Source: Fodinibius sediminis (GTDB lineage Bacteria > Bacteroidota > Rhodothermia > Balneolales > Balneolaceae). Taken from it: a DNA stretch of 64,000 bases. The notes under the pieces are model-generated. The model was not told the DNA's origin. It was given only the letters and a program-made list of their open reading frames with translations, and did not search any database. Where the stretch lies: contig NZ_FXTH01000001.1 in the NCBI RefSeq assembly GCF_900182555.1, positions 62,001-126,000 of the forward strand, in the 5' to 3' direction. Made by a program: the position numbers and the translations under genes. Position 1 is the first letter of the stretch. Every line of letters starts with the position of its first letter. Positions 1-64,000 of the stretch are shown piece by piece.

Positions 1-1
1 C

Positions 2-685
2 TCTTTTTCTATTCCAACCGGCTCGGAAGCATTTTGGCTCAACCACCTCCAGGATCAGTCCATTGAAACAGAACCTCCATTTGAACGATTTGGCAAGAAG
101 ATCATAGGGCTTCAGGATCCAGATGGTCTGCACCTGGAACTCGTCATCGATCCAGGGACCGATGAAAGCCGGGGATGGGACGGCGGCCCCCTTCCGGCTG
201 AACATGCCATCCGTGGCATTCACGGGGCCACCCTGGCCGAAAAAGACTACCGGGCCACGGCACGTCTGCTGGAGGAAGACCTGGGATTCAGCTTGACAAA
301 TCAGTTGGATAACCGTTACTGCTATCAGACAAATTCCGATTACGGGTCGGTTATTGAAATCATCGACCAGTTTGGACCCAAAGGCCGGCCCGGCCGGGGA
401 ACGGTCCACCATATCGCCTTCCGGGCAGAGAACCAGGAACAGCAGCAGCTGATGCGGCAACAGCTATTGAACAAAGGATATTATGTTACAGAGACAAAGG
501 ACCGGGATTATTTCACCTCCATCTACTTTCATGAACCCGGTGGCGTTCTTTTTGAAATTGCTACTGACCCACCGGGTTTCACCCGGGATGAGGAGCTCGA
601 ATCGCTCGGCAGCAGCCTGCAGCTCCCGAACTGGCTGGAAAATCAGCGACACCGTATTGAAGCCGAACTTCCGCCGTTGAGCTGA
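2..685 (+). CDS. Ring-cleaving dioxygenase, VOC superfamily (5' truncated by window edge)
   Basis: The reading frame is open from base 2 and ends at TGA 683-685, giving the last 227 residues of a protein whose family is usually about 310 long, so the N-terminus lies outside the window. It shows the repeated beta-alpha-beta-beta-beta modules of the vicinal oxygen chelate fold. Candidate metal ligands are His in RGIHGATL, His in TVHHIAFRA and Glu in GGVLFEIATDPPG. The last motif is typical of the MhqA/MhqO/LinE-like hydroquinone or catechol extradiol dioxygenases, which open aromatic rings with Fe(II) or Mn(II) in the cytoplasm. The exact substrate cannot be read from sequence. The next gene is a separate unit 150 bases downstream. 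Confidence 0.85.
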   Translation, partial: SFSIPTGSEAFWLNHLQDQSIETEPPFERFGKKIIGLQDPDGLHLELVIDPGTDESRGWDGGPLPAEHAIRGIHGATLAEKDYRATARLLEEDLGFSLTNQLDNRYCYQTNSDYGSVIEIIDQFGPKGRPGRGTVHHIAFRAENQEQQQLMRQQLLNKGYYVTETKDRDYFTSIYFHEPGGVLFEIATDPPGFTRDEELESLGSSLQLPNWLENQRHRIEAELPPLS

Positions 686-842
686 AAAGGGCCGAACAAC
701 CACCGGAACTACCGTCTTTCCCCGGGATCCAGGCGGATTGCAATTTATGACCGACACAATGCCCCGAAAACACCAATGGCTTTTTAGCTGAAAATTTGCA
801 ATCATTGAATAAATAAACAGGGATAATAAAATTAGGGTGACG

Positions 843-2213
843 ATGAGACGGAAATTCATACTACTGTGCTTGGTGGCAGTGATGATGGGCTGTGCTTCGC
901 AGGAAACCATCGATGCTGACAAAATTATACAGAATGTGCAGGTTATCAGCATGGCCGGCGGGGAAGAAATCCAGAAAAACCAGGACGTATTTGTCAAGGG
1001 GGATCGCATTGCCCGGATTACGGGTGCCGGACAATTTGCACCGGGCCAGGAGGCCACTGTTATCGACGGAAGCGGTAAATATCTAATCCCCGGACTCTCC
1101 GAAATGCATGCCCATATACCATCCGGTGACCGCAGCAGGGAGTATATTGACCATGTGCTGTTTCTGTATTTGGCCAATGGCATTACAACCATTCGGGGAA
1201 TGCTGGGAGATCCCCTGCATCTTGACCTTCGCCGGCAGGCAAACCGGAATGAATTGCTCAGTCCGCGCATCTACACTTCAGGGCCGGGCTTCGGCGGGAA
1301 CAGTTTTGATAATCCCGACCAGGCCAGGCAGCAGGTCCGCGACCAAAAGGAGGCTGGCTACGATTTTCTCAAAATATTCCCGGGCCTCACGCTGAAGGAG
1401 TATAATGCCATTGCCGAGGAGGCAAACAAGGTTGGAATCGAATTTTCAGGACATATCCCCTCCTCCGTCGGACTGGTCCGTGCACTGGAAGCCGGGCAGA
1501 CGACCATCGACCACCTGGACAAATATGTTGAGGCCCTTGTCACCGATACCGTGTCAGCGGAGAGCCCGGGCGTTATTTATTTTGGCATGCATCTGACGCC
1601 GCAAGCCGAGCGTAACAAGATTGCCGAAGTTGCCCGACTCACAACGGATGCGGGAACCTGGAATGTGCCCACCCAGGCTCTGCTGGAACATGTTCTGGGG
1701 CCAGAAACGCCTGAAGAGCTGGCTCAGCGCCCAGAATTTCAGTACATGCCCCGGGAAACCGTGCAGCAATGGATTGAAAGCAAGCAATCAATCACCGAAA
1801 ACGAGAGCTACAGCGAAACACTGGCAAAAGACTACCTTCAGCTTCGCCGGGACATCATAAAGGCTCTGCATGAGGCCGATGCCGGACTTCTGCTGGGATC
1901 CGATGCCCCGCAGATCTTCAATGTGCCCGGCTTCTCGGTCCACCACGAGCTGCGGTATATTGTGCAGGCCGGGCTTTCGCCATACGAAACATTGGAAACA
2001 GGCACCTACAATGCAGCGCAGTATCTGAACGATCTTGAAAACAGCGGCACCATAGAAGAGGGAAAAATAGCGGATATGGTTTTACTGGAGGCAAATCCAC
2101 TGGACGATATTTCCAATTCCTCCAGCATCGCAGGGGTAATGTATCGTGGCAACTGGCTGTCTAATCGTGAAATAGAAAAGCGGCTGAATACGATAGCAGA
2201 GCAGTACAACTGA
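843..2213 (+). CDS. Amidohydrolase-family lipoprotein
   Basis: A metal-dependent hydrolase of the amidohydrolase superfamily (imidazolonepropionase/prolidase-like TIM barrel), probably lipid-anchored. The N-terminus is a lipoprotein signal with the lipobox ending at Cys17 (AVMMGC). Candidate metal ligands are H89 and H91 (MHAH), K177 (FLKIFP, probably carboxylated), H204 (SGHIP), H224 (IDHLD) and an Asp near residue 355 (LLGSDAP). The C-terminal part (GTIEEGKIADMVLLEANPL) is the usual composite beta-sandwich. I chose ATG 843, with AGGG at 834-837 five bases upstream, over the in-frame GTG 837. Substrate unknown; related proteins hydrolyse dipeptides or cyclic amides. It stands alone, convergent with the MarR gene. 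Confidence 0.85.
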   Translation: MRRKFILLCLVAVMMGCASQETIDADKIIQNVQVISMAGGEEIQKNQDVFVKGDRIARITGAGQFAPGQEATVIDGSGKYLIPGLSEMHAHIPSGDRSREYIDHVLFLYLANGITTIRGMLGDPLHLDLRRQANRNELLSPRIYTSGPGFGGNSFDNPDQARQQVRDQKEAGYDFLKIFPGLTLKEYNAIAEEANKVGIEFSGHIPSSVGLVRALEAGQTTIDHLDKYVEALVTDTVSAESPGVIYFGMHLTPQAERNKIAEVARLTTDAGTWNVPTQALLEHVLGPETPEELAQRPEFQYMPRETVQQWIESKQSITENESYSETLAKDYLQLRRDIIKALHEADAGLLLGSDAPQIFNVPGFSVHHELRYIVQAGLSPYETLETGTYNAAQYLNDLENSGTIEEGKIADMVLLEANPLDDISNSSSIAGVMYRGNWLSNREIEKRLNTIAEQYN

Positions 2214-2304
2214 GCAGGCAGGAGCCTGATCATTCAGCCTCTTCATGAAGATGCCCATGGCCAAACATCCTCGCAGGTTGATGTCACTGACGGCTTACTG
2301 CTCC

Positions 2305-2733
2305 CTAAACCAGCTCTTCCATCGCTTTTTCAATCATTTCCGATAACACCTCCACATAGCGCTCACCAAGCTGCTCCTTTATCTGGTTGAGCACGCGCTC
2401 CCAGGTTTCTTCCAGCTGTTCGGCCAGTTTTTCCCCCTCCTCTGTACATATAACAGCCGTTGCCCGCCCCTTCGATTTGCGCCATACCAATCCCCTGCGC
2501 TCTATCTTCTGCACCAGGCGGGTGATGGTGGAAGGCTTCAGGGACAAGGCTTCGGCCAAAGAACCAGGCTGTATACCCGGATTGCGTTGGGCAAGCATCA
2601 AAAGCAAGGCATGGGAAGTAGAAAGACCCACTGCAGCAAATGCCTCATCCGCCTCCCGGCTCAACTGCCGAGACAGCGCCGAGGTCAGGAAAATCAGATT
2701 TCCGGACAACATTTCATCATGGATATCGGGCAT
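2305..2733 (-). CDS. MarR-family transcriptional regulator
   Basis: A 142-residue protein with the MarR layout: an N-terminal dimerisation helix, a winged helix-turn-helix at about residues 45-100 (LSLKPSTITRLVQKIERRGLVWRK is the recognition helix and start of the wing) and a C-terminal dimerisation helix. MarR proteins are dimeric repressors released by small ligands, often aromatic compounds. ATG 2733 is preferred over the in-frame TTG 2760 because a 32-base near-perfect inverted repeat lies at 2739-2770; with TTG that repeat would be inside the gene. The regulated target is not certain; the repeat lies directly at this gene's own start, which suggests autoregulation. Confidence 0.88.
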   Translation of the reverse strand: MPDIHDEMLSGNLIFLTSALSRQLSREADEAFAAVGLSTSHALLLMLAQRNPGIQPGSLAEALSLKPSTITRLVQKIERRGLVWRKSKGRATAVICTEEGEKLAEQLEETWERVLNQIKEQLGERYVEVLSEMIEKAMEELV

Positions 2734-2738
2734 AGCAG

Positions 2739-2770
2739 TATATTTTGTTTGAGCATGCAAATAAAATATA
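2739..2770. promoter_or_regulatory. Inverted repeat, candidate MarR operator
   Basis: Two 13-base arms (TATATTTTGTTTG at 2739-2751 and CAAATAAAATATA at 2758-2770) match as inverted repeats at 12 of 13 positions around the spacer AGCATG. The centre also contains the palindrome GCATGC. It ends five bases upstream of the marR ATG on the minus strand, where a bound dimer would block transcription or ribosome access. The size and symmetry fit a MarR dimer site. Binding is inferred. Confidence 0.6.
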
Positions 2771-2871
2771 CTGAAATAACCGCAATGAGCAAATGCATTC
2801 GCCGAACTGGAGGACCAACAAACGACTCCGGCACCTCATCTCCAGAACAGCTGCGATAAGCCTTGAGGCAG

Positions 2872-5340
2872 TCAGCCCTCTCTCACCTCAACATCCCAGA
2901 TACGTTCACAGTAATCACGGATCGAACGATCCGAGGAAAAGTGCCCCATATTCGCAATATTAATAATGGCTTTGCGGGTCCACTCCGGCTGCTGCTTGTA
3001 TACCCGTTCCACCTCTGCCTGCTTGTCGACATACGACCGATAATCACCCAGGACCATGAAATAGTCCCCTTCGTTAAGCAGGGCATTGGTAATGGGATGG
3101 AACAGGTTTGGGGCTTCGGGACTGAAATAGCCGCTATGGATCTGATCAATCACCTGTTTAAGCTCCTGGTCCTCTTCATAGATCGCTTTGGGTTCGTAGC
3201 CATTCTGGCGTATGGCATCAATTTCATCCACGGTAAATCCAAAAATGAAAATATTATCAGGACCTACCTGCTCACGGATCTCAATATTCGCCCCGTCAAG
3301 CGTACCGATCGTCAGTGCGCCATTTAACGCAAACTTCATATTTCCCGTACCTGATGCTTCCATTCCGGCCGTGGAAATCTGTTCCGACAGGTCGGCCGCC
3401 GGGATCATCTTTTCCGCCAGCGACACGCTGTAATCGGGTAAGAACAATACTCTCAGTGTATCTGAAACATCGGGATCGTTGTTGATAATCTCCGCCACAC
3501 TGTTGATCAGCTTGATATGCAGCTTGGCCATGGTATAGCCCGGGGCGGCTTTACCGGCAAAAAGAAGCGTCCGGGGCTCGATATCAGCACCGGGATTTTC
3601 CTTCAGTCGATTATAAAGCGTAACAGCATGCATAACAGCCATCAACTGGCGTTTGTACTCATGAATACGCTTAATCTGAATATCAAAAATAGAATGCGGA
3701 TTTATACCGACACCGTGCTGCCTTTTAACATAGTCGGCCAACCTCTTTTTATTGGCGAGCTTGATCTGCTGAACAGACTCCCGGAACGAATCATCTTCGG
3801 TAAAATCCTGAACCCTCTTCAGCTGATCCAGGTGGGTCATCCACTCCTCCCCAATTCGATCTGATATCAGCCCTGCCAGTCCGCGATTGCACTGGCGCAG
3901 CCAGCGGCGGGGCGTGATGCCGTTGGTCACATTGGTAAACTTTCCGGGGAATTCCTGAGCAAAGTCCTTGAAGATGGTCTTCTTCATCAAATCACTGTGC
4001 AACTGGGAAACCCCGTTCACTTTTTTGGCCCCAACGATGCCCAAATTTCCCATGCGTACGCGGGCATTCATTTCGTTGCTGACAATCCTCATCCGCTCTC
4101 TTTGCTCCCTGGTGCGGCCGCTCACCCGGATGGTGTTCAGGAAACGGCGATCGATCTCTCGAATAATCTGGGTGTGACGGGGCAGCAGGTTTGACATCAG
4201 CGAAACAGGCCACTGTTCCAGTGCCTCCGGCATCAGCGTATGATTGGTATAATTCATCGTCCGGGTTACAATATCCCAGGCCGGTTCCCATTCGAGCTCC
4301 TCTTCATCCATCAGCACGCGCATAAGCTCCGGGATCGCCAGATTGGGATGTGTATCGTTGCACTGCACAGCCATCTGAGCAGGTATCTTCCGCAGGTCAT
4401 CAAACTGTTTTTTAAATCGCTGCATGGCGTCCTGCAGAGAAGCTGACACCAGGAAATATTCCTGTTTTAGCCGCAGCTCCTGTCCCTTGAACACTTTATC
4501 ATTCGGATAGAGCACACGCGAGATATTCTCCTCCAGCAGGTTGTTGCGTACCGCATCAATATAGTCGCCCTGGTTGAAACTTTTCAGATCAAAACCCTCG
4601 TCGGAAGTAGCTTTCCACAGCCTGAGTGTGTTCACGACCCCGTTCTGAAAGCCCGGAATCGGGGTATCATAGGCCAGTGCATTAACCTTGTGTGTATTGA
4701 CCCAGTCGAAATGCAGGCGCCCCCTGGCATCCTTGCTCGCCGTTGTTTCCCCATAAAACTGTATCTTGTACTTTTTCCGGGGGCGGACGATGCTCCAGGG
4801 GTAGCCATACTCCAGCCAGAGGTCCGGCTTTTCAACCTGCCATCCGTCAACTATATCCTGGTCAAAAATGCCATAGTCATAGCGAATGCCGTAGCCAATG
4901 GCAGGCACCCCCAGCGTTGCCATGGAATCAAGGAAACAGGCTGCAAGCCGCCCCAGCCCTCCATTGCCCAGTCCCGCATCCACTTCCGTCTCACGAAGTA
5001 CATCATAGTCCAGCCCCAGCCCTTCAATAGCTTCTGCGGCGACATCCTGCAGTCCGAGGTTGATCAGCATGTTGTCCAAAAGCCGGCCGATAAGATATTC
5101 CATTGAAAGATAGTAGACGCGCTTGGCTTTTTGCTGGTAATAGCGCTGCTGCGTATCTATCCAACGGTCGTGCAAACGATCCATCACTGTCATCACCACA
5201 CTGTGGTAGTGATCCCATTCCGTGGATACATACTGGTCTTTAGCCAGCGTATACTGTAAATGCTGTTTTATATCTTCGCGGAAAGCATCAACATCCATGC
5301 CCGTACGCGGCTGGAGATCGTGTGGAATATCAGTAGGCAT
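2872..5340 (-). CDS. glgP: Glycogen/alpha-glucan phosphorylase
   Basis: An 822-residue, full-length family GT35 phosphorylase that releases glucose-1-phosphate from glycogen or maltodextrin using inorganic phosphate and pyridoxal phosphate. The PLP-binding lysine lies at about residue 669 in the conserved ASGTGNMKFALNGALTIGT segment. Other family blocks are visible: GNGGLGRLAACFLDS, GYGIRYDYGIF, VQCNDTHPNLAIPELMR and NVTNGITPRRWL. It is the only glycogen gene in the window. No Shine-Dalgarno sequence is visible before ATG 5340. The upstream 638 bases are unusually structured (see the ncRNA entry), and a leftward transcript through that region could reach this gene, so a regulatory leader is possible. 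Confidence 0.97.
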   Translation of the reverse strand: MPTDIPHDLQPRTGMDVDAFREDIKQHLQYTLAKDQYVSTEWDHYHSVVMTVMDRLHDRWIDTQQRYYQQKAKRVYYLSMEYLIGRLLDNMLINLGLQDVAAEAIEGLGLDYDVLRETEVDAGLGNGGLGRLAACFLDSMATLGVPAIGYGIRYDYGIFDQDIVDGWQVEKPDLWLEYGYPWSIVRPRKKYKIQFYGETTASKDARGRLHFDWVNTHKVNALAYDTPIPGFQNGVVNTLRLWKATSDEGFDLKSFNQGDYIDAVRNNLLEENISRVLYPNDKVFKGQELRLKQEYFLVSASLQDAMQRFKKQFDDLRKIPAQMAVQCNDTHPNLAIPELMRVLMDEEELEWEPAWDIVTRTMNYTNHTLMPEALEQWPVSLMSNLLPRHTQIIREIDRRFLNTIRVSGRTREQRERMRIVSNEMNARVRMGNLGIVGAKKVNGVSQLHSDLMKKTIFKDFAQEFPGKFTNVTNGITPRRWLRQCNRGLAGLISDRIGEEWMTHLDQLKRVQDFTEDDSFRESVQQIKLANKKRLADYVKRQHGVGINPHSIFDIQIKRIHEYKRQLMAVMHAVTLYNRLKENPGADIEPRTLLFAGKAAPGYTMAKLHIKLINSVAEIINNDPDVSDTLRVLFLPDYSVSLAEKMIPAADLSEQISTAGMEASGTGNMKFALNGALTIGTLDGANIEIREQVGPDNIFIFGFTVDEIDAIRQNGYEPKAIYEEDQELKQVIDQIHSGYFSPEAPNLFHPITNALLNEGDYFMVLGDYRSYVDKQAEVERVYKQQPEWTRKAIINIANMGHFSSDRSIRDYCERIWDVEVREG

Positions 5341-5454
5341 AACATTGAGAAACTTAAATAGGGTGAATAATTAATGCGGTAATTAATGATTAAAAATAGA
5401 GAATTAAAAATGAAAAGAACTTGCGGGCGCAGAACAAGAACGCCTTAACTAGAA
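5341..5454 (-). promoter_or_regulatory. AT-rich upstream region of glgP
   Basis: The segment just upstream of glgP is strongly AT-rich, with AATTAATG repeated at short distance within 5370-5390 and A/T runs from 5385 to 5420. This is a plausible core promoter or leader for glgP. No clear -35/-10 pair is evident and no coding sequence is seen. Confidence 0.3.
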
Positions 5455-5523
5455 ACCGGTACCAACGGCCTGGATACTTCCGCCCGGGCATGCCTCATAC
5501 CCCCCTCTGCCGGCGGTACCGGT
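5455..5523. repeat. Long-range inverted repeat (perfect 9-base arms)
   Basis: ACCGGTACC at 5455-5463 and GGTACCGGT at 5515-5523 are perfect inverted repeats. Just inside them CGGC 5466-5469 and GCCG 5509-5512 can pair as well, separated from the outer arms by a 2x2 internal loop. The enclosed part also holds GCCCGGGC. As RNA on either strand this would fold into a closed 69-nucleotide domain. No protein-coding frame explains it. Confidence 0.55.
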
Positions 5524-5599
5524 CAGGAATGGCATAAAAACACACCGGTCAGACAGTAACAACGTATCGCACCCTTATTCTGTGATGTGCTTATCAAAC

Positions 5600-5705
5600 A
5601 AAAACCCCGGCAGGTTTTCAAAACCCACCGGGGTCTAATAGGGCACACCCAAAACAGGTGCTCCTTTCAGGCACTCTCTCTTAGATGACCGTGCCTTTTT
5701 TATGA
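5600..5705 (-). ncRNA. Candidate structured RNA or attenuator with intrinsic terminator
   Basis: Three adjacent hairpins are visible. The strongest is ACCCCGG/CCGGGGT (5604-5610 with 5628-5634) continued by GGTTTT/AAAACC (5613-5618 with 5620-5625). On the minus strand it is followed by TTTTTGTTTG, a good intrinsic terminator. Upstream on that strand are hairpins at 5641-5664 and 5671-5696 (GGCAC/GTGCC). On the plus strand the last one, followed by TTTTTT at 5697-5702, could itself act as a weaker terminator. The arrangement fits a small RNA or a 5' leader attenuator for glgP. I recognise no known riboswitch or housekeeping RNA consensus, so the identity is open. Confidence 0.4.
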
Positions 5706-5978
5706 TGATACCCGGCAACCAGGGTACAATGCATCTTGAATAGGATTATTAACTATGAAAACGCTCAAAGCGTCTCTCTCGATAAACAGTCTGATTATTG
5801 ATGGTCGTTATTCAGTAATATAGTCTCTCAACTGCCACCCTGATATATTCAGGTTTTATTTGATATAGCTTTTTTTAATATTGAAATATAATTGTACCAA
5901 GGGTCGGGACCCCGTTTTTTCTATTTTTTGCCAACGGGCTCATACTACGTATCTGCAACCTGATTTGCCATCATTTTT
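5706..5978. other. Intergenic region without recognisable gene
   Basis: An AT-rich stretch between the hairpin cluster and the sensor gene. It contains a short GGGT/ACCC stem near 5910-5921 followed by CGTTTTTT, too small to call a terminator. Promoters for the rightward sensor gene and any leftward transcript must lie here, but I see no confident consensus. Confidence 0.4.
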
Positions 5979-7511
5979 ATGAACTGGTTCAGAACCTGCT
6001 GTGTATACAGCGTATTCGCCGTTTTTTTCTTTATTTTTTGGGGAGCCTCTGTCTTACTTTCGCCACCGATCCATGCCCAGAGTCTGGAACCCGATCTGCT
6101 TTCTGAATCTGAAGGCCCCCTTCATCCCTATGATTCTTTCCTGTTTGCTGACATCGATACCCTCCGCCAGAAGGTCTATGTCTTTATTGAATCCGGCCTG
6201 TGGTCCTTTGATCTCAGCAACGAAAAATGGCAGTTTCTTGACTCCCTGAAAAATCGTCCGGACAGGATCGAAAATTTTCAATTTGGCTATAACCCGGTAA
6301 AAGAAAAATTACAGCTTTGGTCGAACGGGATTGGCCAGATGTATGAAATATCGCTCTCCAATTTTTCTATCCGACGCATCGACCAGTCACATAACCACCG
6401 CAATCAATACGGGCATGCTCCCTTTTTCCATAACAATGGATCCCTTTTTGGTTTTGGAGGCTATGGCTACTGGAGCTGGAAAAACATCCTCACTTTTTAT
6501 AATTACCAGATCAACGAATGGAATGTTCAACCCGTTGATCCCAACTCGGAGATGCCTCCCCCCCAAGCTCCTATTTTCGGTACCTATCACCCGGAGAAGA
6601 ACAGCTTTTTTCTGCTGGGAGGCACCTCTCCCAAAGAGCACCGGCAGGACGATCAGTATACCGAAATGATTACCCGGTACGATTACTGGTCCTTTGATTT
6701 TGACAAGGAACGGTGGAACCGCGAAGCTTCCTTCAACCTTCCGGGCTTCGAACCCTACAACCCCTTCACACTCACGCAATTCAGCAAGAACGCACGCCTG
6801 TCGATCACCACCCTCAGTACCGAAAGTAACACCTGGTACTTCCCCCTGTGGCGGACGAACCAGTCGCGGGATATCATTTTCCTTACTTCCCTTAACGTGC
6901 ACGAAAATCAACTTTTTGACCCCATAAAACTGAATTTCGGGGTAAGCCGGGTCTTCCTTCCGGCAAGCTTTCTATACAATAATAACGGCGACATTGTCTT
7001 TGTCGGCATCGATTATCTTTCGCATCAGTCCCATGCTCCAATCCGTCTTTACTCCATACCGGAAGATACCATTCATGCTGTCCGGCAGACCAGTGAATCG
7101 GGAACCGAAATCTTGTTCTGGGGCATACTGATTCTTATTGTTCTTACTGCCGTCATCATAACATTCAGGAGCTCCTGGCATTCCGGCAGCCTGACAGCAG
7201 ACCCGGCATTTTCGCTGGATGAACTGGACCATTACGAATGGATGAGCATAAATGAGAGGAAGCTTCTTCGTTTCCTGGCGAAGGATGGCATCTGTAAGGA
7301 AACCCAGGAAATTGAAGAATACCTCTGGCCGGACATCAGCAATTATGACTACCGGCGGCGTTTGCGCAATGACCTGCTTAAATCGCTCAACCACAAGATC
7401 CGGCAACACACCGACCTCGAACAGGAGGTTATCTTCAAAAAGCCGGATCCCAGTGACCGGAGGAAAAAACTCTATGGCATTCACCCTGCTATTGAAACAG
7501 GCCAAAATTAG
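5979..7511 (+). CDS. Exported beta-propeller (Kelch-like) sensor with TM segment and cytoplasmic winged-helix domain
   Basis: A 510-residue protein with four parts in order. There is a signal peptide (about 1-34, ending IHAQS). A region of about 35-370 with repeated LFGFGGYGYWSW and FFLLGGTSP blades resembles a Kelch/galactose-oxidase propeller. One strong transmembrane helix follows at about 376-396 (GILILIVLTAVIITF). A charged C-terminal domain, about 405-505, shows helix-turn-helix character (SINERKLLRFLAKDG, IEEYLWPDIS, YRRRLRNDLLKSLN). The predicted topology puts the propeller in the periplasm and the winged helix in the cytoplasm, like a ToxR/CadC-type one-component regulator with an unusual sensor. 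The DNA-binding assignment comes from pattern, not from a search. The gene stands alone with no visible Shine-Dalgarno sequence. Confidence 0.7.
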   Translation: MNWFRTCCVYSVFAVFFFIFWGASVLLSPPIHAQSLEPDLLSESEGPLHPYDSFLFADIDTLRQKVYVFIESGLWSFDLSNEKWQFLDSLKNRPDRIENFQFGYNPVKEKLQLWSNGIGQMYEISLSNFSIRRIDQSHNHRNQYGHAPFFHNNGSLFGFGGYGYWSWKNILTFYNYQINEWNVQPVDPNSEMPPPQAPIFGTYHPEKNSFFLLGGTSPKEHRQDDQYTEMITRYDYWSFDFDKERWNREASFNLPGFEPYNPFTLTQFSKNARLSITTLSTESNTWYFPLWRTNQSRDIIFLTSLNVHENQLFDPIKLNFGVSRVFLPASFLYNNNGDIVFVGIDYLSHQSHAPIRLYSIPEDTIHAVRQTSESGTEILFWGILILIVLTAVIITFRSSWHSGSLTADPAFSLDELDHYEWMSINERKLLRFLAKDGICKETQEIEEYLWPDISNYDYRRRLRNDLLKSLNHKIRQHTDLEQEVIFKKPDPSDRRKKLYGIHPAIETGQN

Positions 7512-7599
7512 GACAAAACCGTGCCTGTTGTTCACCTCTGGACCATAACCAACAGTCTGTCATATCCTTCACTGCATCATCAGCGAATTCAATTGTTTG

Positions 7600-8466
7600 C
7601 TAATCTTTTCGATAGATCCCGTAATCGGGTTTAAACCCGGGACGCGTGAGATTACTGGGGAGGTTGAGATCAAGAAATCCCTTGTAGGCATTGGTGGCCA
7701 CAAAATCTTGATCGAAGATGCCATATACCGCTGAACCGCTTCCGGTCATGGAAGCATAATGGGCCCCAAACTCGTACATCTGGTCTTTGAGATTACCCGC
7801 TACATGAATACGCGGAAAAACCGCCTGCTCCAGATCATTCGTCAGGGTGTATCGCCACTCCTCGATATCCGTTTCGGTAAGTGTCTTCTTGAGATCAAAA
7901 TCGGGTTCCGGCTTCGGCATGCAGTGCTGGTAGGCCTCGACCGTGCTGCTGGACTCATTGGGAAAACAGGTGACAATCCAGTGGTCGGGCTGTATATCCA
8001 GCGGCTCTATGTCGTGTCCCACCCCGCGGCCGATACCGGTTGCCCCCTTGATAAAGAAGGGGATATCCGCACCCAAATCACGACTCAGGTCAATTAGTTC
8101 GTCGTCGCTGAGTCCCATCTTCTCGATCTTGTTAAGCATACGCAGCGTCAGAGCCGCATTACTGCTGCCTCCTCCCAGTCCTGCTCCCGCGGGGATGCGT
8201 TTATCCACTTTAATATGGTAATGCTGTTTTAACCCAACATACCGGTCCAGGGCCCTGATGGCCTTGTTGATAAGATTACCCTCTCCTGTCGGAATTTCCT
8301 CATCACTGATATCCAGTTTTGTCTCAGGCGCCTGCATCACCTCAAAACGATCGCTCCATTCAATAAAACAAAAGCCCGTTTCGATCTGGTGATAGCCGGT
8401 AGGCAGCCGTTCCAGTACGTGCAGGCCCAAATTAATTTTGGCATATGATTCGGCAATCCACGTCAT
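7600..8466 (-). CDS. ispE: 4-diphosphocytidyl-2-C-methyl-D-erythritol kinase
   Basis: A GHMP kinase that phosphorylates CDP-ME in the MEP route to isoprenoid precursors, in the cytoplasm. The N-terminus SYAKINLGLHVL with a nearby GYHQIET is diagnostic for IspE. The ATP-binding glycine-rich loop is PAGAGLGGGSSNAAL, and the C-terminal GHMP motif is MTGSGSAVYG. ATG 8466 starts the protein at MTWIAESYAKIN; an upstream in-frame extension to 8511 has no conserved content. The product is 288 residues, normal for the family. The cca gene ends 62 bases upstream on the same strand, so the two may be co-transcribed. Confidence 0.96.
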   Translation of the reverse strand: MTWIAESYAKINLGLHVLERLPTGYHQIETGFCFIEWSDRFEVMQAPETKLDISDEEIPTGEGNLINKAIRALDRYVGLKQHYHIKVDKRIPAGAGLGGGSSNAALTLRMLNKIEKMGLSDDELIDLSRDLGADIPFFIKGATGIGRGVGHDIEPLDIQPDHWIVTCFPNESSSTVEAYQHCMPKPEPDFDLKKTLTETDIEEWRYTLTNDLEQAVFPRIHVAGNLKDQMYEFGAHYASMTGSGSAVYGIFDQDFVATNAYKGFLDLNLPSNLTRPGFKPDYGIYRKD

Positions 8467-8528
8467 GGTTTTCGGTTTTATAATCGTTAAAATTCGCCCG
8501 GAACAGTTCAAGCACCGTCTCCGGCATA

Positions 8529-9980
8529 TCAGTCAATATACTGGTCCTTGATATCCATCATGAATTCAAAGGCAGCATCATGCTCATTGGGAATATCTCC
8601 ATCCAGGATGGCTTCTTTGATAGCATCTTTAATGTCTCCGATTACAGGTCCGGGACGGATATTGAGGGCCTCCATAATTTCATCCCCGGTAATGGGATTT
8701 TTCCATTTCCTCATCCGGTCTTTCTTTTCCACTTCTTCGATCTTCTGCTCCACATAATCAAAGTTGCGATTATACTGTTGGACCTTGTAATCATTCTTGC
8801 TGGTGATGTCAGCCCGGCATAAGGTCATCAGGTCGTCAATATCATCGCCCGCCTCATAAATGAGCCGGCGGATGGCACTGTCGGTAACCTCATCCGAAAC
8901 CAGTGCTATGGGACGCAAATGCAGCCGTACCATCTTCCGCACATAGCGCATGCGTTCATCCAATGGCAGGCCCAGCCGGCGAAAAATTCGTTTGACCCAC
9001 TGGGCCCCCACCGCATCATGCCCGTGAAAGGTCCAGCCCGTTCCCTTTACAAACTTCTGTGTAGCGGGCTTGGCAATATCGTGCATGATCGCCGCCCACC
9101 GCAGCCAGAGGTCCCCGCCCATTTCGGCTACATTGTCCAGCACTTTAAGCGTATGCCAGAAATTATCCTTGTGCCTGACGCCGCGAACCTCGCTGACGCC
9201 GTGAAGCTTAACCATTTCAGGAAAAAAATGATGGAGCAGCCCGGTCTTGAACAAGTGGGCAAAACCCACCGAAGGCTTGGGAGCCATCACGATCTTGTTG
9301 AGCTCCTCGATGATACGCTCTTTGGAGATAATTTCTATGCGTTCAGCCATTTCCTCGATGGCGCGATAGGTTTTTTTTGCAATATCAAACTGCAGCTGCG
9401 TGGCAAACCGGATGGCCCGCATCATGCGCAGGGGATCATCATCAAAGGTCGTCAGCGGATCAACCGGAGTTCGAATCAACTGTTTTTTTAGATCCTGGAT
9501 TCCGCCAAAGGGATCGATGAGCTGACCGTAGGTCTCCCTGTTGAGCGACCAGGAGAGCGCATTAATAGTGAAATCGCGACGCAGCTGATCATCCTGAAGC
9601 GTACCATCTTCCACAATCGGCTTTCGGGAATCGCGCCGGTAGCTTTCCTTGCGCGCCCCCACGAACTCCAAATCCATAGCCCGATACCGGATGTGTGCCG
9701 TACCAAACTGTTTGAACACCGACAGCCGGTCGGTTCCCAGGAGATCAGCGACCTTTCGGGCCAGCTTAATGCCCGACCCGACCGTTACAAAGTCTATATC
9801 CAGATTTTTTTCCTCCTTGGTGCGATTGAGGTAAAAATCCCGAACATAACCGCCCACAACATACACATCCTGCCCAACCTCCTCGCCAGCCTTTGAGATA
9901 ACTTCAAATACTTTGTTATGTTTGGGATGTATATCTTGCACGGTTCTGTCTTTTTTACTCTTGGAAGCGAATATAACCAA
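8529..9980 (-). CDS. cca: CCA-adding tRNA nucleotidyltransferase with HD domain
   Basis: A class II polymerase-beta-fold enzyme that adds or repairs the 3' CCA of tRNAs. The head domain has the signature VVGGYVRDFYLNR followed by the metal-binding DIDFV. The RRDFTINALSW and GGIQDLKKQLIRTP motifs follow, and the RMMRAIRFATQL segment is in the neck. The C-terminal half carries an HD phosphohydrolase domain (FWHTLKVLDN, IMHDIAKPAT), so this is the HD-bearing version with possible phosphatase or phosphodiesterase activity. The start is uncertain: TTG 9980 gives 483 residues, GTG 9941 gives 470, and neither has a clear Shine-Dalgarno sequence. It lies upstream of ispE and divergent from the CDF gene. 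Confidence 0.93.
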   Translation of the reverse strand: MVIFASKSKKDRTVQDIHPKHNKVFEVISKAGEEVGQDVYVVGGYVRDFYLNRTKEEKNLDIDFVTVGSGIKLARKVADLLGTDRLSVFKQFGTAHIRYRAMDLEFVGARKESYRRDSRKPIVEDGTLQDDQLRRDFTINALSWSLNRETYGQLIDPFGGIQDLKKQLIRTPVDPLTTFDDDPLRMMRAIRFATQLQFDIAKKTYRAIEEMAERIEIISKERIIEELNKIVMAPKPSVGFAHLFKTGLLHHFFPEMVKLHGVSEVRGVRHKDNFWHTLKVLDNVAEMGGDLWLRWAAIMHDIAKPATQKFVKGTGWTFHGHDAVGAQWVKRIFRRLGLPLDERMRYVRKMVRLHLRPIALVSDEVTDSAIRRLIYEAGDDIDDLMTLCRADITSKNDYKVQQYNRNFDYVEQKIEEVEKKDRMRKWKNPITGDEIMEALNIRPGPVIGDIKDAIKEAILDGDIPNEHDAAFEFMMDIKDQYID

Positions 9981-10129
9981 ATATCACTGTTGCAACGGAC
10001 CGTTCCCGGTGATTTGGTTATCCGCTGATGTAGTGGCCTTTAAAATGAGCGTAAAAATAAGAACAAATACACTTGCTTTCAGGAATTCTTTGCGGGATCT
10101 TTCAGTCAAATTATATACCTCATTTTGAA

Positions 10130-11062
10130 GTGAAACCATCTCCTGAAAAAACAGCATTGCGCATCAGCCTGCTGGTTTCTGTGGTTTCACTGGGCCTGAA
10201 GCTCAGTGGATTTTGGCTTACCAGCTCCACAACGGCCATGTCTGACGCCGCCGAATCCATTATTCACCTGCTGGCCGTATCGTTCGTCTATTACGGACTT
10301 CTCCTCAGCACCAAACCCGCCGATGACAAGCATCTGTATGGCCATGAACGGGTGGAATTCCTTTCCGTAGGTATCGAGGGCGCTGTTATTATCCTGGCCG
10401 GTATCACCATCATCTACCAGGCTGTCAACGACTACCTTTACGGTCATAACCTGAGAGAACTGATCAACGGTGCTTACCTGATCGGCAGTGCGGGCCTTAT
10501 CAATTTAGCACTGGGCAGCTACCTTGTAACCGTAGGCCGGCGCGAGGGCAATATGATTGTCGTCAGCAATGGCAAGCATACGCTTACCGACGTTTGGACC
10601 AGTGCGGGTTCCGTGGCAACCCTCCTGATTATTCAGTTCACGGATTTTGTGCTGCTTGATTCTATTGTCGCGGGTTTACTCGCCTTCTTTATAATGTATG
10701 AAGGGTTTAAGCTGCTCAGTTATTCTGTGGATGGACTGATGGATTCGCGCGACCCGGAAATCGATCGCCTGATACGGCAGGAGTTGTCAAAAGACCTTCC
10801 GGGCGGCATGATCGAGGTACACAACCTCCGTCACCGGACCACCGGCAGCACTACCTGGATAGAGCTTCATGCCGTCTTTGAAAAACAGCTCGACCTTGAA
10901 ACTGCTCATAATGACGCCACTTCACTGGAAAAAAGACTCATTGATGCCGTCACGGGGGATGTCATCGTTACCATCCACCTGGAGCCGGAGGGTCACCACG
11001 AGGAAGTTCACGACCTGCTCAAGGATGCCGACCAGGAACGCCCCCTCGAGGATTTTATATAA
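10130..11062 (+). CDS. Cation diffusion facilitator family metal transporter
   Basis: An inner-membrane divalent metal/proton antiporter of the CDF (ZnT/YiiP) family. It has about six transmembrane helices followed by a cytoplasmic alpha-beta domain of about 90 residues. Metal site A is recognisable as the Asp in TM2 (TTAMSDAAES) and the H-x3-D pair in TM5 (KHTLTDVW). The loop YGHERVEFL is the family's conserved Y-G-H-x-R/K-x-E motif. Substrate (Zn, Fe, Mn or Co) cannot be told from sequence. GTG 10130 starts at MKPSPEKTALRI; an upstream TTG 10073 would add 19 poorly conserved residues. Confidence 0.93.
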   Translation: MKPSPEKTALRISLLVSVVSLGLKLSGFWLTSSTTAMSDAAESIIHLLAVSFVYYGLLLSTKPADDKHLYGHERVEFLSVGIEGAVIILAGITIIYQAVNDYLYGHNLRELINGAYLIGSAGLINLALGSYLVTVGRREGNMIVVSNGKHTLTDVWTSAGSVATLLIIQFTDFVLLDSIVAGLLAFFIMYEGFKLLSYSVDGLMDSRDPEIDRLIRQELSKDLPGGMIEVHNLRHRTTGSTTWIELHAVFEKQLDLETAHNDATSLEKRLIDAVTGDVIVTIHLEPEGHHEEVHDLLKDADQERPLEDFI

Positions 11063-11109
11063 CCTGTCCTCGTGCCTGGACGTTCTGCTGGTTACAAGTC
11101 CGTTTGCTT

Positions 11110-12117
11110 TCAGACTTCGACACCAACCTTCGAATGGTCGCCCAGATGCACTTCCTGATCCACGTCGCGCAGTTCAACATACCGCCCGATGGTTGAATTC
11201 TCAATCTTGCAGTCGTGCAGGGAAGCCTCTTCCTGGATCAGGCTGTTCTTAACAGTACATTTTTTCAGCATGCTGCCGCCGGCAATGCTGGCATAAGGAC
11301 CAATGATACAGTTTTCAAGTTCAACATCTTCTCCGATATAGACGGGGGGAATGATTTTGGTGTCTGTAAAGCGGTCTTCATCTACCTCCTGGAACTCTTT
11401 CTCTACAATAATACCGGATGTTTCCAGCCAGGCCGGCAATGTCCCGCAATCCAGCCATTCGTCCACGGTCGCCTTCTTGAACACATTGTCATTTTTGAGC
11501 AACCGGTCTAGAGCGTCGGTAAGCTGAAATTCCCTGCCATGACCGCGAATGTCATTTTCAAGCAAATATTCGATCTCCTCCTTTAGTTTTTCGGCCTCCC
11601 TGAAATAATACACCCCAATGATGGCCAGGTTGGAGATCGGCTCGCTGGGCTTTTCCACAAAATCGGTGATTTTCCCTTCCTCTTCGACTGCCACGCCAAA
11701 ACGGGAAGGATCCTCTACCTCTTTCAGCCAGATCACACTGTCGGCATCTTCTATTGAAACGGTCCCTTCCATATCAAAGATGGTATCGGCAAAAACGATA
11801 ATACATTCCCCGCTCAAATCCTGTTCTGCACAATAGACGGCATGGGCCGTTCCCTGTGCCGTCTCCTGCACACGGAAAGATGCTTTTGCGTTATGCCGGG
11901 TGCTCATCTCCTTCAGGGCATCCTTGATTTCCTGGCCGAAATCAGGACCCAGGATAAATACAATTTCAGTGATATCACGGTCCAGCGTACGCGCAAACGT
12001 CTCCACAATACGTTCAACAATCATTTTACCGGCTACCGGCAGCAATGGTTTGGGAACAGTGTGGGAGTGAGGTCGGACTCTCGTACCCCGACCTGCCATT
12101 GGGATTATTAATTTCAT
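11110..12117 (-). CDS. Sugar-phosphate nucleotidyltransferase with left-handed beta-helix tail
   Basis: An NDP-sugar pyrophosphorylase that joins a nucleoside triphosphate to a sugar-1-phosphate. The N-terminus MKLIIPMAGRGTRVRPHSHT-PKPLLPVAGK is the canonical nucleotide-binding signature. FADTIF is the metal-binding Asp region and VEKPSEP is the sugar-phosphate-binding motif. Residues from about 245 to the end contain hexapeptide-like repeats (IGPYASIAGGSMLKKCTVK), fitting a C-terminal beta-helix. The closest named groups are glucose-1-phosphate thymidylyl-/uridylyltransferases and mannose-1-phosphate guanylyltransferases; the choice is not possible here. It is divergent from a membrane-bound Mur ligase, hinting at an envelope-sugar role. 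Confidence 0.88.
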   Translation of the reverse strand: MKLIIPMAGRGTRVRPHSHTVPKPLLPVAGKMIVERIVETFARTLDRDITEIVFILGPDFGQEIKDALKEMSTRHNAKASFRVQETAQGTAHAVYCAEQDLSGECIIVFADTIFDMEGTVSIEDADSVIWLKEVEDPSRFGVAVEEEGKITDFVEKPSEPISNLAIIGVYYFREAEKLKEEIEYLLENDIRGHGREFQLTDALDRLLKNDNVFKKATVDEWLDCGTLPAWLETSGIIVEKEFQEVDEDRFTDTKIIPPVYIGEDVELENCIIGPYASIAGGSMLKKCTVKNSLIQEEASLHDCKIENSTIGRYVELRDVDQEVHLGDHSKVGVEV

Positions 12118-12238
12118 ATATTTGAACGAATTTAGATGAAAAGTTTATCGTAATTGTAAAGGCCAATAATATAACAGAAGTTCCATACTTTAGCGACTTT
12201 ACATCAAGTGCTAATCCTCAAAGAAAACCAGGACACTA
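12118..12238. promoter_or_regulatory. Divergent promoter region
   Basis: This 121-base spacer separates the nucleotidyltransferase (leftward) from the Mur-ligase gene (rightward) and must hold both promoters. AGGA at 12230-12233 sits five bases before the TTG start at 12239, a good Shine-Dalgarno sequence that supports that start. No palindromic operator was seen. Confidence 0.4.
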
Positions 12239-13912
12239 TTGAATTGGTATTTAAACATCATTAACGGACTGATCCTGCTTTTTGTCATTGTCATGACACG
12301 CCATACCATGCTCCGGGGTCGTTATTATTTACATATTTTCCAGCAGAGCGGCTACAAGCCTGGTGAATTTTGGCAGTGGATGATCCAGCACTGGAACCAG
12401 CGGGTCATCACTCCCGAGCACGTGCTCTACAATATGATTATAGCCATACTCCTTTTCTTTCTCTCGTCTGCCATCACGGGCAGCACAGCCATTGTCATTT
12501 TAACCCTTTTTGGAATATCCTGGTTTGGGCCCTTCAATTACTACCGCAGTGAAAAGGCCAAAAAGCCTCTTGTTTTCACTCCGCGGATGATTCGCCTGAC
12601 CATCCCCTTTGTCCTTTTCACGATCCTGCTGCCAGCCCTGACCTCTTACATCGCCTTTACCGGGAATATTCCCTTTATCAATGCACAGATCAATACTGAC
12701 ATTTTATACTCGGCAGAAATCTATATCCTGACGTTTGGATGGGTACTTGGCAATGCGCTCGTCCCTTTTCTCATTTTTCCCGCTGCCATGGTGACCAAGC
12801 CAATAGAAAATTATGTGCACCGTCATTTCATAAAACTGGCCAAGCAAAAACTGGATCGCATGTCCGATCTAACTGTTATAGCCATCACCGGCAGCTACGG
12901 TAAAACAAGCACTAAATTCATGATCAGGGACCTGCTCAACGAACGCTTTTCGGTCTGTGCCACGCCGGGCAGTTACAACACCCCGATGGGCATCTGCAAA
13001 GTCATCAACAACGATCTGGAAGCCCATCACCAGATTCTCGTCCTTGAGATGGGTGCCCGCTATGAAGGAAATATCGATGAACTCTGTGATATTGCGGAAC
13101 CGGATATTGCAGTCGTTACCAATGTTGGCATCGCCCACCTCGAGACCTTCGGCTCGCAGGATGCTATTGCGCGAACCAAGTCAACCCTTGTCAAACGAAC
13201 ACGGCAAAACGGTACAGCCATACTGAATGCCGATGATGAACGGGTGGCTGCCATGGCCAACCTTCGCACCGACCTGACCATTGTCCAGACGGGCATCAAC
13301 AATGGCGACATCCGGGCTTCAGACATCCGGTACAACCAGCAGGGGATGCAGTTTACCACCACGGCCGATGGAACCTCTGAAATCTTTCGTACACGGCTGC
13401 TGGGGGCCCATAATGTACAAAACATGCTCTTGGCGATTGGTGTTGCCCAATCCCTGGGGATGCGTCTGCCAACCATGGCAATGGCAGCGGCACGCATGGA
13501 ACCGGTAGAACACCGGCTGGAACTCAAACAGCAGGGAGAACTTACGGTTATTGATGATGCTTTTAATTCCAACCCCGTCGGAGCTAAAAATGCGGTAGAC
13601 ATCCTTGCTCAGTTCAACAGCGGAAGGCGCATCATCATCACACCGGGTATGGTTGAGCTGGGTGATATCCAGGAAGAGAAAAACCGCTCCTTTGGCCGGC
13701 AAATTGGAGAAGCCAACCTGGACCTGGTCATCCTGGTCGGCCAAAAACAGACCGAACCCATACGCGAAGGCATCAGCGCGGCCGGCTTCAGCCCCGAAAA
13801 GGTAAAGACCGTCGGGAGCCTGACAGAAGCCAACCGTCTTCTTCAGGATTTTGCCCGCTCAGGAGATATCGTGCTCTATGAAAATGACCTTCCCGACAGT
13901 TTTGATGAATAG
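12239..13912 (+). CDS. Membrane-anchored Mur ligase (MurF-like)
   Basis: A 557-residue fusion of an N-terminal membrane domain (about residues 1-185, roughly five hydrophobic helices) to a three-domain Mur ligase. The ATP-binding loop is G218-SYGKTST; further family marks are LEMGARYEGNID, VVTNVGIAHLETFGS, TAILNADD, GAHNVQNMLLAIGVA, EPVEHRLEL and DDAFNSNPVGAKNAVD. The last set resembles MurF, which adds D-Ala-D-Ala to UDP-MurNAc-tripeptide. Canonical MurF is soluble and has a different N-terminal substrate domain, so this protein probably acts on another acceptor, perhaps lipid-linked. It ends with ENDLPD, which I associate with uncharacterised MurF-like proteins. The TTG start is supported by AGGA at 12230-12233. 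Confidence 0.8.
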   Translation: MNWYLNIINGLILLFVIVMTRHTMLRGRYYLHIFQQSGYKPGEFWQWMIQHWNQRVITPEHVLYNMIIAILLFFLSSAITGSTAIVILTLFGISWFGPFNYYRSEKAKKPLVFTPRMIRLTIPFVLFTILLPALTSYIAFTGNIPFINAQINTDILYSAEIYILTFGWVLGNALVPFLIFPAAMVTKPIENYVHRHFIKLAKQKLDRMSDLTVIAITGSYGKTSTKFMIRDLLNERFSVCATPGSYNTPMGICKVINNDLEAHHQILVLEMGARYEGNIDELCDIAEPDIAVVTNVGIAHLETFGSQDAIARTKSTLVKRTRQNGTAILNADDERVAAMANLRTDLTIVQTGINNGDIRASDIRYNQQGMQFTTTADGTSEIFRTRLLGAHNVQNMLLAIGVAQSLGMRLPTMAMAAARMEPVEHRLELKQQGELTVIDDAFNSNPVGAKNAVDILAQFNSGRRIIITPGMVELGDIQEEKNRSFGRQIGEANLDLVILVGQKQTEPIREGISAAGFSPEKVKTVGSLTEANRLLQDFARSGDIVLYENDLPDSFDE

Positions 13913-14007
13913 CAGCCCATCCTGGGCCTGGAATAAACGTCCCGACTTGAAAAAAACGCTATATTTGCTGATATATCCATAGACTTTAATTTTTAGGACC
14001 CGGTATT

Positions 14008-14961
14008 ATGATCTTTTTCCCCAAGAATATTGTTTCAATAGAACAGCAAGAGCTCCTCCTGTCTATCCTTGTTCTCACCCTTCTTTTAATGGTACCAATA
14101 TCAGGCCACGCCCAGACCGACAGCGTTCTTGTGAGCAAGCTTGAAACATATAATATAGAAACCGGTCAGCGCAAGGTTGTCTACCGCACCAGAAATCACA
14201 TAGAAGCCCCCAACTGGTCGCCCGACGGAAGCTATTTCCTTTTCAACAGTGAAGGCAAACTGTATACCCTTCCGGTAGGCGGCGGAGAACCCGAGCAGCT
14301 CGATACCGGTTTTGCCACCAACTGCAATAACGATCATGGCTTCTCCCCCGACGGGCAGTGGCTGGCCGTAAGTCATTCACCTGAAGGCGAGGGATCCAAA
14401 ATCTATGTCCTTCCGGCTGAGGGCGGGACGCCCCGCCTGGTCACTCCCCGGGCGCCGTCGTACTGGCACGGGTGGTCGCCCGACGGAAGCACCCTGGTCT
14501 ATCCGGCCCAGCGCAACGGTGAATTTGATCTTTATGCCATTCCTGTTGAAGGAGGAGCAGAAACCAGGCTGACCACTGCTCCCGGTCTTGATGACGGTGC
14601 GGAATATACACCGGACGGCAAGTGGATCTATTTCAATTCTGTACGGTCCGGTGTTATGAAAATTTACCGTATGCATCCCGATGGTTCAGACATTCAGCAA
14701 TTGACCTCCAAGGAGGAATATGGCGACTGGTTTCCCCATATCTCACCGGATGGAGAAAAGGTGGTCTTTCTTTCCTATGATGCCGATGTCGAAGGCCATC
14801 CGCCCTTTAAAGAGGTGGTGCTGCGTCTGATGCCCCTGGAGGGAGAGACCCCTGAAGTTGTCGTAGAGCTCTTCGGGGGACAGGGAACCATCAATGTTCC
14901 TTCATGGTCGCCAGATAGCAAACGTTTTGCTTTTGTCAGTTATGAGTTTGTCTCTCCATAA
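14008..14961 (+). CDS. Exported TolB-like six-bladed beta-propeller protein
   Basis: A 317-residue protein with an N-terminal hydrophobic signal ([21 protein letters not shown]) followed by six PD40/TolB-type repeats, each centred on an SPDG-like turn: [45 protein letters not shown] and SWSPDSKRF. This makes a complete six-bladed propeller without extra catalytic domains. It lacks TolB's N-terminal domain, so it is not TolB itself. A scaffold or periplasmic binding role is likely, but the ligand is unknown. An AGGA nine bases before ATG 14008 supports the start. TATATTTG near 13960 resembles a Bacteroidota-type -7 element. Confidence 0.8.
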
Positions 14962-15197
14962 TTGAACACCCGACAATGAACGGGCTACCGTAAACTTGTA
15001 ATCCAGCTCCGTGCTTCCTTGGCCGCTTCGCTATCACTTTTTGATGATTAACGAAACAGGCCTGGAAAGCCCTCACGGGCAAGACACTTATGACGGCTTT
15101 ATGCATTAACTTCCTGCATACGCACTTACTTTTCAGCGCCCCCCCAGCCGGCTGCTGACGAGCTTACGCTTGGTGATAACACCGGTTCCAATACATG

Positions 15198-16532
15198 CTA
15201 TTTTTTCATCACCTTTTCTATGTCAGCCCGCTCTTTGGGAACATCCGTCAGGTTTTCGTATCCCTCCTCTGTAATCACAAGATTATCTTCTATGCGCACC
15301 CCTCCGAATTCCATCATCTCCCGGAGTATGGACGCATTCAGAAACGAAGCCATTTTCTCGTCCTCCAGGGCCGGCTTTAACAAGGCGGGGATAAAATAAA
15401 GTCCCGGTTCAACGGTCAACACCATCCCCGACTGAAGCGTGCGACGTGTTCTCAGGTACTTCACACCCGGACGCTCGATGCGGTCCACCCCTTTAGGGTA
15501 TCCTCCCACATCGTGGGTATCCAGTCCCAGAAAGTGCCCCAGCCCATGGGGGAAAAAGAGCGCAAAAACATCCTCCTCCATCAGATCATCGATAGATCCG
15601 GAAACAATACCGGCATCCCTGAGTCCCTCCATCATCAGACGGGCGGCCATCACATGGATATCCTCCATCTTGACATCCGGCTTGGCGGCCTCAATCACCT
15701 GCTTTTGGGCTTCCAGCACGGCGTCATAGACTGCGGCCTGCCGCGAAGTAAAGGTGCCGCTGGCCGGATACGTCCGCGTAATATCAGAAGCGTATCCGTT
15801 GTATTCAAAACCCGCGTCGATCAAAAACAGGTCCTCGCTTTTAATCTGTCGATTATTTTCGACATAATGGAGGATAGCGCTGTTCCTGCCGGTTGCAAAA
15901 ATTCCGTTATAGGCATCCTGAAGCAGGCCATTTCTGATCTGGTGATAATCAAAGACCGCTTTCATCTCGTATTCAAATTTTCCAGGCTCCAGAGTCTCCA
16001 AAACGCCGCGATGGGCAATATTATTAACCCGGGCCGCCTCCCGCATCTGATCCAGCTCCCAGCCCGTTTTAAAGACGCGACAATGCGTAATGGCTTCCGG
16101 CAGGTCATCCAAATCAATGGGAGTCTTGCGGTCAAACTCCTCAATAAACTCTGCCTGAACCTCGTCAACACAGTATATTTTGTCGGGGTCCAGTTCTCTG
16201 AGTACCTGGGGCAGTTTTCCTTCAACGTGCAGGTGATCAGGCTGATATTCCTCCTGATATTGCTCTTTGCTTTTCACATGTCCATGCCAAACGGCATACT
16301 GGGCATTCCGATTCGGTGCAAAAAGGTGATATTCCTGCTTGTTCAAATCGAGCACAAGGTGAAAATCGGGCTCATTTACACCGGTCAGATACCAGAAGTT
16401 TGATTCCTGCCGAAAGGGGAACTCATAATCCGTATCATACCGATACATCAACTCGGCCCCCTTCATGTATACAATTGCATTCTCCTCTTCATCAAACAAT
16501 GAAAACAGTTTATCACGATGTAAATGATGCAT
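15198..16532 (-). CDS. pepP: Xaa-Pro aminopeptidase (M24B family)
   Basis: A metallopeptidase that removes N-terminal residues preceding proline. The N-terminal half is the aminopeptidase P domain (ending near residue 165); the C-terminal half is the pita-bread fold. Metal ligands sit in IDAGFEYNGYASDITRTYP (two Asp), GLGHFLGLDTHDVG (His), TVEPGLYF (Glu) and GVRIEDNLVIT (Glu). The order and spacing are complete, so the enzyme should be active with two Mn or Zn ions. I use ATG 16532; an in-frame TTG at 16538 would add two residues. It is cytoplasmic, with no signal peptide. Neighbours are unrelated. Confidence 0.95.
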   Translation of the reverse strand: MHHLHRDKLFSLFDEEENAIVYMKGAELMYRYDTDYEFPFRQESNFWYLTGVNEPDFHLVLDLNKQEYHLFAPNRNAQYAVWHGHVKSKEQYQEEYQPDHLHVEGKLPQVLRELDPDKIYCVDEVQAEFIEEFDRKTPIDLDDLPEAITHCRVFKTGWELDQMREAARVNNIAHRGVLETLEPGKFEYEMKAVFDYHQIRNGLLQDAYNGIFATGRNSAILHYVENNRQIKSEDLFLIDAGFEYNGYASDITRTYPASGTFTSRQAAVYDAVLEAQKQVIEAAKPDVKMEDIHVMAARLMMEGLRDAGIVSGSIDDLMEEDVFALFFPHGLGHFLGLDTHDVGGYPKGVDRIERPGVKYLRTRRTLQSGMVLTVEPGLYFIPALLKPALEDEKMASFLNASILREMMEFGGVRIEDNLVITEEGYENLTDVPKERADIEKVMKK

Positions 16533-16606
16533 ATCCAATGGCTTTGTGAAAATGAATTGGGAAGTTACGAGAAAAATCGCATCTCTAAAACTGTGTTCAT
16601 CCCGCG

Positions 16607-17527
16607 CTACTCAAGGTATTCCAAGAACACCCGGGGGATTTGTTCTGTGAGCAGTTCAGCATCCGTTGTATCGGGCAAATCAACAAAATCCCTGACATCA
16701 ATCGTGCAGGTACCTGCCTCAGAATATATTGTACTGTTTTTATGCGCTCCCTCAAATAGCAGGTCAAGATTAATCTCTATGACCCCCCGGTTGTTGTTGT
16801 TTTCATTCAGGATTGCCACCATGCGGCTTCCGCCGTAGGCTGTAGTCAAGGTGGTAAGAGCCAGCCGGCGCTGTTTATTTATCGGCTTGATCAGGTAGTA
16901 GTGGCTCAAATCAAGATCAATCAGCTGTTGACTGAATGTCAAAAACCGGATATTAGAGGGGGCTTGTTCATGCCACAGCCCCGGCAAGAGCCTCACCAGC
17001 CACTTCCTGAGTGCCGGAGAGGCTTCCGCTCCTGCAAAACCCCGGCGATCCCAGTCCTTAAAACCATAGTCCGGCAATGGTATCCCATCGGAATATAGAA
17101 AGTCCGGCTGTTTGTCGAGAACCTCCACCTGTCCATCCCGGACGACGTACCAAAAATCAGCAATTCCATTCGACATCAGCAGGTAAGGTGAGCCGACCTG
17201 CTGGTTGTACCGGGCCACCTGCTCGGCTGTTTTGCGGGTAATGGGGATATGCTCAGCCTTGCATTCAACCAGAATACGCGGCTCAAACTCCTGGCTGTAA
17301 CAAATAATGTCCGTACGCATGCCCGTATCAGCTAATTTTCCAATCTTCTCCTCCGTTGAGATCCGGTGGATAGACCATCCGGCCAACAGCAGATACTCAA
17401 TAATACGCAGCCGCACTCGTTCCTCCGGGCGGTTTTTCATGGGCTGCCGATGAATGGGATTCCAGAGCATCTTCCGGCCCTCCCGCCAAACCACCCGGGG
17501 GTATATGAAGGTAGCAATACTTTTCAT
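16607..17527 (-). CDS. Orphan type I restriction HsdR N-terminal-like nuclease-fold protein
   Basis: A 306-residue protein whose residues about 30-150 match the HsdR N-terminal PD-(D/E)xK fold. After the helix EERVRLRIIEYLLLAGW come D in GMRTDIICYS, then E-x-K in RILVECKAEHI, and a supporting Q in AEQVARYNQQVG. There is no helicase/ATPase part and no HsdM or HsdS nearby, so this is not a restriction system. Stand-alone proteins of this kind are common in Bacteroidota and have no established role. The C-terminal half (about 190-300) is not one I recognise. ATG 17527 is the first codon of a clear frame. Confidence 0.75.
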   Translation of the reverse strand: MKSIATFIYPRVVWREGRKMLWNPIHRQPMKNRPEERVRLRIIEYLLLAGWSIHRISTEEKIGKLADTGMRTDIICYSQEFEPRILVECKAEHIPITRKTAEQVARYNQQVGSPYLLMSNGIADFWYVVRDGQVEVLDKQPDFLYSDGIPLPDYGFKDWDRRGFAGAEASPALRKWLVRLLPGLWHEQAPSNIRFLTFSQQLIDLDLSHYYLIKPINKQRRLALTTLTTAYGGSRMVAILNENNNNRGVIEINLDLLFEGAHKNSTIYSEAGTCTIDVRDFVDLPDTTDAELLTEQIPRVFLEYLE

Positions 17528-17640
17528 AGGAGTTAAATATAGCGATGATTTGGCATTAACGTCATGGTGCCTTGGATACCCGGCATATTTATATATCTGT
17601 GACCGTTAGTAAAACAGATTCCCATGAGAGCTTCAAATAA

Positions 17641-17666
17641 AAAAGGCCCCGGTCATCCGGAGCCTT
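17641..17666 (-). terminator. Intrinsic terminator of the rpmH-yidC operon
   Basis: AAAGGCCCCGG and CCGGAGCCTTT form an 11-base stem with one mismatch and a TCAT loop. On the minus strand the hairpin is followed by a T-run (complement of the As at 17635-17640). It lies 24 bases past the yidC stop. Confidence 0.85.
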
Positions 17667-17689
17667 TCAAATACCATTGCCTGTGATGC

Positions 17690-19477
17690 CTAAGCAGCAG
17701 CGGCCTCTTTCTCTTTATCCATTTGCCGGTAAATAAGTAACTGCTGGGCAATGGAAACAAGATTGTAAATAAGATAGTATAGACTCAGCCCCGCTGCGAA
17801 GTTGTTAAAAATGAACAACAGCATAAAGGGGAATACATACTGAAGGGCCTTCATATTCGGTCCGCCGGCAGCACCGCCGCCACCGCTGGGTCCCATGCCC
17901 CCCGTCAGCTTACTTTGCAGGAACATCGCTCCCGTCATAAGCAGTACAAATCCAGCTACCTGGTCGCCGAGGAAGGGGATGCTAAACGGAAGGCTCAGGA
18001 TATAGTCCGGGGCGGAGAGGTCACTGGCCCACAGAAATTCCTGTTGTCGAATAAGAATTGAATTCTGAAAAAAGCGCCAAAGTGTAATCAGGATGGGAAG
18101 CTGCAGCAGGTTAGGCAGGCAGCCTCCGAGTGGATTAACCCCGGATTCCTTATACAGTTTCATTGTTGCTTTCTGCTGCTTCTCAGGATCATCGGCATAC
18201 TTTTCCTTGATTTCCTGCATTTCGGGCTGCAGCTCTTTCATAGCCGCCATACTCCGGTAGCTCTTTTTGGTCAACGGATAAAGTATCAGCTTAATTAATA
18301 CGGCAAAGAGAATGATAGCCAGGCCGATATTCATAAAGTCGTCTACGAAGCCGAAATACGGGATAATGATATATTTTACGAGCGGATCGGAGAACCAACG
18401 CAGCCAGGAATACCCGACATCTACCATGTTATAGGCCACTTCATGGTAATCTTTCAGGCTTCTATAGGCCAATGGCCCCACATACATCTGGTAAGAGACC
18501 GTATTCTGCGGCGAAATATCCGTGGTCAGATAAGATCTGTAGTGATGGTCGGTTGTAGACTGTTCGGACGACCCGGTTTGCTCGCCGATGAGCAGGGCTC
18601 CCTGCGTGGAGTTGTCCGTTTTTATGATCTGTGAAAAGAACTTGGTGCGTGTTGCCACCCAGTCGATGGCCCCGTTGTAGTTATTCTCCTTCTGTCCCGC
18701 CTCACTGAGTTTCAGTTGTTCCAGCTCACCGCCCGTATAAACATAAGCAGAAGCATAGGTCGCTTCGGTACTGGCGTCTTTTTCGGTAAACCGCAGCTGG
18801 GGTTTCCAGCCAAAGTCCACTGTCCCTCCGATCACCACCTGTTCAAGCCCCTCAAACTGGATATCGAGATCTATTTCATAGGAGTCCGCATTAATGGTAT
18901 AAGTGTACAGCAGGCGCTGGTTGTCGCTAAGATTCAGGGCATACTTCAGCTCCCGGGTCTCCCCTTCCCCAAGAACGATACTCCTGGAGTCGGAGAGGGG
19001 TTCAAAAACCAGTTCATCCGTTTCAACATTATAGTTCTCATTCGTCAAGAATCCCAGAGAATAAGCCGACTGCGAGGTATCCTCAATCATCCGTACCGGC
19101 TGATGGTTCCATGTTTCGTACTCTTTCAAGGTAATTTGAGCCGGTCCTGCCCCCACATTGGTAAATGTGGCCTTGAAAAGCGGCGTTTCCACCTGTATTT
19201 CTGACGTGTCCCTGATACTGGCCGCTGAAAAAGAGCCCATTTCCTGTGGTTTGTCCTCTTCCTCAGCCCCGACAGACGGCATGCCCGCCTGCTGCTCAGG
19301 TTCATCAGCGGGCTGTTCAACCTGCTGGGTGTCAGCCTGGACAGCGGCTATACTGTCCTGGCGAGCCTGTTCGGCCTGGCGCTCTCGAAGTTCCTGTTCG
19401 GTGGGCATGGTAAAATAGGCCCATGCAACCATTACAAATAAGATAAGTATTAGTCCGGTTACGGTATTACGATCCAA
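17690..19477 (-). CDS. yidC: Membrane protein insertase YidC
   Basis: A 595-residue inner-membrane insertase of the Gram-negative type. An N-terminal transmembrane anchor (residues about 6-23) is followed by a charged Glu/Gln-rich linker and a large periplasmic beta-sandwich (about 85-345). The conserved five-helix insertase core has WLRWFSDPLVKYIIIPYFGF, the amphipathic loop KKSYRSMAAMKELQPEMQEI and NPLGGCLPNLLQLPILITLW. Insertion and folding of inner-membrane proteins, with or without SecYEG, is its known role. The start is TTG 19477, giving MDRNTVTGL, which matches the usual YidC beginning. The yidD stop is 14 bases upstream; the four genes from rpmH to yidC form one operon. Confidence 0.97.
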   Translation of the reverse strand: MDRNTVTGLILILFVMVAWAYFTMPTEQELRERQAEQARQDSIAAVQADTQQVEQPADEPEQQAGMPSVGAEEEDKPQEMGSFSAASIRDTSEIQVETPLFKATFTNVGAGPAQITLKEYETWNHQPVRMIEDTSQSAYSLGFLTNENYNVETDELVFEPLSDSRSIVLGEGETRELKYALNLSDNQRLLYTYTINADSYEIDLDIQFEGLEQVVIGGTVDFGWKPQLRFTEKDASTEATYASAYVYTGGELEQLKLSEAGQKENNYNGAIDWVATRTKFFSQIIKTDNSTQGALLIGEQTGSSEQSTTDHHYRSYLTTDISPQNTVSYQMYVGPLAYRSLKDYHEVAYNMVDVGYSWLRWFSDPLVKYIIIPYFGFVDDFMNIGLAIILFAVLIKLILYPLTKKSYRSMAAMKELQPEMQEIKEKYADDPEKQQKATMKLYKESGVNPLGGCLPNLLQLPILITLWRFFQNSILIRQQEFLWASDLSAPDYILSLPFSIPFLGDQVAGFVLLMTGAMFLQSKLTGGMGPSGGGGAAGGPNMKALQYVFPFMLLFIFNNFAAGLSLYYLIYNLVSIAQQLLIYRQMDKEKEAAAA

Positions 19478-19491
19478 GAGAAATCCTCAGT

Positions 19492-19725
19492 CTAAAATTT
19501 TGTTTCTGTTTTGGGTTCGGGTACGGGGTCATATCCCTCATCACCCCAGGGATGACATCGACTAATACGCTTGACGGTGAGCCACAATCCTTTCATCGCC
19601 CCGTGCTTTTGCAATGCTTCTATGCCGTAGGCGCTGCAGGTGGGATGATATCGGCAACTTTTCGGCATCCACGGAGAAATGGCCAGCTGATATATGCGAA
19701 TAAGCCCTATGAAAAGATATTTCAT
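19492..19725 (-). CDS. yidD: Membrane protein insertion efficiency factor YidD
   Basis: A 77-residue protein of the YidD (DUF37) family with the characteristic cysteines in [13 protein letters not shown] and the [16 protein letters not shown] motif. It is a small membrane-associated helper whose loss in E. coli mildly affects YidC-dependent insertion. Its ATG overlaps the TGA of rnpA as ATGA (19722-19725), so translation is probably coupled. Its position between rnpA and yidC is the conserved bacterial order. Confidence 0.96.
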
Positions 19726-20156
19726 GAATTATCGGACGAAATGGTAGGGAGTTGATCTCGTACTTGTGCGAGCAAAGCCGTCACGTCCTGCTCTATCTCG
19801 TCAAAAGTAGCATGTATATTCTTTGCCATGAACGCCCCGTGAAATGTGCGCTGGATCTGATGCAATGGATCCGACAACATATACTGGTGAAGCCGATAGG
19901 CCTCTCGGAGAAGCCGTTTCATACGATTTCTTTTATGGGCATCGCCCAAACTTTTTTTTACAATAAAACCCATGAGGCAGCCGAAAGACGGATCATCGGT
20001 CAGATGATACCTTAGCTGCAGATGGTTGCTGCGAAGAATACGTACATCTCGTTCGAAGAGTCGTTGAAAATTCTTTCGGCCCCTCAGGATTTTTGCTCTG
20101 GGTAAACTAAAATCACCGTCAGAGGTCGAAGAATGATTACTTCGGTCCTTTGTCAT
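19722..20156 (-). CDS. rnpA: Ribonuclease P protein component
   Basis: The protein subunit of RNase P, which assists the RNA subunit in maturing tRNA 5' ends. The RNR motif is clear ([16 protein letters not shown]), and the family's N-terminal block appears as [17 protein letters not shown] after a 16-residue polar extension. The only ATG that keeps this block is 20156, which lies inside the end of rpmH, giving a 20-base overlap in a different frame. The next Met would remove the substrate-binding region. The rnpB RNA gene is not in this window. Confidence 0.93.
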
Positions 20157-20292
20157 CGCTTACAGTCAGACGATGGCGTCCTTTTTTACGACGCTTTTTC
20201 AATACTTTTTTTCCGTTTTTGCTGCTGTTACGCTTACGGAATCCGTGCTTATTCTTACGTTTGCGTTTACTTGGTTGATACGTACGTTTCAT
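20137..20292 (-). CDS. rpmH: 50S ribosomal protein L34
   Basis: A 51-residue, very basic protein beginning [19 protein letters not shown], the standard L34 start. ATG 20292 is chosen because an in-frame upstream Met at 20319 adds nine non-conserved residues. The usual L34 core ends around [13 protein letters not shown]; here eight more residues (SDDKGPK and neighbours) follow, and these overlap the start of rnpA. It is the first gene of the rpmH-rnpA-yidD-yidC operon. The 220 bases to secA hold the divergent promoters. Confidence 0.96.
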
Positions 20293-20512
20293 CGGTAAAT
20301 CGGTTAATGAAAACTTCAATTCGTAGATAGACCCCTAATTTAAAAATAAATTTAGACAATAAGAACCATAATTTATGGGTTACAATAACGGAGAGCAGCA
20401 ATAGTATGTTCAATAAAAAGTGGCTTAAAGTTCTAATTAATTTGAACAGGCTCTGTGTAAGCCGTAACTTTGATAATTCACATAACTCACTTCGGATAAG
20501 ACAAATTCTTAT
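20293..20512. promoter_or_regulatory. Divergent intergenic region rpmH / secA
   Basis: 220 bases, AT-rich, carrying the promoters for the rpmH operon (leftward) and secA (rightward). I looked for DnaA-box clusters because rpmH often lies near oriC, but saw no clear series, and dnaA is not adjacent. No gene is seen. Confidence 0.4.
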
Positions 20513-23500
20513 ATGTTCGATAAAATAGGTGACATTCTAACCAGCATCTTCGGAACAAAAAGCGAGCGTGATCTCAAGAAAATCTGGCCCATCGTTGACG
20601 AGATCAATGAGCACTACGAGCAGATGAAGGATCTCTCTGACGAAGAGCTTAAAGAAAAAACCGCTTCTTTCCGCCAGCAGGTGACCGATGCGACCCGGGA
20701 GGTCACCGAGGATATTGCTTCCATCAAGGAGGTACTAAACAGCAATGAAGAGTTATCCGTTGACCGGCGGCGTGAGCTGTCCGAAGAACTGGATGAGCTG
20801 GAACAAGAGCATACCGACACTATTGAATCGGTACTGGATGAGATTTTGCCCGAAGCCTTTGCGGTCATGAAAGACACCTGTCGCCGGTTCATCGGCAAAA
20901 AATGGAAAGTGGGCGGCAGCATGAATGAATGGGGCATGATCCCCTATGATGTACAGCTGGCAGGTGCCATAGCCATGCACCAGGGCAAAATTGCCGAAAT
21001 GAAAACCGGGGAAGGCAAGACCCTGGCTGCCATCATGCCTGCCTACCTGAATGCACTCAGCGGACGCGGCGTACATATTGTCACCGTCAATAACTACCTG
21101 GCCAAACGAGATGCCGAATGGAACGAACCACTGTTCAACTTCCACGGGCTCGAGGTTGACTGTGTTGACCTGTACAAACCCAATTCTGAACAGCGCCGCA
21201 AAGCCTATCGCGCTGATATCACCTATGGTACAAATAATGAATTCGGCTTTGATTACCTGCGCGATAACATGGTGAGCAATGCTGATCAACTGGTCCAGCG
21301 CGATCATAACTTCGCCATCATTGACGAAATTGACTCTATTCTTATTGATGAAGCACGGACTCCGCTCATCATCTCCGGCCCCGTGCCTGAGGATAACAAA
21401 TCACAGAAGTTCGAAGAGCTCAAACCCCGTGTGGAGTCGCTGGTCAACGCACAGAAAAAGCTGGTGGCTTCACTGGTCAAAGAGGGACAGGAGCACCTCG
21501 ACAAAGGCAATGAAGAAAAAGCCGGACTTGCCCTGTACCGGGCTCAGCGGGGCTTCCCAAAAAACAAGCAATTCCGCAAAATGATGCAGATACCAGCCAA
21601 CCAGAAGCTGGTTCAGCAAACCGAGGCCTTCTACCTGCAGGATAACGCCCGTCGGCTGCCCGAGGTAGACAAGGAGCTCTACTATTCGGTCGATATGAAA
21701 ATGAACAATATCGAAATGACCGAAAAGGGGCAGGAGTTCATCACCCGGACCGACGAGGACAGCGATTTTTTTATCATCCCTGATCTTGGGACCGAGACCT
21801 CCAAAATTGAAGAAGAGATTGATGGTCTGAGGGAGGAGAAGATCAACAAGATCAGAGAAAACGATGAGTTCAGCCAAGACTATAAAGAGAAGAAGATTAA
21901 AGAAGCCAAACAAGAGGTTGAGCAGGAGCGTGAACACCGCTTTAACGAACTCCATCGTCTTTTTGCCGAACGCAGCGACCGCATCCACACGGTAAACCAG
22001 CTGCTCAAGGCCTACACCCTGTTTGAACGGGAAGAAGAATATATCGTGCAGGAAGGCAAGGTGCAGATTGTGGATGAGCATACTGGCCGTGTCATGTCGG
22101 GACGCCGCTATTCCGATGGACTCCACCAGGCTATCGAGGCCAAGGAAAATGTAAGTGTGGAGGCAGCCACCCAGACCTATGCCACGATCACGCTCCAGAA
22201 CTATTTCCGGATGTACAACAAACTTTCGGGCATGACCGGTACTGCCGCTACCGAGGAGGGTGAGTTTAATGAAATTTATGACCTCGATGTGGTCATTATT
22301 CCAACCAACGAACCAGTCATCCGTGAAGACAAAGAAGACCTTGTTTTCCGTACCAAGCGGGAGAAGTACAACGCTACAATCGACAGGATTCGGGAATACC
22401 ATGAGAAGGGACAACCCGTGCTCGTGGGTACCACCAGCGTAGATGTTTCTGAAACCATCAGCCGCATGCTGAAGCGAGCGAACATTCCGCATAATGTACT
22501 GAATGCCAAACATCACGCGAAAGAAAGTGATATCGTCGCTGCTGCGGGACAGCCGGGGGCCGTCACGGTTGCCACCAACATGGCGGGCCGCGGTACCGAC
22601 ATCAAGCTGGCCCCGGGCGTCAAGGAAAAGGGCGGGCTGGCCATCCTGGGAACCGAGCGTCACGACTCCCGCCGAATAGACTTGCAGCTTCGCGGTCGTT
22701 CAGGACGTCAGGGCGATCCGGGTGAGTCACAGTTTTACGTCTCACTTGAAGATGATCTGATGCAGCTCTTCGGCTCCGACCGGGTAGCCAAAGTGATGGA
22801 CCGCCTCAACTTTGAAGAAGGCGAGGTCATCACTCATTCCTGGATTACCAAGTCGCTGGAGCGGGCCCAGTCCAAAGTGGAGCAAAATAACTTCAGCATC
22901 CGGAAAAAACAGCTGGAGTACGACGATGTGCTCAACAACCAGCGCGAAGTTATCTATTCGCGTCGCAAACATGCCCTCTCGGGCGATGAGCTGCGCAGCG
23001 ACATCTACAACATGCTGGAGGATCTCGTTGAAAGTGTGGTCGAACAGCATTACCCCAATGGCGAGCTGGATGAAATCCACGATACCATTTTACGCTTTCT
23101 TGCCGTTGATATTGAGCTTGAACGCGAAGAGATGGGACAAATGGGCGAGGACCTGCTGATCGATCACATCATCGAAAGGGCTTACGAGGTTTACCGTCAA
23201 AAGGAAGAGATGATTTCAAAACCACTTTATGAGGTCATCAAAAATATTGAAGCTTCCGACGCAGAGGATAAACCAACCAAAGTTCAGGTTATTTTCACTG
23301 ATGGTATCCGCCGCATGCGTGTGGTTGTCGACGTCGAGAATGCCCTGGAAAATGAAGGCCATGAAGTAGCCCGGGCCCTGGAGCGGTCGGCCATCCTTTC
23401 GATCATCGATGACAAATGGATGAACCACCTGCGCGAGCTTGATGCCGTAAAAGAGGGTATCGGGCTTCGGGCTTTCGGTCAGAAAGATCCGCTCCTGGAA

Positions 23501-23902
23501 TACAAACGCGAAGCATTTGAGATGTTTAAACAGCTGCTGGATGAAATCAACCAGGAAGCTATTTCTCTCATATGGAAAGCGATACCTGAAATGCAGGCCG
23601 ATCAGCAGCGCATGAAACAGGCTCCCAAACAGCGAGCCAAAGTAAACATGAACGAAGCCAAGACGGAACATTCGGATGCCACCAACATGGGCTTTAAAAC
23701 CGGAGCTCAACAGAATAAAAACGGTGGGCAGCAGCAAAAAAGAAGTGATAAGAAGCCCGAGCCCGTTACTGTAGAAGAAGAACCGGGGCGCAATGACTAC
23801 GTCAAAATTCAGAATATGAGCAGCGGCGAAGTCATCGATATCAAGTGGAAAAAAGCCAAGCGAATGATTGAAAAAGACAGCTGGGTACTCATTGAAAAAT
23901 AG
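20513..23902 (+). CDS. secA: Protein translocase ATPase SecA
   Basis: A 1129-residue motor of the Sec pathway. Walker A is TGEGKTLA (about 165-172). The DEAD-type Walker B is IIDEIDSILIDEARTPLI, and helicase motifs TNMAGRGTDIKL and QLRGRSGRQGDPG are intact. It is about 230 residues longer than E. coli SecA because of insertions, notably a charged coiled-coil stretch near 430-485 rich in E and K. The C-terminus lacks the Cys/His zinc finger that binds SecB in proteobacteria; instead it has a Gln/Lys linker and ends VKIQNMSSGEVIDIKWKKAK. Long SecA without zinc finger is usual in Bacteroidota relatives. It is transcribed divergently from rpmH. Confidence 0.97.
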   Translation: MFDKIGDILTSIFGTKSERDLKKIWPIVDEINEHYEQMKDLSDEELKEKTASFRQQVTDATREVTEDIASIKEVLNSNEELSVDRRRELSEELDELEQEHTDTIESVLDEILPEAFAVMKDTCRRFIGKKWKVGGSMNEWGMIPYDVQLAGAIAMHQGKIAEMKTGEGKTLAAIMPAYLNALSGRGVHIVTVNNYLAKRDAEWNEPLFNFHGLEVDCVDLYKPNSEQRRKAYRADITYGTNNEFGFDYLRDNMVSNADQLVQRDHNFAIIDEIDSILIDEARTPLIISGPVPEDNKSQKFEELKPRVESLVNAQKKLVASLVKEGQEHLDKGNEEKAGLALYRAQRGFPKNKQFRKMMQIPANQKLVQQTEAFYLQDNARRLPEVDKELYYSVDMKMNNIEMTEKGQEFITRTDEDSDFFIIPDLGTETSKIEEEIDGLREEKINKIRENDEFSQDYKEKKIKEAKQEVEQEREHRFNELHRLFAERSDRIHTVNQLLKAYTLFEREEEYIVQEGKVQIVDEHTGRVMSGRRYSDGLHQAIEAKENVSVEAATQTYATITLQNYFRMYNKLSGMTGTAATEEGEFNEIYDLDVVIIPTNEPVIREDKEDLVFRTKREKYNATIDRIREYHEKGQPVLVGTTSVDVSETISRMLKRANIPHNVLNAKHHAKESDIVAAAGQPGAVTVATNMAGRGTDIKLAPGVKEKGGLAILGTERHDSRRIDLQLRGRSGRQGDPGESQFYVSLEDDLMQLFGSDRVAKVMDRLNFEEGEVITHSWITKSLERAQSKVEQNNFSIRKKQLEYDDVLNNQREVIYSRRKHALSGDELRSDIYNMLEDLVESVVEQHYPNGELDEIHDTILRFLAVDIELEREEMGQMGEDLLIDHIIERAYEVYRQKEEMISKPLYEVIKNIEASDAEDKPTKVQVIFTDGIRRMRVVVDVENALENEGHEVARALERSAILSIIDDKWMNHLRELDAVKEGIGLRAFGQKDPLLEYKREAFEMFKQLLDEINQEAISLIWKAIPEMQADQQRMKQAPKQRAKVNMNEAKTEHSDATNMGFKTGAQQNKNGGQQQKRSDKKPEPVTVEEEPGRNDYVKIQNMSSGEVIDIKWKKAKRMIEKDSWVLIEK

Positions 23903-23976
23903 TTGTCGACGTTTCCGATGTTGAGGCATAAACGCTTTGGCTACTCTTGGCAATCACCTCATAACCAGGACATGGC

Positions 23977-24744
23977 ATGAAAGTGCTGGGCATTGATATC
24001 AGACACTCCGGCCTAAAAGGATGTGTTGTAGATACAGCAGAAGGGAAAATGCTGTCTGACTGCATCAGCACCCCGCCGCTGGAGGAGACCATTCCACATA
24101 AAGTACTGGCTCAGCTGCACCAGGTAGTCAACAAAGAATTTCAGTGGGAAGGTCCTGTGGGCTGCGCCTTTCCGGCTCCCGTGCACCGGGGCATCGTATT
24201 GTCGACAAAACGCATTCATGAGTCCTGGGTCGATGCCAACACGGAACAGCTTTTCTCTGAAATTACCGACAATCCCGTTTCCGTCATTAACGATACGGAT
24301 GCCACCGGCCTGGCCGAAATGCAATTTGGCGCCGGACAGCATCAAGAGGGGCTCACCATTGTACTTACCATCAATTCCGGGATGGGTTCTTCCCTTTTTT
24401 TCAATGGACAATTGATTCCAAATACAGAATTGGGATTCATTGAAATCCAGGGCACGACGGCAGCGGAGCATGCTACCAACACGGTCAGAAAAAAAGACGT
24501 CTTGCGACAAGAAAGCTGGACCAGTCGCCTTCAGATCGTGCTCGATAATTTTGAAAAAATATTCCACCCCCGCCTGTTTATCCTTTGCGGCCAGCTCAGC
24601 AGCCCTCCCCCGAAAGTGTTTCCTTTTATTAAAATAAACACCCCTCTCAAAGCTGCCAGCTTTCCGGGGGAGGCGAAAATTGTAGGCGCTGCCATGGCCG
24701 CCGCCCGCGGCTCATCCCGACCTGCCTACCCGCCTAATACCTAA
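23977..24744 (+). CDS. Polyphosphate-glucokinase-like ROK family protein (divergent)
   Basis: A 255-residue ROK sugar kinase most like polyphosphate glucokinases, which phosphorylate glucose with polyphosphate or ATP. Recognisable parts are GIDIRHSGLKG (phosphate-1 loop), VINDTDATGLAEMQFG with the presumed catalytic Asp, TINSGMGSSLFFNGQLIPNTELGF (phosphate-2 loop) and GAAMAAARG. Several normally strict glycines differ: the family's DIGGSGIKG is DIRHSGLKG here, and GTGIGS is NSGMGS. ELGH is ELGF. Activity may be altered or lost. AGGA six bases before ATG 23977 supports the start. It follows secA by 74 bases on the same strand. Confidence 0.72.
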   Translation: MKVLGIDIRHSGLKGCVVDTAEGKMLSDCISTPPLEETIPHKVLAQLHQVVNKEFQWEGPVGCAFPAPVHRGIVLSTKRIHESWVDANTEQLFSEITDNPVSVINDTDATGLAEMQFGAGQHQEGLTIVLTINSGMGSSLFFNGQLIPNTELGFIEIQGTTAAEHATNTVRKKDVLRQESWTSRLQIVLDNFEKIFHPRLFILCGQLSSPPPKVFPFIKINTPLKAASFPGEAKIVGAAMAAARGSSRPAYPPNT

Positions 24745-24784
24745 ATAAAAAGGCTTGTTTCATATCAGCTGTGGAGATAGCCGG

Positions 24785-25435
24785 CTACCGCCCTGGCTTC
24801 CGAACCACCACATAAACATCCCGGCCGGCCGGCTGCTCCGAACTGACCAGCTCAAAACCAGCCTGCCTGAGCTCCTTCACCACGGTTTCAGTTGTAACCC
24901 CGTGATGGCTGGCCGATGCCCGCCTGGCAGGATCAGCACTGTCGCCCCCGCGCGGCTCAAAATCTATAACGGCCAGCCGGCCGCCCGGCTTAAGCGATTC
25001 CAACATGCTTTTGTTCATGGGCAGCGGATCTTTAAAATGATGATAAACCCTCCGCAGGAGTAGTGCATCGCAGCACTGCTCAGGTAAATTAGTGCGACTG
25101 GGATGACCTTCCATTACTGTAACATTTGAAACATTGGCCGAATCAACTACCCTTCGGAGATACCGAACCGAATCGGCTCCCAGTTCAGAACTGTAAATCT
25201 TTCCATTCGTCCCCACATGACGAGCCAGCGCCAGCGATATGCTGCCATCGCCAGCCCCGATATCAGCTACCACCGATCCTTCCTCCAGCTTAAGCACCTC
25301 AATCAGCCAATTGACATCATCGGTAATATTCTGTGCCGCGACAAAGGCCGGGGAAATCAACAAGAATAAACCGAAGAACATAATTCCCCTCATCAGCCAT
25401 CTATCGAAACAGGATCCTTTTTTTCTTCTCATCAT
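24785..25435 (-). CDS. Class I SAM-dependent methyltransferase with N-terminal export signal
   Basis: A 216-residue Rossmann-fold methyltransferase: SAM-binding motif I is VADIGAGDGSIS, followed by acidic KIYSSELG and motif IV-like CDALLLRRVYHHF and LKPGGRLAVIDFE. The start was set at ATG 25435 because AGGTGG lies five bases upstream; a longer GTG start at 25468 is possible. The N-terminus reads as a signal peptide (MRGIMFFGLFLLISPAFVAAQ), which would place a SAM-dependent enzyme in the periplasm or anchor it in the membrane. Substrate unknown. Convergent with the kinase-like gene, 40 bases apart. Confidence 0.78.
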   Translation of the reverse strand: MMRRKKGSCFDRWLMRGIMFFGLFLLISPAFVAAQNITDDVNWLIEVLKLEEGSVVADIGAGDGSISLALARHVGTNGKIYSSELGADSVRYLRRVVDSANVSNVTVMEGHPSRTNLPEQCCDALLLRRVYHHFKDPLPMNKSMLESLKPGGRLAVIDFEPRGGDSADPARRASASHHGVTTETVVKELRQAGFELVSSEQPAGRDVYVVVRKPGR

Positions 25436-25556
25436 AACAGCCACCTTTGGATTAAAATAAAATTTCACCAGTCAACCCTTTACAAGTATAAATATAGCAT
25501 GATAGGCGGTTTCGTCAAGTAGGTGCTCTCATAAATTGGTTCCTTCGGTTATGCAC

Positions 25557-27764
25557 CTAAAACCGGTGGGTGTAGCTCACCTTCAAGGCTCCTGAACGCT
25601 GAATGGTTCTAAAACCCACCGCCCTGTCGACCCAGTTGTGATTGTACACCAGATAGAGATCGGAACCCGGTACGATAATCCATCGCAGACGATTGTTCAT
25701 CGCAAGCAGATTGCTGAGATTATCGAACTGTATGTTGGTGGTTAAAAACAGGGACGTCGTAAAATCAAGATTTGCTTCAAGCCGTACCAGGTCGGTTGTA
25801 AAATCATCCTCTTCCAGCCTCACATTGGTTCGGATATATTCAGGCGCCAGCTCAATGCCGGGAAAGGGTCGCAGCGTAATCTCTGCCGCGTACTGCGTTC
25901 TGCTTCCGGACCAAAACCCCCCGCTTTTGACATTGAGCTCTGCTGATATTTTGCGGTATGAGGCCGTTTCCACGGCTGTTTCAATCCCCCAGTTCACATA
26001 TTCATCAACCGGCAGAATAATTGAGCCGTCCCGCCTGATATCAAAAGGGCGCTGCAGCCGCTCATAATTTCGCCTGACATCAAATTCCAGGCGGTCTCCG
26101 CTCATCAGTGTAGCATCAAAAAGCGTAAAGCTAAGCTCCTGGGTCAAGAGCTCAAAATCCAAGTCTGTGAGATGTTCAAACCGAACGCCCCAGCCTACCT
26201 GCTGTACAAGCTCACTTTTCCCGAACTGGGGGGTGTAAAAAAGGGAAGGCTGCAGCCGCCGAAAGGCATTCCGGGGCGTAAAACCCAGGGCCGGACGGAA
26301 AGCATTCCCAAACTCACGGTAGGAAACATGTCCCGACCACGGCTCATTGGGAAAATTAAGACGCAGTCCCCGAGATGAACGGTCCCATACATTTGTGCTA
26401 TCATCAGAGACGTAGGGGGAATTATGGAAAACAAAAAATGACTGGAACTGCAGATTCTTATTTCCAAGAAAACCAGAAGTCCCCAGTTCAATGTCTGCAC
26501 CCAATGTATGCCGATCCTGCAATACCGGGCTTTGGGTGGGTTCATCCTGCGTGGAACGGCGGGTGTAAATGATACCGGCCGTACTCTCAGAACCGATATT
26601 TCGCTTTATGCGGGCCACCGAAAAATTCTCCGGCTCCACCTGGCCCTTTTCGCCGGTTCGCACGTGCAGAAGGGCCAGGTTGTATTTCCCGGCATTCCCC
26701 AGCAGGCGAGCACCGTAGGTAATGGGAATGGGGGAACCGCCCCTAAGGCCAATCCGCCGGCTGAAGTAGGGGTGGATGTTACTCCGGGGGGCAAATTCAT
26801 AAATATTTGCTCCCTCCAGAAAAAAATCGCGCTGTTCAGGAAACTGCAGGGGGAAGCGTGTCAGGTTTACCTGCCGCTGATCCACTTCCGATTCAGCAAA
26901 ATCGGTATTAAACGTTAGTGAGGCCTTCAGGCTCGGCGTAATACTATAATTAACATCCAGTCCCCCATCAATATTGGAGTCGACATCACTGCCTTCCTGC
27001 TCAACACCGTCAATAATGCCGAATGGTACAACCTCCAGTCCCAGCCCCTGCGACATACCTGTCAGACCCGTGAGTGTTCCGGCGTTCTGCGGACGGGTAA
27101 TCCCCTGGTTGCGTCGATAGCCGGTCCACAGCACTGTTTCACTTTTACGGCGAATCACCCTCATAAAATTTGCGCCCCAGCGGTCGCTTTCCACATCAAA
27201 ATTGAGGGTTCGGAATGGAATTTTCACCTCGGCCGACCATCCAAAATCACCAATCACCGTTCGGGCATCCCAGATCCCGTCCCAGTTGAGGTTGATGCTG
27301 TTACCCTGCCCTGTACTGATGAGGCCATCAGTCCGCAGCCCATTGGGATTGACTTCCAGGAAGTAGGCACTACGCTGATCGTTAAAGGTGTCAAAAATCC
27401 AGGTAAAGCGTTCATCCGCTACAATACGTACATCCCTTCTTTTCTGGTTCGCTTTAATGCCGGATGGGTTACTGTCGTAGAGAATAACACCGAGATAGAG
27501 GTACTCCTCATCATAGGCTATCCGTACTTCGGTCTGTTCTGTGGCCCGGGCACCCTCATTCGGTTCCTGCTGTCGGAAACCAGTCGCTGGCTCGACTTTC
27601 TTCCAGAACCCCTCCTCCACCCTTCCGTCCAACGCAACTTCCTCGGACGCGTCCAGCTGATAGGCGTTAACCTGCTTCTGAACCTGCATTTCCTGGGCCG
27701 ATACCCGAGTGGTTAATCCAAATAGTAAAAGAAATAGTACGAACTGCCTGGAAAATTCCATCAT
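25557..27764 (-). CDS. DUF5916 outer-membrane protein with CBM9-like domain
   Basis: A 735-residue exported protein: signal peptide to about residue 23 (TRVSAQE), then a CBM9-like beta-sandwich at about 40-230 (VALDGRVEEGFWKKVEPA, EVRIAYDEEYLYLGV). The large C-terminal region has alternating amphipathic strands ending in RSGALKVSYTHRF, as in an outer-membrane barrel. This layout is the DUF5916 family, widespread in Bacteroidota, Balneolota and some Acidobacteriota, with no firm function. Carbohydrate binding is inferred from the CBM9-like part only. It is monocistronic as far as seen. Confidence 0.85.
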   Translation of the reverse strand: MMEFSRQFVLFLLLFGLTTRVSAQEMQVQKQVNAYQLDASEEVALDGRVEEGFWKKVEPATGFRQQEPNEGARATEQTEVRIAYDEEYLYLGVILYDSNPSGIKANQKRRDVRIVADERFTWIFDTFNDQRSAYFLEVNPNGLRTDGLISTGQGNSINLNWDGIWDARTVIGDFGWSAEVKIPFRTLNFDVESDRWGANFMRVIRRKSETVLWTGYRRNQGITRPQNAGTLTGLTGMSQGLGLEVVPFGIIDGVEQEGSDVDSNIDGGLDVNYSITPSLKASLTFNTDFAESEVDQRQVNLTRFPLQFPEQRDFFLEGANIYEFAPRSNIHPYFSRRIGLRGGSPIPITYGARLLGNAGKYNLALLHVRTGEKGQVEPENFSVARIKRNIGSESTAGIIYTRRSTQDEPTQSPVLQDRHTLGADIELGTSGFLGNKNLQFQSFFVFHNSPYVSDDSTNVWDRSSRGLRLNFPNEPWSGHVSYREFGNAFRPALGFTPRNAFRRLQPSLFYTPQFGKSELVQQVGWGVRFEHLTDLDFELLTQELSFTLFDATLMSGDRLEFDVRRNYERLQRPFDIRRDGSIILPVDEYVNWGIETAVETASYRKISAELNVKSGGFWSGSRTQYAAEITLRPFPGIELAPEYIRTNVRLEEDDFTTDLVRLEANLDFTTSLFLTTNIQFDNLSNLLAMNNRLRWIIVPGSDLYLVYNHNWVDRAVGFRTIQRSGALKVSYTHRF

Positions 27765-28321
27765 TTTAAATTCTGGTAATGCCCTGTTCTATTACGGTTA
27801 CAATTGGTAAATAACCCCGATTCAACTCTGCTTAACAAAAGGATTTTGATTTAAACAACCAACATCCAACTTCATTAATTCCGGACCCGCCGAATCCCGG
27901 GATGCTGCGCCTGAGCAAGCACCTGGAATCACCCCGGTAACCAGACGTGCCGACTGTTAATGCGCCGTGGCCCAGCTTGAATAACTCTGGATCTCTCCCG
28001 CCAACGACACCGGCCCCATAGCAAAAAGACGGGAGCTCTCTCCCGATTTGCATAACAAATACCTGCTTCTGGCATGGAATGAAATAGGGTCCTTCTCCCC
28101 GTCAACAGCACACAAGCGGGATGAAAGAGGCCAGCCAAAGCTGTTTAACAGAAAGTGTTTAATACGGACCTAAAGGCTAATCTGGCATTGATCCCAAAAT
28201 ACGGTAGGTAATCCAAAAAAAATATACTATACTTAGGTGTTCAAGGGCCAAATACTGCGTTAGCAGGCGGTTTTTGAACATTAAAGTAGCACACGAAGTA
28301 AAATTTTTTGGAGAATTAACA
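27765..28321. other. 557-base intergenic region with 5' leader of the cold-shock gene
   Basis: No gene is supported here. Short frames on the minus strand (27832-28138) have no family character. A hairpin at 28021-28051 is described separately. The last about 120 bases before 28322 are the likely promoter and 5' leader of the cold-shock gene: an A-run and ATATACTATAC at 28216-28235, then GGAG at 28311-28314 as Shine-Dalgarno. Confidence 0.45.
28021..28051 (-). terminator. Hairpin with T-run, possible minus-strand terminator
   Basis: CGGGAG (28030-28035) and CTCCCG (28040-28045) form a perfect six-base stem with a CTCT loop. On the minus strand it is followed by TCTTTTTGC. Outer GCAAA/TTTGC can extend pairing. 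No gene that would need it is recognised on that strand, so it may end an unannotated short transcript. Confidence 0.4.
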
Positions 28322-28531
28322 ATGGCAGAACGCGAAGTAGGTACGGTTAAATGGTTTCATAACGGTAAAGGTTATGGATTCATCACACGAGAAGAAGGCG
28401 AAGATATTTTCGTTCACTACAGTGAAATTGAGATGGAAGGCTATAAAAAATTAGAAGAAGGCCAGGAAGTCGAATTCACTGTTGCTGAAGGAGAAAAAGG
28501 ACTTCAGGCACAAGAAGTGATTCCTGTTTGA
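28322..28531 (+). CDS. Cold-shock domain protein
   Basis: A 69-residue single cold-shock domain. RNP1 is GKGYGFITRE and RNP2 is DIFVHYSEI, and the aromatic residues for single-stranded nucleic-acid stacking are present (W, F, Y, F, F, H). Such proteins bind RNA or ssDNA and act as RNA chaperones, in growth or cold adaptation. ATG 28322 with GGAGAATT just upstream is the natural start; a longer in-frame ATG at 28274 is rejected because the family begins at this point. A strong terminator follows directly, so it is monocistronic. Confidence 0.97.
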   Translation: MAEREVGTVKWFHNGKGYGFITREEGEDIFVHYSEIEMEGYKKLEEGQEVEFTVAEGEKGLQAQEVIPV

Positions 28532-28555
28532 TGAACAGGGGATCATCAATAACAT

Positions 28556-28586
28556 AAAAGCACCATGTATGAATGGTGCTTTTTTT
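28556..28586 (+). terminator. Intrinsic terminator of the cold-shock gene
   Basis: AAAAGCACCAT (28556-28566) pairs perfectly with ATGGTGCTTTT (28573-28583) around the loop GTATGA, followed by more Ts. It lies 25 bases past the stop. The flanking A-run makes it usable in both directions, so it may also end leftward transcripts. Confidence 0.93.
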
Positions 28587-28628
28587 ATATACAGGGATTA
28601 GTCGCAATCAGGGGATTATTGACGTTAT

Positions 28629-29072
28629 TTACGCATCCGTAGGCTGTTCCGCCATTTTGGTCTTGTAGGCCATCGCGTAAATTTTCATCTGTTTTACCAT
28701 TGAAGCCAGCCCATTGGAACGGGTGGGAGACAGATGCTCCTGCATTCCTATTTTCTTAATGAACGTCGGATCGGTGGCAATAATATCATCGGGCGTTTGA
28801 TTGGAATAAAAGCGCACCATCAATGCTACCAATCCCTTGGTAATAGCTGCATCGCTGTCGGCTTCAAAGATCACCTTCCCATCTTCCAGATGGGTATGCA
28901 GCCATACCTGTGACTGGCAGCCCCGTACAAGGTTTTCCTCCACCTTGTATTGGTCATCCAGGGGGTCCAGTGAGCGCCCCTGCTTGATAATATGCTTATA
29001 ACGCTCGGTCCAGTCGCTCAGCGACTCAAATTCCTTGATAATCTGTTGCTCTATGTCGTGTATGTCAGGCAT
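28629..29072 (-). CDS. sufE: SufE-family cysteine desulfurase sulfur acceptor
   Basis: A 147-residue SufE/CsdE protein. The active cysteine is C52 in the motif LVRGCQSQVWL. SufE accepts persulfide sulfur from the SufS desulfurase and passes it to the SufBCD scaffold for Fe-S cluster assembly. The fold's other conserved pieces are visible (DSDAAITKGLVALMVRFYSNQTPDDI and LSPTRSNGLASMVKQMK). The rest of the suf operon is not in this window, so this is an isolated copy. It could be the CsdE-type paralogue, but isolated sufE genes are common in this phylum. Confidence 0.95.
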   Translation of the reverse strand: MPDIHDIEQQIIKEFESLSDWTERYKHIIKQGRSLDPLDDQYKVEENLVRGCQSQVWLHTHLEDGKVIFEADSDAAITKGLVALMVRFYSNQTPDDIIATDPTFIKKIGMQEHLSPTRSNGLASMVKQMKIYAMAYKTKMAEQPTDA

Positions 29073-29283
29073 AAGCTTATGCTAAAGATTCATCCTCATA
29101 TAATATTAAAATACAAATAAATGATGAGGAATTTAAGATCGTCCCGGCATGCCTTCCCGGCAATGAGAAGTTAGCGGTCCCAACAGAAGCCTGTCACTTG
29201 CTTGCAAGCCCGTTGTACGGGATGCGTATCTTACCACCAACCTGGATGCGATCCGCAGAGTGTCAACGGTGCCGGCAGGATAC

Positions 29284-30210
29284 TTATTCTGCGTTTCCTG
29301 TTTCTTTGTTCAGATTATAGTGCCGTTTTCTCAGTGAATCCATCACCTTTTTCTGCAGAGAGATATTCTCTATTTCAACCCGGATAACCTGTTGGTCCTT
29401 GAGATCGAGCACCCGCGACTGCCCCTTTACCTGGATAGGAAGGCCCGACTTGTGCTTAATCAGCGCCTTGAATTCCTTCCCATTGAGCAGACTTTCTCCG
29501 TCATCTTCTGTAAACCGTTTTTTCAGTGAATGGGTGTATTTATCGGGAAAGAATTCCCAGACCTTGCAATCTTTCAATTCATCTTTCGTATATCCTGTGA
29601 GCGCGGCAAAGGCGTTATTTGCAGAAATCACATTGCCCTCTGAGTCGATATCTATAGCAGTGCAGTAGCTTTCCTCACGAAGTTCGTCAAACTCAATCTT
29701 GGTATCAATAAATTGCTGTTCGGCACGCTTTCGTTCGGTGATATCATGCTGGTAAGAGACCCAGTGTGTGGGAACGCCCTCCTCGTTGGTAAGCGGGTGT
29801 ATATCCCACTGGTTGACAAATTCACTGCCGTCTTTTCGATAATTGATGGCCTGGCCAAAAAAGCACTGCCCGTTTATCAGCCGTTCCTTGAGCTTGTCCA
29901 GCACCTCGCGATCGGTCTTGGGTCCCTGCAGGATTCGGGGGGTTTTGCCCATCACTTCTTCCCGTGAATACCCTGTTATCTCGCAAAACCCGTCATTAAC
30001 ATATACGATCTCTGGACCCGGCTCTTCCAAATTGAGTTCTGTAATTAAAATCGACTCATAATCATCCTTGATGGCAGCTTCCAGGAGGCTCAGCTGGTGT
30101 TTGGTTTTATCTCTCTCCTCGACCAGCGACGCAATGCTCTTTTTTATTTTTTCAAAACTCTGCTCATCTTTACAAAGATCTCTTAGGTTCTTTAAATCGT
30201 CCGGTAACAT
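29284..30210 (-). CDS. Double PAS-domain protein without output domain
   Basis: A 308-residue soluble protein with an N-terminal coiled coil (about 1-45) and two PAS domains (about 45-165 and 170-290). The first resembles a LOV-type PAS (IVYVNDGFCEITGYSREEVMG, then PRILQGPKTD, then YRKDGSEFVNQWDI and a PAC ending HDITERKRAEQ). The flavin-adduct cysteine of true LOV domains (NCRFLQ) is Pro here, so light-adduct chemistry is not expected. There is no histidine kinase, GGDEF or HTH part. It may work by protein interaction, or with a partner elsewhere. Monocistronic, with 254 bases free of genes upstream. Confidence 0.85.
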   Translation of the reverse strand: MLPDDLKNLRDLCKDEQSFEKIKKSIASLVEERDKTKHQLSLLEAAIKDDYESILITELNLEEPGPEIVYVNDGFCEITGYSREEVMGKTPRILQGPKTDREVLDKLKERLINGQCFFGQAINYRKDGSEFVNQWDIHPLTNEEGVPTHWVSYQHDITERKRAEQQFIDTKIEFDELREESYCTAIDIDSEGNVISANNAFAALTGYTKDELKDCKVWEFFPDKYTHSLKKRFTEDDGESLLNGKEFKALIKHKSGLPIQVKGQSRVLDLKDQQVIRVEIENISLQKKVMDSLRKRHYNLNKETGNAE

Positions 30211-30464
30211 ATTCAGTCCAATATAAGTGCAATTTATAGTTAAGAAAGGTTAGGCAATCACTTTGGTACTATGCTGCGTGATTCCACTGAAACACTCACT
30301 CCAAACACAAACAATAAAACAAATCATTCCAAAGAATAACATTTTTTTAACAGACAGGCTCCAGCCCGACCCTCCAAAAGAGTATGCAGAGATGATTTGA
30401 AATTCAAATAACCCAAATATAGGTATTTAATAGCAAATAAATAGGCTTGCCGGTTCCTTAAATA

Positions 30465-31628
30465 CTATTCCAATAAAAGTTTCGAAATGGTATTCAGCTG
30501 CATGTTGGAAGTTCCCTCGTAAATTTTACCAATTTTGGCGTCACGGTAATATTTTTCAACGGGATATTCCTTTACGTAGCCATATCCTCCAAAGAGATCG
30601 ATAGCCAGGGAACTGACATTTTCTGCCACCTCCGATGCATGATACTTGGCCATGGCCGCCTCCTTCAGAAAACTCTTCCCGTTTTCTTTCAGCCGGGCCG
30701 AGTTATAAACCAGCAGACGGGCGGTTTCGATATTGGTTGCCATTTTAGCGAGTTGAAACCGGACCCCCTGAAAATCTGCAATATTTTTACCAAACTGCTT
30801 TCGTTCCTGGGTGTATTTCAAAGCGGCATCCATCGCCCCCTGGGCGATACCCACCATCTGCGCCCCGATACCAATCCGTCCTTCATTGAGCGTATCCATA
30901 GCCACCTTGTAACCTTTTCCTACTTCACCCAGTACATTCTCTTCGGGAACCCGGCAGTTGTCCAGAGATATCTCGCAGGTGGAACTGGCCCGAATGCCCA
31001 GCTTATTTTCCTTTTTCGATACCGAAAAGCCTTCAAAATCGCGTTCCACGATAAAAGCCGTAATCCCTTTATAACCTGCTCCCGGATCAACTGTGGCAAA
31101 CACCAGAAAAATATCCGCTTCCCTGGCATTTGTAATCCACATTTTGGAGCCGTTCAGTATATAGTCGCCACCTTCTTTGCTGGCCGTTGTTTTGAGGGCA
31201 AAAGCATCACTGCCCGATCCGGCCTCTGAAAGGCAATAGGCTCCCACTTTTTCAGTGGCCAGCTGCGGAAGATAACGCTCGCGGATGTCATCGCTCGCCC
31301 AGTTTAGAAATGCATTGTTGACCAGGGTATTCTGCACATCCATAAAAACCCCGGTAGAAGCATCAACGCGGGAAATCTGTTCTATGGCAACAATCGACAT
31401 GAAGAACGATCCACCAGCCCCGCGATAGGTTTCGGGGATCTCTATCCCCATCAATCCCATATCAAAAAACTGAGTCACAAGCTCGGAATCCAGCTCCGCT
31501 GCTTCATCCATCGCCTGGACCCTAGGCCTGATCTGGCTTTCTGCAAAATCTTTGGCTGCCTCACGGAGCATTTTCTCATCTTCCGTGAGCTGGGTCAATG
31601 CGGGGGGCACTTGATTGGGCTGAGGCAT
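30465..31628 (-). CDS. Acyl-CoA dehydrogenase
   Basis: A 387-residue FAD-dependent dehydrogenase introducing the alpha-beta double bond into acyl-CoA thioesters and feeding electrons to ETF. FAD and substrate motifs are present (YCLSEAGSGSDAFALKTTA, WITNAREADIFLVFA). The catalytic base is E371 in KIYEGTSNMQ, the position used by short- and medium-chain members. DLFGGYGYVKEYPVEKYYRDAKIGKI is typical of butyryl- or 2-methyl-branched-chain enzymes, but substrate length is not certain. It is divergent from the mutA-mutB-meaB operon, so a shared role in odd-chain or branched-chain breakdown is plausible. Confidence 0.95.
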   Translation of the reverse strand: MPQPNQVPPALTQLTEDEKMLREAAKDFAESQIRPRVQAMDEAAELDSELVTQFFDMGLMGIEIPETYRGAGGSFFMSIVAIEQISRVDASTGVFMDVQNTLVNNAFLNWASDDIRERYLPQLATEKVGAYCLSEAGSGSDAFALKTTASKEGGDYILNGSKMWITNAREADIFLVFATVDPGAGYKGITAFIVERDFEGFSVSKKENKLGIRASSTCEISLDNCRVPEENVLGEVGKGYKVAMDTLNEGRIGIGAQMVGIAQGAMDAALKYTQERKQFGKNIADFQGVRFQLAKMATNIETARLLVYNSARLKENGKSFLKEAAMAKYHASEVAENVSSLAIDLFGGYGYVKEYPVEKYYRDAKIGKIYEGTSNMQLNTISKLLLE

Positions 31629-31798
31629 ATAACAAATAGTTGATGTTCAGGTCATTAAGGGTAAACTGCAAATGTATTATACTGCATTGTAACCAATTGC
31701 CTTCAATTTATCTATTCACCGATGCTTTTCCAATCCATTAGTAAAGTAATGCGAGGCTCATTATTTTGATAACACCCTTAAGTAAGCTGAACCGTACC

Positions 31799-33820
31799 AT
31801 GACTGACCCTAAAGACCGGCCGCTCGATTTTGATGAATTTCCCGCTGTATCAACCAGTGCGTGGGAGCAGAAAATAAAAACGGATCTGAACGACGGCAAT
31901 TACCGCCGGACTCTTCGATGGCATAGCGGAGAAGGCATTGCCCCCCTCCCTTTTTACCGAAGAGAGAATCTTAAGGAAATTCCCCGGCACCAGCCAATTC
32001 CCAAAATATTGCCGGAAGACGCTTCCAATGAATGGGAAATTCGGGAGCCTGTTTCAGAAGCGTCCCTTTCCGAAGCCAATGTTTCCGCCCGGAAGGCCCT
32101 GAACAGAGGCTCTGACGCCCTGCAATTCCACCTGGACGTCAGCCGATTGGAGGACGCGCCGGTGAGACATCTGACAGGGATTCCCATTCAGTGCCAATCT
32201 GACTTCTCCACACTGGTTAATGGAATTTCGCTTGAAACCATTTCTCTTCACTTTGATGCGGGACTTATTTCGCCGGCATTGCTGGCCATGCTCTTTAACG
32301 AGGTGCATGAACAGGAACTGAACCCGCAGAAAGTACGTGCTACATTTAACTATGACCCCGCCACCTACCTTCTGCATAACGGCCGTTATCCTAAAAAGAA
32401 GACCCTGCTAAGTGAAGATATCGTCTATATCTCCCGCTTTGTGACTGATCGTGCCATGTCCGGGGTACGCCCCCTGGCCATCGATGCGCGCAGTTATCAC
32501 AACAGCGGCGCCACTATTATTCAGGAGTTGGGATTTGCCACGGCTGCTGCCTCGGAATACCTGTCCATCCTCACGGAAAGAAATGTTGAAACGACTCAGG
32601 CCGGACAGCTGCTTCATTTTAATTTTTCCGCGGGATCCAACTACTTTCTGGAAATTGCCAAATTCCGGGCTGCCCGGCTGCTCTGGAAAAACCTGGTCGA
32701 AGCCTACGGTGGTGTCCCCGGGCAGTGCAGCGCGTCAATACATGCTGAAACTTCACAGGGGAACAAGACGCTCTATGCCCCTTATACCAATATGCTGCGT
32801 ACTGCTACGGAAGGAATGTCAGCGGCCATCGCCGGCTGCAACTCCATAACGATCCGCCCCTTCGATCAGCATTTCCGCAAATCCAGCGACTTTTCCCAGC
32901 GTATTGCCCGAAACCAGCAACTGATTTTCCGCGAAGAGGCGTACCTTGACAAGGTGGCGGACCCGGCCGCCGGCTCCTATTATATTGAATGCCTGACAGA
33001 TGAAATTGGCCGTAAAGCATGGGATATCTTCAGGGAGGTGGAGGCAGAAGGCGGCTTAATGCAGGCCATAGAAAATGGTACTGTACAATCAGCAATAGAG
33101 GATTCGAAAACCAAACGAAACCAGGCAATTGCCCGGCGCAGACGTACTTTTGTAGGCACCAACCGGTACACAAGCCCTGAAGAAACCATGCATGAGAACA
33201 TTGACCGGGACAACCCAACCGTGGCTCTCCGCCAGTCCAGCGATTTCAGCATCCAAAGCAGTACTGATGATACGATGCAGTACCTGGCCGATGCCTTTGC
33301 CCGGCAGGCCCGTCTGGCTGATGTGATCCCCCTCCTTATTGATTCCGGGGCACCGGCATTCCCCGTCCTCGAACCCTATCGCGGGCCGCGGGCCTTTGAG
33401 GAGCTGCGCCTGGCCACCGATAAGCATCCCACGACGCCCACCGTGCTCATGCTCCCGCTGGGCGACAAGAAACAAAGAAAAGCCCGTTCTGCTTTCGCAA
33501 GCAATTTCTTCGGCTGTCTGGGCTACCGTATTAAAAGCCCCACCGGTTTTGACTCCCTGGAAGAAGGGCTGAAGGCTATTGAAAAACAAAAGCCCGATAT
33601 TGCTGTCCTTTGCAGTTCTGATGACGCCTATAACACACTCGTGCCGAAAGCCGGGGCTGCGATCTCCAAAGTGGACCGCCCGCCGATGTTCGTTCTGGCG
33701 GGAAAGCCCGGCCAGGATAAGGAACGCTACGAGGAGGCCGGCGTTGATGAGTTCATTTATGAACACTGTAATGCCCTCAAAATACTCAGACGTTTTCAAA
33801 AAAAGCTTCGTGTAATTTAG
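31799..33820 (+). CDS. mutA: Methylmalonyl-CoA mutase small (beta) subunit
   Basis: The non-catalytic subunit of the heterodimeric, B12-dependent mutase. It has the TIM-barrel part with mutase-like blocks (FRAARLLWKNLVEAYGG, AVADPAAGSYY-like KVADPAAGSYYIECLTDEI). The C-terminal B12-fold domain lacks the D-x-H-x-x-G cobalamin ligand, as expected for the small subunit. I start at ATG 31799, giving 673 residues; a TTG at 31766 with a GAGG about ten bases upstream is an alternative. It is followed by mutB after 65 bases. Substrates are succinyl-CoA and (R)-methylmalonyl-CoA. Confidence 0.95.
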   Translation: MTDPKDRPLDFDEFPAVSTSAWEQKIKTDLNDGNYRRTLRWHSGEGIAPLPFYRRENLKEIPRHQPIPKILPEDASNEWEIREPVSEASLSEANVSARKALNRGSDALQFHLDVSRLEDAPVRHLTGIPIQCQSDFSTLVNGISLETISLHFDAGLISPALLAMLFNEVHEQELNPQKVRATFNYDPATYLLHNGRYPKKKTLLSEDIVYISRFVTDRAMSGVRPLAIDARSYHNSGATIIQELGFATAAASEYLSILTERNVETTQAGQLLHFNFSAGSNYFLEIAKFRAARLLWKNLVEAYGGVPGQCSASIHAETSQGNKTLYAPYTNMLRTATEGMSAAIAGCNSITIRPFDQHFRKSSDFSQRIARNQQLIFREEAYLDKVADPAAGSYYIECLTDEIGRKAWDIFREVEAEGGLMQAIENGTVQSAIEDSKTKRNQAIARRRRTFVGTNRYTSPEETMHENIDRDNPTVALRQSSDFSIQSSTDDTMQYLADAFARQARLADVIPLLIDSGAPAFPVLEPYRGPRAFEELRLATDKHPTTPTVLMLPLGDKKQRKARSAFASNFFGCLGYRIKSPTGFDSLEEGLKAIEKQKPDIAVLCSSDDAYNTLVPKAGAAISKVDRPPMFVLAGKPGQDKERYEEAGVDEFIYEHCNALKILRRFQKKLRVI

Positions 33821-33885
33821 AACTAAACCATCAGCATTGGGAATGCCCATATTCCCGATCTTGAGTTTCCAAATCCCTGACGGCT

Positions 33886-36015
33886 ATGAGACCTGATTTT
33901 TCTGATATAGCATTTGACTCATCCTTTACAACGGAAACCAACCAAACCGGCACCAAGTGGCAGACTGCTGAGCAGATTCCCCTGAAACCGCGATTCACCG
34001 AGACCGACATTAAGCAACTGGAACACCTGGATTATGCGGCCGGCCTCCCTCCTTTCCTCCGCGGGCCCTATGCCACTATGTATACCGTACGACCCTGGAC
34101 CATCCGCCAATACTCGGGTTTTTCAACGGCGGAAGAGTCGAATGCATTCTACCGGCGCAACCTCGCCCAGGGACAAAAAGGGTTGTCGGTCGCCTTTGAC
34201 CTGGCAACACACCGGGGCTACGATTCCGACCATCCGAGAGTGGCCGGTGATATCGGTAAAGCTGGCGTTGCCATCGACTCCATCCTGGATATGAAAGTTC
34301 TTTTTGATCATATTCCGCTGGATGAGATGTCTGTTTCGATGACCATGAATGGAGCTGTAATACCAATTATGGCCTTTTATATCGTTACGGCAGAGGAACA
34401 GGGGATTTCACAAGAAAAGCTCAGCGGCACCATCCAAAACGACATCCTCAAGGAATTCATGGTGCGCAACACTTATATCTATCCGCCCGGACCTTCGATG
34501 CGTATCATTGGAGATATTTTTGAATACACTTCGCAGTACATGCCCAAATTCAATTCCATCTCCGTGTCGGGATACCATATGCAGGAAGCCGGTGCCACCT
34601 GCGACCTGGAGCTTGCCTATACGCTTGCCAACGGACTTGAATACCTGCGTACCGGGCTGGATGCCGGGCTGGATATTGATGATTTTGCGCCCAGAGTGTC
34701 CTTCTTTTGGGCTATTGGCATGAATCACTTTATGGAAATTGCCAAGATGCGCGCCGGGAGAATGCTCTGGGCCAAACTGGTGAAACAGTTTGATCCCGAA
34801 AACCCCAAATCCATGTCCCTGCGCACCCACAGTCAAACGTCGGGATGGAGCCTGACCAGGCAGGACCCCTATAATAACGTGGCACGTACAACCATCGAGG
34901 CCATGGCCGCTGTGCTGGGACATACCCAGTCGCTGCACACCAATGCGCTGGATGAGGCCATGGCGCTTCCAACCGATTTTTCGGCTCGCATTGCCCGAAA
35001 TACCCAGCTTTACCTACAGGAAGAAACCGGCATTACCCAGGCCGTTGATCCATGGGGCGGTTCGTATTATGTGGAATACCTGACAGATCGCATCGCACGC
35101 CGGGCCTGGGAACTGATCCAAGAGATTGAAGAACTCGGCGGCATGGCACAAGCTATTGAGACGGGACTGCCCAAAATGCGAATTGAGGAGGCAGCAGCAA
35201 AAAAACAAGCGCGCATTGATTCCGGCAAGGATACCATTGTGGGCGTCAACAAATATTTGCTTGACAAAGAGGATCCGATTGATATACTTGAAGTAGACAA
35301 CACCAAAGTCCGGCAGGCCCAGCTCGAACGGCTTAGAAAACTCAGAAAAGAGCGCGACAGAGACAAGGTAGACACAGCGCTGAACCGACTCACACAGGTG
35401 GCGGAATCCGGTCAGGGGAACTTATTGGAGGCAGCCGTTTCCGCGGCCCGAAACCGGGCTACCCTCGGAGAGATTTCTGATGCGATGGAGCAGGTATTCG
35501 GACGTTACAAGGCAACCGTAAGATCGATATCCGGCGTGTATTCTTCCGAGATAGAGGATGATGAAAATTTTAAACAGGCACAAGCCTTAGCTGACCAATT
35601 TGCAGAGTTGGAGGGACGGCGCCCCCGTATTATGGTTGCTAAAATAGGCCAGGATGGCCATGACCGCGGTGCCAAGGTCATCTCCACCAGTTTTGCCGAT
35701 CTGGGCTTTGATGTTGATATTGGCCCCCTCTTTCAGACACCGGCTGAGGCCGCCCGGCAGGCGGTGGAAAACGACGTCCATATTGTAGGCGTATCCAGCC
35801 TGGCCGGCGGGCACAAGACGCTTGTCCCCCAAGTCATTGACGAGCTTGAACGACTGGGACGCGAGGACATCATGGTCATTGTGGGCGGCGTCATCCCCCA
35901 GCAGGATTACGAATTTCTTTACGACAAGGGTGTGGTCGGAATTTTCGGGCCGGGCACTGCGATATCCCTGGCCGCCCGGCAGCTGCTGAAAATCCTCATG
36001 GATACTCATAAGTAA
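33886..36015 (+). CDS. mutB: Methylmalonyl-CoA mutase large (alpha) subunit
   Basis: The 709-residue catalytic subunit that interconverts methylmalonyl-CoA and succinyl-CoA with adenosylcobalamin. Substrate-binding TIM-barrel motifs include [21 protein letters not shown] and [20 protein letters not shown]. The C-terminal B12 domain holds D590-x-H592-x-x-G595 (DGHDRG), where His592 is the lower cobalt ligand, followed by [12 protein letters not shown] and VIVGGVIP. All key parts are intact. It is flanked by mutA and meaB, so it runs propionyl-CoA or succinyl-CoA flux with its chaperone. Epimerase and propionyl-CoA carboxylase are not in this window. Confidence 0.97.
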
Positions 36016-36146
36016 ACAGATAATCCAGAATACAAACCTATATAAGGGAGTATCAACAGTCGACAAAAAAAATCCCCGCGTGACTTCGGGTGGTTTCAAC
36101 CCCTTTGTTATACTGTATTACCTTTAATATTATCATTCAGGATATC

Positions 36147-37253
36147 GTGCCAAAAGAAAACCCAGATAACGACAACCCCCTCCCGTTGAGCAAAGGAAAA
36201 GAACATTTGAACAGTGCCATCAATCCGAAAAGACATCAACATGCTGAGAAAAGAGGGGCAACGCTTTCACTGGACGACTATGTCAATGGAATAAAATCGG
36301 GCAACCGAACAGTGCTGAGCCGCGCAATTACGCTTATCGAAAGCACGAAAACTGAACACCGGGATCTGGCCCAGAAAATTATTGAGCAGTACCTGCCAGC
36401 AACCGGCCATGCAGTACGCGTTGGCATAACAGGTGTGCCCGGGGTCGGCAAAAGTACTTTTATTGAAACCCTGGGCAATCATATTATCGACCGGGGGCGG
36501 CGCCTTGCTGTGCTGGCGATAGACCCCAGCAGCACCCGCAGCAAAGGCAGCATCCTGGGCGACAAAACCCGCATGGAAACCCTGGCCCGGAGTGACCACG
36601 CCTTTATCCGTCCCTCGCCCACAAGCGGCGCCCTGGGTGGCATTGCACGCACCACTCGTGAAACCATCTACCTCTGCGAGGCTGCAGGCTACGATACCAT
36701 TTTCATTGAGACGGTAGGCGTCGGCCAGTCCGAAACAGCCGTTCACTCCATGGTTGATTTTTTCCTGCTGCTCATGCTGGCCGGAGCAGGAGATGAACTG
36801 CAGGGCATTAAGCGCGGCATCATGGAGATGGCTGATGCCATTGCCATTAACAAAGCAGATGAAACCGAACAGAAAGCCCTGCAGCAGGCCGTAGGGGAAT
36901 ATCAAAGGGCCCTTCACCTTTATCCCGAATCGGAATCGGGATGGCAACCGCGGGTTACGACCTGCTCTGCCCTTACTTCCGATGGCATCACTGAAATATG
37001 GGAACTCATCATGGAATATGTGGAGCTAACCAAGAAAAACGGTTACTTTGACAGCAAAAGAAAGCGCCAGGCAAAATACTGGATGTATGATACTATCAAG
37101 AACCGGCTTGAGAACCATTTCTTCGGGCATCCAAAAATAAAGCAGCTGACACCGGCCATGGAAAAGAAAGTACTGAACGGTGAACTCACCTCTTTCCGGG
37201 CCGCCCAGCAATTATTGGATCAATATTTTAATACAATTCAAAATAAACCTTAA
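36147..37253 (+). CDS. meaB: MeaB-type GTPase, mutase-associated chaperone
   Basis: A G3E-family GTPase that protects and reactivates methylmalonyl-CoA mutase by gating cobalamin loading. The P-loop is GVPGVGKST. The mutase-specific segment DPSSTRSKGSILGDKTRME, the IETVGVGQSE switch and the NKADE guanine-specificity motif are all present. The domain proper starts at about LDDYVNGIKSGNR; the N-terminal 40 residues are polar and variable. The start is uncertain: GTG 36147 (368 residues) has AGGA four bases upstream; GTG 36090 would add 19 residues. It lies in the expected operon position after mutB. Confidence 0.95.
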   Translation: MPKENPDNDNPLPLSKGKEHLNSAINPKRHQHAEKRGATLSLDDYVNGIKSGNRTVLSRAITLIESTKTEHRDLAQKIIEQYLPATGHAVRVGITGVPGVGKSTFIETLGNHIIDRGRRLAVLAIDPSSTRSKGSILGDKTRMETLARSDHAFIRPSPTSGALGGIARTTRETIYLCEAAGYDTIFIETVGVGQSETAVHSMVDFFLLLMLAGAGDELQGIKRGIMEMADAIAINKADETEQKALQQAVGEYQRALHLYPESESGWQPRVTTCSALTSDGITEIWELIMEYVELTKKNGYFDSKRKRQAKYWMYDTIKNRLENHFFGHPKIKQLTPAMEKKVLNGELTSFRAAQQLLDQYFNTIQNKP

Positions 37254-37288
37254 TTTATTTAAATTAGTATATGATTATCATTGCATAG

Positions 37289-38227
37289 ATGCCTGATTCC
37301 ACTAAGAAAATAGCGCTGGTACTTTCAGGGGGCGGCGCCAAAGGCGCCTTCCAGGTTGGAGCCCTGGATACCTTCTACAATCACGGTTATGAGTTCGACC
37401 TGCTCAGCGGCGTCAGTGTAGGTGCCCTCAATGGTTCGATGATCGCCACCCGGCAGTTTGAGCAACTGCAAGAGCTCTGGGATGCCCTTCAGAAAAGCGA
37501 TGTTTTGCGCACCCGTTCAATCACGGATGTCATTCAGCAATTTGTACTGTATAAAATTGGTTTTTCGCGTCACCCGCGGGGGCTTCATGGCCTGGAACCA
37601 CTAAAACGACTGCTCTCCAGTCACTTATTCGGGAAAGAGATCCGGATTCCCTTTCATTTTGGTTTTGTGTCGCTCGAAAGCGGCCACTATGTCAAAGCCA
37701 CCGTTCGACAAGATGGACATAAAATTGACGAAGATGACATCCTGCGTATCATGGCCTCCTCGGCTATCCCTGTTCAATTTGAACCGGTGGACTTTTACAA
37801 TCAAACACTGGTAGACGGCGGCATCCGTAATATCTCCCCTATTGCTGAAATACTTCCGTATAACCCCGATGAAATCGTTATTATCCCTACGGAGCCTCTG
37901 GACGGCCGCCAGGAAAAGGCAGAGGTGGACGATATCCTGCAAATTGCCAAGCGAACTGTTGAAGTGATGCTGGATGAAATATTCATAGAAGACATCAAGC
38001 GCTTTGTACAAATCAACCGGCTGGTGGGTCAAGCGGCCCGGCAGGGTGCCCTGCTGGAAAAACCCAATGGTATGGCCTACAAGTACATCGATTCCCAGAT
38101 TGTGGCTCCCGTTGAAACTCTTGGCGATTCCCTCGACTTCGGAGAAGATATCCTTCAGGAACGCTATGAAAGGGGGAAAAGACGTGCTGAAAAGATATTA
38201 AACCAGTCTGATGACCTGGATGTTTAG
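37289..38227 (+). CDS. Patatin-like phospholipase
   Basis: A 312-residue lipid acyl hydrolase of the patatin/RssA type. The oxyanion loop is SGGGAKGAFQVGAL, the nucleophile is S43 in GVSVGALNG, and the catalytic Asp is D176 in LVDGGIRN. There is no signal peptide, so it is likely cytoplasmic or peripheral to the inner membrane. Substrate unknown. It follows meaB by 35 bases and may share its transcript. Its stop overlaps that of cdaA by four bases (38224-38227), a tail-to-tail arrangement. Confidence 0.92.
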   Translation: MPDSTKKIALVLSGGGAKGAFQVGALDTFYNHGYEFDLLSGVSVGALNGSMIATRQFEQLQELWDALQKSDVLRTRSITDVIQQFVLYKIGFSRHPRGLHGLEPLKRLLSSHLFGKEIRIPFHFGFVSLESGHYVKATVRQDGHKIDEDDILRIMASSAIPVQFEPVDFYNQTLVDGGIRNISPIAEILPYNPDEIVIIPTEPLDGRQEKAEVDDILQIAKRTVEVMLDEIFIEDIKRFVQINRLVGQAARQGALLEKPNGMAYKYIDSQIVAPVETLGDSLDFGEDILQERYERGKRRAEKILNQSDDLDV

Positions 38228-39042
38228 CTCATGTTGAGCTCTGACTTGGCCGAAGAAAAAGCGACACTATCCTCATCCATCGTCTGCTCGCCCAGCGCCT
38301 CCTGCATCTCGCTTCGCAATTTCTGGATCGTCAGCCCGCTGGTAAGTGAACCTTTCTGGGCCACAGAAATACGCCCTGTTTCTTCCGAAACCACGACGAC
38401 GAACACATTGTTGGTTTCCGTAATACCCACTGCCGCACGATGGCGGGTTCCAAATACAGACGAAATGTTCTGGTTTTGTGAGATGGGCAGGTAACAGCTG
38501 GCCGCCACAATTCGATTATTCCGGATTACGACTGCACCGTCATGCAGGGGGGTCGTTTTTTGAAAAATCGTCTGCAGCAATTCGCTGTTGACCCGTGCAT
38601 CGAGCTTGACCCCCACATCAACCAAATCCTGAAGCGATGAAGAACGGGCAAAGACGATAAGCGCCCCCGTCTGGGTATGCGACATATTGCGAACCGCGTC
38701 GATAACTTCATCAATAACCGTATCGGGATTGGAACGGACAAAAAACCGGTCCAAATTGGTATTCTGGCCCAGCCGGTACAGAAGCTTGCGGATTTCAGGT
38801 TGAAAAATAATAAAAACGGCTAACACCCCTACATCAAGAATCCCCCGGAGAATAAAATTGATTGTACTCAGACCAAGGGCACTCACAGCAGCATTAATAA
38901 TAATGATAAAGACAAGCCCTACTGCCGCCTGGATGGCAAAGGTTCCCCTAATCCACCGATACAGGTAGAACAGAACCATGGTAATAATAAAGACCTCGAT
39001 AAAGTCTTTAAGACCAAATTCTAAGAATCCAATGGGAATCAA
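38224..39042 (-). CDS. cdaA: Diadenylate cyclase CdaA
   Basis: A 272-residue membrane enzyme that makes c-di-AMP from two ATP. Three N-terminal transmembrane helices (about 10-105) precede the DAC domain, which has the DGAVVIRNNRIVAA and GTRHRAAVGITE motifs with the essential RHR. It ends in a variable helical tail. The start is TTG 39042 (MIPIGFLEFGLKD), matching the family's usual beginning; no ATG fits. The regulator cdaR and glmM, its usual partners in Firmicutes, are absent; here it follows folP, 219 bases downstream, an arrangement seen in Bacteroidota. Targets of c-di-AMP are not in this window. Confidence 0.95.
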   Translation of the reverse strand: MIPIGFLEFGLKDFIEVFIITMVLFYLYRWIRGTFAIQAAVGLVFIIIINAAVSALGLSTINFILRGILDVGVLAVFIIFQPEIRKLLYRLGQNTNLDRFFVRSNPDTVIDEVIDAVRNMSHTQTGALIVFARSSSLQDLVDVGVKLDARVNSELLQTIFQKTTPLHDGAVVIRNNRIVAASCYLPISQNQNISSVFGTRHRAAVGITETNNVFVVVVSEETGRISVAQKGSLTSGLTIQKLRSEMQEALGEQTMDEDSVAFSSAKSELNMS

Positions 39043-39261
39043 GGGAGTATCTCGTTTAACTGAACATTCTTTGAGGAAATATAACTATAATTTTAAGCAA
39101 TTTTGTACTGCCTTGAAAAATTATCATTGCAGAAGGACGCCTACGATTGCGGAAAAGCCACTGCTGTTCCTTCCGAAGTATACATACAGGGAGGCAAGAG
39201 GCGGGGAGGGATCGGCTGTCGACCAAAGACCGGCACGGTGCAAATGGGCACTCTTGTGCAA

Positions 39262-40098
39262 TTAATGCGACGATACTCTCTTCAGGGCCTTGTATATCAT
39301 TAGCGAGTCAACAGCCTCTTTTACATCGTGCACGCGGATTATGTTGGCTCCGTTCAGCATGGCATGGTAATGAGTGACCACTGTTCCAATCAACCGGTCA
39401 TCAACAGGACGGCCTTCAAGCATCTCGCCGATCATACTTTTCCGGGAAGCGCCCACCAGGATGGGATATCCCAGGGATTGAAACGTTTCCAGCCCGGAAA
39501 GGAGCGCCACGTTGTGGGCTAACGTCTTGCCGAAGCCGATCCCCGGATCGATAATGATCTGCCGGAGCCCCTTTTGCTCTGCCAGCGCTGTCTTCTCTTT
39601 AAAAAACAGAAACAGGTCGTTGACCACATCATCATAGGCGGGATCGTCCTGCATGGTCCTGGGATCGCCCTGGCTGTGCATCAGGATATAGCCTGCCCCG
39701 TATTCAACGCAGAGCTCAACCAGACGTGGATCATTCAGTCCACTGACATCATTAACCAGGTGCACGCCGCATTTTAGCGCTTCCTCGGCCACCCGGTATT
39801 TGGTCGTATCAACAGAAAAGAATACATCGGGATATTTGGGAATGGCCTGTTTCAAAACAGGAATCACCCTCTCAAGCTCCTCCCCCTGTGAAACAGGATC
39901 GGCCCCCGGACGGGTGGATTCACCACCGACATCAATCATGGATGCTCCCCGGGACACCATTTCCTCAATACGATTCAGTGCCGGTTCATCTTCATTGTAT
40001 ATGCCTCCGTCGGAAAAGGAATCGGGCGTAGCATTCAGAATACCCATCACCCTGGGCAAGGTTAGATCCAATATTTTATCCCTGACGGTCAGTTGCAT
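39262..40098 (-). CDS. folP: Dihydropteroate synthase
   Basis: Folate biosynthesis: condenses dihydropterin pyrophosphate with p-aminobenzoate. All family blocks are present: MGILNATPDSFSDGG, IDVGGESTRPGA, SVDTTKYRVAEEA, LVNDVSGL, IDPGIGFGKT and VGASRKSMIG. At 278 residues it is full length. These loops include the sulfonamide-binding region and look wild-type. It is upstream of cdaA on the same strand with a 219-base gap that contains no gene. The ferredoxin gene is 12 bases upstream, so the three may be one operon. Confidence 0.97.
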   Translation of the reverse strand: MQLTVRDKILDLTLPRVMGILNATPDSFSDGGIYNEDEPALNRIEEMVSRGASMIDVGGESTRPGADPVSQGEELERVIPVLKQAIPKYPDVFFSVDTTKYRVAEEALKCGVHLVNDVSGLNDPRLVELCVEYGAGYILMHSQGDPRTMQDDPAYDDVVNDLFLFFKEKTALAEQKGLRQIIIDPGIGFGKTLAHNVALLSGLETFQSLGYPILVGASRKSMIGEMLEGRPVDDRLIGTVVTHYHAMLNGANIIRVHDVKEAVDSLMIYKALKRVSSH

Positions 40099-40110
40099 AT
40101 AGTGTGGATA

Positions 40111-40452
40111 TCAATCTTCCCACTCTTCCTGAAGCTGATCCAGCTTATCTTCCACTTCGGCCCATTCATCAGCATTGGGCAGCTCTTCCTTGGTCTCGTT
40201 GATAATCCGATCGAACCACTGGTCGGCCAGCCGCTCATTCAGATCAATATAGTGCTCCCACTCCATGGGAACTTCATCATCAGGGTAAATGGCCTCTACC
40301 GGACATTCGGCTACGCATGCATCACAGTCGATGCATTCGAGCGGATCAATCGTAAGGAAATTAGGTCCTTCTCGAAAAGCATCAACCGGGCAAACTGCCG
40401 CACAGTTGGTGTACTTGCAGTTAATACATGGTTCGGTTACTACATATGCCAT
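40111..40452 (-). CDS. Ferredoxin (two-cluster, 7Fe/8Fe type)
   Basis: A 113-residue protein whose N-terminal 60 residues hold two cysteine clusters: CINCKYTNCAAVCPVD and CIDCDACVAECPVE. The first departs from the plain C-x2-C-x2-C spacing (an extra gap, as in the FdxA 7Fe type), so one centre is probably [3Fe-4S] and the other [4Fe-4S]. The acidic C-terminal 50 residues (about 65-113) match the FdxA-style extension. It is a soluble electron carrier. It lies 12 bases upstream of folP in the same direction. Confidence 0.93.
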   Translation of the reverse strand: MAYVVTEPCINCKYTNCAAVCPVDAFREGPNFLTIDPLECIDCDACVAECPVEAIYPDDEVPMEWEHYIDLNERLADQWFDRIINETKEELPNADEWAEVEDKLDQLQEEWED

Positions 40453-40539
40453 CGGAAATTGCGTATTCTATTGTTGTTTTAAAGTTGGACTAAATATCCC
40501 GGCTTCTGTGGATAGATGCAACGTTTTATGCCAACAAAT

Positions 40540-41781
40540 TTAATTTAGAAGCACTTTAACACTGTCCAGTGAACCGTCATTCTGAGCCGGCCGGGTGCCC
40601 ATAAGCTTATTCATTAATTCATAGAGATGTATATTCTGAAAAGCCCCTACCCGGCTCCCTTTTTTAAATGCCGGGCCGTGCGCTATGAAAAACGACTGCA
40701 TGGCTTTTTCAGCCGGATCGTAACCATGTGTGGCCCGCGGCAGCGACTTGGCAAACCGCTGCCGATTCGAGGAATGCAAAATCGTATACCCCAGATCTGC
40801 TATCATAATAAGATCCGTTACCCGCCGATGGTTTTTCAGATGATAGCGCTCCGGAATATCCTCTTTTCTGTAAACCCGGTAATGTTCTGCCTCAGCTTTA
40901 AGGTCCTGATACATCTCTTCTTTCTTTCCCCTGAGGGGCTCAATCATCGTCAACGGTCCCCAAATAATCCGTTCAGCATTCTCCATGTTGATTATCCGGT
41001 CCAGCTCAATGACTTTATCCCGGGCAAGATCAATCATCCCGTGGTCGGACACCACCAGCAGGTTGATTTCCTGCCACAACCCTTTCTTCTTCAACTGTTC
41101 TTTCAGATAACCGATCGTCTGGTCCGCTTCCTGTATGGCCGCAATCAGTGAATCCGATTCTGTACCAAAGCGATGCCCCATGGCATCGACATGCTCGAAA
41201 TACAGCGTGGCAAAATCCACCGCCCGGTCTTCCGGGTAGCTCAGCCACTTTACGACCGTATCGACCCGTGCCCTGGAAGAGATATTATCATTAAATGTCT
41301 TCCAATAGGTAGGGTGCCGCTGCTGGATATCAGCTTCTGAACCTACCCAGAACATCGTACCGGTACGCAGTCCCTGCTTTTCGAATGTATTCCATATGGG
41401 TTCCCCTCCGTACCATCTTCCGTCTTCAACCGCTTCACGGTCACGGATGCGGTACCACTCCTCCCACCGTGGATCATACATTGTATTGCCGACAAAACCC
41501 GAGCTTTCGGGATACAGACCGGTGGCTATGGCATAGTGATTTGGAAATGTTTTGCTTGGAAAAACGGGGACAAGTCCGTCGCCCGTCACCCCTTCAGCCG
41601 CGAGGCTGTCAAAATGAGGGGTCGCTGCTTTATCCAGGTAGTCATAGCGGAAGCCGTCAAATGAGACAAGCAGCAGTTTCTTCGGCTTTGCAGTCCCCTG
41701 TTTATCCCGGGAACAGCCTGCAAGAACACCTGCCAGCAGCATGAAGAGTAATATGACGTTTGAAATCCTTGTATGATACAT
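40540..41781 (-). CDS. Type I phosphodiesterase/nucleotide pyrophosphatase-family lipoprotein
   Basis: A 413-residue alkaline-phosphatase-superfamily hydrolase of the ENPP type. The signal is a lipoprotein one with Cys23 (VLAGCSRD). Predicted metal ligands start with D42 (VSFDGFRYDYLD). The nucleophile is T78 in FPSKTFPNHYAIATGLYPES, with later SDHGM and HGYDP ligand motifs. Such enzymes cut phosphodiester or pyrophosphate bonds in nucleotides or lipids outside the cytoplasm. It lies 77 bases downstream of the TonB receptor stop but beyond a terminator, so co-transcription is unlikely. Confidence 0.9.
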   Translation of the reverse strand: MYHTRISNVILLFMLLAGVLAGCSRDKQGTAKPKKLLLVSFDGFRYDYLDKAATPHFDSLAAEGVTGDGLVPVFPSKTFPNHYAIATGLYPESSGFVGNTMYDPRWEEWYRIRDREAVEDGRWYGGEPIWNTFEKQGLRTGTMFWVGSEADIQQRHPTYWKTFNDNISSRARVDTVVKWLSYPEDRAVDFATLYFEHVDAMGHRFGTESDSLIAAIQEADQTIGYLKEQLKKKGLWQEINLLVVSDHGMIDLARDKVIELDRIINMENAERIIWGPLTMIEPLRGKKEEMYQDLKAEAEHYRVYRKEDIPERYHLKNHRRVTDLIMIADLGYTILHSSNRQRFAKSLPRATHGYDPAEKAMQSFFIAHGPAFKKGSRVGAFQNIHLYELMNKLMGTRPAQNDGSLDSVKVLLN

Positions 41782-41800
41782 TTAAAGCAAAAATCTATTT

Positions 41801-41832
41801 CAAAAATAAAAGGGCAGCCCACAAGACTGCCC
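41801..41832 (-). terminator. Intrinsic terminator after the TonB-dependent receptor
   Basis: GGGCAG (41812-41817) and CTGCCC (41827-41832) form a six-base stem, extended by flanking bases. On the minus strand it is followed by TTTTATTTTTG (complement of 41801-41811). It lies 27 bases past the receptor stop. Confidence 0.85.
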
Positions 41833-41858
41833 CATACCGTAAGTATTTCAGACTGTAA

Positions 41859-44800
41859 TTAGAAGTTGTATCGAACTCCCAATTGCAGCTGCCAGCGAGA
41901 GCCGAGATCGTTGGTATAGTACAGCTCCTCATCCGACACGTTCTGTGGATCGAAATCCATTTTGGGCAATCCTGTTCCTTCCTGGTAGCCCTGGAAGCGA
42001 AGAGCCTGGTAATTGTTGTAGCCATCAACAGACTTTCGTACGCCCCATTCGTCGTTGAGGAAATTAAGCACGTTGAACAGGCTGGCCGTAAGTTCCAGGT
42101 TCTGGCCCGAGAAGGTATTGATCTCCTGGTTGATGCGCAGGTCGAGGTAGCCACTCCACGGTTCACGAGCGGTTCCACGCTCTACATGCTCGCCGCGATA
42201 ATCGCTGAGCGACTCATTGTTTTCGATCCACTGGTTGAATTCATTCCAGTTGTCGTCAGCCAGCACAACCTCATCCCGGCTTGCCGGTACATAGATCAAG
42301 TCGTTGTCATAGCGTCCGTCGCCGTTGGCATCGCCGGAATAAATCCAGCTGAAGGGTGCCCCGGAGCGCCCGTCATAGATCAGCGATAGCGTAGTTGCAA
42401 AGTGATCGGCATATGCAAAGCGGTAGGAAAGCTGTCCCAGGATACGGTGACGGCGTTCAAAGTCCGCTGTTCCCAGCTGTGGGTTGTTGACATCCACATT
42501 TTCATTGTACTGCCAGTTCGAAATGGCGCGGCTTGAGGTACCGTTATTGATGGTCTCTGCACGATTGTAGGTATAGGCAATACTGGCACGCAGACCAACA
42601 TCGAACTGCTTTTCCAGTTCCCCAGTGATGCTGTACTGATACCCTTTGCTGGTGTTATCCAGGACAATAGCGTTGGTAAAGTGCTCACCATCCACACGGT
42701 TGGGTGAACCCGAGGTATTGCCATAGCGCTCGCTGAAATAAATATCACCGTAAATAGGTCGGCCGTAGATTGAAGTACCCATCTGTTCCAGGTTGATATT
42801 TCGAAATTTCACCTCATTCATCATCTTGGAATAAACACCTTCCAGGGTACCTATAATTCCCAGGGGCAGTTCCTGATCGACGGCAAGGTTGAACTTCAGC
42901 GACTGCGGGTACTGGAAATCTTCCTCGAGCAGGTTCACCTCTGTAGTGCTTATGCCCTCGAGCGAAGAACCGCTGTCCAGCGGGCTGGGCTGGGCATTGG
43001 GATCGGGACTGAAGAAACCTTCACCGAATGCATCGGTCTCGAAATAGCGCAGATCGACGCGTCCATAGTCCGCACCCGTATTGCTGTACTGGTTGGAAAT
43101 CCATACAAAAGGCGGGTTGCCGGAGAAGATCCCCCACCCACCACGGATCTGGGTCGTACGATCGCCTCCGCTGGCATCCCAGTTAAATCCAAATCGCGGC
43201 GATACCAATACATTGCCGCTGGCTACACGCGTTGTGGAGTAGCCCGGGAACGACGATTCCACCTGCGGGTTGCTGGTCGGCTCATCAGGCAGAATCGGTA
43301 CATCAAAGCGGATGCCGAAGGTAAGCGTCAGGTTGTTGGTGAACGTCCACTTGTCCTGTCCGTAAAACCCGAGCTGAATGCCATTGAAGTTTGCTGTTGG
43401 ACTCCCCCCCGGCAGCAGGTAACTATACCGATACTGGTACGGATTGCCCTCTCTGAAATCGTCAATGCTTCTGAACACATAGGATCCGTAGGCATCCTGG
43501 ACAAACGTATTGTCAAAAGTAAAGAACTGGTTGCTTGTACCAAGGGTAAATTCATGATCACCGCGAATATAGGTGAAATTATCTGTGACCTCTATCAGAT
43601 CCTGATCGAGCGCATTTGCCTGCGAGAATCGATCGATTCCCATAAAGAAGCTTCCGTAATCATCCTTTTCCGGGAAAGGAAGGCTGATTTCCACTTCCGG
43701 AAACGGCTGCGCAACCACATCCCGCGAATCGCGAATCCGCGTATAGACAGCTCGCAATGTGTTGGAGGCATTGTTTCCAAAGCTGCTGTTCAGCTCCGCC
43801 ACATAGGAGTGCTGGGTGCTGTTGAAATTATACTGACGGTTGGTGTAGCTGTATGAACTGGACCCACGGCTAATGCCTTCCTCGTCCGTAGCGTCCACAT
43901 AATTATAGCGCAGTGAAAACTTGTGATCCTGATTGATGTTCCAGTCCAATTTTGCCAGTACCTTGTTATTATCCTGGGCAGGAGAGAGTGTACCTCCGAA
44001 GCTTCCGGGATTATAGCCGTACTGGTTGGCGGCAATATCCTGGATCTCCTGGAAGGTGGAGCCAGGAAAATCAAACGTATTGGGTGCTCCGCTGCCTAAT
44101 ATGCCGGTTGTAAGCGGACTGCTGCGGCGTTTCAGCTCAACGTTGGTGAAAAAGAACAGCTTGTCTTCTACAATTGGACCTCCAAGACGCAATCCAAAAT
44201 ACTGCTCATCAAAGGAGGCATAGTCGGATGACTCGTTGCCGGCGTCATCCACATAATTGCCGACAAATGATTCATTGCGCAACTGGTAGTAGGCCGAGCC
44301 GGAATATTCATTGGTACCGCTGCGCGTAATGGCGTTAACCTGTCCACCGGTAAAACCGTTATTGGTTACATCAAAAGGCGCAATATCCACATTGAACTCC
44401 TGGATGGCATCGATGCTGATGGGAGAATTGACCCCCGCCTGGCTTCCCGGAGTACCTTCGCCAAGGCCAAAGACATCGTTAAGCGTTGCCCCGTCAACCA
44501 GGATATTGTTATAGCGATCGTTGGCTCCTCCAAAGCTGTTGCCGCTGGTTACTTGTGGGTTCAAGCGTGTAAAGTCGCTCAGCGAACGTGACAGGGTGGG
44601 CGTACTTTCAATTTCCTCCTGAGAAATATTGGTGCTTGCCCCTGTTCGGTCGGCATTGAAAACCCGGTCGGCCTCCGCCGTTACTGAAATTTCATCCAGT
44701 GTAAGCGCCCCTTCCTCAAGAGCAAAGTTCACCTCAACGGTCTCACCAAGCTCGACATCGGAGATTTCCTTTTTTTCGGGATTAAACCCTACAAAAGTAA

Positions 44801-45038
44801 CCTGAATCTCATACGGCCCGCCCACCCGAACATTTTTAATGGTAAAACGCCCGTCCGAACGACTGGCTGTGCCGTACCGGGTGCCGGTAGGCTGGTGAAT
44901 AGCCACGACATTCGCGCCGGGCAGCGAAGCGCCCGCGGCATCACTTACGGTTCCCTGAATAGCTCCCGAAGTAGTACCTTGTGCGAACATAACAGCCGGT
45001 AGAAATAACGCAGCCAATAGAAATATGTAACGTTTCAT
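41859..45038 (-). CDS. TonB-dependent outer-membrane receptor with carboxypeptidase-regulatory-like domain
   Basis: A 1059-residue outer-membrane protein: signal peptide to about 19 (AVMFAQG), then a carboxypeptidase-regulatory beta-sandwich at about 22-112 (GAIQGTVSDAAGASLPGANV, SDGRFTIKNVRVGGPYEIQVTFVGF). The plug follows at about 115-240 (SRSLSDFTRLNPQV, NRYNNILVDGATLNDVFG) and then a 22-strand-type barrel ending WQLQLGVRYNF. No SusD-like partner gene flanks it. Substrate unknown; the family imports peptides, glycans or metal chelates. It is transcribed away from the arsenosugar genes, 143 bases downstream of the last glycosyltransferase. Confidence 0.92.
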   Translation of the reverse strand: MKRYIFLLAALFLPAVMFAQGTTSGAIQGTVSDAAGASLPGANVVAIHQPTGTRYGTASRSDGRFTIKNVRVGGPYEIQVTFVGFNPEKKEISDVELGETVEVNFALEEGALTLDEISVTAEADRVFNADRTGASTNISQEEIESTPTLSRSLSDFTRLNPQVTSGNSFGGANDRYNNILVDGATLNDVFGLGEGTPGSQAGVNSPISIDAIQEFNVDIAPFDVTNNGFTGGQVNAITRSGTNEYSGSAYYQLRNESFVGNYVDDAGNESSDYASFDEQYFGLRLGGPIVEDKLFFFTNVELKRRSSPLTTGILGSGAPNTFDFPGSTFQEIQDIAANQYGYNPGSFGGTLSPAQDNNKVLAKLDWNINQDHKFSLRYNYVDATDEEGISRGSSSYSYTNRQYNFNSTQHSYVAELNSSFGNNASNTLRAVYTRIRDSRDVVAQPFPEVEISLPFPEKDDYGSFFMGIDRFSQANALDQDLIEVTDNFTYIRGDHEFTLGTSNQFFTFDNTFVQDAYGSYVFRSIDDFREGNPYQYRYSYLLPGGSPTANFNGIQLGFYGQDKWTFTNNLTLTFGIRFDVPILPDEPTSNPQVESSFPGYSTTRVASGNVLVSPRFGFNWDASGGDRTTQIRGGWGIFSGNPPFVWISNQYSNTGADYGRVDLRYFETDAFGEGFFSPDPNAQPSPLDSGSSLEGISTTEVNLLEEDFQYPQSLKFNLAVDQELPLGIIGTLEGVYSKMMNEVKFRNINLEQMGTSIYGRPIYGDIYFSERYGNTSGSPNRVDGEHFTNAIVLDNTSKGYQYSITGELEKQFDVGLRASIAYTYNRAETINNGTSSRAISNWQYNENVDVNNPQLGTADFERRHRILGQLSYRFAYADHFATTLSLIYDGRSGAPFSWIYSGDANGDGRYDNDLIYVPASRDEVVLADDNWNEFNQWIENNESLSDYRGEHVERGTAREPWSGYLDLRINQEINTFSGQNLELTASLFNVLNFLNDEWGVRKSVDGYNNYQALRFQGYQEGTGLPKMDFDPQNVSDEELYYTNDLGSRWQLQLGVRYNF

Positions 45039-45181
45039 AATCGATAGATATGTTCATTTGGATTAGAAATTTAGCCGTGCTTGAACCACACGTTTTGTGG
45101 TGAAAAAATAATCATCACAAAATTACGAAAACATTAAGTCTCGCTGAGCTTTAGGCGCGGAAGATAAGGATAATCTTACAA

Positions 45182-45868
45182 CTATTGTATAAATCGTTTG
45201 TAAATAAATACCAGTCGTTCCTGCTCTAATCCCATATAATACAATACGAAGATCAAACTGAACACCAGCTGCAGTTTCACGATTCCTGTCTCCCGGTATT
45301 TTCGTGCCGATGTGGTTACCGAACGATCCAGCACCTCAAACGAAAAGGACTGTTTGATACGACGTACAATCTCCTGGTCTTCCATGACAATGTGATCCTG
45401 CCTGAAGCCCCCAATTTGACCGAAGGCTTTTTGGGTTATAAATAGGCTCTGATCACCGAAGCGGACGGCGTCTATATCAAAGCGTGTGAACCAGGCATAC
45501 AATTTTAGCAGCCAGTGATCATCATCAAACGACAGGCGGAAGCAGCCGGCCTGGTGTCCCCGGTCCAGGGCGCTGCCGATGGAAGCCGTAAAATGAGGAG
45601 GTGGCTGGCTGTCGGCGTGCAAAAAATAGAGCAGTTCACCGCCCGCCTCCCTTGCTCCGTAATTCATCTGGCAAGCTCGTCCCTTCTGTGGGGCCTCCAG
45701 CACCCTGGCTCCGGCCTCCCGGGCTTTTGCCGCCGTATGGTCGCTGCTTCCACCATCCACAACAATAATTTCTGAAAGCTGTCCATCACCGGCCCTGCGC
45801 AGGCTTTCAATCGTTTCGGCAATAACCTCACCTTCGTTGTACACCGGAATAATAACACTGATATTCAT
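45182..45868 (-). CDS. Glycosyltransferase family 2, arsenosugar-cluster type (TIGR04283-like)
   Basis: A 228-residue GT2 with the usual opening NISVIIPVYNEGEVIAETIESL, the nucleotide-binding IIVVDGGSSDHTAAKA, LHADSQPP as the DxD-like metal site, and QIGGF/VMEDQEIVRRIKQ near the end. This compact form matches the family called rSAM/selenodomain-associated transferase 2. It begins inside the preceding gene by the overlap ATGA (45865-45868), so translation is coupled. In arsenosugar clusters such enzymes are thought to help add or process the ribose part, but this is inference. Confidence 0.88.
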   Translation of the reverse strand: MNISVIIPVYNEGEVIAETIESLRRAGDGQLSEIIVVDGGSSDHTAAKAREAGARVLEAPQKGRACQMNYGAREAGGELLYFLHADSQPPPHFTASIGSALDRGHQAGCFRLSFDDDHWLLKLYAWFTRFDIDAVRFGDQSLFITQKAFGQIGGFRQDHIVMEDQEIVRRIKQSFSFEVLDRSVTTSARKYRETGIVKLQLVFSLIFVLYYMGLEQERLVFIYKRFIQ

Positions 45869-46506
45869 ATGTAAGACAGCTGTGTTGATTCAGCCAAATC
45901 CTGTGCCGTGTCTATATCATTGCGGACCGGCAGCAATGCATGGGACACCTGCATCTCTTGAAGCTGACGGATCGTCTGTTCACCTACTGCCGGGGTACTC
46001 CATTTTTTGTCTTCAAAAAGACCGGGGTAAAAATTCGCCATGCCCAACAGGTAATAGCCTCCATCCCTCGAAGGACCAATAACCACATCCTTTTTTTCCA
46101 GCAGCTGAAAAGCTTCCCGCAGCAGGCCGGGCGTCATCTCCGCACAGTCGCTGCCAATGATTACGACCTTTTCAAATCCATTGTCAAATGCCTCTTGAAA
46201 AGCACTTTTCATGCGCATACCCAGATCTGCTCCCCGTTGAAGCCGCTTCTGGTAGTTTTCCTTCCACTGGTCTTCCTGCTCAATAAACCGGGAATACCAG
46301 ACCTGCCGGGTCACATTCAGGGAATCCGTGGCTGATTGGGTCAGCTTCAGCAGCTCTTGGTACACCGCAAGCGCCTGCTTGTCGCCTATGCTTCGGGCCA
46401 AGCGGGTTTTCACCTTTCCAAGTTCTGGATTTTTCACAAATATCATGAGCAAATTCCCGGTCATCTCATCCTGCATGCTCAATTTACCGGTCTCTTCTGA
46501 AGTCAT
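45865..46506 (-). CDS. Glycosyltransferase, arsenosugar-cluster type (TIGR04282-like)
   Basis: A 213-residue nucleotidyl/glycosyltransferase-fold protein: LLMIFVKNPELGKVKTRLARSIG at the N-terminus, then VVIIGSDCAEMTPGLLREAF (DxD-type site) and VVIGPSRDGGYYLLGM. This set is diagnostic for the rSAM/selenodomain-associated transferase 1 family (also called CofC-like glycosyltransferase). It lies between ArsS and the second glycosyltransferase, with a 61-base gap to the former and a four-base overlap with the latter. The start ATG 46506 is one of three close Mets (residues 1, 11 and 15). Confidence 0.9.
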   Translation of the reverse strand: MTSEETGKLSMQDEMTGNLLMIFVKNPELGKVKTRLARSIGDKQALAVYQELLKLTQSATDSLNVTRQVWYSRFIEQEDQWKENYQKRLQRGADLGMRMKSAFQEAFDNGFEKVVIIGSDCAEMTPGLLREAFQLLEKKDVVIGPSRDGGYYLLGMANFYPGLFEDKKWSTPAVGEQTIRQLQEMQVSHALLPVRNDIDTAQDLAESTQLSYI

Positions 46507-46567
46507 TTGAAAAAATATGGGCTTTGTTGTGTCTTGGAGTTAGTTTTTGCTGGAATCTTCCCCTTTG

Positions 46568-47620
46568 TCAGGTCGTCGCCCCGCCGCAGCTGCTCCCCGC
46601 GCCCGCTGTACACCCAAAACAATGCTGGTTAATCCGTATGGTTCTATTATTAAGCCTGCCTTCATGCCACTCACTGATATGCCCGGGCGCCGACTCTTCA
46701 ACCGGCATTTCAAGCATCTGGTTAAAATCACAATCGTAAAGCTGACCGTCCCATCCCACCGAAATGGTATTTCGACACATGACCCCCCTGGCTGCAGCAG
46801 GATTGAATGAAGATATGAGGCGATCCATATATTCGTCCAGGTTGCCAGACTGCAAAAGAAAGTCGAGGAATCGGCTAATAGGCAAATTCGTAATGGTGTA
46901 CAGATTGTTGAACACGATGCCATGCTGGCGGTGAAGCTGCTCTTTGAACGTCTGCTCCATAGAGGCCTGTCCACCGGGCAGAAAGGCTCCGGCGGGATTA
47001 TATACCAGATTGAGCTCCAGGCCCGTTTCCTCTTTTCCGTAACCTACGTGGTTAAGCTTCTGTAAAGCCTCTATTGATTTGTCATAGGTTCCCTCTCCCC
47101 GCTGGCGATCAGTACGCGAACGATTATAAAAGGGAAGCGAGCAGGTCACCTCCACTTGGTGATCGGCGAAAAAGTTGACAAGGGCCCGGTATTTGGGAGC
47201 GGTTGTCAAAATGGTGAGGTTTGAACGAACAATAATATTCTTTCCCAGCCTCGAGGCCTCCTCTACAAACCATTTGAAGTGTGGATTCATTTCCGGGGCA
47301 CCCCCCGTCAGATCTACCGTAGTCGCCTGCGAGTGCCGAAGGGCTTCAATGCAGTGTTCGAATGTCTCCCTGTCCATCATTTCCGAACGATCCGGTCCCG
47401 CATCCACGTGACAGTGCTTGCATGTCATGTTGCACATATACCCCAGATTCATCTGGAAAATCTCTATCCCGGTTGGCTCCAGTGGAAATAGTCCTGCTTC
47501 CCCGAGCTTATCACGAAATTTAGGCTGCTCCCGCAGCGATTTGGAATGACTGTTCAGCAGTTGCAACTGGTAATTCGGGTCGGAAAGCTTGTGCTCCCGG
47601 GTCTTCAGCGATTTGATCAT
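46568..47620 (-). CDS. arsS: Radical SAM arsenosugar biosynthesis protein ArsS
   Basis: A 350-residue radical SAM enzyme with C63-x3-C67-x2-C70 (YMCNMTCKHC) for the [4Fe-4S] cluster and SAM-binding DLTGGAPEMNPHF. The C-terminal Cys-rich tail (HCFGCTAGAGSSCGG, residues 333-347) is the family hallmark. ArsS-type enzymes join the adenosyl ribose of SAM to dimethylarsinous acid on the way to arsenosugars. Some homologues carry selenocysteine in the tail; here the tail has ordinary cysteines and ends with a TGA seven codons after the GSSC motif. It is preceded by a heptanucleotide repeat abutting its ATG. Confidence 0.9.
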   Translation of the reverse strand: MIKSLKTREHKLSDPNYQLQLLNSHSKSLREQPKFRDKLGEAGLFPLEPTGIEIFQMNLGYMCNMTCKHCHVDAGPDRSEMMDRETFEHCIEALRHSQATTVDLTGGAPEMNPHFKWFVEEASRLGKNIIVRSNLTILTTAPKYRALVNFFADHQVEVTCSLPFYNRSRTDRQRGEGTYDKSIEALQKLNHVGYGKEETGLELNLVYNPAGAFLPGGQASMEQTFKEQLHRQHGIVFNNLYTITNLPISRFLDFLLQSGNLDEYMDRLISSFNPAAARGVMCRNTISVGWDGQLYDCDFNQMLEMPVEESAPGHISEWHEGRLNNRTIRINQHCFGCTAGAGSSCGGATT

Positions 47621-47622
47621 AG

Positions 47623-47661
47623 GCAGTTAGCAGTTAGCAGTTAGCAGTTAGCAGTTAGCAG
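47623..47661. repeat. Heptanucleotide tandem repeat GCAGTTA, 5.6 copies
   Basis: Five perfect head-to-tail copies of GCAGTTA (47623-47657) plus GCAG. On the minus strand it reads as TAACTGC units and ends two bases before the arsS ATG at 47620. It replaces the Shine-Dalgarno region, and no purine-rich ribosome site is visible between repeat and start. Confidence 0.97.
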
Positions 47662-47766
47662 AGGCTATTCATCCTTTATCAAGATACCAATAGCTTCTAT
47701 TTATTGCGGGCATGTTTGTCAGATGGTCGGCCCCACCAAAATCCGATGGTACGGAACCCCATATGA

Positions 47767-48102
47767 CTACATGCTTACATCTTTGGTCTTGTTCATCATC
47801 TGAACGCCGTGCACCAGTGAAGATCCCCCGCGGATGGCTGAGGCAACATGTACAGCCTCCATCATCTGCTCTTCACTGGCCCCTTTCTCCAGGCTTTCGC
47901 TGGTATAGGCATCAATACAGTACGGACACTGAACCGTATGTGATACAGCCAGCGCTATAAGAGCTTTTTCACGCGCACTGAGCGCCCCCTCCTCGAACAC
48001 AGCGCTGTAGTAGTCAAAAAACTTCTTCGCCAGTTCAGGGCCAAAATCGCCGATGTCTTCAAATTTCTTTAAGTCCTTGGGATCGTAATAGCTATTGCTC
48101 AT
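47767..48102 (-). CDS. AhpD-like peroxidase, arsenosugar-cluster associated
   Basis: A 111-residue carboxymuconolactone decarboxylase/AhpD-fold protein. The redox pair is CPYC within VQCPYCIDAYTSESLEKGAS, followed by the proton-relay-like EEQMMEAVHVASAIRGG. This small form with an N-terminal SYYDPKDLKKF extension matches the family named arsenosugar biosynthesis-associated peroxidase-like protein, whose true reaction is unknown. It is the first gene of the cluster; arsS begins 146 bases downstream and no terminator separates them. Divergent from the small OMP gene. Confidence 0.9.
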   Translation of the reverse strand: MSNSYYDPKDLKKFEDIGDFGPELAKKFFDYYSAVFEEGALSAREKALIALAVSHTVQCPYCIDAYTSESLEKGASEEQMMEAVHVASAIRGGSSLVHGVQMMNKTKDVSM

Positions 48103-48268
48103 GCTATAAATGAATTTTTATTCCGTTTTTTGTGTATAATGTGAAAGCAGCAAGTGTCTATCTTTAGTTCCATTCCTAAAGTTTGGAACTTTTTATAGTG
48201 ACAACCATAAAAGATGACACTTACGCAACAAATTCTTACGTAATCAATCATAATTAACCATAAGTTAT
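48103..48268. promoter_or_regulatory. Divergent control region with inverted repeat AGTTCCA/TGGAACT
   Basis: 166 bases, AT-rich, between the arsenosugar cluster and the OMP gene. AGTTCCA (48166-48172) and TGGAACT (48184-48190) are perfect seven-base inverted repeats around 11 bases, followed by TTTTAT. This may be an operator or a weak terminator hairpin; no adjacent rightward gene needs termination, which favours a regulatory site. The regulator is not in the window. Confidence 0.4.
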
Positions 48269-48742
48269 ATGAAAAAGATACTGCTTACGGCATTTTTGAC
48301 GGCTTTTTTGAGTATCTCACTAACAACCATCACCCATGCTCAAGAAGCTGGCGACGGCGTTGGCATTGGTTTCATGGTGGGAGAGCCCACAGGACTCAGT
48401 CTTAAATCATGGACTGACAACAATAATGCCTTCGATGTAGGTCTGGCGTGGTCGTTAGGTCGATACGATGCAGTAACCATTCATGCCGACTACCTGTGGC
48501 ATAATTTTGAACTTTTCAATGACATTGAATCAGGCAGTATGCCCCTTTACTACGGTATCGGCGGGCGCTTAATCCTGGCTGATGATGATGCTGTAATTGG
48601 TGCACGGGTACCCGTGGGACTAAATTACCTGTTTGAAGATGCTCCCGTAGGTCTTTTCCTGGAGGTAGCACCCATTTTCAATCTCGCGCCGGAAACGGAT
48701 TTCGATGTTGATGGTGCCCTGGGCGTTCGTTTCTACCTCTGA
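48269..48742 (+). CDS. Small outer-membrane beta-barrel protein, unknown function
   Basis: A 157-residue exported protein: signal peptide to about residue 24 (TTITHAQE) and then alternating hydrophobic/polar strands (GVGIGFMVGEPTGLSLK, FDVGLAWSLGRYDAVTIHADY, LYYGIGGRLIL). It finishes in GALGVRFYL, the aromatic C-terminus of an outer-membrane barrel, probably eight-stranded. No known enzyme motif. Short opacity-like or DUF3996-like proteins look alike, and I cannot decide. It is monocistronic, with a strong terminator after it, and faces away from the arsenosugar cluster. Confidence 0.8.
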   Translation: MKKILLTAFLTAFLSISLTTITHAQEAGDGVGIGFMVGEPTGLSLKSWTDNNNAFDVGLAWSLGRYDAVTIHADYLWHNFELFNDIESGSMPLYYGIGGRLILADDDAVIGARVPVGLNYLFEDAPVGLFLEVAPIFNLAPETDFDVDGALGVRFYL

Positions 48743-48769
48743 CACCAGTGAAAAACCACTTTGAAATTT

Positions 48770-48806
48770 AAAAGGGTGTGGGTGCGCAGGCATCCTCACC
48801 CTTTTT
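48770..48806 (+). terminator. Bidirectional terminator between OMP and MBL genes
   Basis: AAAAGGGTG (48770-48778) pairs with CACCCTTTTT (48797-48806), and the inside (TGGGTGC GCAG GCATCCT) extends the stem with few mismatches. T-run follows in the plus direction and an A-run precedes it, so it can serve both convergent genes. The MBL gene's stop (48805-48807) overlaps its end. Confidence 0.88.
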
Positions 48807-49668
48807 ATATCTTCTCTGTTTGCCCTTCCCTTGCCAGTTTTATCACTTCAAAATAGGAGCCATAGTTTTCGCGCAGGTATTCATCCAGCTGCTGCAACTT
48901 CCGGTCGTGTGCCTCGGGATCATGATGCGTAAGGTATAGTTTCCGGACCTGCTGTTCTCTGGCCAGTCTGACCACCTCTTGCCAGGGCGAATGTCCCCAG
49001 CCCCGGCGATGCTCATATGCTTCCAAATCGTATTGAGCATCATGAATCAGTAAATCAACGCCACGGATAAACTTCGCTATGGACTCCATCCGCCGATTAC
49101 TGTCTCTGTACTTCTCCGGGACAAGCTCATTGTCGGGAGCAAAAACCATTTGTCGTCCCCCGATGTGGAGCTTATACATGGCGGTGTTGGTACCGTGAAT
49201 GGCCTTCAGATATTCCACTTCATACGCTCCAAAAGCCGCCCGTTCGGGCTGCTGATCTACAAAATTGAGGCAGGCATCGAGCGTATCCAAAGGCACCGGG
49301 AAAAAGGTTTTTCCAAAATGCCCCGACATGATCTCCCGGCAGCTCCCCTCCTGCTGAACCGGCATATGGATATGAAATTGATTATCCGCCTGGTGCAAAG
49401 GCTTGAAGAAAGGAAACCCCTGAATATGATCCCAGTGGGGATGCGTAATAAAAATACGCCCTTTCAGTCGCTCGTGCCGTTCATGAAGATACTGCCCCAG
49501 TTTCCGAATGCCCGTGCCGCTGTCGAAAATGAGCACCTCTTCCGTACCGGGCAGTTCTACCTGCAGGCAGGTAGTATTGCCCCCGTAGTCCATATTTTCC
49601 CTGTCGGCACAGGGAGTAGAACCACGCACGCCCCAAAATACGCATGTCCCGGATAAGCGATCGCTCAT
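48805..49668 (-). CDS. MBL-fold metal-dependent hydrolase
   Basis: A 287-residue metallo-beta-lactamase-fold hydrolase. The zinc motif is H76-x-H78-x-D80-H81 (THPHWDHIQG), followed by later ligands in IHGTNTAM, LIHDAQYD and LTHHDPEA. N-terminal FWGVRGSTPCADRENMDYGGNTTC is typical of the cyclic-phosphodiesterase/PhnP-like branch. Substrate uncertain; a phosphodiester is most likely. ATG 49668 is chosen over TTG 49683, which would add five residues. Soluble, no signal. Confidence 0.9.
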   Translation of the reverse strand: MSDRLSGTCVFWGVRGSTPCADRENMDYGGNTTCLQVELPGTEEVLIFDSGTGIRKLGQYLHERHERLKGRIFITHPHWDHIQGFPFFKPLHQADNQFHIHMPVQQEGSCREIMSGHFGKTFFPVPLDTLDACLNFVDQQPERAAFGAYEVEYLKAIHGTNTAMYKLHIGGRQMVFAPDNELVPEKYRDSNRRMESIAKFIRGVDLLIHDAQYDLEAYEHRRGWGHSPWQEVVRLAREQQVRKLYLTHHDPEAHDRKLQQLDEYLRENYGSYFEVIKLAREGQTEKI

Positions 49669-49725
49669 AAAGAAGTTAAACAAGGATTTCTCAGACGCTA
49701 AACGACATCTCTATCTTCTTCAGGC

Positions 49726-51819
49726 CTACTCCGCTTCTGCACGAATATCATCCATTTCCTGCGTCAGGGCATCCATCTTCTGCTGCTTCTGCTTCAGCTT
49801 GGCCTCGGCCTTATGAATTTTCTCATTCACCTGGTCAAGCAGGCTGTTTCCCCCGCTGGAAGGACTAAAGTAGGTTTTTTTCTCCTTGAAGTTCAGTACT
49901 TCTTCTTTGAGTGCGCGGGCTTCTTTTTCTACCTTCTTGAACTCTTTGCGAAGTTTTTGAATCTGCTGGCGCTCGTCGGTATCCAGGTCGGCCTTGGCCA
50001 GCTCCTGATCAAACTTATCACCTGATTTTGCAGCCCGAAAACGATCATAAATGACATCACAAGCCTCCCGGTACTGTTTCCACATCTTGTTTTTCTGTTT
50101 GATGGGGACATAGCCGGCCTCCTTGAATTTCTCCTGCAGTCCCTTGGCAATTTCCACGGCCTCAATAGGATCTTCGTGGCGCCCCAGTTCATGCAGCTTG
50201 TCCAGAATCTCTTTTTTCTCTTCAAGGTTTTCTTTGCGCTGCTCCTTAACCTCCTTGAAATGTTCCCGACGGCGATCGTAAAACTCATCCATCGCCCCCT
50301 TGAACTGTTTCCAGATCTTGTTGGATTTTTTCCGGGCCACAGGACCAATTTTTTTCCACCGGTCCATGAGATTCTGCATCCTGGAATGCCCCTTGTCAAA
50401 GTCATCCGTATCCTTAATGGCATTTGCCTGATCAATAAGATCAAGCTTCTGCTGGTAATGCTGCTCCTCCTGTTCCTTGATTTTATCCTGGTTTTTCGAC
50501 TTTAGTTCATTAAACGCATCCGTAGCCGACTTGAAACGGGCCCAGAGTTTGTCCTCGGTACGCTGGGGCAGATTGCCAATTTTTTTCCAGCGTCGATGCA
50601 GCTTGTTGATTTTCCGGGCGGCGATTGCGAGATCATCGGCCTCCAACAGGGCTTCGGCTTCTTCACAAAGTCGTTCTTTCTTGGTAGAAAACTTATCCAC
50701 TTTGCTCTGATGCTCCGGATTGTAGCGATATTTCAGGTCATAAAAATCATCCTGAACGCTTTTATAGCGTCCCCATACGTCATCAGCCTTTTCTTTGGGG
50801 ACGCGCCCGATTTTCTTCCATTGCTTTGTAAGGGCTTCAAAATTTTCATCAATCTCATCCCAGTTGTCCGTCTCGTGGTCAATAGACTTCGTGACCCGTT
50901 CCATCTTTTCGAGAACCGTGAGTTTGACCATCAGGTTATCTTCCCGTTTCTGACGCTGCTGAACCAGCCGGTCCACCTTATGGTCATTGAAGATTTCGAG
51001 CAGCTCCTCAAAACGTTCATCCCATCCATCCCCTTTGCCCGATGGCAACGCCCCAATACTGTTCCATTGACCCTTGATCTGGTTTACCCTGCGGGTAGCC
51101 GTCCAGGTTTTGTTGGAGATAATGCCTTCAAATTCCTCAAGCAGCCTTTTCTTTGTTTCCAGATTCTTTTCCCGCTGCTTGTTGAGCTCCTCATAATGCT
51201 CTTCTTTCCGCTTTTCGAAGTCTTTAACAGCATCATTGAACTTTGCAAAGAGTTCTTTAACTTCGTCGGAATCCGTTTCCGGTCCGTCCGACCATTCACG
51301 GCTCAGATTGTCGAGCTCCATCGATACGTAGGGCCAGTCGGTCTGCTTGGCCAGCTCCTGTGCTTTACTGACGATATCGCGGTAATATACAACCGGATCT
51401 TCGGAAGGATCTGATTCATCCCCGGTCGCTTCCTCATCAACCGAAGATTCCGTTTCCTCTTCCACCCCGGACGTATCCACTTTCCCTGAATCTTGCTGTG
51501 CTTCTTCAAGCCGAACCAACAGGTCTTCGGCACTGCCAATAAAAACCGTTTCTCTAATCTCGGAATCCAAGCTGGCCAAAGTCGCGGGAGCGGGGCCCTC
51601 CTCGAGGAGACGGGTTACCTTTGCCTGCAATTCCTCAAATCTATTCTTTAGTTCCGCTATTTTTTGCTCAACCTCATCTTCGGCAATTTCACCAACTTTT
51701 GTCTGGTCTCCTGGCGTCCCGTCCTTTAGAAACAATTCATTTTCCTTCGTTAAAAAAACGTGTTTATCCTCATACAAATACGGGGATGTTTCTTTTTGCT
51801 CTTCCATAGTAGATTTCAC
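49726..51819 (-). CDS. DUF349 multi-repeat protein
   Basis: A 697-residue, very charged and helical protein with six recognisable DUF349 repeats. Each has a helix pair built around W-K-x-I-G and a following W-x-x-F/Y (for example WKKIGRVPKEKADDVWGRY, WKKIGNLPQRTEDKLWARF, WKKIGPVARKKSNKIWKQF). The first 150 residues are acidic (Glu/Asp-rich); the last 100 are a coiled coil. Function is not established; this domain occurs as long proteins in Bacteroidota. The GTG start 51819 is supported by GAGG five bases upstream; the next ATG, 51807, lies 17 bases from it. Confidence 0.9.
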   Translation of the reverse strand: MKSTMEEQKETSPYLYEDKHVFLTKENELFLKDGTPGDQTKVGEIAEDEVEQKIAELKNRFEELQAKVTRLLEEGPAPATLASLDSEIRETVFIGSAEDLLVRLEEAQQDSGKVDTSGVEEETESSVDEEATGDESDPSEDPVVYYRDIVSKAQELAKQTDWPYVSMELDNLSREWSDGPETDSDEVKELFAKFNDAVKDFEKRKEEHYEELNKQREKNLETKKRLLEEFEGIISNKTWTATRRVNQIKGQWNSIGALPSGKGDGWDERFEELLEIFNDHKVDRLVQQRQKREDNLMVKLTVLEKMERVTKSIDHETDNWDEIDENFEALTKQWKKIGRVPKEKADDVWGRYKSVQDDFYDLKYRYNPEHQSKVDKFSTKKERLCEEAEALLEADDLAIAARKINKLHRRWKKIGNLPQRTEDKLWARFKSATDAFNELKSKNQDKIKEQEEQHYQQKLDLIDQANAIKDTDDFDKGHSRMQNLMDRWKKIGPVARKKSNKIWKQFKGAMDEFYDRRREHFKEVKEQRKENLEEKKEILDKLHELGRHEDPIEAVEIAKGLQEKFKEAGYVPIKQKNKMWKQYREACDVIYDRFRAAKSGDKFDQELAKADLDTDERQQIQKLRKEFKKVEKEARALKEEVLNFKEKKTYFSPSSGGNSLLDQVNEKIHKAEAKLKQKQQKMDALTQEMDDIRAEAE

Positions 51820-51944
51820 AGAAACCTCAGTTAAAAGCTTGGCGATTCAAATTTGAATAAGCTACTTCATAGCCTTTTAAGTTTAGGTAAGATAATATTT
51901 CTGCGCAACTTAATACAATTGAACGCGCGGGAAAATTTAACATA

Positions 51945-51975
51945 GAAAAAGCCGACCCCCCTCGAGAGACCGGCT
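51945..51975 (-). terminator. Intrinsic terminator after mscS
   Basis: AGCCG (51950-51954) pairs with CGGCT (51971-51975), extended inside by GACC/GGTC-type pairing. In the minus direction it is followed by TTTTTC. It lies 30 bases past the mscS stop. Confidence 0.7.
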
Positions 51976-52004
51976 CCGGATATCTGTTTAGCTGTCAGGG
52001 ATTA

Positions 52005-52820
52005 TCACTCATCACCCTGGTTATGAAAATAAATATCCTGGGAAGGATAAGGGAAGTTGATCCCCTCCTCATCAAAACGCTCCTTGATGCGTTTTGTGAG
52101 ATCAAACTTCAGCGCCCAATAATTTTCCTTCTTCGTCCATGGTCGTACAATAACATTAACAGAACTGCCTCCCAATTCCGAAACCGCTATCTGGGGGGCA
52201 GGATCATCCAGGATGCGATCATCCTCCGAAAGGATCTGTTCAATGGTCCGGATGGCATGATCCATATCATCGTCATAGCCAAAACCGATGACCATATCCA
52301 CGCGACGATTCTCATTTTCAGCCATATTTTTAATGTTGTTTCCCCAAATATTCGAATTAGGCAAGAACATCGCCACATTATCAAATGTATTTAATTTTGT
52401 CATCACAAGGCCGACTTCCTCCACCACCCCGGACGTGCCGGCGATGTCAACCGCGTCGCCAACCTTGAAGGGCCGCATAACCAATATCATAATTCCAGCG
52501 GCAAAGTCCGCCAAAACGCCCTGCCAGGCCAGGCCAATAGCCAAACCCAGGGCACCAATAACCGCTACAAGACTGGTGGTTTCCACACCAAACCGATCCA
52601 GGACGGCCAGTACAACAACAACCAATACGAGGATGTGGGCAGTTTTGGCAAAGACTTTTGTCAGCGTGTCGTCGAGTCGTTCTGATTTCTCGCCCTTCTG
52701 CAGAATTTTGTTTTTTACCCAGTTGGCTACCATCCAGCCGACAATAAGGATGATGATAGCAAAAACTGCATTTAGAATAAAAGGCCAAGCGGTAACAAAA
52801 TACTCATTCACATTTTCCAT
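52005..52820 (-). CDS. Small-conductance mechanosensitive ion channel (MscS family)
   Basis: A 271-residue MscS-family channel with three N-terminal transmembrane helices. The pore-lining TM3 has the alanine/glycine-rich GALGLAIGLAWQGVLADFAAGIMIL, followed by the beta domain PFKVGDAVDIAGTSGVVEEVGL. The C-terminal cytoplasmic vestibule ends YPSQDIYFHNQ. It opens at high membrane tension to release osmolytes after hypo-osmotic shock. The length and motifs match E. coli MscS closely. A terminator follows, so it is probably its own unit. Confidence 0.95.
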   Translation of the reverse strand: MENVNEYFVTAWPFILNAVFAIIILIVGWMVANWVKNKILQKGEKSERLDDTLTKVFAKTAHILVLVVVVLAVLDRFGVETTSLVAVIGALGLAIGLAWQGVLADFAAGIMILVMRPFKVGDAVDIAGTSGVVEEVGLVMTKLNTFDNVAMFLPNSNIWGNNIKNMAENENRRVDMVIGFGYDDDMDHAIRTIEQILSEDDRILDDPAPQIAVSELGGSSVNVIVRPWTKKENYWALKFDLTKRIKERFDEEGINFPYPSQDIYFHNQGDE

Positions 52821-52956
52821 AACACACCCCGTTTTGAGAAATAAAGTTTAAGGAATTACACTGCCCAGTAATATAGATTTATTCCTTTAATCTCAAAAGG
52901 CAATTTATCTAACGCCTTGATAATCAAGGAATAGCCTCCAAAATACAGCCTGCTCG

Positions 52957-52982
52957 TCCGGGGCGGTTCTGCCGCCCCGGGA
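52957..52982. repeat. GC-rich perfect hairpin
   Basis: CCGGGGCGG (52958-52966) pairs perfectly with CCGCCCCGG (52972-52980) around the loop TTCTG. It lies 30 bases past the stop of the coiled-coil gene on the minus strand but is not followed by a T-run, so it is not a standard terminator. It could be a pause or mRNA-end protecting structure. Confidence 0.6.
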
Positions 52983-53012
52983 CTCACAGTTTTGAAATGG
53001 CGGATCGGAGTA

Positions 53013-53303
53013 TTAGCCTTTCAGGATGGCACGTACATCGGCAAAACCCTCCTTCACGTCATCCCATAGAAGTTCCGCATCCTCCTTGATCTTTTCGAAA
53101 GAATCTTCTCCGGAATCTTTTATTTTGTTCAGTTTGCCTCTCAGCTCAGAACGTTTTTCTCTCAGCTCATCCATTCGCTTGTTGGCCTTCTCCCTCAGTT
53201 CCTGCGATTCCTTGCCGGCCCGTTCCTGCAGTTTATCGATCTGACCGTTCCATTCTTTGAGCTGCGCTTCCAACTTTTCGATATATTCTTCTCGTGTAGC
53301 CAT
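53013..53303 (-). CDS. Small coiled-coil stress-type protein (sll1863-like)
   Basis: A 96-residue, highly charged protein, helical through most of its length (heptad-like LEAQLKEWNGQIDKLQERAG, LREKANKRMDELREKRSELR), ending in LLWDDVKEGFADVRAIL. No signal or enzyme motif. It resembles the small proteins grouped as sll1863-family stress response proteins, an assignment based on appearance. It lies 166 bases downstream of the dps gene on the same strand, which fits a stress role but does not prove one. Confidence 0.7.
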   Translation of the reverse strand: MATREEYIEKLEAQLKEWNGQIDKLQERAGKESQELREKANKRMDELREKRSELRGKLNKIKDSGEDSFEKIKEDAELLWDDVKEGFADVRAILKG

Positions 53304-53469
53304 TATTTTCTCACTTATTTTAAAATTAACGTTGGCAACCAGGAATTGACCACCCCCAACCCGAGAATCACCTTCCAGCCTTCCTGCCGCAGGGGTTCCG
53401 AGCTTGAGGTACTGGCATTTCCTGATGGTCTAAATGATTTTATGTTGCTTATTCTGACGAGTACTCCCC

Positions 53470-53937
53470 TTATTCAAGGTGGCTCCGAAGCATCCAGGCT
53501 GTCTTGGAATGCACATCAAGGCGCCGGGTAAGCAAGTCAATGGTGGCTTCGTCTTCCGCCTCGTTGGCCGGCTTCAATGCCTGGCGTGCAGTGCGCAATA
53601 CCTGTTCATTGCCCAGCGCCAGGCGGCGCACCATCTCAAGGGCCTCCGGCTCCTCGGTATCCTCCTTAATGGAGGTCAACTCATTGAATTCCTCGAAGGT
53701 ACCCGGGGCCCGGTAGCCCAGGGAGCGAATTCGTTCCGCTATCTCATCAATGGCTTCAGCCAATTCGGTATACTGTTCTTCGAATTGCTCATGCAGCGAA
53801 TGAAAAAGCTCTCCCGTAACATTCCAGTGATAGTTATGCGTCTTCAAGTACAGCATATAGGAATCAGCCAATACTTTTGAAAGTTCGTCTGCAATAGCTT
53901 TTCTGCTCTCTTCGTTGATGCCAATATTTATTTTCAT
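53470..53937 (-). CDS. dps: Dps-family ferritin-like DNA protection protein
   Basis: A 155-residue Dps protein. Ferroxidase-site ligands are visible in THNYHWNVTG (His) and the helix YTELAEAIDEIAERIRSLG (Asp, Glu). Dodecameric Dps stores iron, consumes peroxide and can bind DNA in starvation. ATG 53937 is chosen because AGGAG lies eight bases upstream. Two in-frame upstream starts (53976 and 53967) would add a poorly conserved N-terminal tail that includes the Shine-Dalgarno sequence itself. Its neighbour downstream is a small stress-type coiled coil. Confidence 0.95.
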   Translation of the reverse strand: MKINIGINEESRKAIADELSKVLADSYMLYLKTHNYHWNVTGELFHSLHEQFEEQYTELAEAIDEIAERIRSLGYRAPGTFEEFNELTSIKEDTEEPEALEMVRRLALGNEQVLRTARQALKPANEAEDEATIDLLTRRLDVHSKTAWMLRSHLE

Positions 53938-54194
53938 CTTTTTATCTCCTTTTTGAATATTAGTCATGGTTAACACCCTCTGGACTATTTATTACAACTG
54001 CAGTTTATTGGTTGTTCCCTGTTTTTGAATAATTCAGAAAACAACTCGCAAATAAATTCCTTCAGATCCTGTAAGACCATGTGACTCATTGGTTAGTATT
54101 TCAGATAGTATTACTACAGAAATACCACCAGAATCATTCCGGCAAACTAATAATAACTGTTTATAGGAGGGATAGAGATAATATGTCGCTGCTG

Positions 54195-54902
54195 TCAGGA
54201 ATGGGTTTCCTGCTGCCAGCGATAGTGATCCACCAGACGCAGCATGTCAGCCGGTATCTTTGCTTCAAACCGTACCATCCGGTTTTTTCGGGGGTGCTGA
54301 AATTCCAGACGGTAGGCATGCAGGGCTTGTCGATTGATGAGCTGCTCTTTCTTTTCCTCAGGGGCATAGTGCTGGTCTCCCACCAGCTGGTGACCGATAT
54401 GCTCAAACTGAACCCGAATCTGGTTCTTGAGCCCGGTATCCAGCTGTATTTCAACAAGGGTAGTTGACTGGAAACGTTCTTTAACCCTGTACCGCAGGCG
54501 GGCGGGCGTCGCTCCCTTTTCCTCCGGATCCACAACGATGTTCCGGAACCCTTTTTTAATGAGCTTTAGATGATGTTCAAGCGTCCCTTCATCTTTTTCT
54601 ACAATCCCGCGTACCATGGCCAGGTAGGTCCGCCTGGGCTCATGATTACGAAATTTCTGATAAAGATCATCATACGCCCGCTTATTCTTGGCAAATACCA
54701 TCAATCCGCTGGTATAACGATCAATACGATGCACCGTACCCACCCGCACACCGTGTTTGGCCAGATGGTCGGCCACAAGGTCAAAAAGATTTTTCACATT
54801 ACTGTCGGGGATAGGCACCGCCAGCAGCCCGGCCGGTTTATCCACCACAAAGATATCCTTATCCTGGTGAACAATATAAAAGGGACGCTTTTTGGAGGCC
54901 AT
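54195..54902 (-). CDS. RluA-family pseudouridine synthase
   Basis: A 235-residue RNA pseudouridine synthase of the RluA branch. The catalytic Asp lies in HRIDRYTSGLMVFAKN (family form HRLDxxTSG). DIFVVDKPAGLLAVP is the conserved start, and QIRVQFEHIGHQLVGDQHY is the C-terminal motif. There is no S4 domain at the N-terminus, so it is the short RluA/RluC-core type. The target (tRNA U32, 23S rRNA or other) cannot be told from sequence. It is followed upstream by a small unknown gene 48 bases away on the same strand. Confidence 0.95.
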   Translation of the reverse strand: MASKKRPFYIVHQDKDIFVVDKPAGLLAVPIPDSNVKNLFDLVADHLAKHGVRVGTVHRIDRYTSGLMVFAKNKRAYDDLYQKFRNHEPRRTYLAMVRGIVEKDEGTLEHHLKLIKKGFRNIVVDPEEKGATPARLRYRVKERFQSTTLVEIQLDTGLKNQIRVQFEHIGHQLVGDQHYAPEEKKEQLINRQALHAYRLEFQHPRKNRMVRFEAKIPADMLRLVDHYRWQQETHS

Positions 54903-54950
54903 AGGCTAGTATTTCACGGCAGCAGGTTAGGAAAAGAATAACGCCCGGGA

Positions 54951-55301
54951 TCAGGCTTCCACGTCATGCACTTCCTTGAGAATGGCTCTCGCATTGGCGT
55001 CGTCATTCTGGATGACACGGTGCTGCAAATTGGTAATAATCTCCTGCTGGGCTTTCTCAAAAGCCACTTCCCTGGCTTCCTTCTCGCTGCCCGTACGGAA
55101 TAAATCATAGATGTCATCAGCCCGAACGATGCTATACAGGTCATCTTCATTGAAGGCGTGAGAACGCAGTTCTTCAAATTGTTTAAAAACTTCCGGAAAC
55201 TCTTTACTGTCCTCCACCCTGGTGATAATCTCCACATCTTCAGGTGCTTCGGCGCTCAGGGGCGTCTTGCATAAATAGAAAAACTTGTGCTCGTATTTCA
55301 T
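54951..55301 (-). CDS. Hypothetical protein, 116 residues
   Basis: An uncharacterised protein with no signal or transmembrane segment. It is acidic, alpha-helix-rich (KEAREVAFEKAQQEIITNLQHRV) and starts MKYEHKFFYLCKTPLS. I do not recognise a family. It precedes the pseudouridine synthase with a 48-base gap on the same strand, suggesting co-transcription and perhaps a linked role in RNA or translation. The frame is fully open with ordinary composition, so it looks like a real gene. Confidence 0.65.
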   Translation of the reverse strand: MKYEHKFFYLCKTPLSAEAPEDVEIITRVEDSKEFPEVFKQFEELRSHAFNEDDLYSIVRADDIYDLFRTGSEKEAREVAFEKAQQEIITNLQHRVIQNDDANARAILKEVHDVEA

Positions 55302-55564
55302 ACTACTTGAACCTAACAGTTAATATGGTTTCACTAAATTCCTTTCGGAAGATAAGAAAAAAAATGGGGACCTCCTTAAATTGCAGCCGGAAGGAAAAAA
55401 CGCCCTCTGTGCCCGGCAAAAAGAAATTCCAGCCTTTGTCAAGAAATCCTATATTATCCCTTAAAAGTCAGTTTCTGTGCGTTCAACGATTTGCCCAAAG
55501 GGTTCATGCGGGGTTCTTAACGGTACATTCAAAACTAAATTTTAATACAAGCTTTTAGTTTTCG

Positions 55565-57343
55565 ATGTCTTTTGAAATCATTTTTGTCTTTTTCCTGCTG
55601 GCAGCTGCACTGGCTCTTTTTTCCACCGATTATGTTTCTTTTGATATCGCCGCACTGCTCATTATGATTTCCTTGCTGGCGACAGGCATCCTAAGTCCCA
55701 GCGAGGGGCTGGCGGGTTTCAGCAATCCGGCCACCTTGACCGTCGCCGCCATGTTTGTGCTGAGCGAAGGGTTGCGAAGGACCGGACTTCTGAATACCAT
55801 CGGGCAGTTGTTCACGGAGCGAATTAAAGAGAACTACTGGGGAGGGCTCATCCAGATGCTTCTTTTTATCAGTTTTTGCTCAGCCTTTATCAACAATACA
55901 GCGGTTGTGGTTATTTTCATCCCGATTGTCATTCATATCGCAAACCGTATCGATGTGAGTCCGTCAAAACTATTGATGCCCCTCTCTTTCGCGGGAATAT
56001 TTGGCGGCACCTGTACCCTTATCGGGACCTCAACCAACATACTGGTAAGCTCTATTGCCCAAGACCAGGGCATGGAACCCTTTTCCATGTTTTCCTTCGC
56101 CCCGGTAGGCCTGATGTTTCTCGCTTCAGGTTTCATCTACCTGTTTGTTTACGGCATTCCCAGAATACCTGCACGGCGTGAGCACAAGCAGCTTACCAAG
56201 GGATACAAGATGCAGGAGTACCTGACCGATGTGGTGGTAACAGAAGAATCGGATCTCGCAGGACACATCTTCCATCCTGAGGAACTGACCAATGCCCTGG
56301 ACCTCGATGTGCTGCGCATCTTCAAGCCCGACTCCGATTCTTCGGCACAGCGGAACGAAGTGAAAATTGAAGCCGGGGATATCCTGCGGATCCGAGGCAG
56401 TGCCAAAGAAATCGACAAGCTGCTAAAAAGCAATGAATTTATGCTGAAGCCAGCTCATGAGTGGACCGATACCGACCTCATGAAGGGGCGTGATGCGCTC
56501 GTAGAAGCGGTCATAGCCCCTGAGTCTTCACTTATAGGTAAAACACTGGAGTCGGTGGATTTTTTCGAGCGGTTTGGCGCCGTCCCCCTCGCAGTGCGCC
56601 AACACGGGGAGCTCCAGCAGGAAAAACTGGGGAAACTAAAACTGGAGGGCGGCAGCACCATACTCCTGAGCATGAGCAAAGACCGGGTCCAGGAGGTCGA
56701 TCGAAACCCTTCCTTCATTGTAGCTTCTGAAATAGGCGAAATGAGATCCCGGCCCGATAAAACCTTTCCTGTACTTGCCATCATGCTGGGCGTTGTTGCA
56801 GCGGCCGCACTGAATATTGTTCCCATTGTTGTCAGCGCTCTGGCCGGCGTTGCGCTCATGGTGCTGACCGGCTGCATCAGTGCGGAAGAAGCATACCAGG
56901 CCGTAAACTGGAAGGTAATCATACTGCTGGCGGGGGTTATCCCCCTGGGTACCGCCATGAATAAAACAGGAGCGGCATCACTGATGGCAGACCAAATGAT
57001 TTTCTGGCTTTCCGGCTTAGGCCCCCGGGCGGTGCTCTCCGGTTTTTTTGGTCTCACCATGGGTATTACGGCCATTATGTCCAACAATGCCTCCGCAGCT
57101 CTCCTGGCGCCTATCGCCATCCAAACAGCCCAGTCGCTGGATGTGAACGCATATCCCTTTTTATTTGCTGTTACTTTTGCAGCATCACTTAGTTTTATTA
57201 CTCCTTTTGGTTATCAAACCAATACCTTAATTTACGGTGCCGGAAAATATGAATTCACGGATTTTACTAAAATCGGCTTACCACTGAATATATTATTTTG
57301 GATCCTGGCAACCATCTTCATACCCGTTATTTGGCCCTTTTGA
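55565..57343 (+). CDS. SLC13-type anion permease with TrkA-C domains
   Basis: A 592-residue divalent-anion/sodium symporter family transporter. It has two repeats of about five to six transmembrane helices, with SNT-like motifs (INNTAVVVIFIPIVIHIA with TLIGTSTNILV, and IMSNNASAALLAPIAIQ). A central cytoplasmic insertion at about 205-385 carries two TrkA-C (RCK_C) domains, which bind small ligands. Substrates in the family include sulfate, dicarboxylates and phosphate. It is directly followed by the SulP gene with a three-base gap, so the two form an anion-transport operon. A sulfate or related oxyanion is my inference. Confidence 0.9.
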   Translation: MSFEIIFVFFLLAAALALFSTDYVSFDIAALLIMISLLATGILSPSEGLAGFSNPATLTVAAMFVLSEGLRRTGLLNTIGQLFTERIKENYWGGLIQMLLFISFCSAFINNTAVVVIFIPIVIHIANRIDVSPSKLLMPLSFAGIFGGTCTLIGTSTNILVSSIAQDQGMEPFSMFSFAPVGLMFLASGFIYLFVYGIPRIPARREHKQLTKGYKMQEYLTDVVVTEESDLAGHIFHPEELTNALDLDVLRIFKPDSDSSAQRNEVKIEAGDILRIRGSAKEIDKLLKSNEFMLKPAHEWTDTDLMKGRDALVEAVIAPESSLIGKTLESVDFFERFGAVPLAVRQHGELQQEKLGKLKLEGGSTILLSMSKDRVQEVDRNPSFIVASEIGEMRSRPDKTFPVLAIMLGVVAAAALNIVPIVVSALAGVALMVLTGCISAEEAYQAVNWKVIILLAGVIPLGTAMNKTGAASLMADQMIFWLSGLGPRAVLSGFFGLTMGITAIMSNNASAALLAPIAIQTAQSLDVNAYPFLFAVTFAASLSFITPFGYQTNTLIYGAGKYEFTDFTKIGLPLNILFWILATIFIPVIWPF

Positions 57344-57346
57344 CGT

Positions 57347-59104
57347 ATGAAAAGCTGGCTTAAGAAAACGTTTAAAATCGTTGACTGGCTGCCCTCATAT
57401 AGCCCGTCAAAACTGCGTGGCGACCTCTCAGCCGGCCTTACAACCGGCATTATGTTTATCCCCCAGGGAATGGCTTATGCCGTTATTGCCGGTGTACCCC
57501 CGATCTACGGGCTGTATGCGGGAGTGGTTCCCCTGCTCATCTATCCCCTGCTGGGCACCTCAAAAAACCTTTCCGTAGGTCCCGTTGCTGTTGACATGCT
57601 TATTATTGCTGCTGGAGTAAGCCTCCTTGCTGAACCCAACAGTAGCCGGTATGTCAGCCTTGCCATCCTGTTGACCATGATGGCTGGAGGCATGCAACTG
57701 GTCATGGGATCGATGCAGCTGGGCGCTGTCTTTAATTTCTTCTCACGTCCTGTAATCGCGGGCTTCACGCTGGCCGCTCCCCTCATCATCGCTTTCACCC
57801 AGCTCAATAACCTGCTGGGAATTGAGCTCTCCAATACCCAGTATATCATCACTGTCATTGAAGAAGTTATCTTGAAGTTCGACCAGATCCATCTTGAAAC
57901 CCTGCTCTGGGGTAGCGGGGCCATTGTAGCGCTGGTCATAGTTAAATATCTGAAATCCAATATTCCGGCCTCCGTCATCATCCTGGCCATAAGCATTGTT
58001 TCTGCCTGGTTTTTTAATGCCAATACCATGGGCATCCAGCTGGTGGGCGACATCCCCATGGGGCTGCCCCCCTTCTCGTTCCCGCAGATCAATTTCAACA
58101 ATATGCGAGAGCTGCTGCCAACCGCCCTGACCCTGGCACTGGTACAATTCATGATAGTAGCCTCACTGGGACGAACTTTTGCCAAACGTCACAACTATGT
58201 TATTGATGCCAACCACGAACTGGTAGCCATCGGGGCTTCGAACTTCCTGGGAAGCTTCTTCCAATCCATCCCCGTTTCCGGAAGCTTTTCCCGTTCAGCC
58301 GCATCCGAGCAGGCTAATGTTCAGACGCCCCTGGCCAATATTATTACCTCAGGAGTCATCATCGCCACCCTGTTGCTGCTGACACCGGTATTCTACTATT
58401 TGCCCATGCCGGTGCTGGCTGCCATCATCATCGTATCAGCGCTGAACCTCATTGATATCTCCGAATTTACATTTCTGTTTACCACCAAAAAAAGCGAGGG
58501 ATTCATTGCCATTTTCACAGCCGTTTGCACCCTCTTCATCGGCATTCAAGAGGGTATATTACTGGGTATTGTAGCTTCCATGGTCAATATCCTATACAAA
58601 TACAGCCGGCCGAATGTGGCTGAACTGGGACTCATTCCAGGTACACACCTCTTTCAAAATATTGACCGGCAATCCAATGCCCAGCGTATCAAAGGCATTA
58701 TCATCCTGCGTGTGGACGCCTCATTCTCCTTTATCAATGCTGATTTTTTCCGCGATTATATCGTCAAAAAAACACGCGAGAAGAACAGTCATACCAAGTA
58801 TGTCATCATTGACGGCAGTACAATCAATACCCTGGACACCACCGCTATTGACCAGCTGAAATCGATGGCAACCACATTAAGAAACTGGGATATTGAACTT
58901 TACATCACCGGACTCAAGGGCCCTGTACGGGATATCATCTCGAAATCGGGCATGCGCAGCTTTCTGGGTGAAGATCACTTCTTTCGGGAACCGCATGAAG
59001 CCGTACAGTATATTCTCAAGATCATGGATCGCAAGGATAACACCAGCCGGCTGGAAACCTACAGGAAAGAGGTCAACAGTGCAGACGCGGAGCAGGATAT
59101 TTAA
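57347..59104 (+). CDS. SulP-family anion permease with STAS domain
   Basis: A 585-residue SLC26/SulP transporter. The sulfate-transport signature begins about residue 28 with LTTGIMFIPQGMAYAVIAG and PIYGLYAG. About 12-14 transmembrane helices run to about 425, with the SFSRSA motif at about 308. The cytoplasmic C-terminus is a STAS domain (RIKGIIILRVDASFSFINA, YVIIDGSTINTLDTTAI). These carry sulfate or other anions such as bicarbonate; the specificity is unclear. It starts three bases after the SLC13 gene stop, so translation is probably coupled. Confidence 0.93.
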   Translation: MKSWLKKTFKIVDWLPSYSPSKLRGDLSAGLTTGIMFIPQGMAYAVIAGVPPIYGLYAGVVPLLIYPLLGTSKNLSVGPVAVDMLIIAAGVSLLAEPNSSRYVSLAILLTMMAGGMQLVMGSMQLGAVFNFFSRPVIAGFTLAAPLIIAFTQLNNLLGIELSNTQYIITVIEEVILKFDQIHLETLLWGSGAIVALVIVKYLKSNIPASVIILAISIVSAWFFNANTMGIQLVGDIPMGLPPFSFPQINFNNMRELLPTALTLALVQFMIVASLGRTFAKRHNYVIDANHELVAIGASNFLGSFFQSIPVSGSFSRSAASEQANVQTPLANIITSGVIIATLLLLTPVFYYLPMPVLAAIIIVSALNLIDISEFTFLFTTKKSEGFIAIFTAVCTLFIGIQEGILLGIVASMVNILYKYSRPNVAELGLIPGTHLFQNIDRQSNAQRIKGIIILRVDASFSFINADFFRDYIVKKTREKNSHTKYVIIDGSTINTLDTTAIDQLKSMATTLRNWDIELYITGLKGPVRDIISKSGMRSFLGEDHFFREPHEAVQYILKIMDRKDNTSRLETYRKEVNSADAEQDI

Positions 59105-59163
59105 GCCCACTGAATGCCGGCGAGTCTTAGCCGATGATTGTGATCGAAGGCTGCAGGCTATGC

Positions 59164-60477
59164 TCATCCTGCCTGCACAGAAGTGGCCCTCAAAACATGT
59201 CTGGGAGCATAGAATGTGAGCGTTAATCCCCGCGCAATCATAAAAAACGTAAGAGCCAGCCATAATGAATGATTCCCAAGATAGGAAACGCCGAGCATAT
59301 AAAGTGGCAGGAAGACACCCACAGTGGCAATAATCATGGAATCACGCATGGGAGCTGTTGCCGTGGCGCCAATAAAGATCCCATCCCATATATACGAGAA
59401 ACTGCTCACCGTGGGCCCGGCTACAGTCCAAAGAAAATAGACCATAGCTGCATCAATGACTTTTTGCTGATCCGTGAACAGCCGGATGATATGTATATTG
59501 AAGACGGCATAAGCCAGCGATGCCAGAAGGCCGATACCGATCCCCCATATAAAACAGTACTTCACCGTAAGGGTGAGGCGTTTCTGCTGGCCGGAACCGG
59601 TGTAGCGGCCGATCAGGCTTTCCGCCGCATAGGCGAAACCGTCAATACCGTATGAGACCATCATCCAAAGCTGCAGAAGAATGGAGTTTGCGGCCAGTAT
59701 AATATCCCCGAACGAAGCCGACTTGGCCGTAAAAAAAGAAAAGGTGAAAATCAGGCAGAGGGTCCTGATAAAAATATCCCGGTTGACGGAAAAGAATTTT
59801 TTCAATGACTCCACTTCAAGCAGCATCCGGTGAACGTAACTGCTCATCCATTGCCTGTACCGGCTGAACAGAAGCACAGCTGCCAGTAAAAGCCCGGTGT
59901 ATCGGGCAATCAGGGTCCCCAGCGCCACACCATCAACATGCATTCCGAGATAATGAACAAAAAAGATATCAAGGAGGATGTTTATGGCATTCAGCACGAT
60001 GGTCACGACCATGGGGTAACGTGCATTCTGCATTCCGAGAAACCATCCATTCAATGCATACAGCCCGAGGGTGGCCGGCGCTGTGTAGATACGGATTTCG
60101 AAATAAATACGCGTATAGCGCTCCACCTCCGGAGAGGCCTCCACAAGCCAGAAACTAAGATCGGCAATCCATCCCTGCAGCAGAAGAATGAGCAGGCTGG
60201 AGCCCCCCGCCACAGCGAGCGCACGGGCCAGAATCATAACGCTTTCGGCCTTGTCCTCCCCGCCAAATGCCTGGGCCGTCAGACCGGTGGTCCCCATACG
60301 CAAGAACCCAAACCCCCAGAAAATGAAATTGAAGATCATCCCTCCCAGCGCTATGGCTCCCAGGTAGTAGGCCTCCTCCAGGTGCCCCACAAGAGCCGTA
60401 TCCACGGCCCCCAGCAGGGGCACGGAAAGATTACTGATAATATTGGGGATCGCCAGGTTTAGAATCTTACGGTTCAA
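59164..60477 (-). CDS. MATE-family efflux transporter
   Basis: A 437-residue, 12-helix multidrug and toxic-compound extrusion protein (DinF-like branch). The N-terminus LNLAIPNIISNLSVPLLGAVDTALVGHL is the standard MATE opening. It exports cationic drugs or metabolites with H+ or Na+ exchange. The start appears to be TTG 60477, as no ATG fits the conserved opening; no clear Shine-Dalgarno sequence is seen. It follows the MgtC gene on the same strand by 17 bases and could share a transcript. Substrate unknown. Confidence 0.9.
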   Translation of the reverse strand: MNRKILNLAIPNIISNLSVPLLGAVDTALVGHLEEAYYLGAIALGGMIFNFIFWGFGFLRMGTTGLTAQAFGGEDKAESVMILARALAVAGGSSLLILLLQGWIADLSFWLVEASPEVERYTRIYFEIRIYTAPATLGLYALNGWFLGMQNARYPMVVTIVLNAINILLDIFFVHYLGMHVDGVALGTLIARYTGLLLAAVLLFSRYRQWMSSYVHRMLLEVESLKKFFSVNRDIFIRTLCLIFTFSFFTAKSASFGDIILAANSILLQLWMMVSYGIDGFAYAAESLIGRYTGSGQQKRLTLTVKYCFIWGIGIGLLASLAYAVFNIHIIRLFTDQQKVIDAAMVYFLWTVAGPTVSSFSYIWDGIFIGATATAPMRDSMIIATVGVFLPLYMLGVSYLGNHSLWLALTFFMIARGLTLTFYAPRHVLRATSVQAG

Positions 60478-60494
60478 CTGCCGGGATAATCTTG

Positions 60495-60989
60495 TTAATC
60501 GTTCTGCTTGTCCTCGTATATATGCCTGCGGACCTGTTTGATGAACCGCTCAATATATCCCAGACCAAACAGAATGACAATGGCGAGAACCGTAAGTATT
60601 GAAGCCAAGGCATACTGCTGCAGGGCCACCGTGATCCCGATGGCCGCAGAAAAAAGAATGGAGGCAGCCGTCGTCAACCCCTCGACGGTTTCATCCTTGT
60701 TTCTGAAGATAATGGTACCGGCCCCGAGGAAGCTGATGCCCGTAATAATAGCTTCCATGATACGAATGGGATCAGCCTGAATAGCACCCTCGAATGCGGC
60801 ATTCCCGCTATAATTTGCTATCATCACATTTCCAAGCACCACCAGCAGTGATGATGCGCCGGTGACGAGGATATGCGTGCGAAGGCCCGCCGGCTTTTGG
60901 GCCAATTCGCGTTCCAGACCCATCAGTCCACCCAAGAACATGGCAAAAATTACCTTAACAATCGGATCCCAGACCAAATCAAATTCCAT
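60495..60989 (-). CDS. MgtC/SapB-family inner-membrane protein
   Basis: A 164-residue protein with four to five transmembrane helices and the MgtC signature: GGLMGLERELAQKPAGLRTHILVTGASSLL, then GAGTIIFRN and VEGLTTAASILFSAAIGI. It matches the membrane part only, without the cytoplasmic ACT-like domain of Salmonella MgtC. The family is tied to growth at low magnesium and to inhibition of ATP synthase. It is transcribed leftward, ahead of the MATE gene; 66 bases separate its start from that of the divergent TPMT gene. Confidence 0.92.
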   Translation of the reverse strand: MEFDLVWDPIVKVIFAMFLGGLMGLERELAQKPAGLRTHILVTGASSLLVVLGNVMIANYSGNAAFEGAIQADPIRIMEAIITGISFLGAGTIIFRNKDETVEGLTTAASILFSAAIGITVALQQYALASILTVLAIVILFGLGYIERFIKQVRRHIYEDKQND

Positions 60990-61055
60990 ACTGCACCTAT
61001 TTTGTTATGTTAACAACACAAGATTGACAAAAATTGTACAGAAATCCCACTACGA

Positions 61056-61727
61056 ATGGAAATTAGTTACTGGAAAAGCCGCTGGAAGAATAATAAAACC
61101 GGGTGGCACATGACTGAAGTTTATGCCCCGCTCACCAGGTACTGGTCGCGCCTGCAACTGCCGAAACAAGCCCGCGTGCTGGTACCGCTTTGTGGTAAAG
61201 CACATGATTTGGACTGGCTTGCAGATCAGGGATATCACGTTATCGGTGCAGAGGCTGCACAAAGGCCATTGATGGAGGTCATGGAACGATCCAATGCCTC
61301 CTTTGTACGCACAGAAAGCCACGGTTTTACTGTTTATCGGTCTGAGTCCATGGAACTCTGGCACGGCAATTTCCTGAAATTGCCAATTCCGCCTACTGCC
61401 CCCATTGATGCCATTTATGACAAAACATCCATCGTTGCCCTGCCGCCTGCCATGAGAGAACAGCATGCCCGCAAGCTTCTCAGCCTGAGCCAACGTCATA
61501 CCCAGATGCTCCTGCAGAGCTTCGAATACGTCCAGGAAGAGATGAATGGCCCTCCCTTTTCGGTTCCTGAACAGGAGATAGCAACCCTTTTCGGTGCCGA
61601 TTTCAAATATACCCTCTTGCATGAAGAATCAAAGATAGAGCAGCTGGAACGGTTTCGGCGGCGCGGACTGTCTTCTCATTTCCTGGAAAAAGTGTACCAT
61701 TTGGAAGCCTGCAGACAGTCTGATTAA
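61056..61727 (+). CDS. tpm: Thiopurine S-methyltransferase family protein
   Basis: A 223-residue SAM-dependent methyltransferase. The N-terminal YWKSRWKNNKTGWH and the SAM motif VPLCGKAHDLDWLADQGYHVIGAE are the TPMT hallmarks, followed by YDKTSIVALPPAMREQHARKL. Bacterial homologues methylate sulfur, selenium or tellurium compounds; the thiopurine name refers to the mammalian enzyme. The natural substrate here is unknown. The gene is monocistronic, divergent from mgtC. Confidence 0.93.
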   Translation: MEISYWKSRWKNNKTGWHMTEVYAPLTRYWSRLQLPKQARVLVPLCGKAHDLDWLADQGYHVIGAEAAQRPLMEVMERSNASFVRTESHGFTVYRSESMELWHGNFLKLPIPPTAPIDAIYDKTSIVALPPAMREQHARKLLSLSQRHTQMLLQSFEYVQEEMNGPPFSVPEQEIATLFGADFKYTLLHEESKIEQLERFRRRGLSSHFLEKVYHLEACRQSD

Positions 61728-61853
61728 AATAGCTGATATTTTACTTGCCATCCAGCAACAGCTTTTTTTAGTTACAGTTGCATATCAATATGCCGGCATG
61801 TATTTTCAAAGTCACAATTTCGCTAAACACTATAATTATATATCCATCGCCAC

Positions 61854-62333
61854 ATGAATGTTGAACAGCGTAACCGACTCATCAGTTTTGTATTAGCAAT
61901 CATTATTATTGCTTTGGGATATTATCTTTATCGTTCAATTGTAGACCCCTATCAAGAAGTTATTGACCGTGAACAAATGACCGAGCGAGTTCGGTACCAA
62001 ATGCAGAACGTCCGGGATGCTCTTATTATGTACGAACGCCGAACCGACAGTTTTCCTCCAACCGAAGGCGGCCTCGACACCCTGGTTCAATTTATCAAGA
62101 CTGACTCACTGATGGTTCAGCAGGCCGATTCCCTCTTCAAACCGATGGATCCTTCCAAGAAATTCATTGCCGATTCACTGATCTATTCGCCGCGGCCACC
62201 GCACTCCAAGTTCAATTACACGCTGAACGACACCCTGCGCCCTCGTATTTATTTGCTCGAAGATCCGGATACCGAAGATCGAATAGGGTCGCTCGAAAAC
62301 ACCACAGAACTCAACCAAGCCAGCTGGAATTAA
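61854..62333 (+). CDS. Membrane-anchored protein of unknown function (pseudopilin-like layout)
   Basis: A 159-residue protein with one N-terminal transmembrane helix (about 9-27, ISFVLAIIIIALGYYLY), and then a soluble part of about 130 residues with MQNVRDALIMYERRTDSFPPTEGGLDTLVQF. The hydrophobic helix and that stretch resemble major pseudopilins (GspG-like), but no prepilin peptidase site (G-F-T-L-x-E) is present, so it is not a classical pilin. Only six bases separate its stop from the next start, suggesting co-transcription with the DUF3822-like gene, rsmD and coaD. Confidence 0.7.
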   Translation: MNVEQRNRLISFVLAIIIIALGYYLYRSIVDPYQEVIDREQMTERVRYQMQNVRDALIMYERRTDSFPPTEGGLDTLVQFIKTDSLMVQQADSLFKPMDPSKKFIADSLIYSPRPPHSKFNYTLNDTLRPRIYLLEDPDTEDRIGSLENTTELNQASWN

Positions 62334-62339
62334 TGGCAG

Positions 62340-63203
62340 ATGGAGCATGAACATCCGAGTTTAGGGCTTTGCTTTTTTGATAATCAGCTTTTTTATGCGG
62401 TCAGTCAGCCGGATAGCTCCCATTCCCTTGCCCGAATAGGTTCATACGATTTTCATACAGACACCACGGAAATGCTGCTGGACGAATCGGGCCAGCATTT
62501 TCGTGGCATCAGGCAAACCGTGGCCCAGCTGAAGCAGGAATATAACATTCGCCAGCTTCGCATCCACTCTTTTCCTACCCAGGAATGCTGGACAACGGTC
62601 CCCAAAATTGTTTATGACAATGCCGATGAGCGGGAGCACTACATAAAAATTCTTATGAGCGGGACCGATCGCAGCCAAATCCAGGCCACCTGGTACAACC
62701 TGAGCAATCAGAAATATAAATTCCTGCTGCTCAGGGACAAAACCTACCAAAAGGATCTCCATCAGCTGGCATCCGATACGGCAACGGCCGATCTCATCAG
62801 CGACTTTGAGATTGGCAGCCGGTGGATTCAGCATGCCAACCCGGGCGGTTCCTTCATGACCATCGGATGCTTCAAAGACTGCATCAGTATTACTTCCTTT
62901 ATCCTGGGCAAACTGCGGGGAGCCACCTATATCAAGTTCGATGATCTGCAGGACCTCCCTTACTTCTGGCTTCAGTACACCAAAGAGCTGGCCTGGATGC
63001 GCGGACTTCACGAAAAGATATATGTCTACGGCATGGAAGCGTTTCGTATCATTGACATTCTGGAGCCTTTCTGGGACGACAGCGGAGTTGTGACCAAAAT
63101 GGATTCGCTCGAGAAGATTCAGATCCAGGCAGATGAAGCCACATATGGTTTTAGCCTGGAAAAGGCATTTCCGGCCATGATGCTGGCCCTGGACTATCAC
63201 TGA
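62340..63203 (+). CDS. DUF3822-like protein
   Basis: A 287-residue soluble protein with no export signal. The repeated ASKHA-like strands (LGLCFFDNQLFYAVS near the start, GSFMTIGCFKDCISITSF in the middle) and its place directly upstream of rsmD and coaD fit the DUF3822 family, a Bacteroidota-specific group with a predicted actin-like ATPase fold and unknown function. This call rests mainly on synteny and length; I see no clear nucleotide-binding residues. It probably belongs to the same operon as the gene before it. Confidence 0.6.
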   Translation: MEHEHPSLGLCFFDNQLFYAVSQPDSSHSLARIGSYDFHTDTTEMLLDESGQHFRGIRQTVAQLKQEYNIRQLRIHSFPTQECWTTVPKIVYDNADEREHYIKILMSGTDRSQIQATWYNLSNQKYKFLLLRDKTYQKDLHQLASDTATADLISDFEIGSRWIQHANPGGSFMTIGCFKDCISITSFILGKLRGATYIKFDDLQDLPYFWLQYTKELAWMRGLHEKIYVYGMEAFRIIDILEPFWDDSGVVTKMDSLEKIQIQADEATYGFSLEKAFPAMMLALDYH

Positions 63204-63289
63204 ACTGGATATGGGCGGGGCTTCCTATTATTTTTCGTACCTTCTTCAGAAGGGAAAATGATCCGTATTATTAACAGATTGCTGATTTC

Positions 63290-63844
63290 ATGCGTATAAT
63301 CACCGGTATCCTCAAAGGAAGAAAAATTCATATCCCAAAGACGCTTGATGTCCGTCCCACAACCGATCGCACCAAGGAAGGGCTCTTTTCCATTCTTGAC
63401 GCCCGCAAGTATATTCGCGGGGCCCGCGTGCTCGACCTGTTTGGAGGATCGGGCAACCTGGGATTTGAAGCTCTCTCCAGGGGATGCGAAAGCGTGCTTT
63501 TCGTTGACAGCGACCGGCGCAATATTGAGCACATTGAGAAAGTAGCTGAAGAATTCGGACTCTCCGACCAGGTGCGAACCGTGCCTTCCCGGGTTGAAGA
63601 CTTTTTAAAAGGCATGCCTCTACCCTACGATATTATTTTTGCCGATCCGCCCTACGACTATTCCCTTATGCATGAAATGATTGAAACCATTCTTTCAGAC
63701 GGCTGGCTTGACGAAAACGGCTGGCTTATTCTCGAACATGACAAAAGACACGATTTCAGCGGGCATCCTCATTGCGCCTATGTAAAAGAATACGGACGTA
63801 CCCATTTGAGCATTTTTCTCGCTGAAGAAGGAATTCAATTTTAA
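63290..63844 (+). CDS. rsmD: 16S rRNA (guanine-N2)-methyltransferase RsmD
   Basis: A 184-residue SAM-dependent rRNA methyltransferase modifying G966 (E. coli numbering) in the small subunit. Family blocks: [14 protein letters not shown] at the start, [18 protein letters not shown] motif [19 protein letters not shown], and the catalytic [11 protein letters not shown] motif. It ends 11 bases before coaD, the standard gene pair in many bacteria. ATG 63290 fits the usual start. Confidence 0.97.
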
Positions 63845-63855
63845 TCAGTGCCACC

Positions 63856-64000
63856 ATGAAAACCTTAGCGCTCTATCCCGGTTCATTTGATCCCATCACC
63901 TATGGGCACCTTGATATTCTGGAACGTGCCACCGAGCTTTTCAGCAAGGTTATCGTCACTATTGCCATCAATAACAACAAAGAGACTGTTTTTACCGGGG
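63856..64000 (+). CDS. coaD: Phosphopantetheine adenylyltransferase (3' truncated by window edge)
   Basis: Only the first 48 codons are inside the window. They begin [22 protein letters not shown], the signature of the CoaD nucleotidyltransferase with the (H/T)xGH-type motif (TYGH), which transfers AMP to 4'-phosphopantetheine in coenzyme A synthesis. It follows rsmD by 11 bases. No anomaly is seen in the visible part. Confidence 0.96.

Follow-up and report, generated by a model that had tools for sequence, protein, structure and literature searches.

Gene and domain layout

A single open frame of 510 amino acids with an ATG start occupies positions 5979–7511 on the forward strand of the window (the whole 64,000-nucleotide stretch of Fodinibius sediminis DNA analyzed here). 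The following features were assigned to it and to the adjoining upstream DNA.

5602..5636, minus strand: strong terminator-like hairpin between the window gene and glgP, directed towards glgP
5928..5978, plus strand: upstream block partly conserved with genome G005 (TTGCCAAC, TACGTATC, CTGATTT; from the alignment), possible promoter
5979..7511, plus strand: coding sequence of the predicted membrane one-component regulator, stop codon included, 510 aa
5979..6077, plus strand: signal peptide, residues 1–33 (hydrophobic window 11–27; cleavage after IHA, read by eye)
5980..5996, plus strand: candidate operator TGAACTGGTTCAGAACC, overlapping the start codon (from comparison with homologues)
6120..7061, plus strand: Kelch-type β-propeller, residues 48–361, presumably periplasmic (Pfam, AlphaFold2, Foldseek, VIA)
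7110..7160, plus strand: transmembrane segment, residues 378–394 (hydropathy; model helix 362–398)
7173..7247, plus strand: linker, residues 399–423 (AlphaFold2; pLDDT <50 at 401–410)
7248..7481, plus strand: winged helix, residues 424–501 (predicted folds and fold searches)
7344..7409, plus strand: presumed recognition helix H3, residues 456–477 (AlphaFold2 and alignment)
7431..7481, plus strand: wing, residues 485–501 (AlphaFold2 and alignment)

The N terminus is hydrophobic, with the best 17-residue window at residues 11–27 (KD 2.32), and a signal-peptidase-like site was read by eye after A33; a second hydrophobic segment followed at residues 378–394 (KD 3.13). The AlphaFold2 model (31 homologues; mean pLDDT 87.6) placed strands at residues 48–361, a helix at 362–398, and behind it helices at 424–437, 442–449, and 456–477 and strands at 485–489 and 497–501. 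Judged by open frame, hydropathy, and model, the layout that the initial annotation had proposed (signal peptide, propeller, one transmembrane helix, and C-terminal domain) is real. It is not due to chance, because 11 proteins in 10 genomes of the same family (the close group; 26–54% identity to the window protein) have the entire architecture, and these 11 members all carry the same residue at 18 of 78 winged-helix positions.

The propeller resembles eukaryotic Kelch domains

The Pfam model Kelch_KLHDC2_KLHL20_DRC7 matched residues 72–248 with an E-value of 6.9e-8, but its 32.5 bits were under the 50-bit cut-off. Fold comparison was clearer: Foldseek aligned the predicted propeller with Kelch domains (KLHDC10, E 2.1e-11; KLHDC2 also matched), and VIA matched it to MKLN1 (Z 22.7, rmsd 4.2, 290 aligned) and to YjhT (2uvk; Z 17.7), which bears out the Kelch-like propeller assumed at the outset. 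Thus, the Kelch propeller fold is assigned from Foldseek and VIA, with Pfam contributing a match below its cut-off. The best solved matches were eukaryotic (MKLN1, LZTR1, and KLHDC2). Like the window protein, the mutarotase NanM/YjhT contains a bacterial Kelch propeller, and it is periplasmic; unlike the window protein, it is an enzyme without transmembrane segment or DNA-binding domain. When the close members were aligned, a run of polar residues in the propeller was invariant (R133, D135, S137, H140, N142, Q143, and H146), which might form a loop of the ligand pocket.

The C-terminal domain is predicted to be a winged helix

The last 97 residues matched nothing above cut-off in Pfam or NCBIfam. 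Modeled alone (AlphaFold2, 33 homologues), the domain was predicted to be a winged helix (pLDDT 90.2), and the nearest solved folds found by Foldseek and VIA were winged-helix DNA-binding domains of the PafBC, SaeR, CovR, CadC, ToxR, and MarR types, consistent with the cytoplasmic winged helix named in the initial annotation. In Foldseek, MarR-type winged helices led the list (best E-value 3.5e-3; no match reached 1e-3). VIA gave Z-scores of 9.0 for PafBC, 9.0 for SaeR, 8.9 for a chain of the ToxR/TcpP complex from V. cholerae (9gds), 8.8 for CovR, 8.3 for CadC, and 8.2 for ToxR (rmsd 2.6–3.5, 80–90 aligned), values of 8–9 that lie just above the background of Z 7–8 stated by the tool. They do not separate the types of winged helix, as PafBC and MarR-type chains scored as well as ToxR and OmpR types. 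By sequence, an OmpR/PhoB type was weakly indicated (Trans_reg_C, E 0.057, in one of 11 members); the match to DrrD was also weak (E 0.39), in the expected register, and the model of the domain lacks an N-terminal β-sheet.

Conservation was unevenly distributed along the protein. Mean pairwise identity among the 11 close members was 0.36 in the propeller, 0.23 in the transmembrane region, 0.22 in the linker, and 0.49 in the winged helix, and it rose to 0.92 at the start of the presumed H3 (residues 456–464, YDYRRRLRN). In the wing, D493-x-R495 was invariant in all 33 aligned C-terminal domains. The calculated pI was 10.95 for H3 and 10.17 for the wing, versus 6.5 for the entire domain. The conserved helix and wing, together with the candidate operator described below, make the C-terminal domain a candidate for DNA binding.

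The winged helix is probably cytoplasmic

The 15 residues after the transmembrane segment contained more lysine and arginine than the 15 before it in 26 of 31 homologues, with one in the reverse sense and four ties, one of which is the window protein itself (one and one). At the other end, the first 75 residues held a 17-residue window with a KD of at least 1.5 in 27 of the 31; of those 27, L036 has its peak as late as residue 57. Among the four under the threshold, one is truncated by a contig end. A further indication of topology came from genome G038, where one ORF (L032:7824-11486; 1,220 aa) comprises two complete units of signal, propeller, transmembrane segment, and winged helix in frame. 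Directly after the winged helix of unit 1 follows the signal-like segment of unit 2 (residues 615–634), and because this export signal starts right behind it, the first winged helix should be cytoplasmic. The fusion looks like a covalent dimer and would make a natural double receptor. The bias in the homologues and the fusion thus argue that the C terminus faces the cytoplasm, in agreement with the initial annotation.

A sparse family with tandem and extended members

Matches at E ≤ 1e-5 were present in 22 of 92 genomes of the same family. With a wider profile of the C-terminal domain, 20 of 395 genomes of the same phylum were matched (phylum in the GTDB sense, which we take to be Bacteroidota; NCBI assigns Balneolaceae to a separate phylum, Balneolota), and by this count the window protein belongs to a family that appears sparse and is unnamed. 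The arrangement of signal, small GGYGxW-containing propeller, transmembrane segment, and winged helix recurred in other families at four loci (L078, L080, L081, and L083), with Kelch matches for L078 and L081 and none for L080. A search of the wider genome contigs with the single sequence gave no match; the profile search gave five loci (L153–L157), which probably add no new homologue, as L154 and L155 match G004 and G002, and L153, L156, and L157 seem from their positions to be G195, G197, and G192. Named records matching or resembling close members came from Aliifodinibius salipaludis WN023, an uncultured Aliifodinibius MAG, Balneola sp. EAC52, Gracilimonas amylolytica LA399, and a Balneolaceae MAG.

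The organism's own genome (G000; 50 contigs) encodes one paralogue (C8:46118-47509), whose ORF of 748 aa has an extra N-terminal region and a DUF5689 match below cut-off (E 0.033). Such a region precedes the propeller in this paralogue (L025:7282-9528) as well as in L029:7109-9292 and L030:7956-10172, and may be a second sensor module. Distant homologues also occur as tandem pairs (L038:2071-5126 in G046, L041:122-3060 in G025, and L081:376-3254); in the first two, the ORFs share 4 bp. The pairing suggests heterodimers.

Relation to known membrane-bound regulators

The initial annotation considered a C-terminal output behind a periplasmic sensor a poorly described design. This was not supported: SusR, as described in the literature, is a one-component protein whose periplasmic sensor is followed by a transmembrane segment and, at the C terminus, by a cytoplasmic DNA-binding domain that includes a putative HTH (PMC3878776). 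The window protein shares the order of sensor, transmembrane segment, and C-terminal helix-turn-helix with the SusR family, its topology being the one argued for above. It differs in the domains themselves, as the SusR profile is devoid of a Kelch match, and the C terminus of SusR-type DUF6377 proteins ends, by eye, in a LuxR-like YRTRxKN helix. Neither the NCBIfam SusR model (NF058541) nor DUF6377 matched the window protein at E ≤ 10, and hhalign of the window family against eight DUF6377 proteins yielded a probability below 1%. Membership in the SusR family had been considered owing to a DUF6377 match below cut-off in one homologue (22.1 of 36.7 bits) and was rejected, with which hhalign agrees; the same profile gave similar matches to proteins with histidine-kinase-like C termini (by eye), so that similarity in the transmembrane segment plus a coil may account for it. 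A DUF6377 protein returned by the search, L042, matched NF058541 with an E-value of 2.8e-175. It is one of several (L042–L049), some of which adjoin SusC-like or glycoside-hydrolase-like ORFs (by eye).

With ToxR, CadC, and TcpP, the window protein has in common that a single-span membrane regulator carries a winged helix. The order is reversed, as proposed initially: the part of the review that treats these proteins places their DNA-binding domain at the N terminus (PMC5936718), whereas the window protein has its winged helix C-terminal to propeller and transmembrane segment, and no N-terminal cytoplasmic DNA-binding domain precedes the latter; the sensors differ, too. Another regulator, TfoS, also has its output domain C-terminal, after the periplasmic sensor. 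An excerpt describes TfoS of Vibrio cholerae as membrane-bound, with an HTCS-like periplasmic sensor and an output of the AraC family (PMC7564644), different from the winged helix of the window protein; a section of the review lists it among proteins with N-terminal DNA-binding domains (PMC5936718). A search of open-licence papers found nothing on such regulators among the papers listed. The window protein would work like a membrane one-component regulator and is placed in neither the SusR nor the ToxR/CadC family.

Membrane-integrated regulators were put at 3% of one-component systems in the review section consulted (PMC5936718) and were called relatively poorly characterized in an excerpt of another paper (PMC11856585). 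The present family unites three traits: a winged helix of the kind found in ToxR, the domain order of SusR, and a Kelch sensor. As a concrete operator is predicted for it, one short site and a domain of ∼100 residues would allow direct tests of domain order, signal transfer, and the search for DNA from the membrane.

The neighborhood does not single out glgP

In two of 12 genomes of the same genus, the window gene lies between glgP and ispE, with glgP divergent (gene names presumed from the Phosphorylase and GHMP-kinase domains found in the respective products). Of the 10 same-genus genomes without the gene, five have glgP next after ispE and three have it behind a transporter-like ORF; in the remaining two, the 1,500-bp flank did not show it. 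The suggestion that glgP is the target is not supported: adjacency, seen in two of 12 genomes, is weak evidence, and the ispE–glgP order exists in five others without the regulator. Still, glgP may be a target, because it and the window gene point away from each other across a shared intergenic region, although nothing singles it out.

A conserved word overlaps the start codon

When the DNA upstream of the window gene was aligned with that of G005, identity extended unexpectedly across the start codon. The word TGAACnnGTTCnGAACy sits on the start codon in four genes, those of the window, G005, G021, and G195. G004 has it 26 bp ahead of the predicted start, with a second copy (one mismatch) 410 bp ahead, and G002 has it 202 bp ahead; in both, a stop follows the ATG inside the word after six or seven codons at most, which leaves the word outside the protein there. 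It was degenerate, with three mismatches, at G204 and at the paralogue in the own genome, missing at the gene itself in G014, G192, and G197, and not found (up to three mismatches) at 10 distant members. Folded as RNA, GAAC-NN-GTTC would have a loop of two bases, fewer than a hairpin needs, which makes a DNA site the likelier explanation.

All four genes with the word on the start codon use the same codons for N2, F4, and R5, whereas the other columns with identical amino acids agreed in 13 of 80 cases; T6 differs (ACC/ACT). Of the 27 arginine codons of the window gene, AGA is used once, namely for R5, and the probability of four AGA codons, given each gene's usage, is 3.7e-4. Codon agreement alone at N2 (0.13) and F4 (0.16) is unremarkable.

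Across the 92 same-family genomes, the exact word occurred 25 times versus three times for a reversed control. Sixteen of the 25 matches were inside other ORFs; nine were not, counting one in G014 that falls in a 53-codon frame taken as spurious. Of these nine, six accompanied regulator genes and the other three occupied a single intergenic location in trans; together they covered nine of the 10 genomes in which a close-group regulator is present and none of the 82 others. Six of the nine informative matches come from genomes used in shaping the pattern, and the carriers are related (the flanks in G192 and G197 are nearly the same); when the six pattern-shaping genomes were dropped, three of four versus none of 82 remained (hypergeometric P = 3.9e-5, kinship not corrected for).

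The trans site is located between the genes for an NAD-binding oxidoreductase and a class-IV aminotransferase in G014, G192, and G197 (domains assigned for G014). Its 17 bases are identical in G014 and G192, but the flanks differ; in G197, no aminotransferase match was obtained, and the contig ends soon after the site. In G198 (genus g4), the regulator is a stop-broken remnant and the trans site has three mismatches. In the five g4 genomes that lack the gene (G193, G194, G032, G196, and G199), the 1,500 bp preceding the aminotransferase gene contained no site (best, 5–6 mismatches), but their intergenic regions are, in addition, shorter or rearranged. G195 has the regulator with its start-codon site but not the trans site.

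No regulon was seen in the own genome, because the other seven matches with up to one mismatch were all inside ORFs. The 10 close-group genomes contained 52 matches versus 13 for the reversed pattern. Forty-two of the 52 have one mismatch, and among the 20 of these 42 that were listed, 17 were inside ORFs, the other three being the second site of G004, one in G192, and one in G195. Because most of the matches looked at are intragenic, the excess of 52 over 13 is not used as evidence.

A proposed ligand-gated, membrane-anchored regulator of its own gene

Computation gave the open frame, the predicted folds, a recognition helix and a wing that hardly vary, and a conserved word that co-occurs with the gene. 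From them, we infer topology, ligand gating, dimerization, DNA binding, the role of the word as operator, and the sign of regulation. The resulting picture is that of a type-I single-span regulator, a ligand-gated membrane-anchored dimer, which controls its own gene via the candidate operator TGAACTGGTTCAGAACC (probability about 0.68). The signal peptide would export the Kelch propeller to the periplasm, where it would bind a ligand or partner, and one transmembrane helix with a short flexible linker would hold the winged helix in the cytoplasm. The ligand state might then alter dimerization or the geometry of the transmembrane segment, and two winged helices would bind the repeated GAAC/GTTC half-sites. 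The simplest circuit would be autoregulation via this site, probably repression; since a protein bound over the start codon would stand in the way of initiation or early elongation, autorepression is the first guess.

Alternatively, and this we consider unlikely, the regulator is the same but the start-codon word is the site of another factor, or the relic of an ancestral N terminus (MNxFRT). Indeed, the word encodes MN(W/L/R)FRT in four genes, the upstream copies in OB-fused relatives look like mini-ORFs (MNQFRTI*, MNQFGT*), and the copy at the own-genome paralogue looks like a decayed one (MNRLGI*). The word is also mainly palindromic, whereas OmpR-type domains mostly use direct repeats. A coding relic is, however, difficult to reconcile with synonymous sites that are near saturation elsewhere yet fixed at N2, F4, and R5. 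Moreover, the residue at codon 3 varies, but the codon ends in G in every copy compared, which preserves the palindrome, and the exact 17-mer recurs as noncoding DNA in trans between differing flanks (G014 and G192/G197).

That the winged helix acts after proteolytic release and not from the membrane is more doubtful still. ToxR- and SusR-type regulators are described, in the parts of the sources used here, as membrane proteins with DNA-binding domains (PMC5936718, PMC3878776). The low confidence of the AlphaFold2 model at residues 401–410, between transmembrane helix and winged helix, would be compatible with cleavage, but the linker is unconserved (22% pairwise identity, none of 25 positions invariant), so no conserved cleavage site shows. 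Winged helices also occur in non-DNA roles, and the whole-domain pI of 6.5 would suit a protein–protein adaptor, but this is very improbable for a domain whose recognition helix is the most conserved of the segments measured and whose helix and wing are basic.

Beyond the window gene, the anchored autoregulator may exemplify an undescribed family of paired or dimeric regulators with Kelch sensor, C-terminal winged helix, and a conserved GAACnnGTTCnGAAC operator, a generalization that is tentative and for which we would give somewhat less than even odds. One Balneolaceae branch would bind across its own start codon; another would have moved to the trans site upstream of the aminotransferase gene, the operator decaying where the regulator was lost. 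In distant branches, the receptors would be encoded as overlapping tandem pairs, once fused to a four-span double receptor.

Additional sequence elements

A TACGTA palindrome upstream of the window gene was rejected as a candidate site, as only G005 shares it and the remaining nine upstream regions of the close group lack it. A search of positions 5300–7600 against Rfam gave no match at E ≤ 1. The hairpin at 5602–5636 is possibly an attenuator of glgP or the end of a small divergent transcript. Terminator-like hairpins were also seen further on from the conserved trans 17-mer (L158:6022, L159:5767, and L160:5745), and a small RNA between site and hairpin is conceivable in G014, G192, and G197. 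In G195, a word with one mismatch (L185:1501) lies 81 bp upstream of a Cys_Met_Meta_PP gene (a PLP enzyme of Cys/Met metabolism), possibly a second target.
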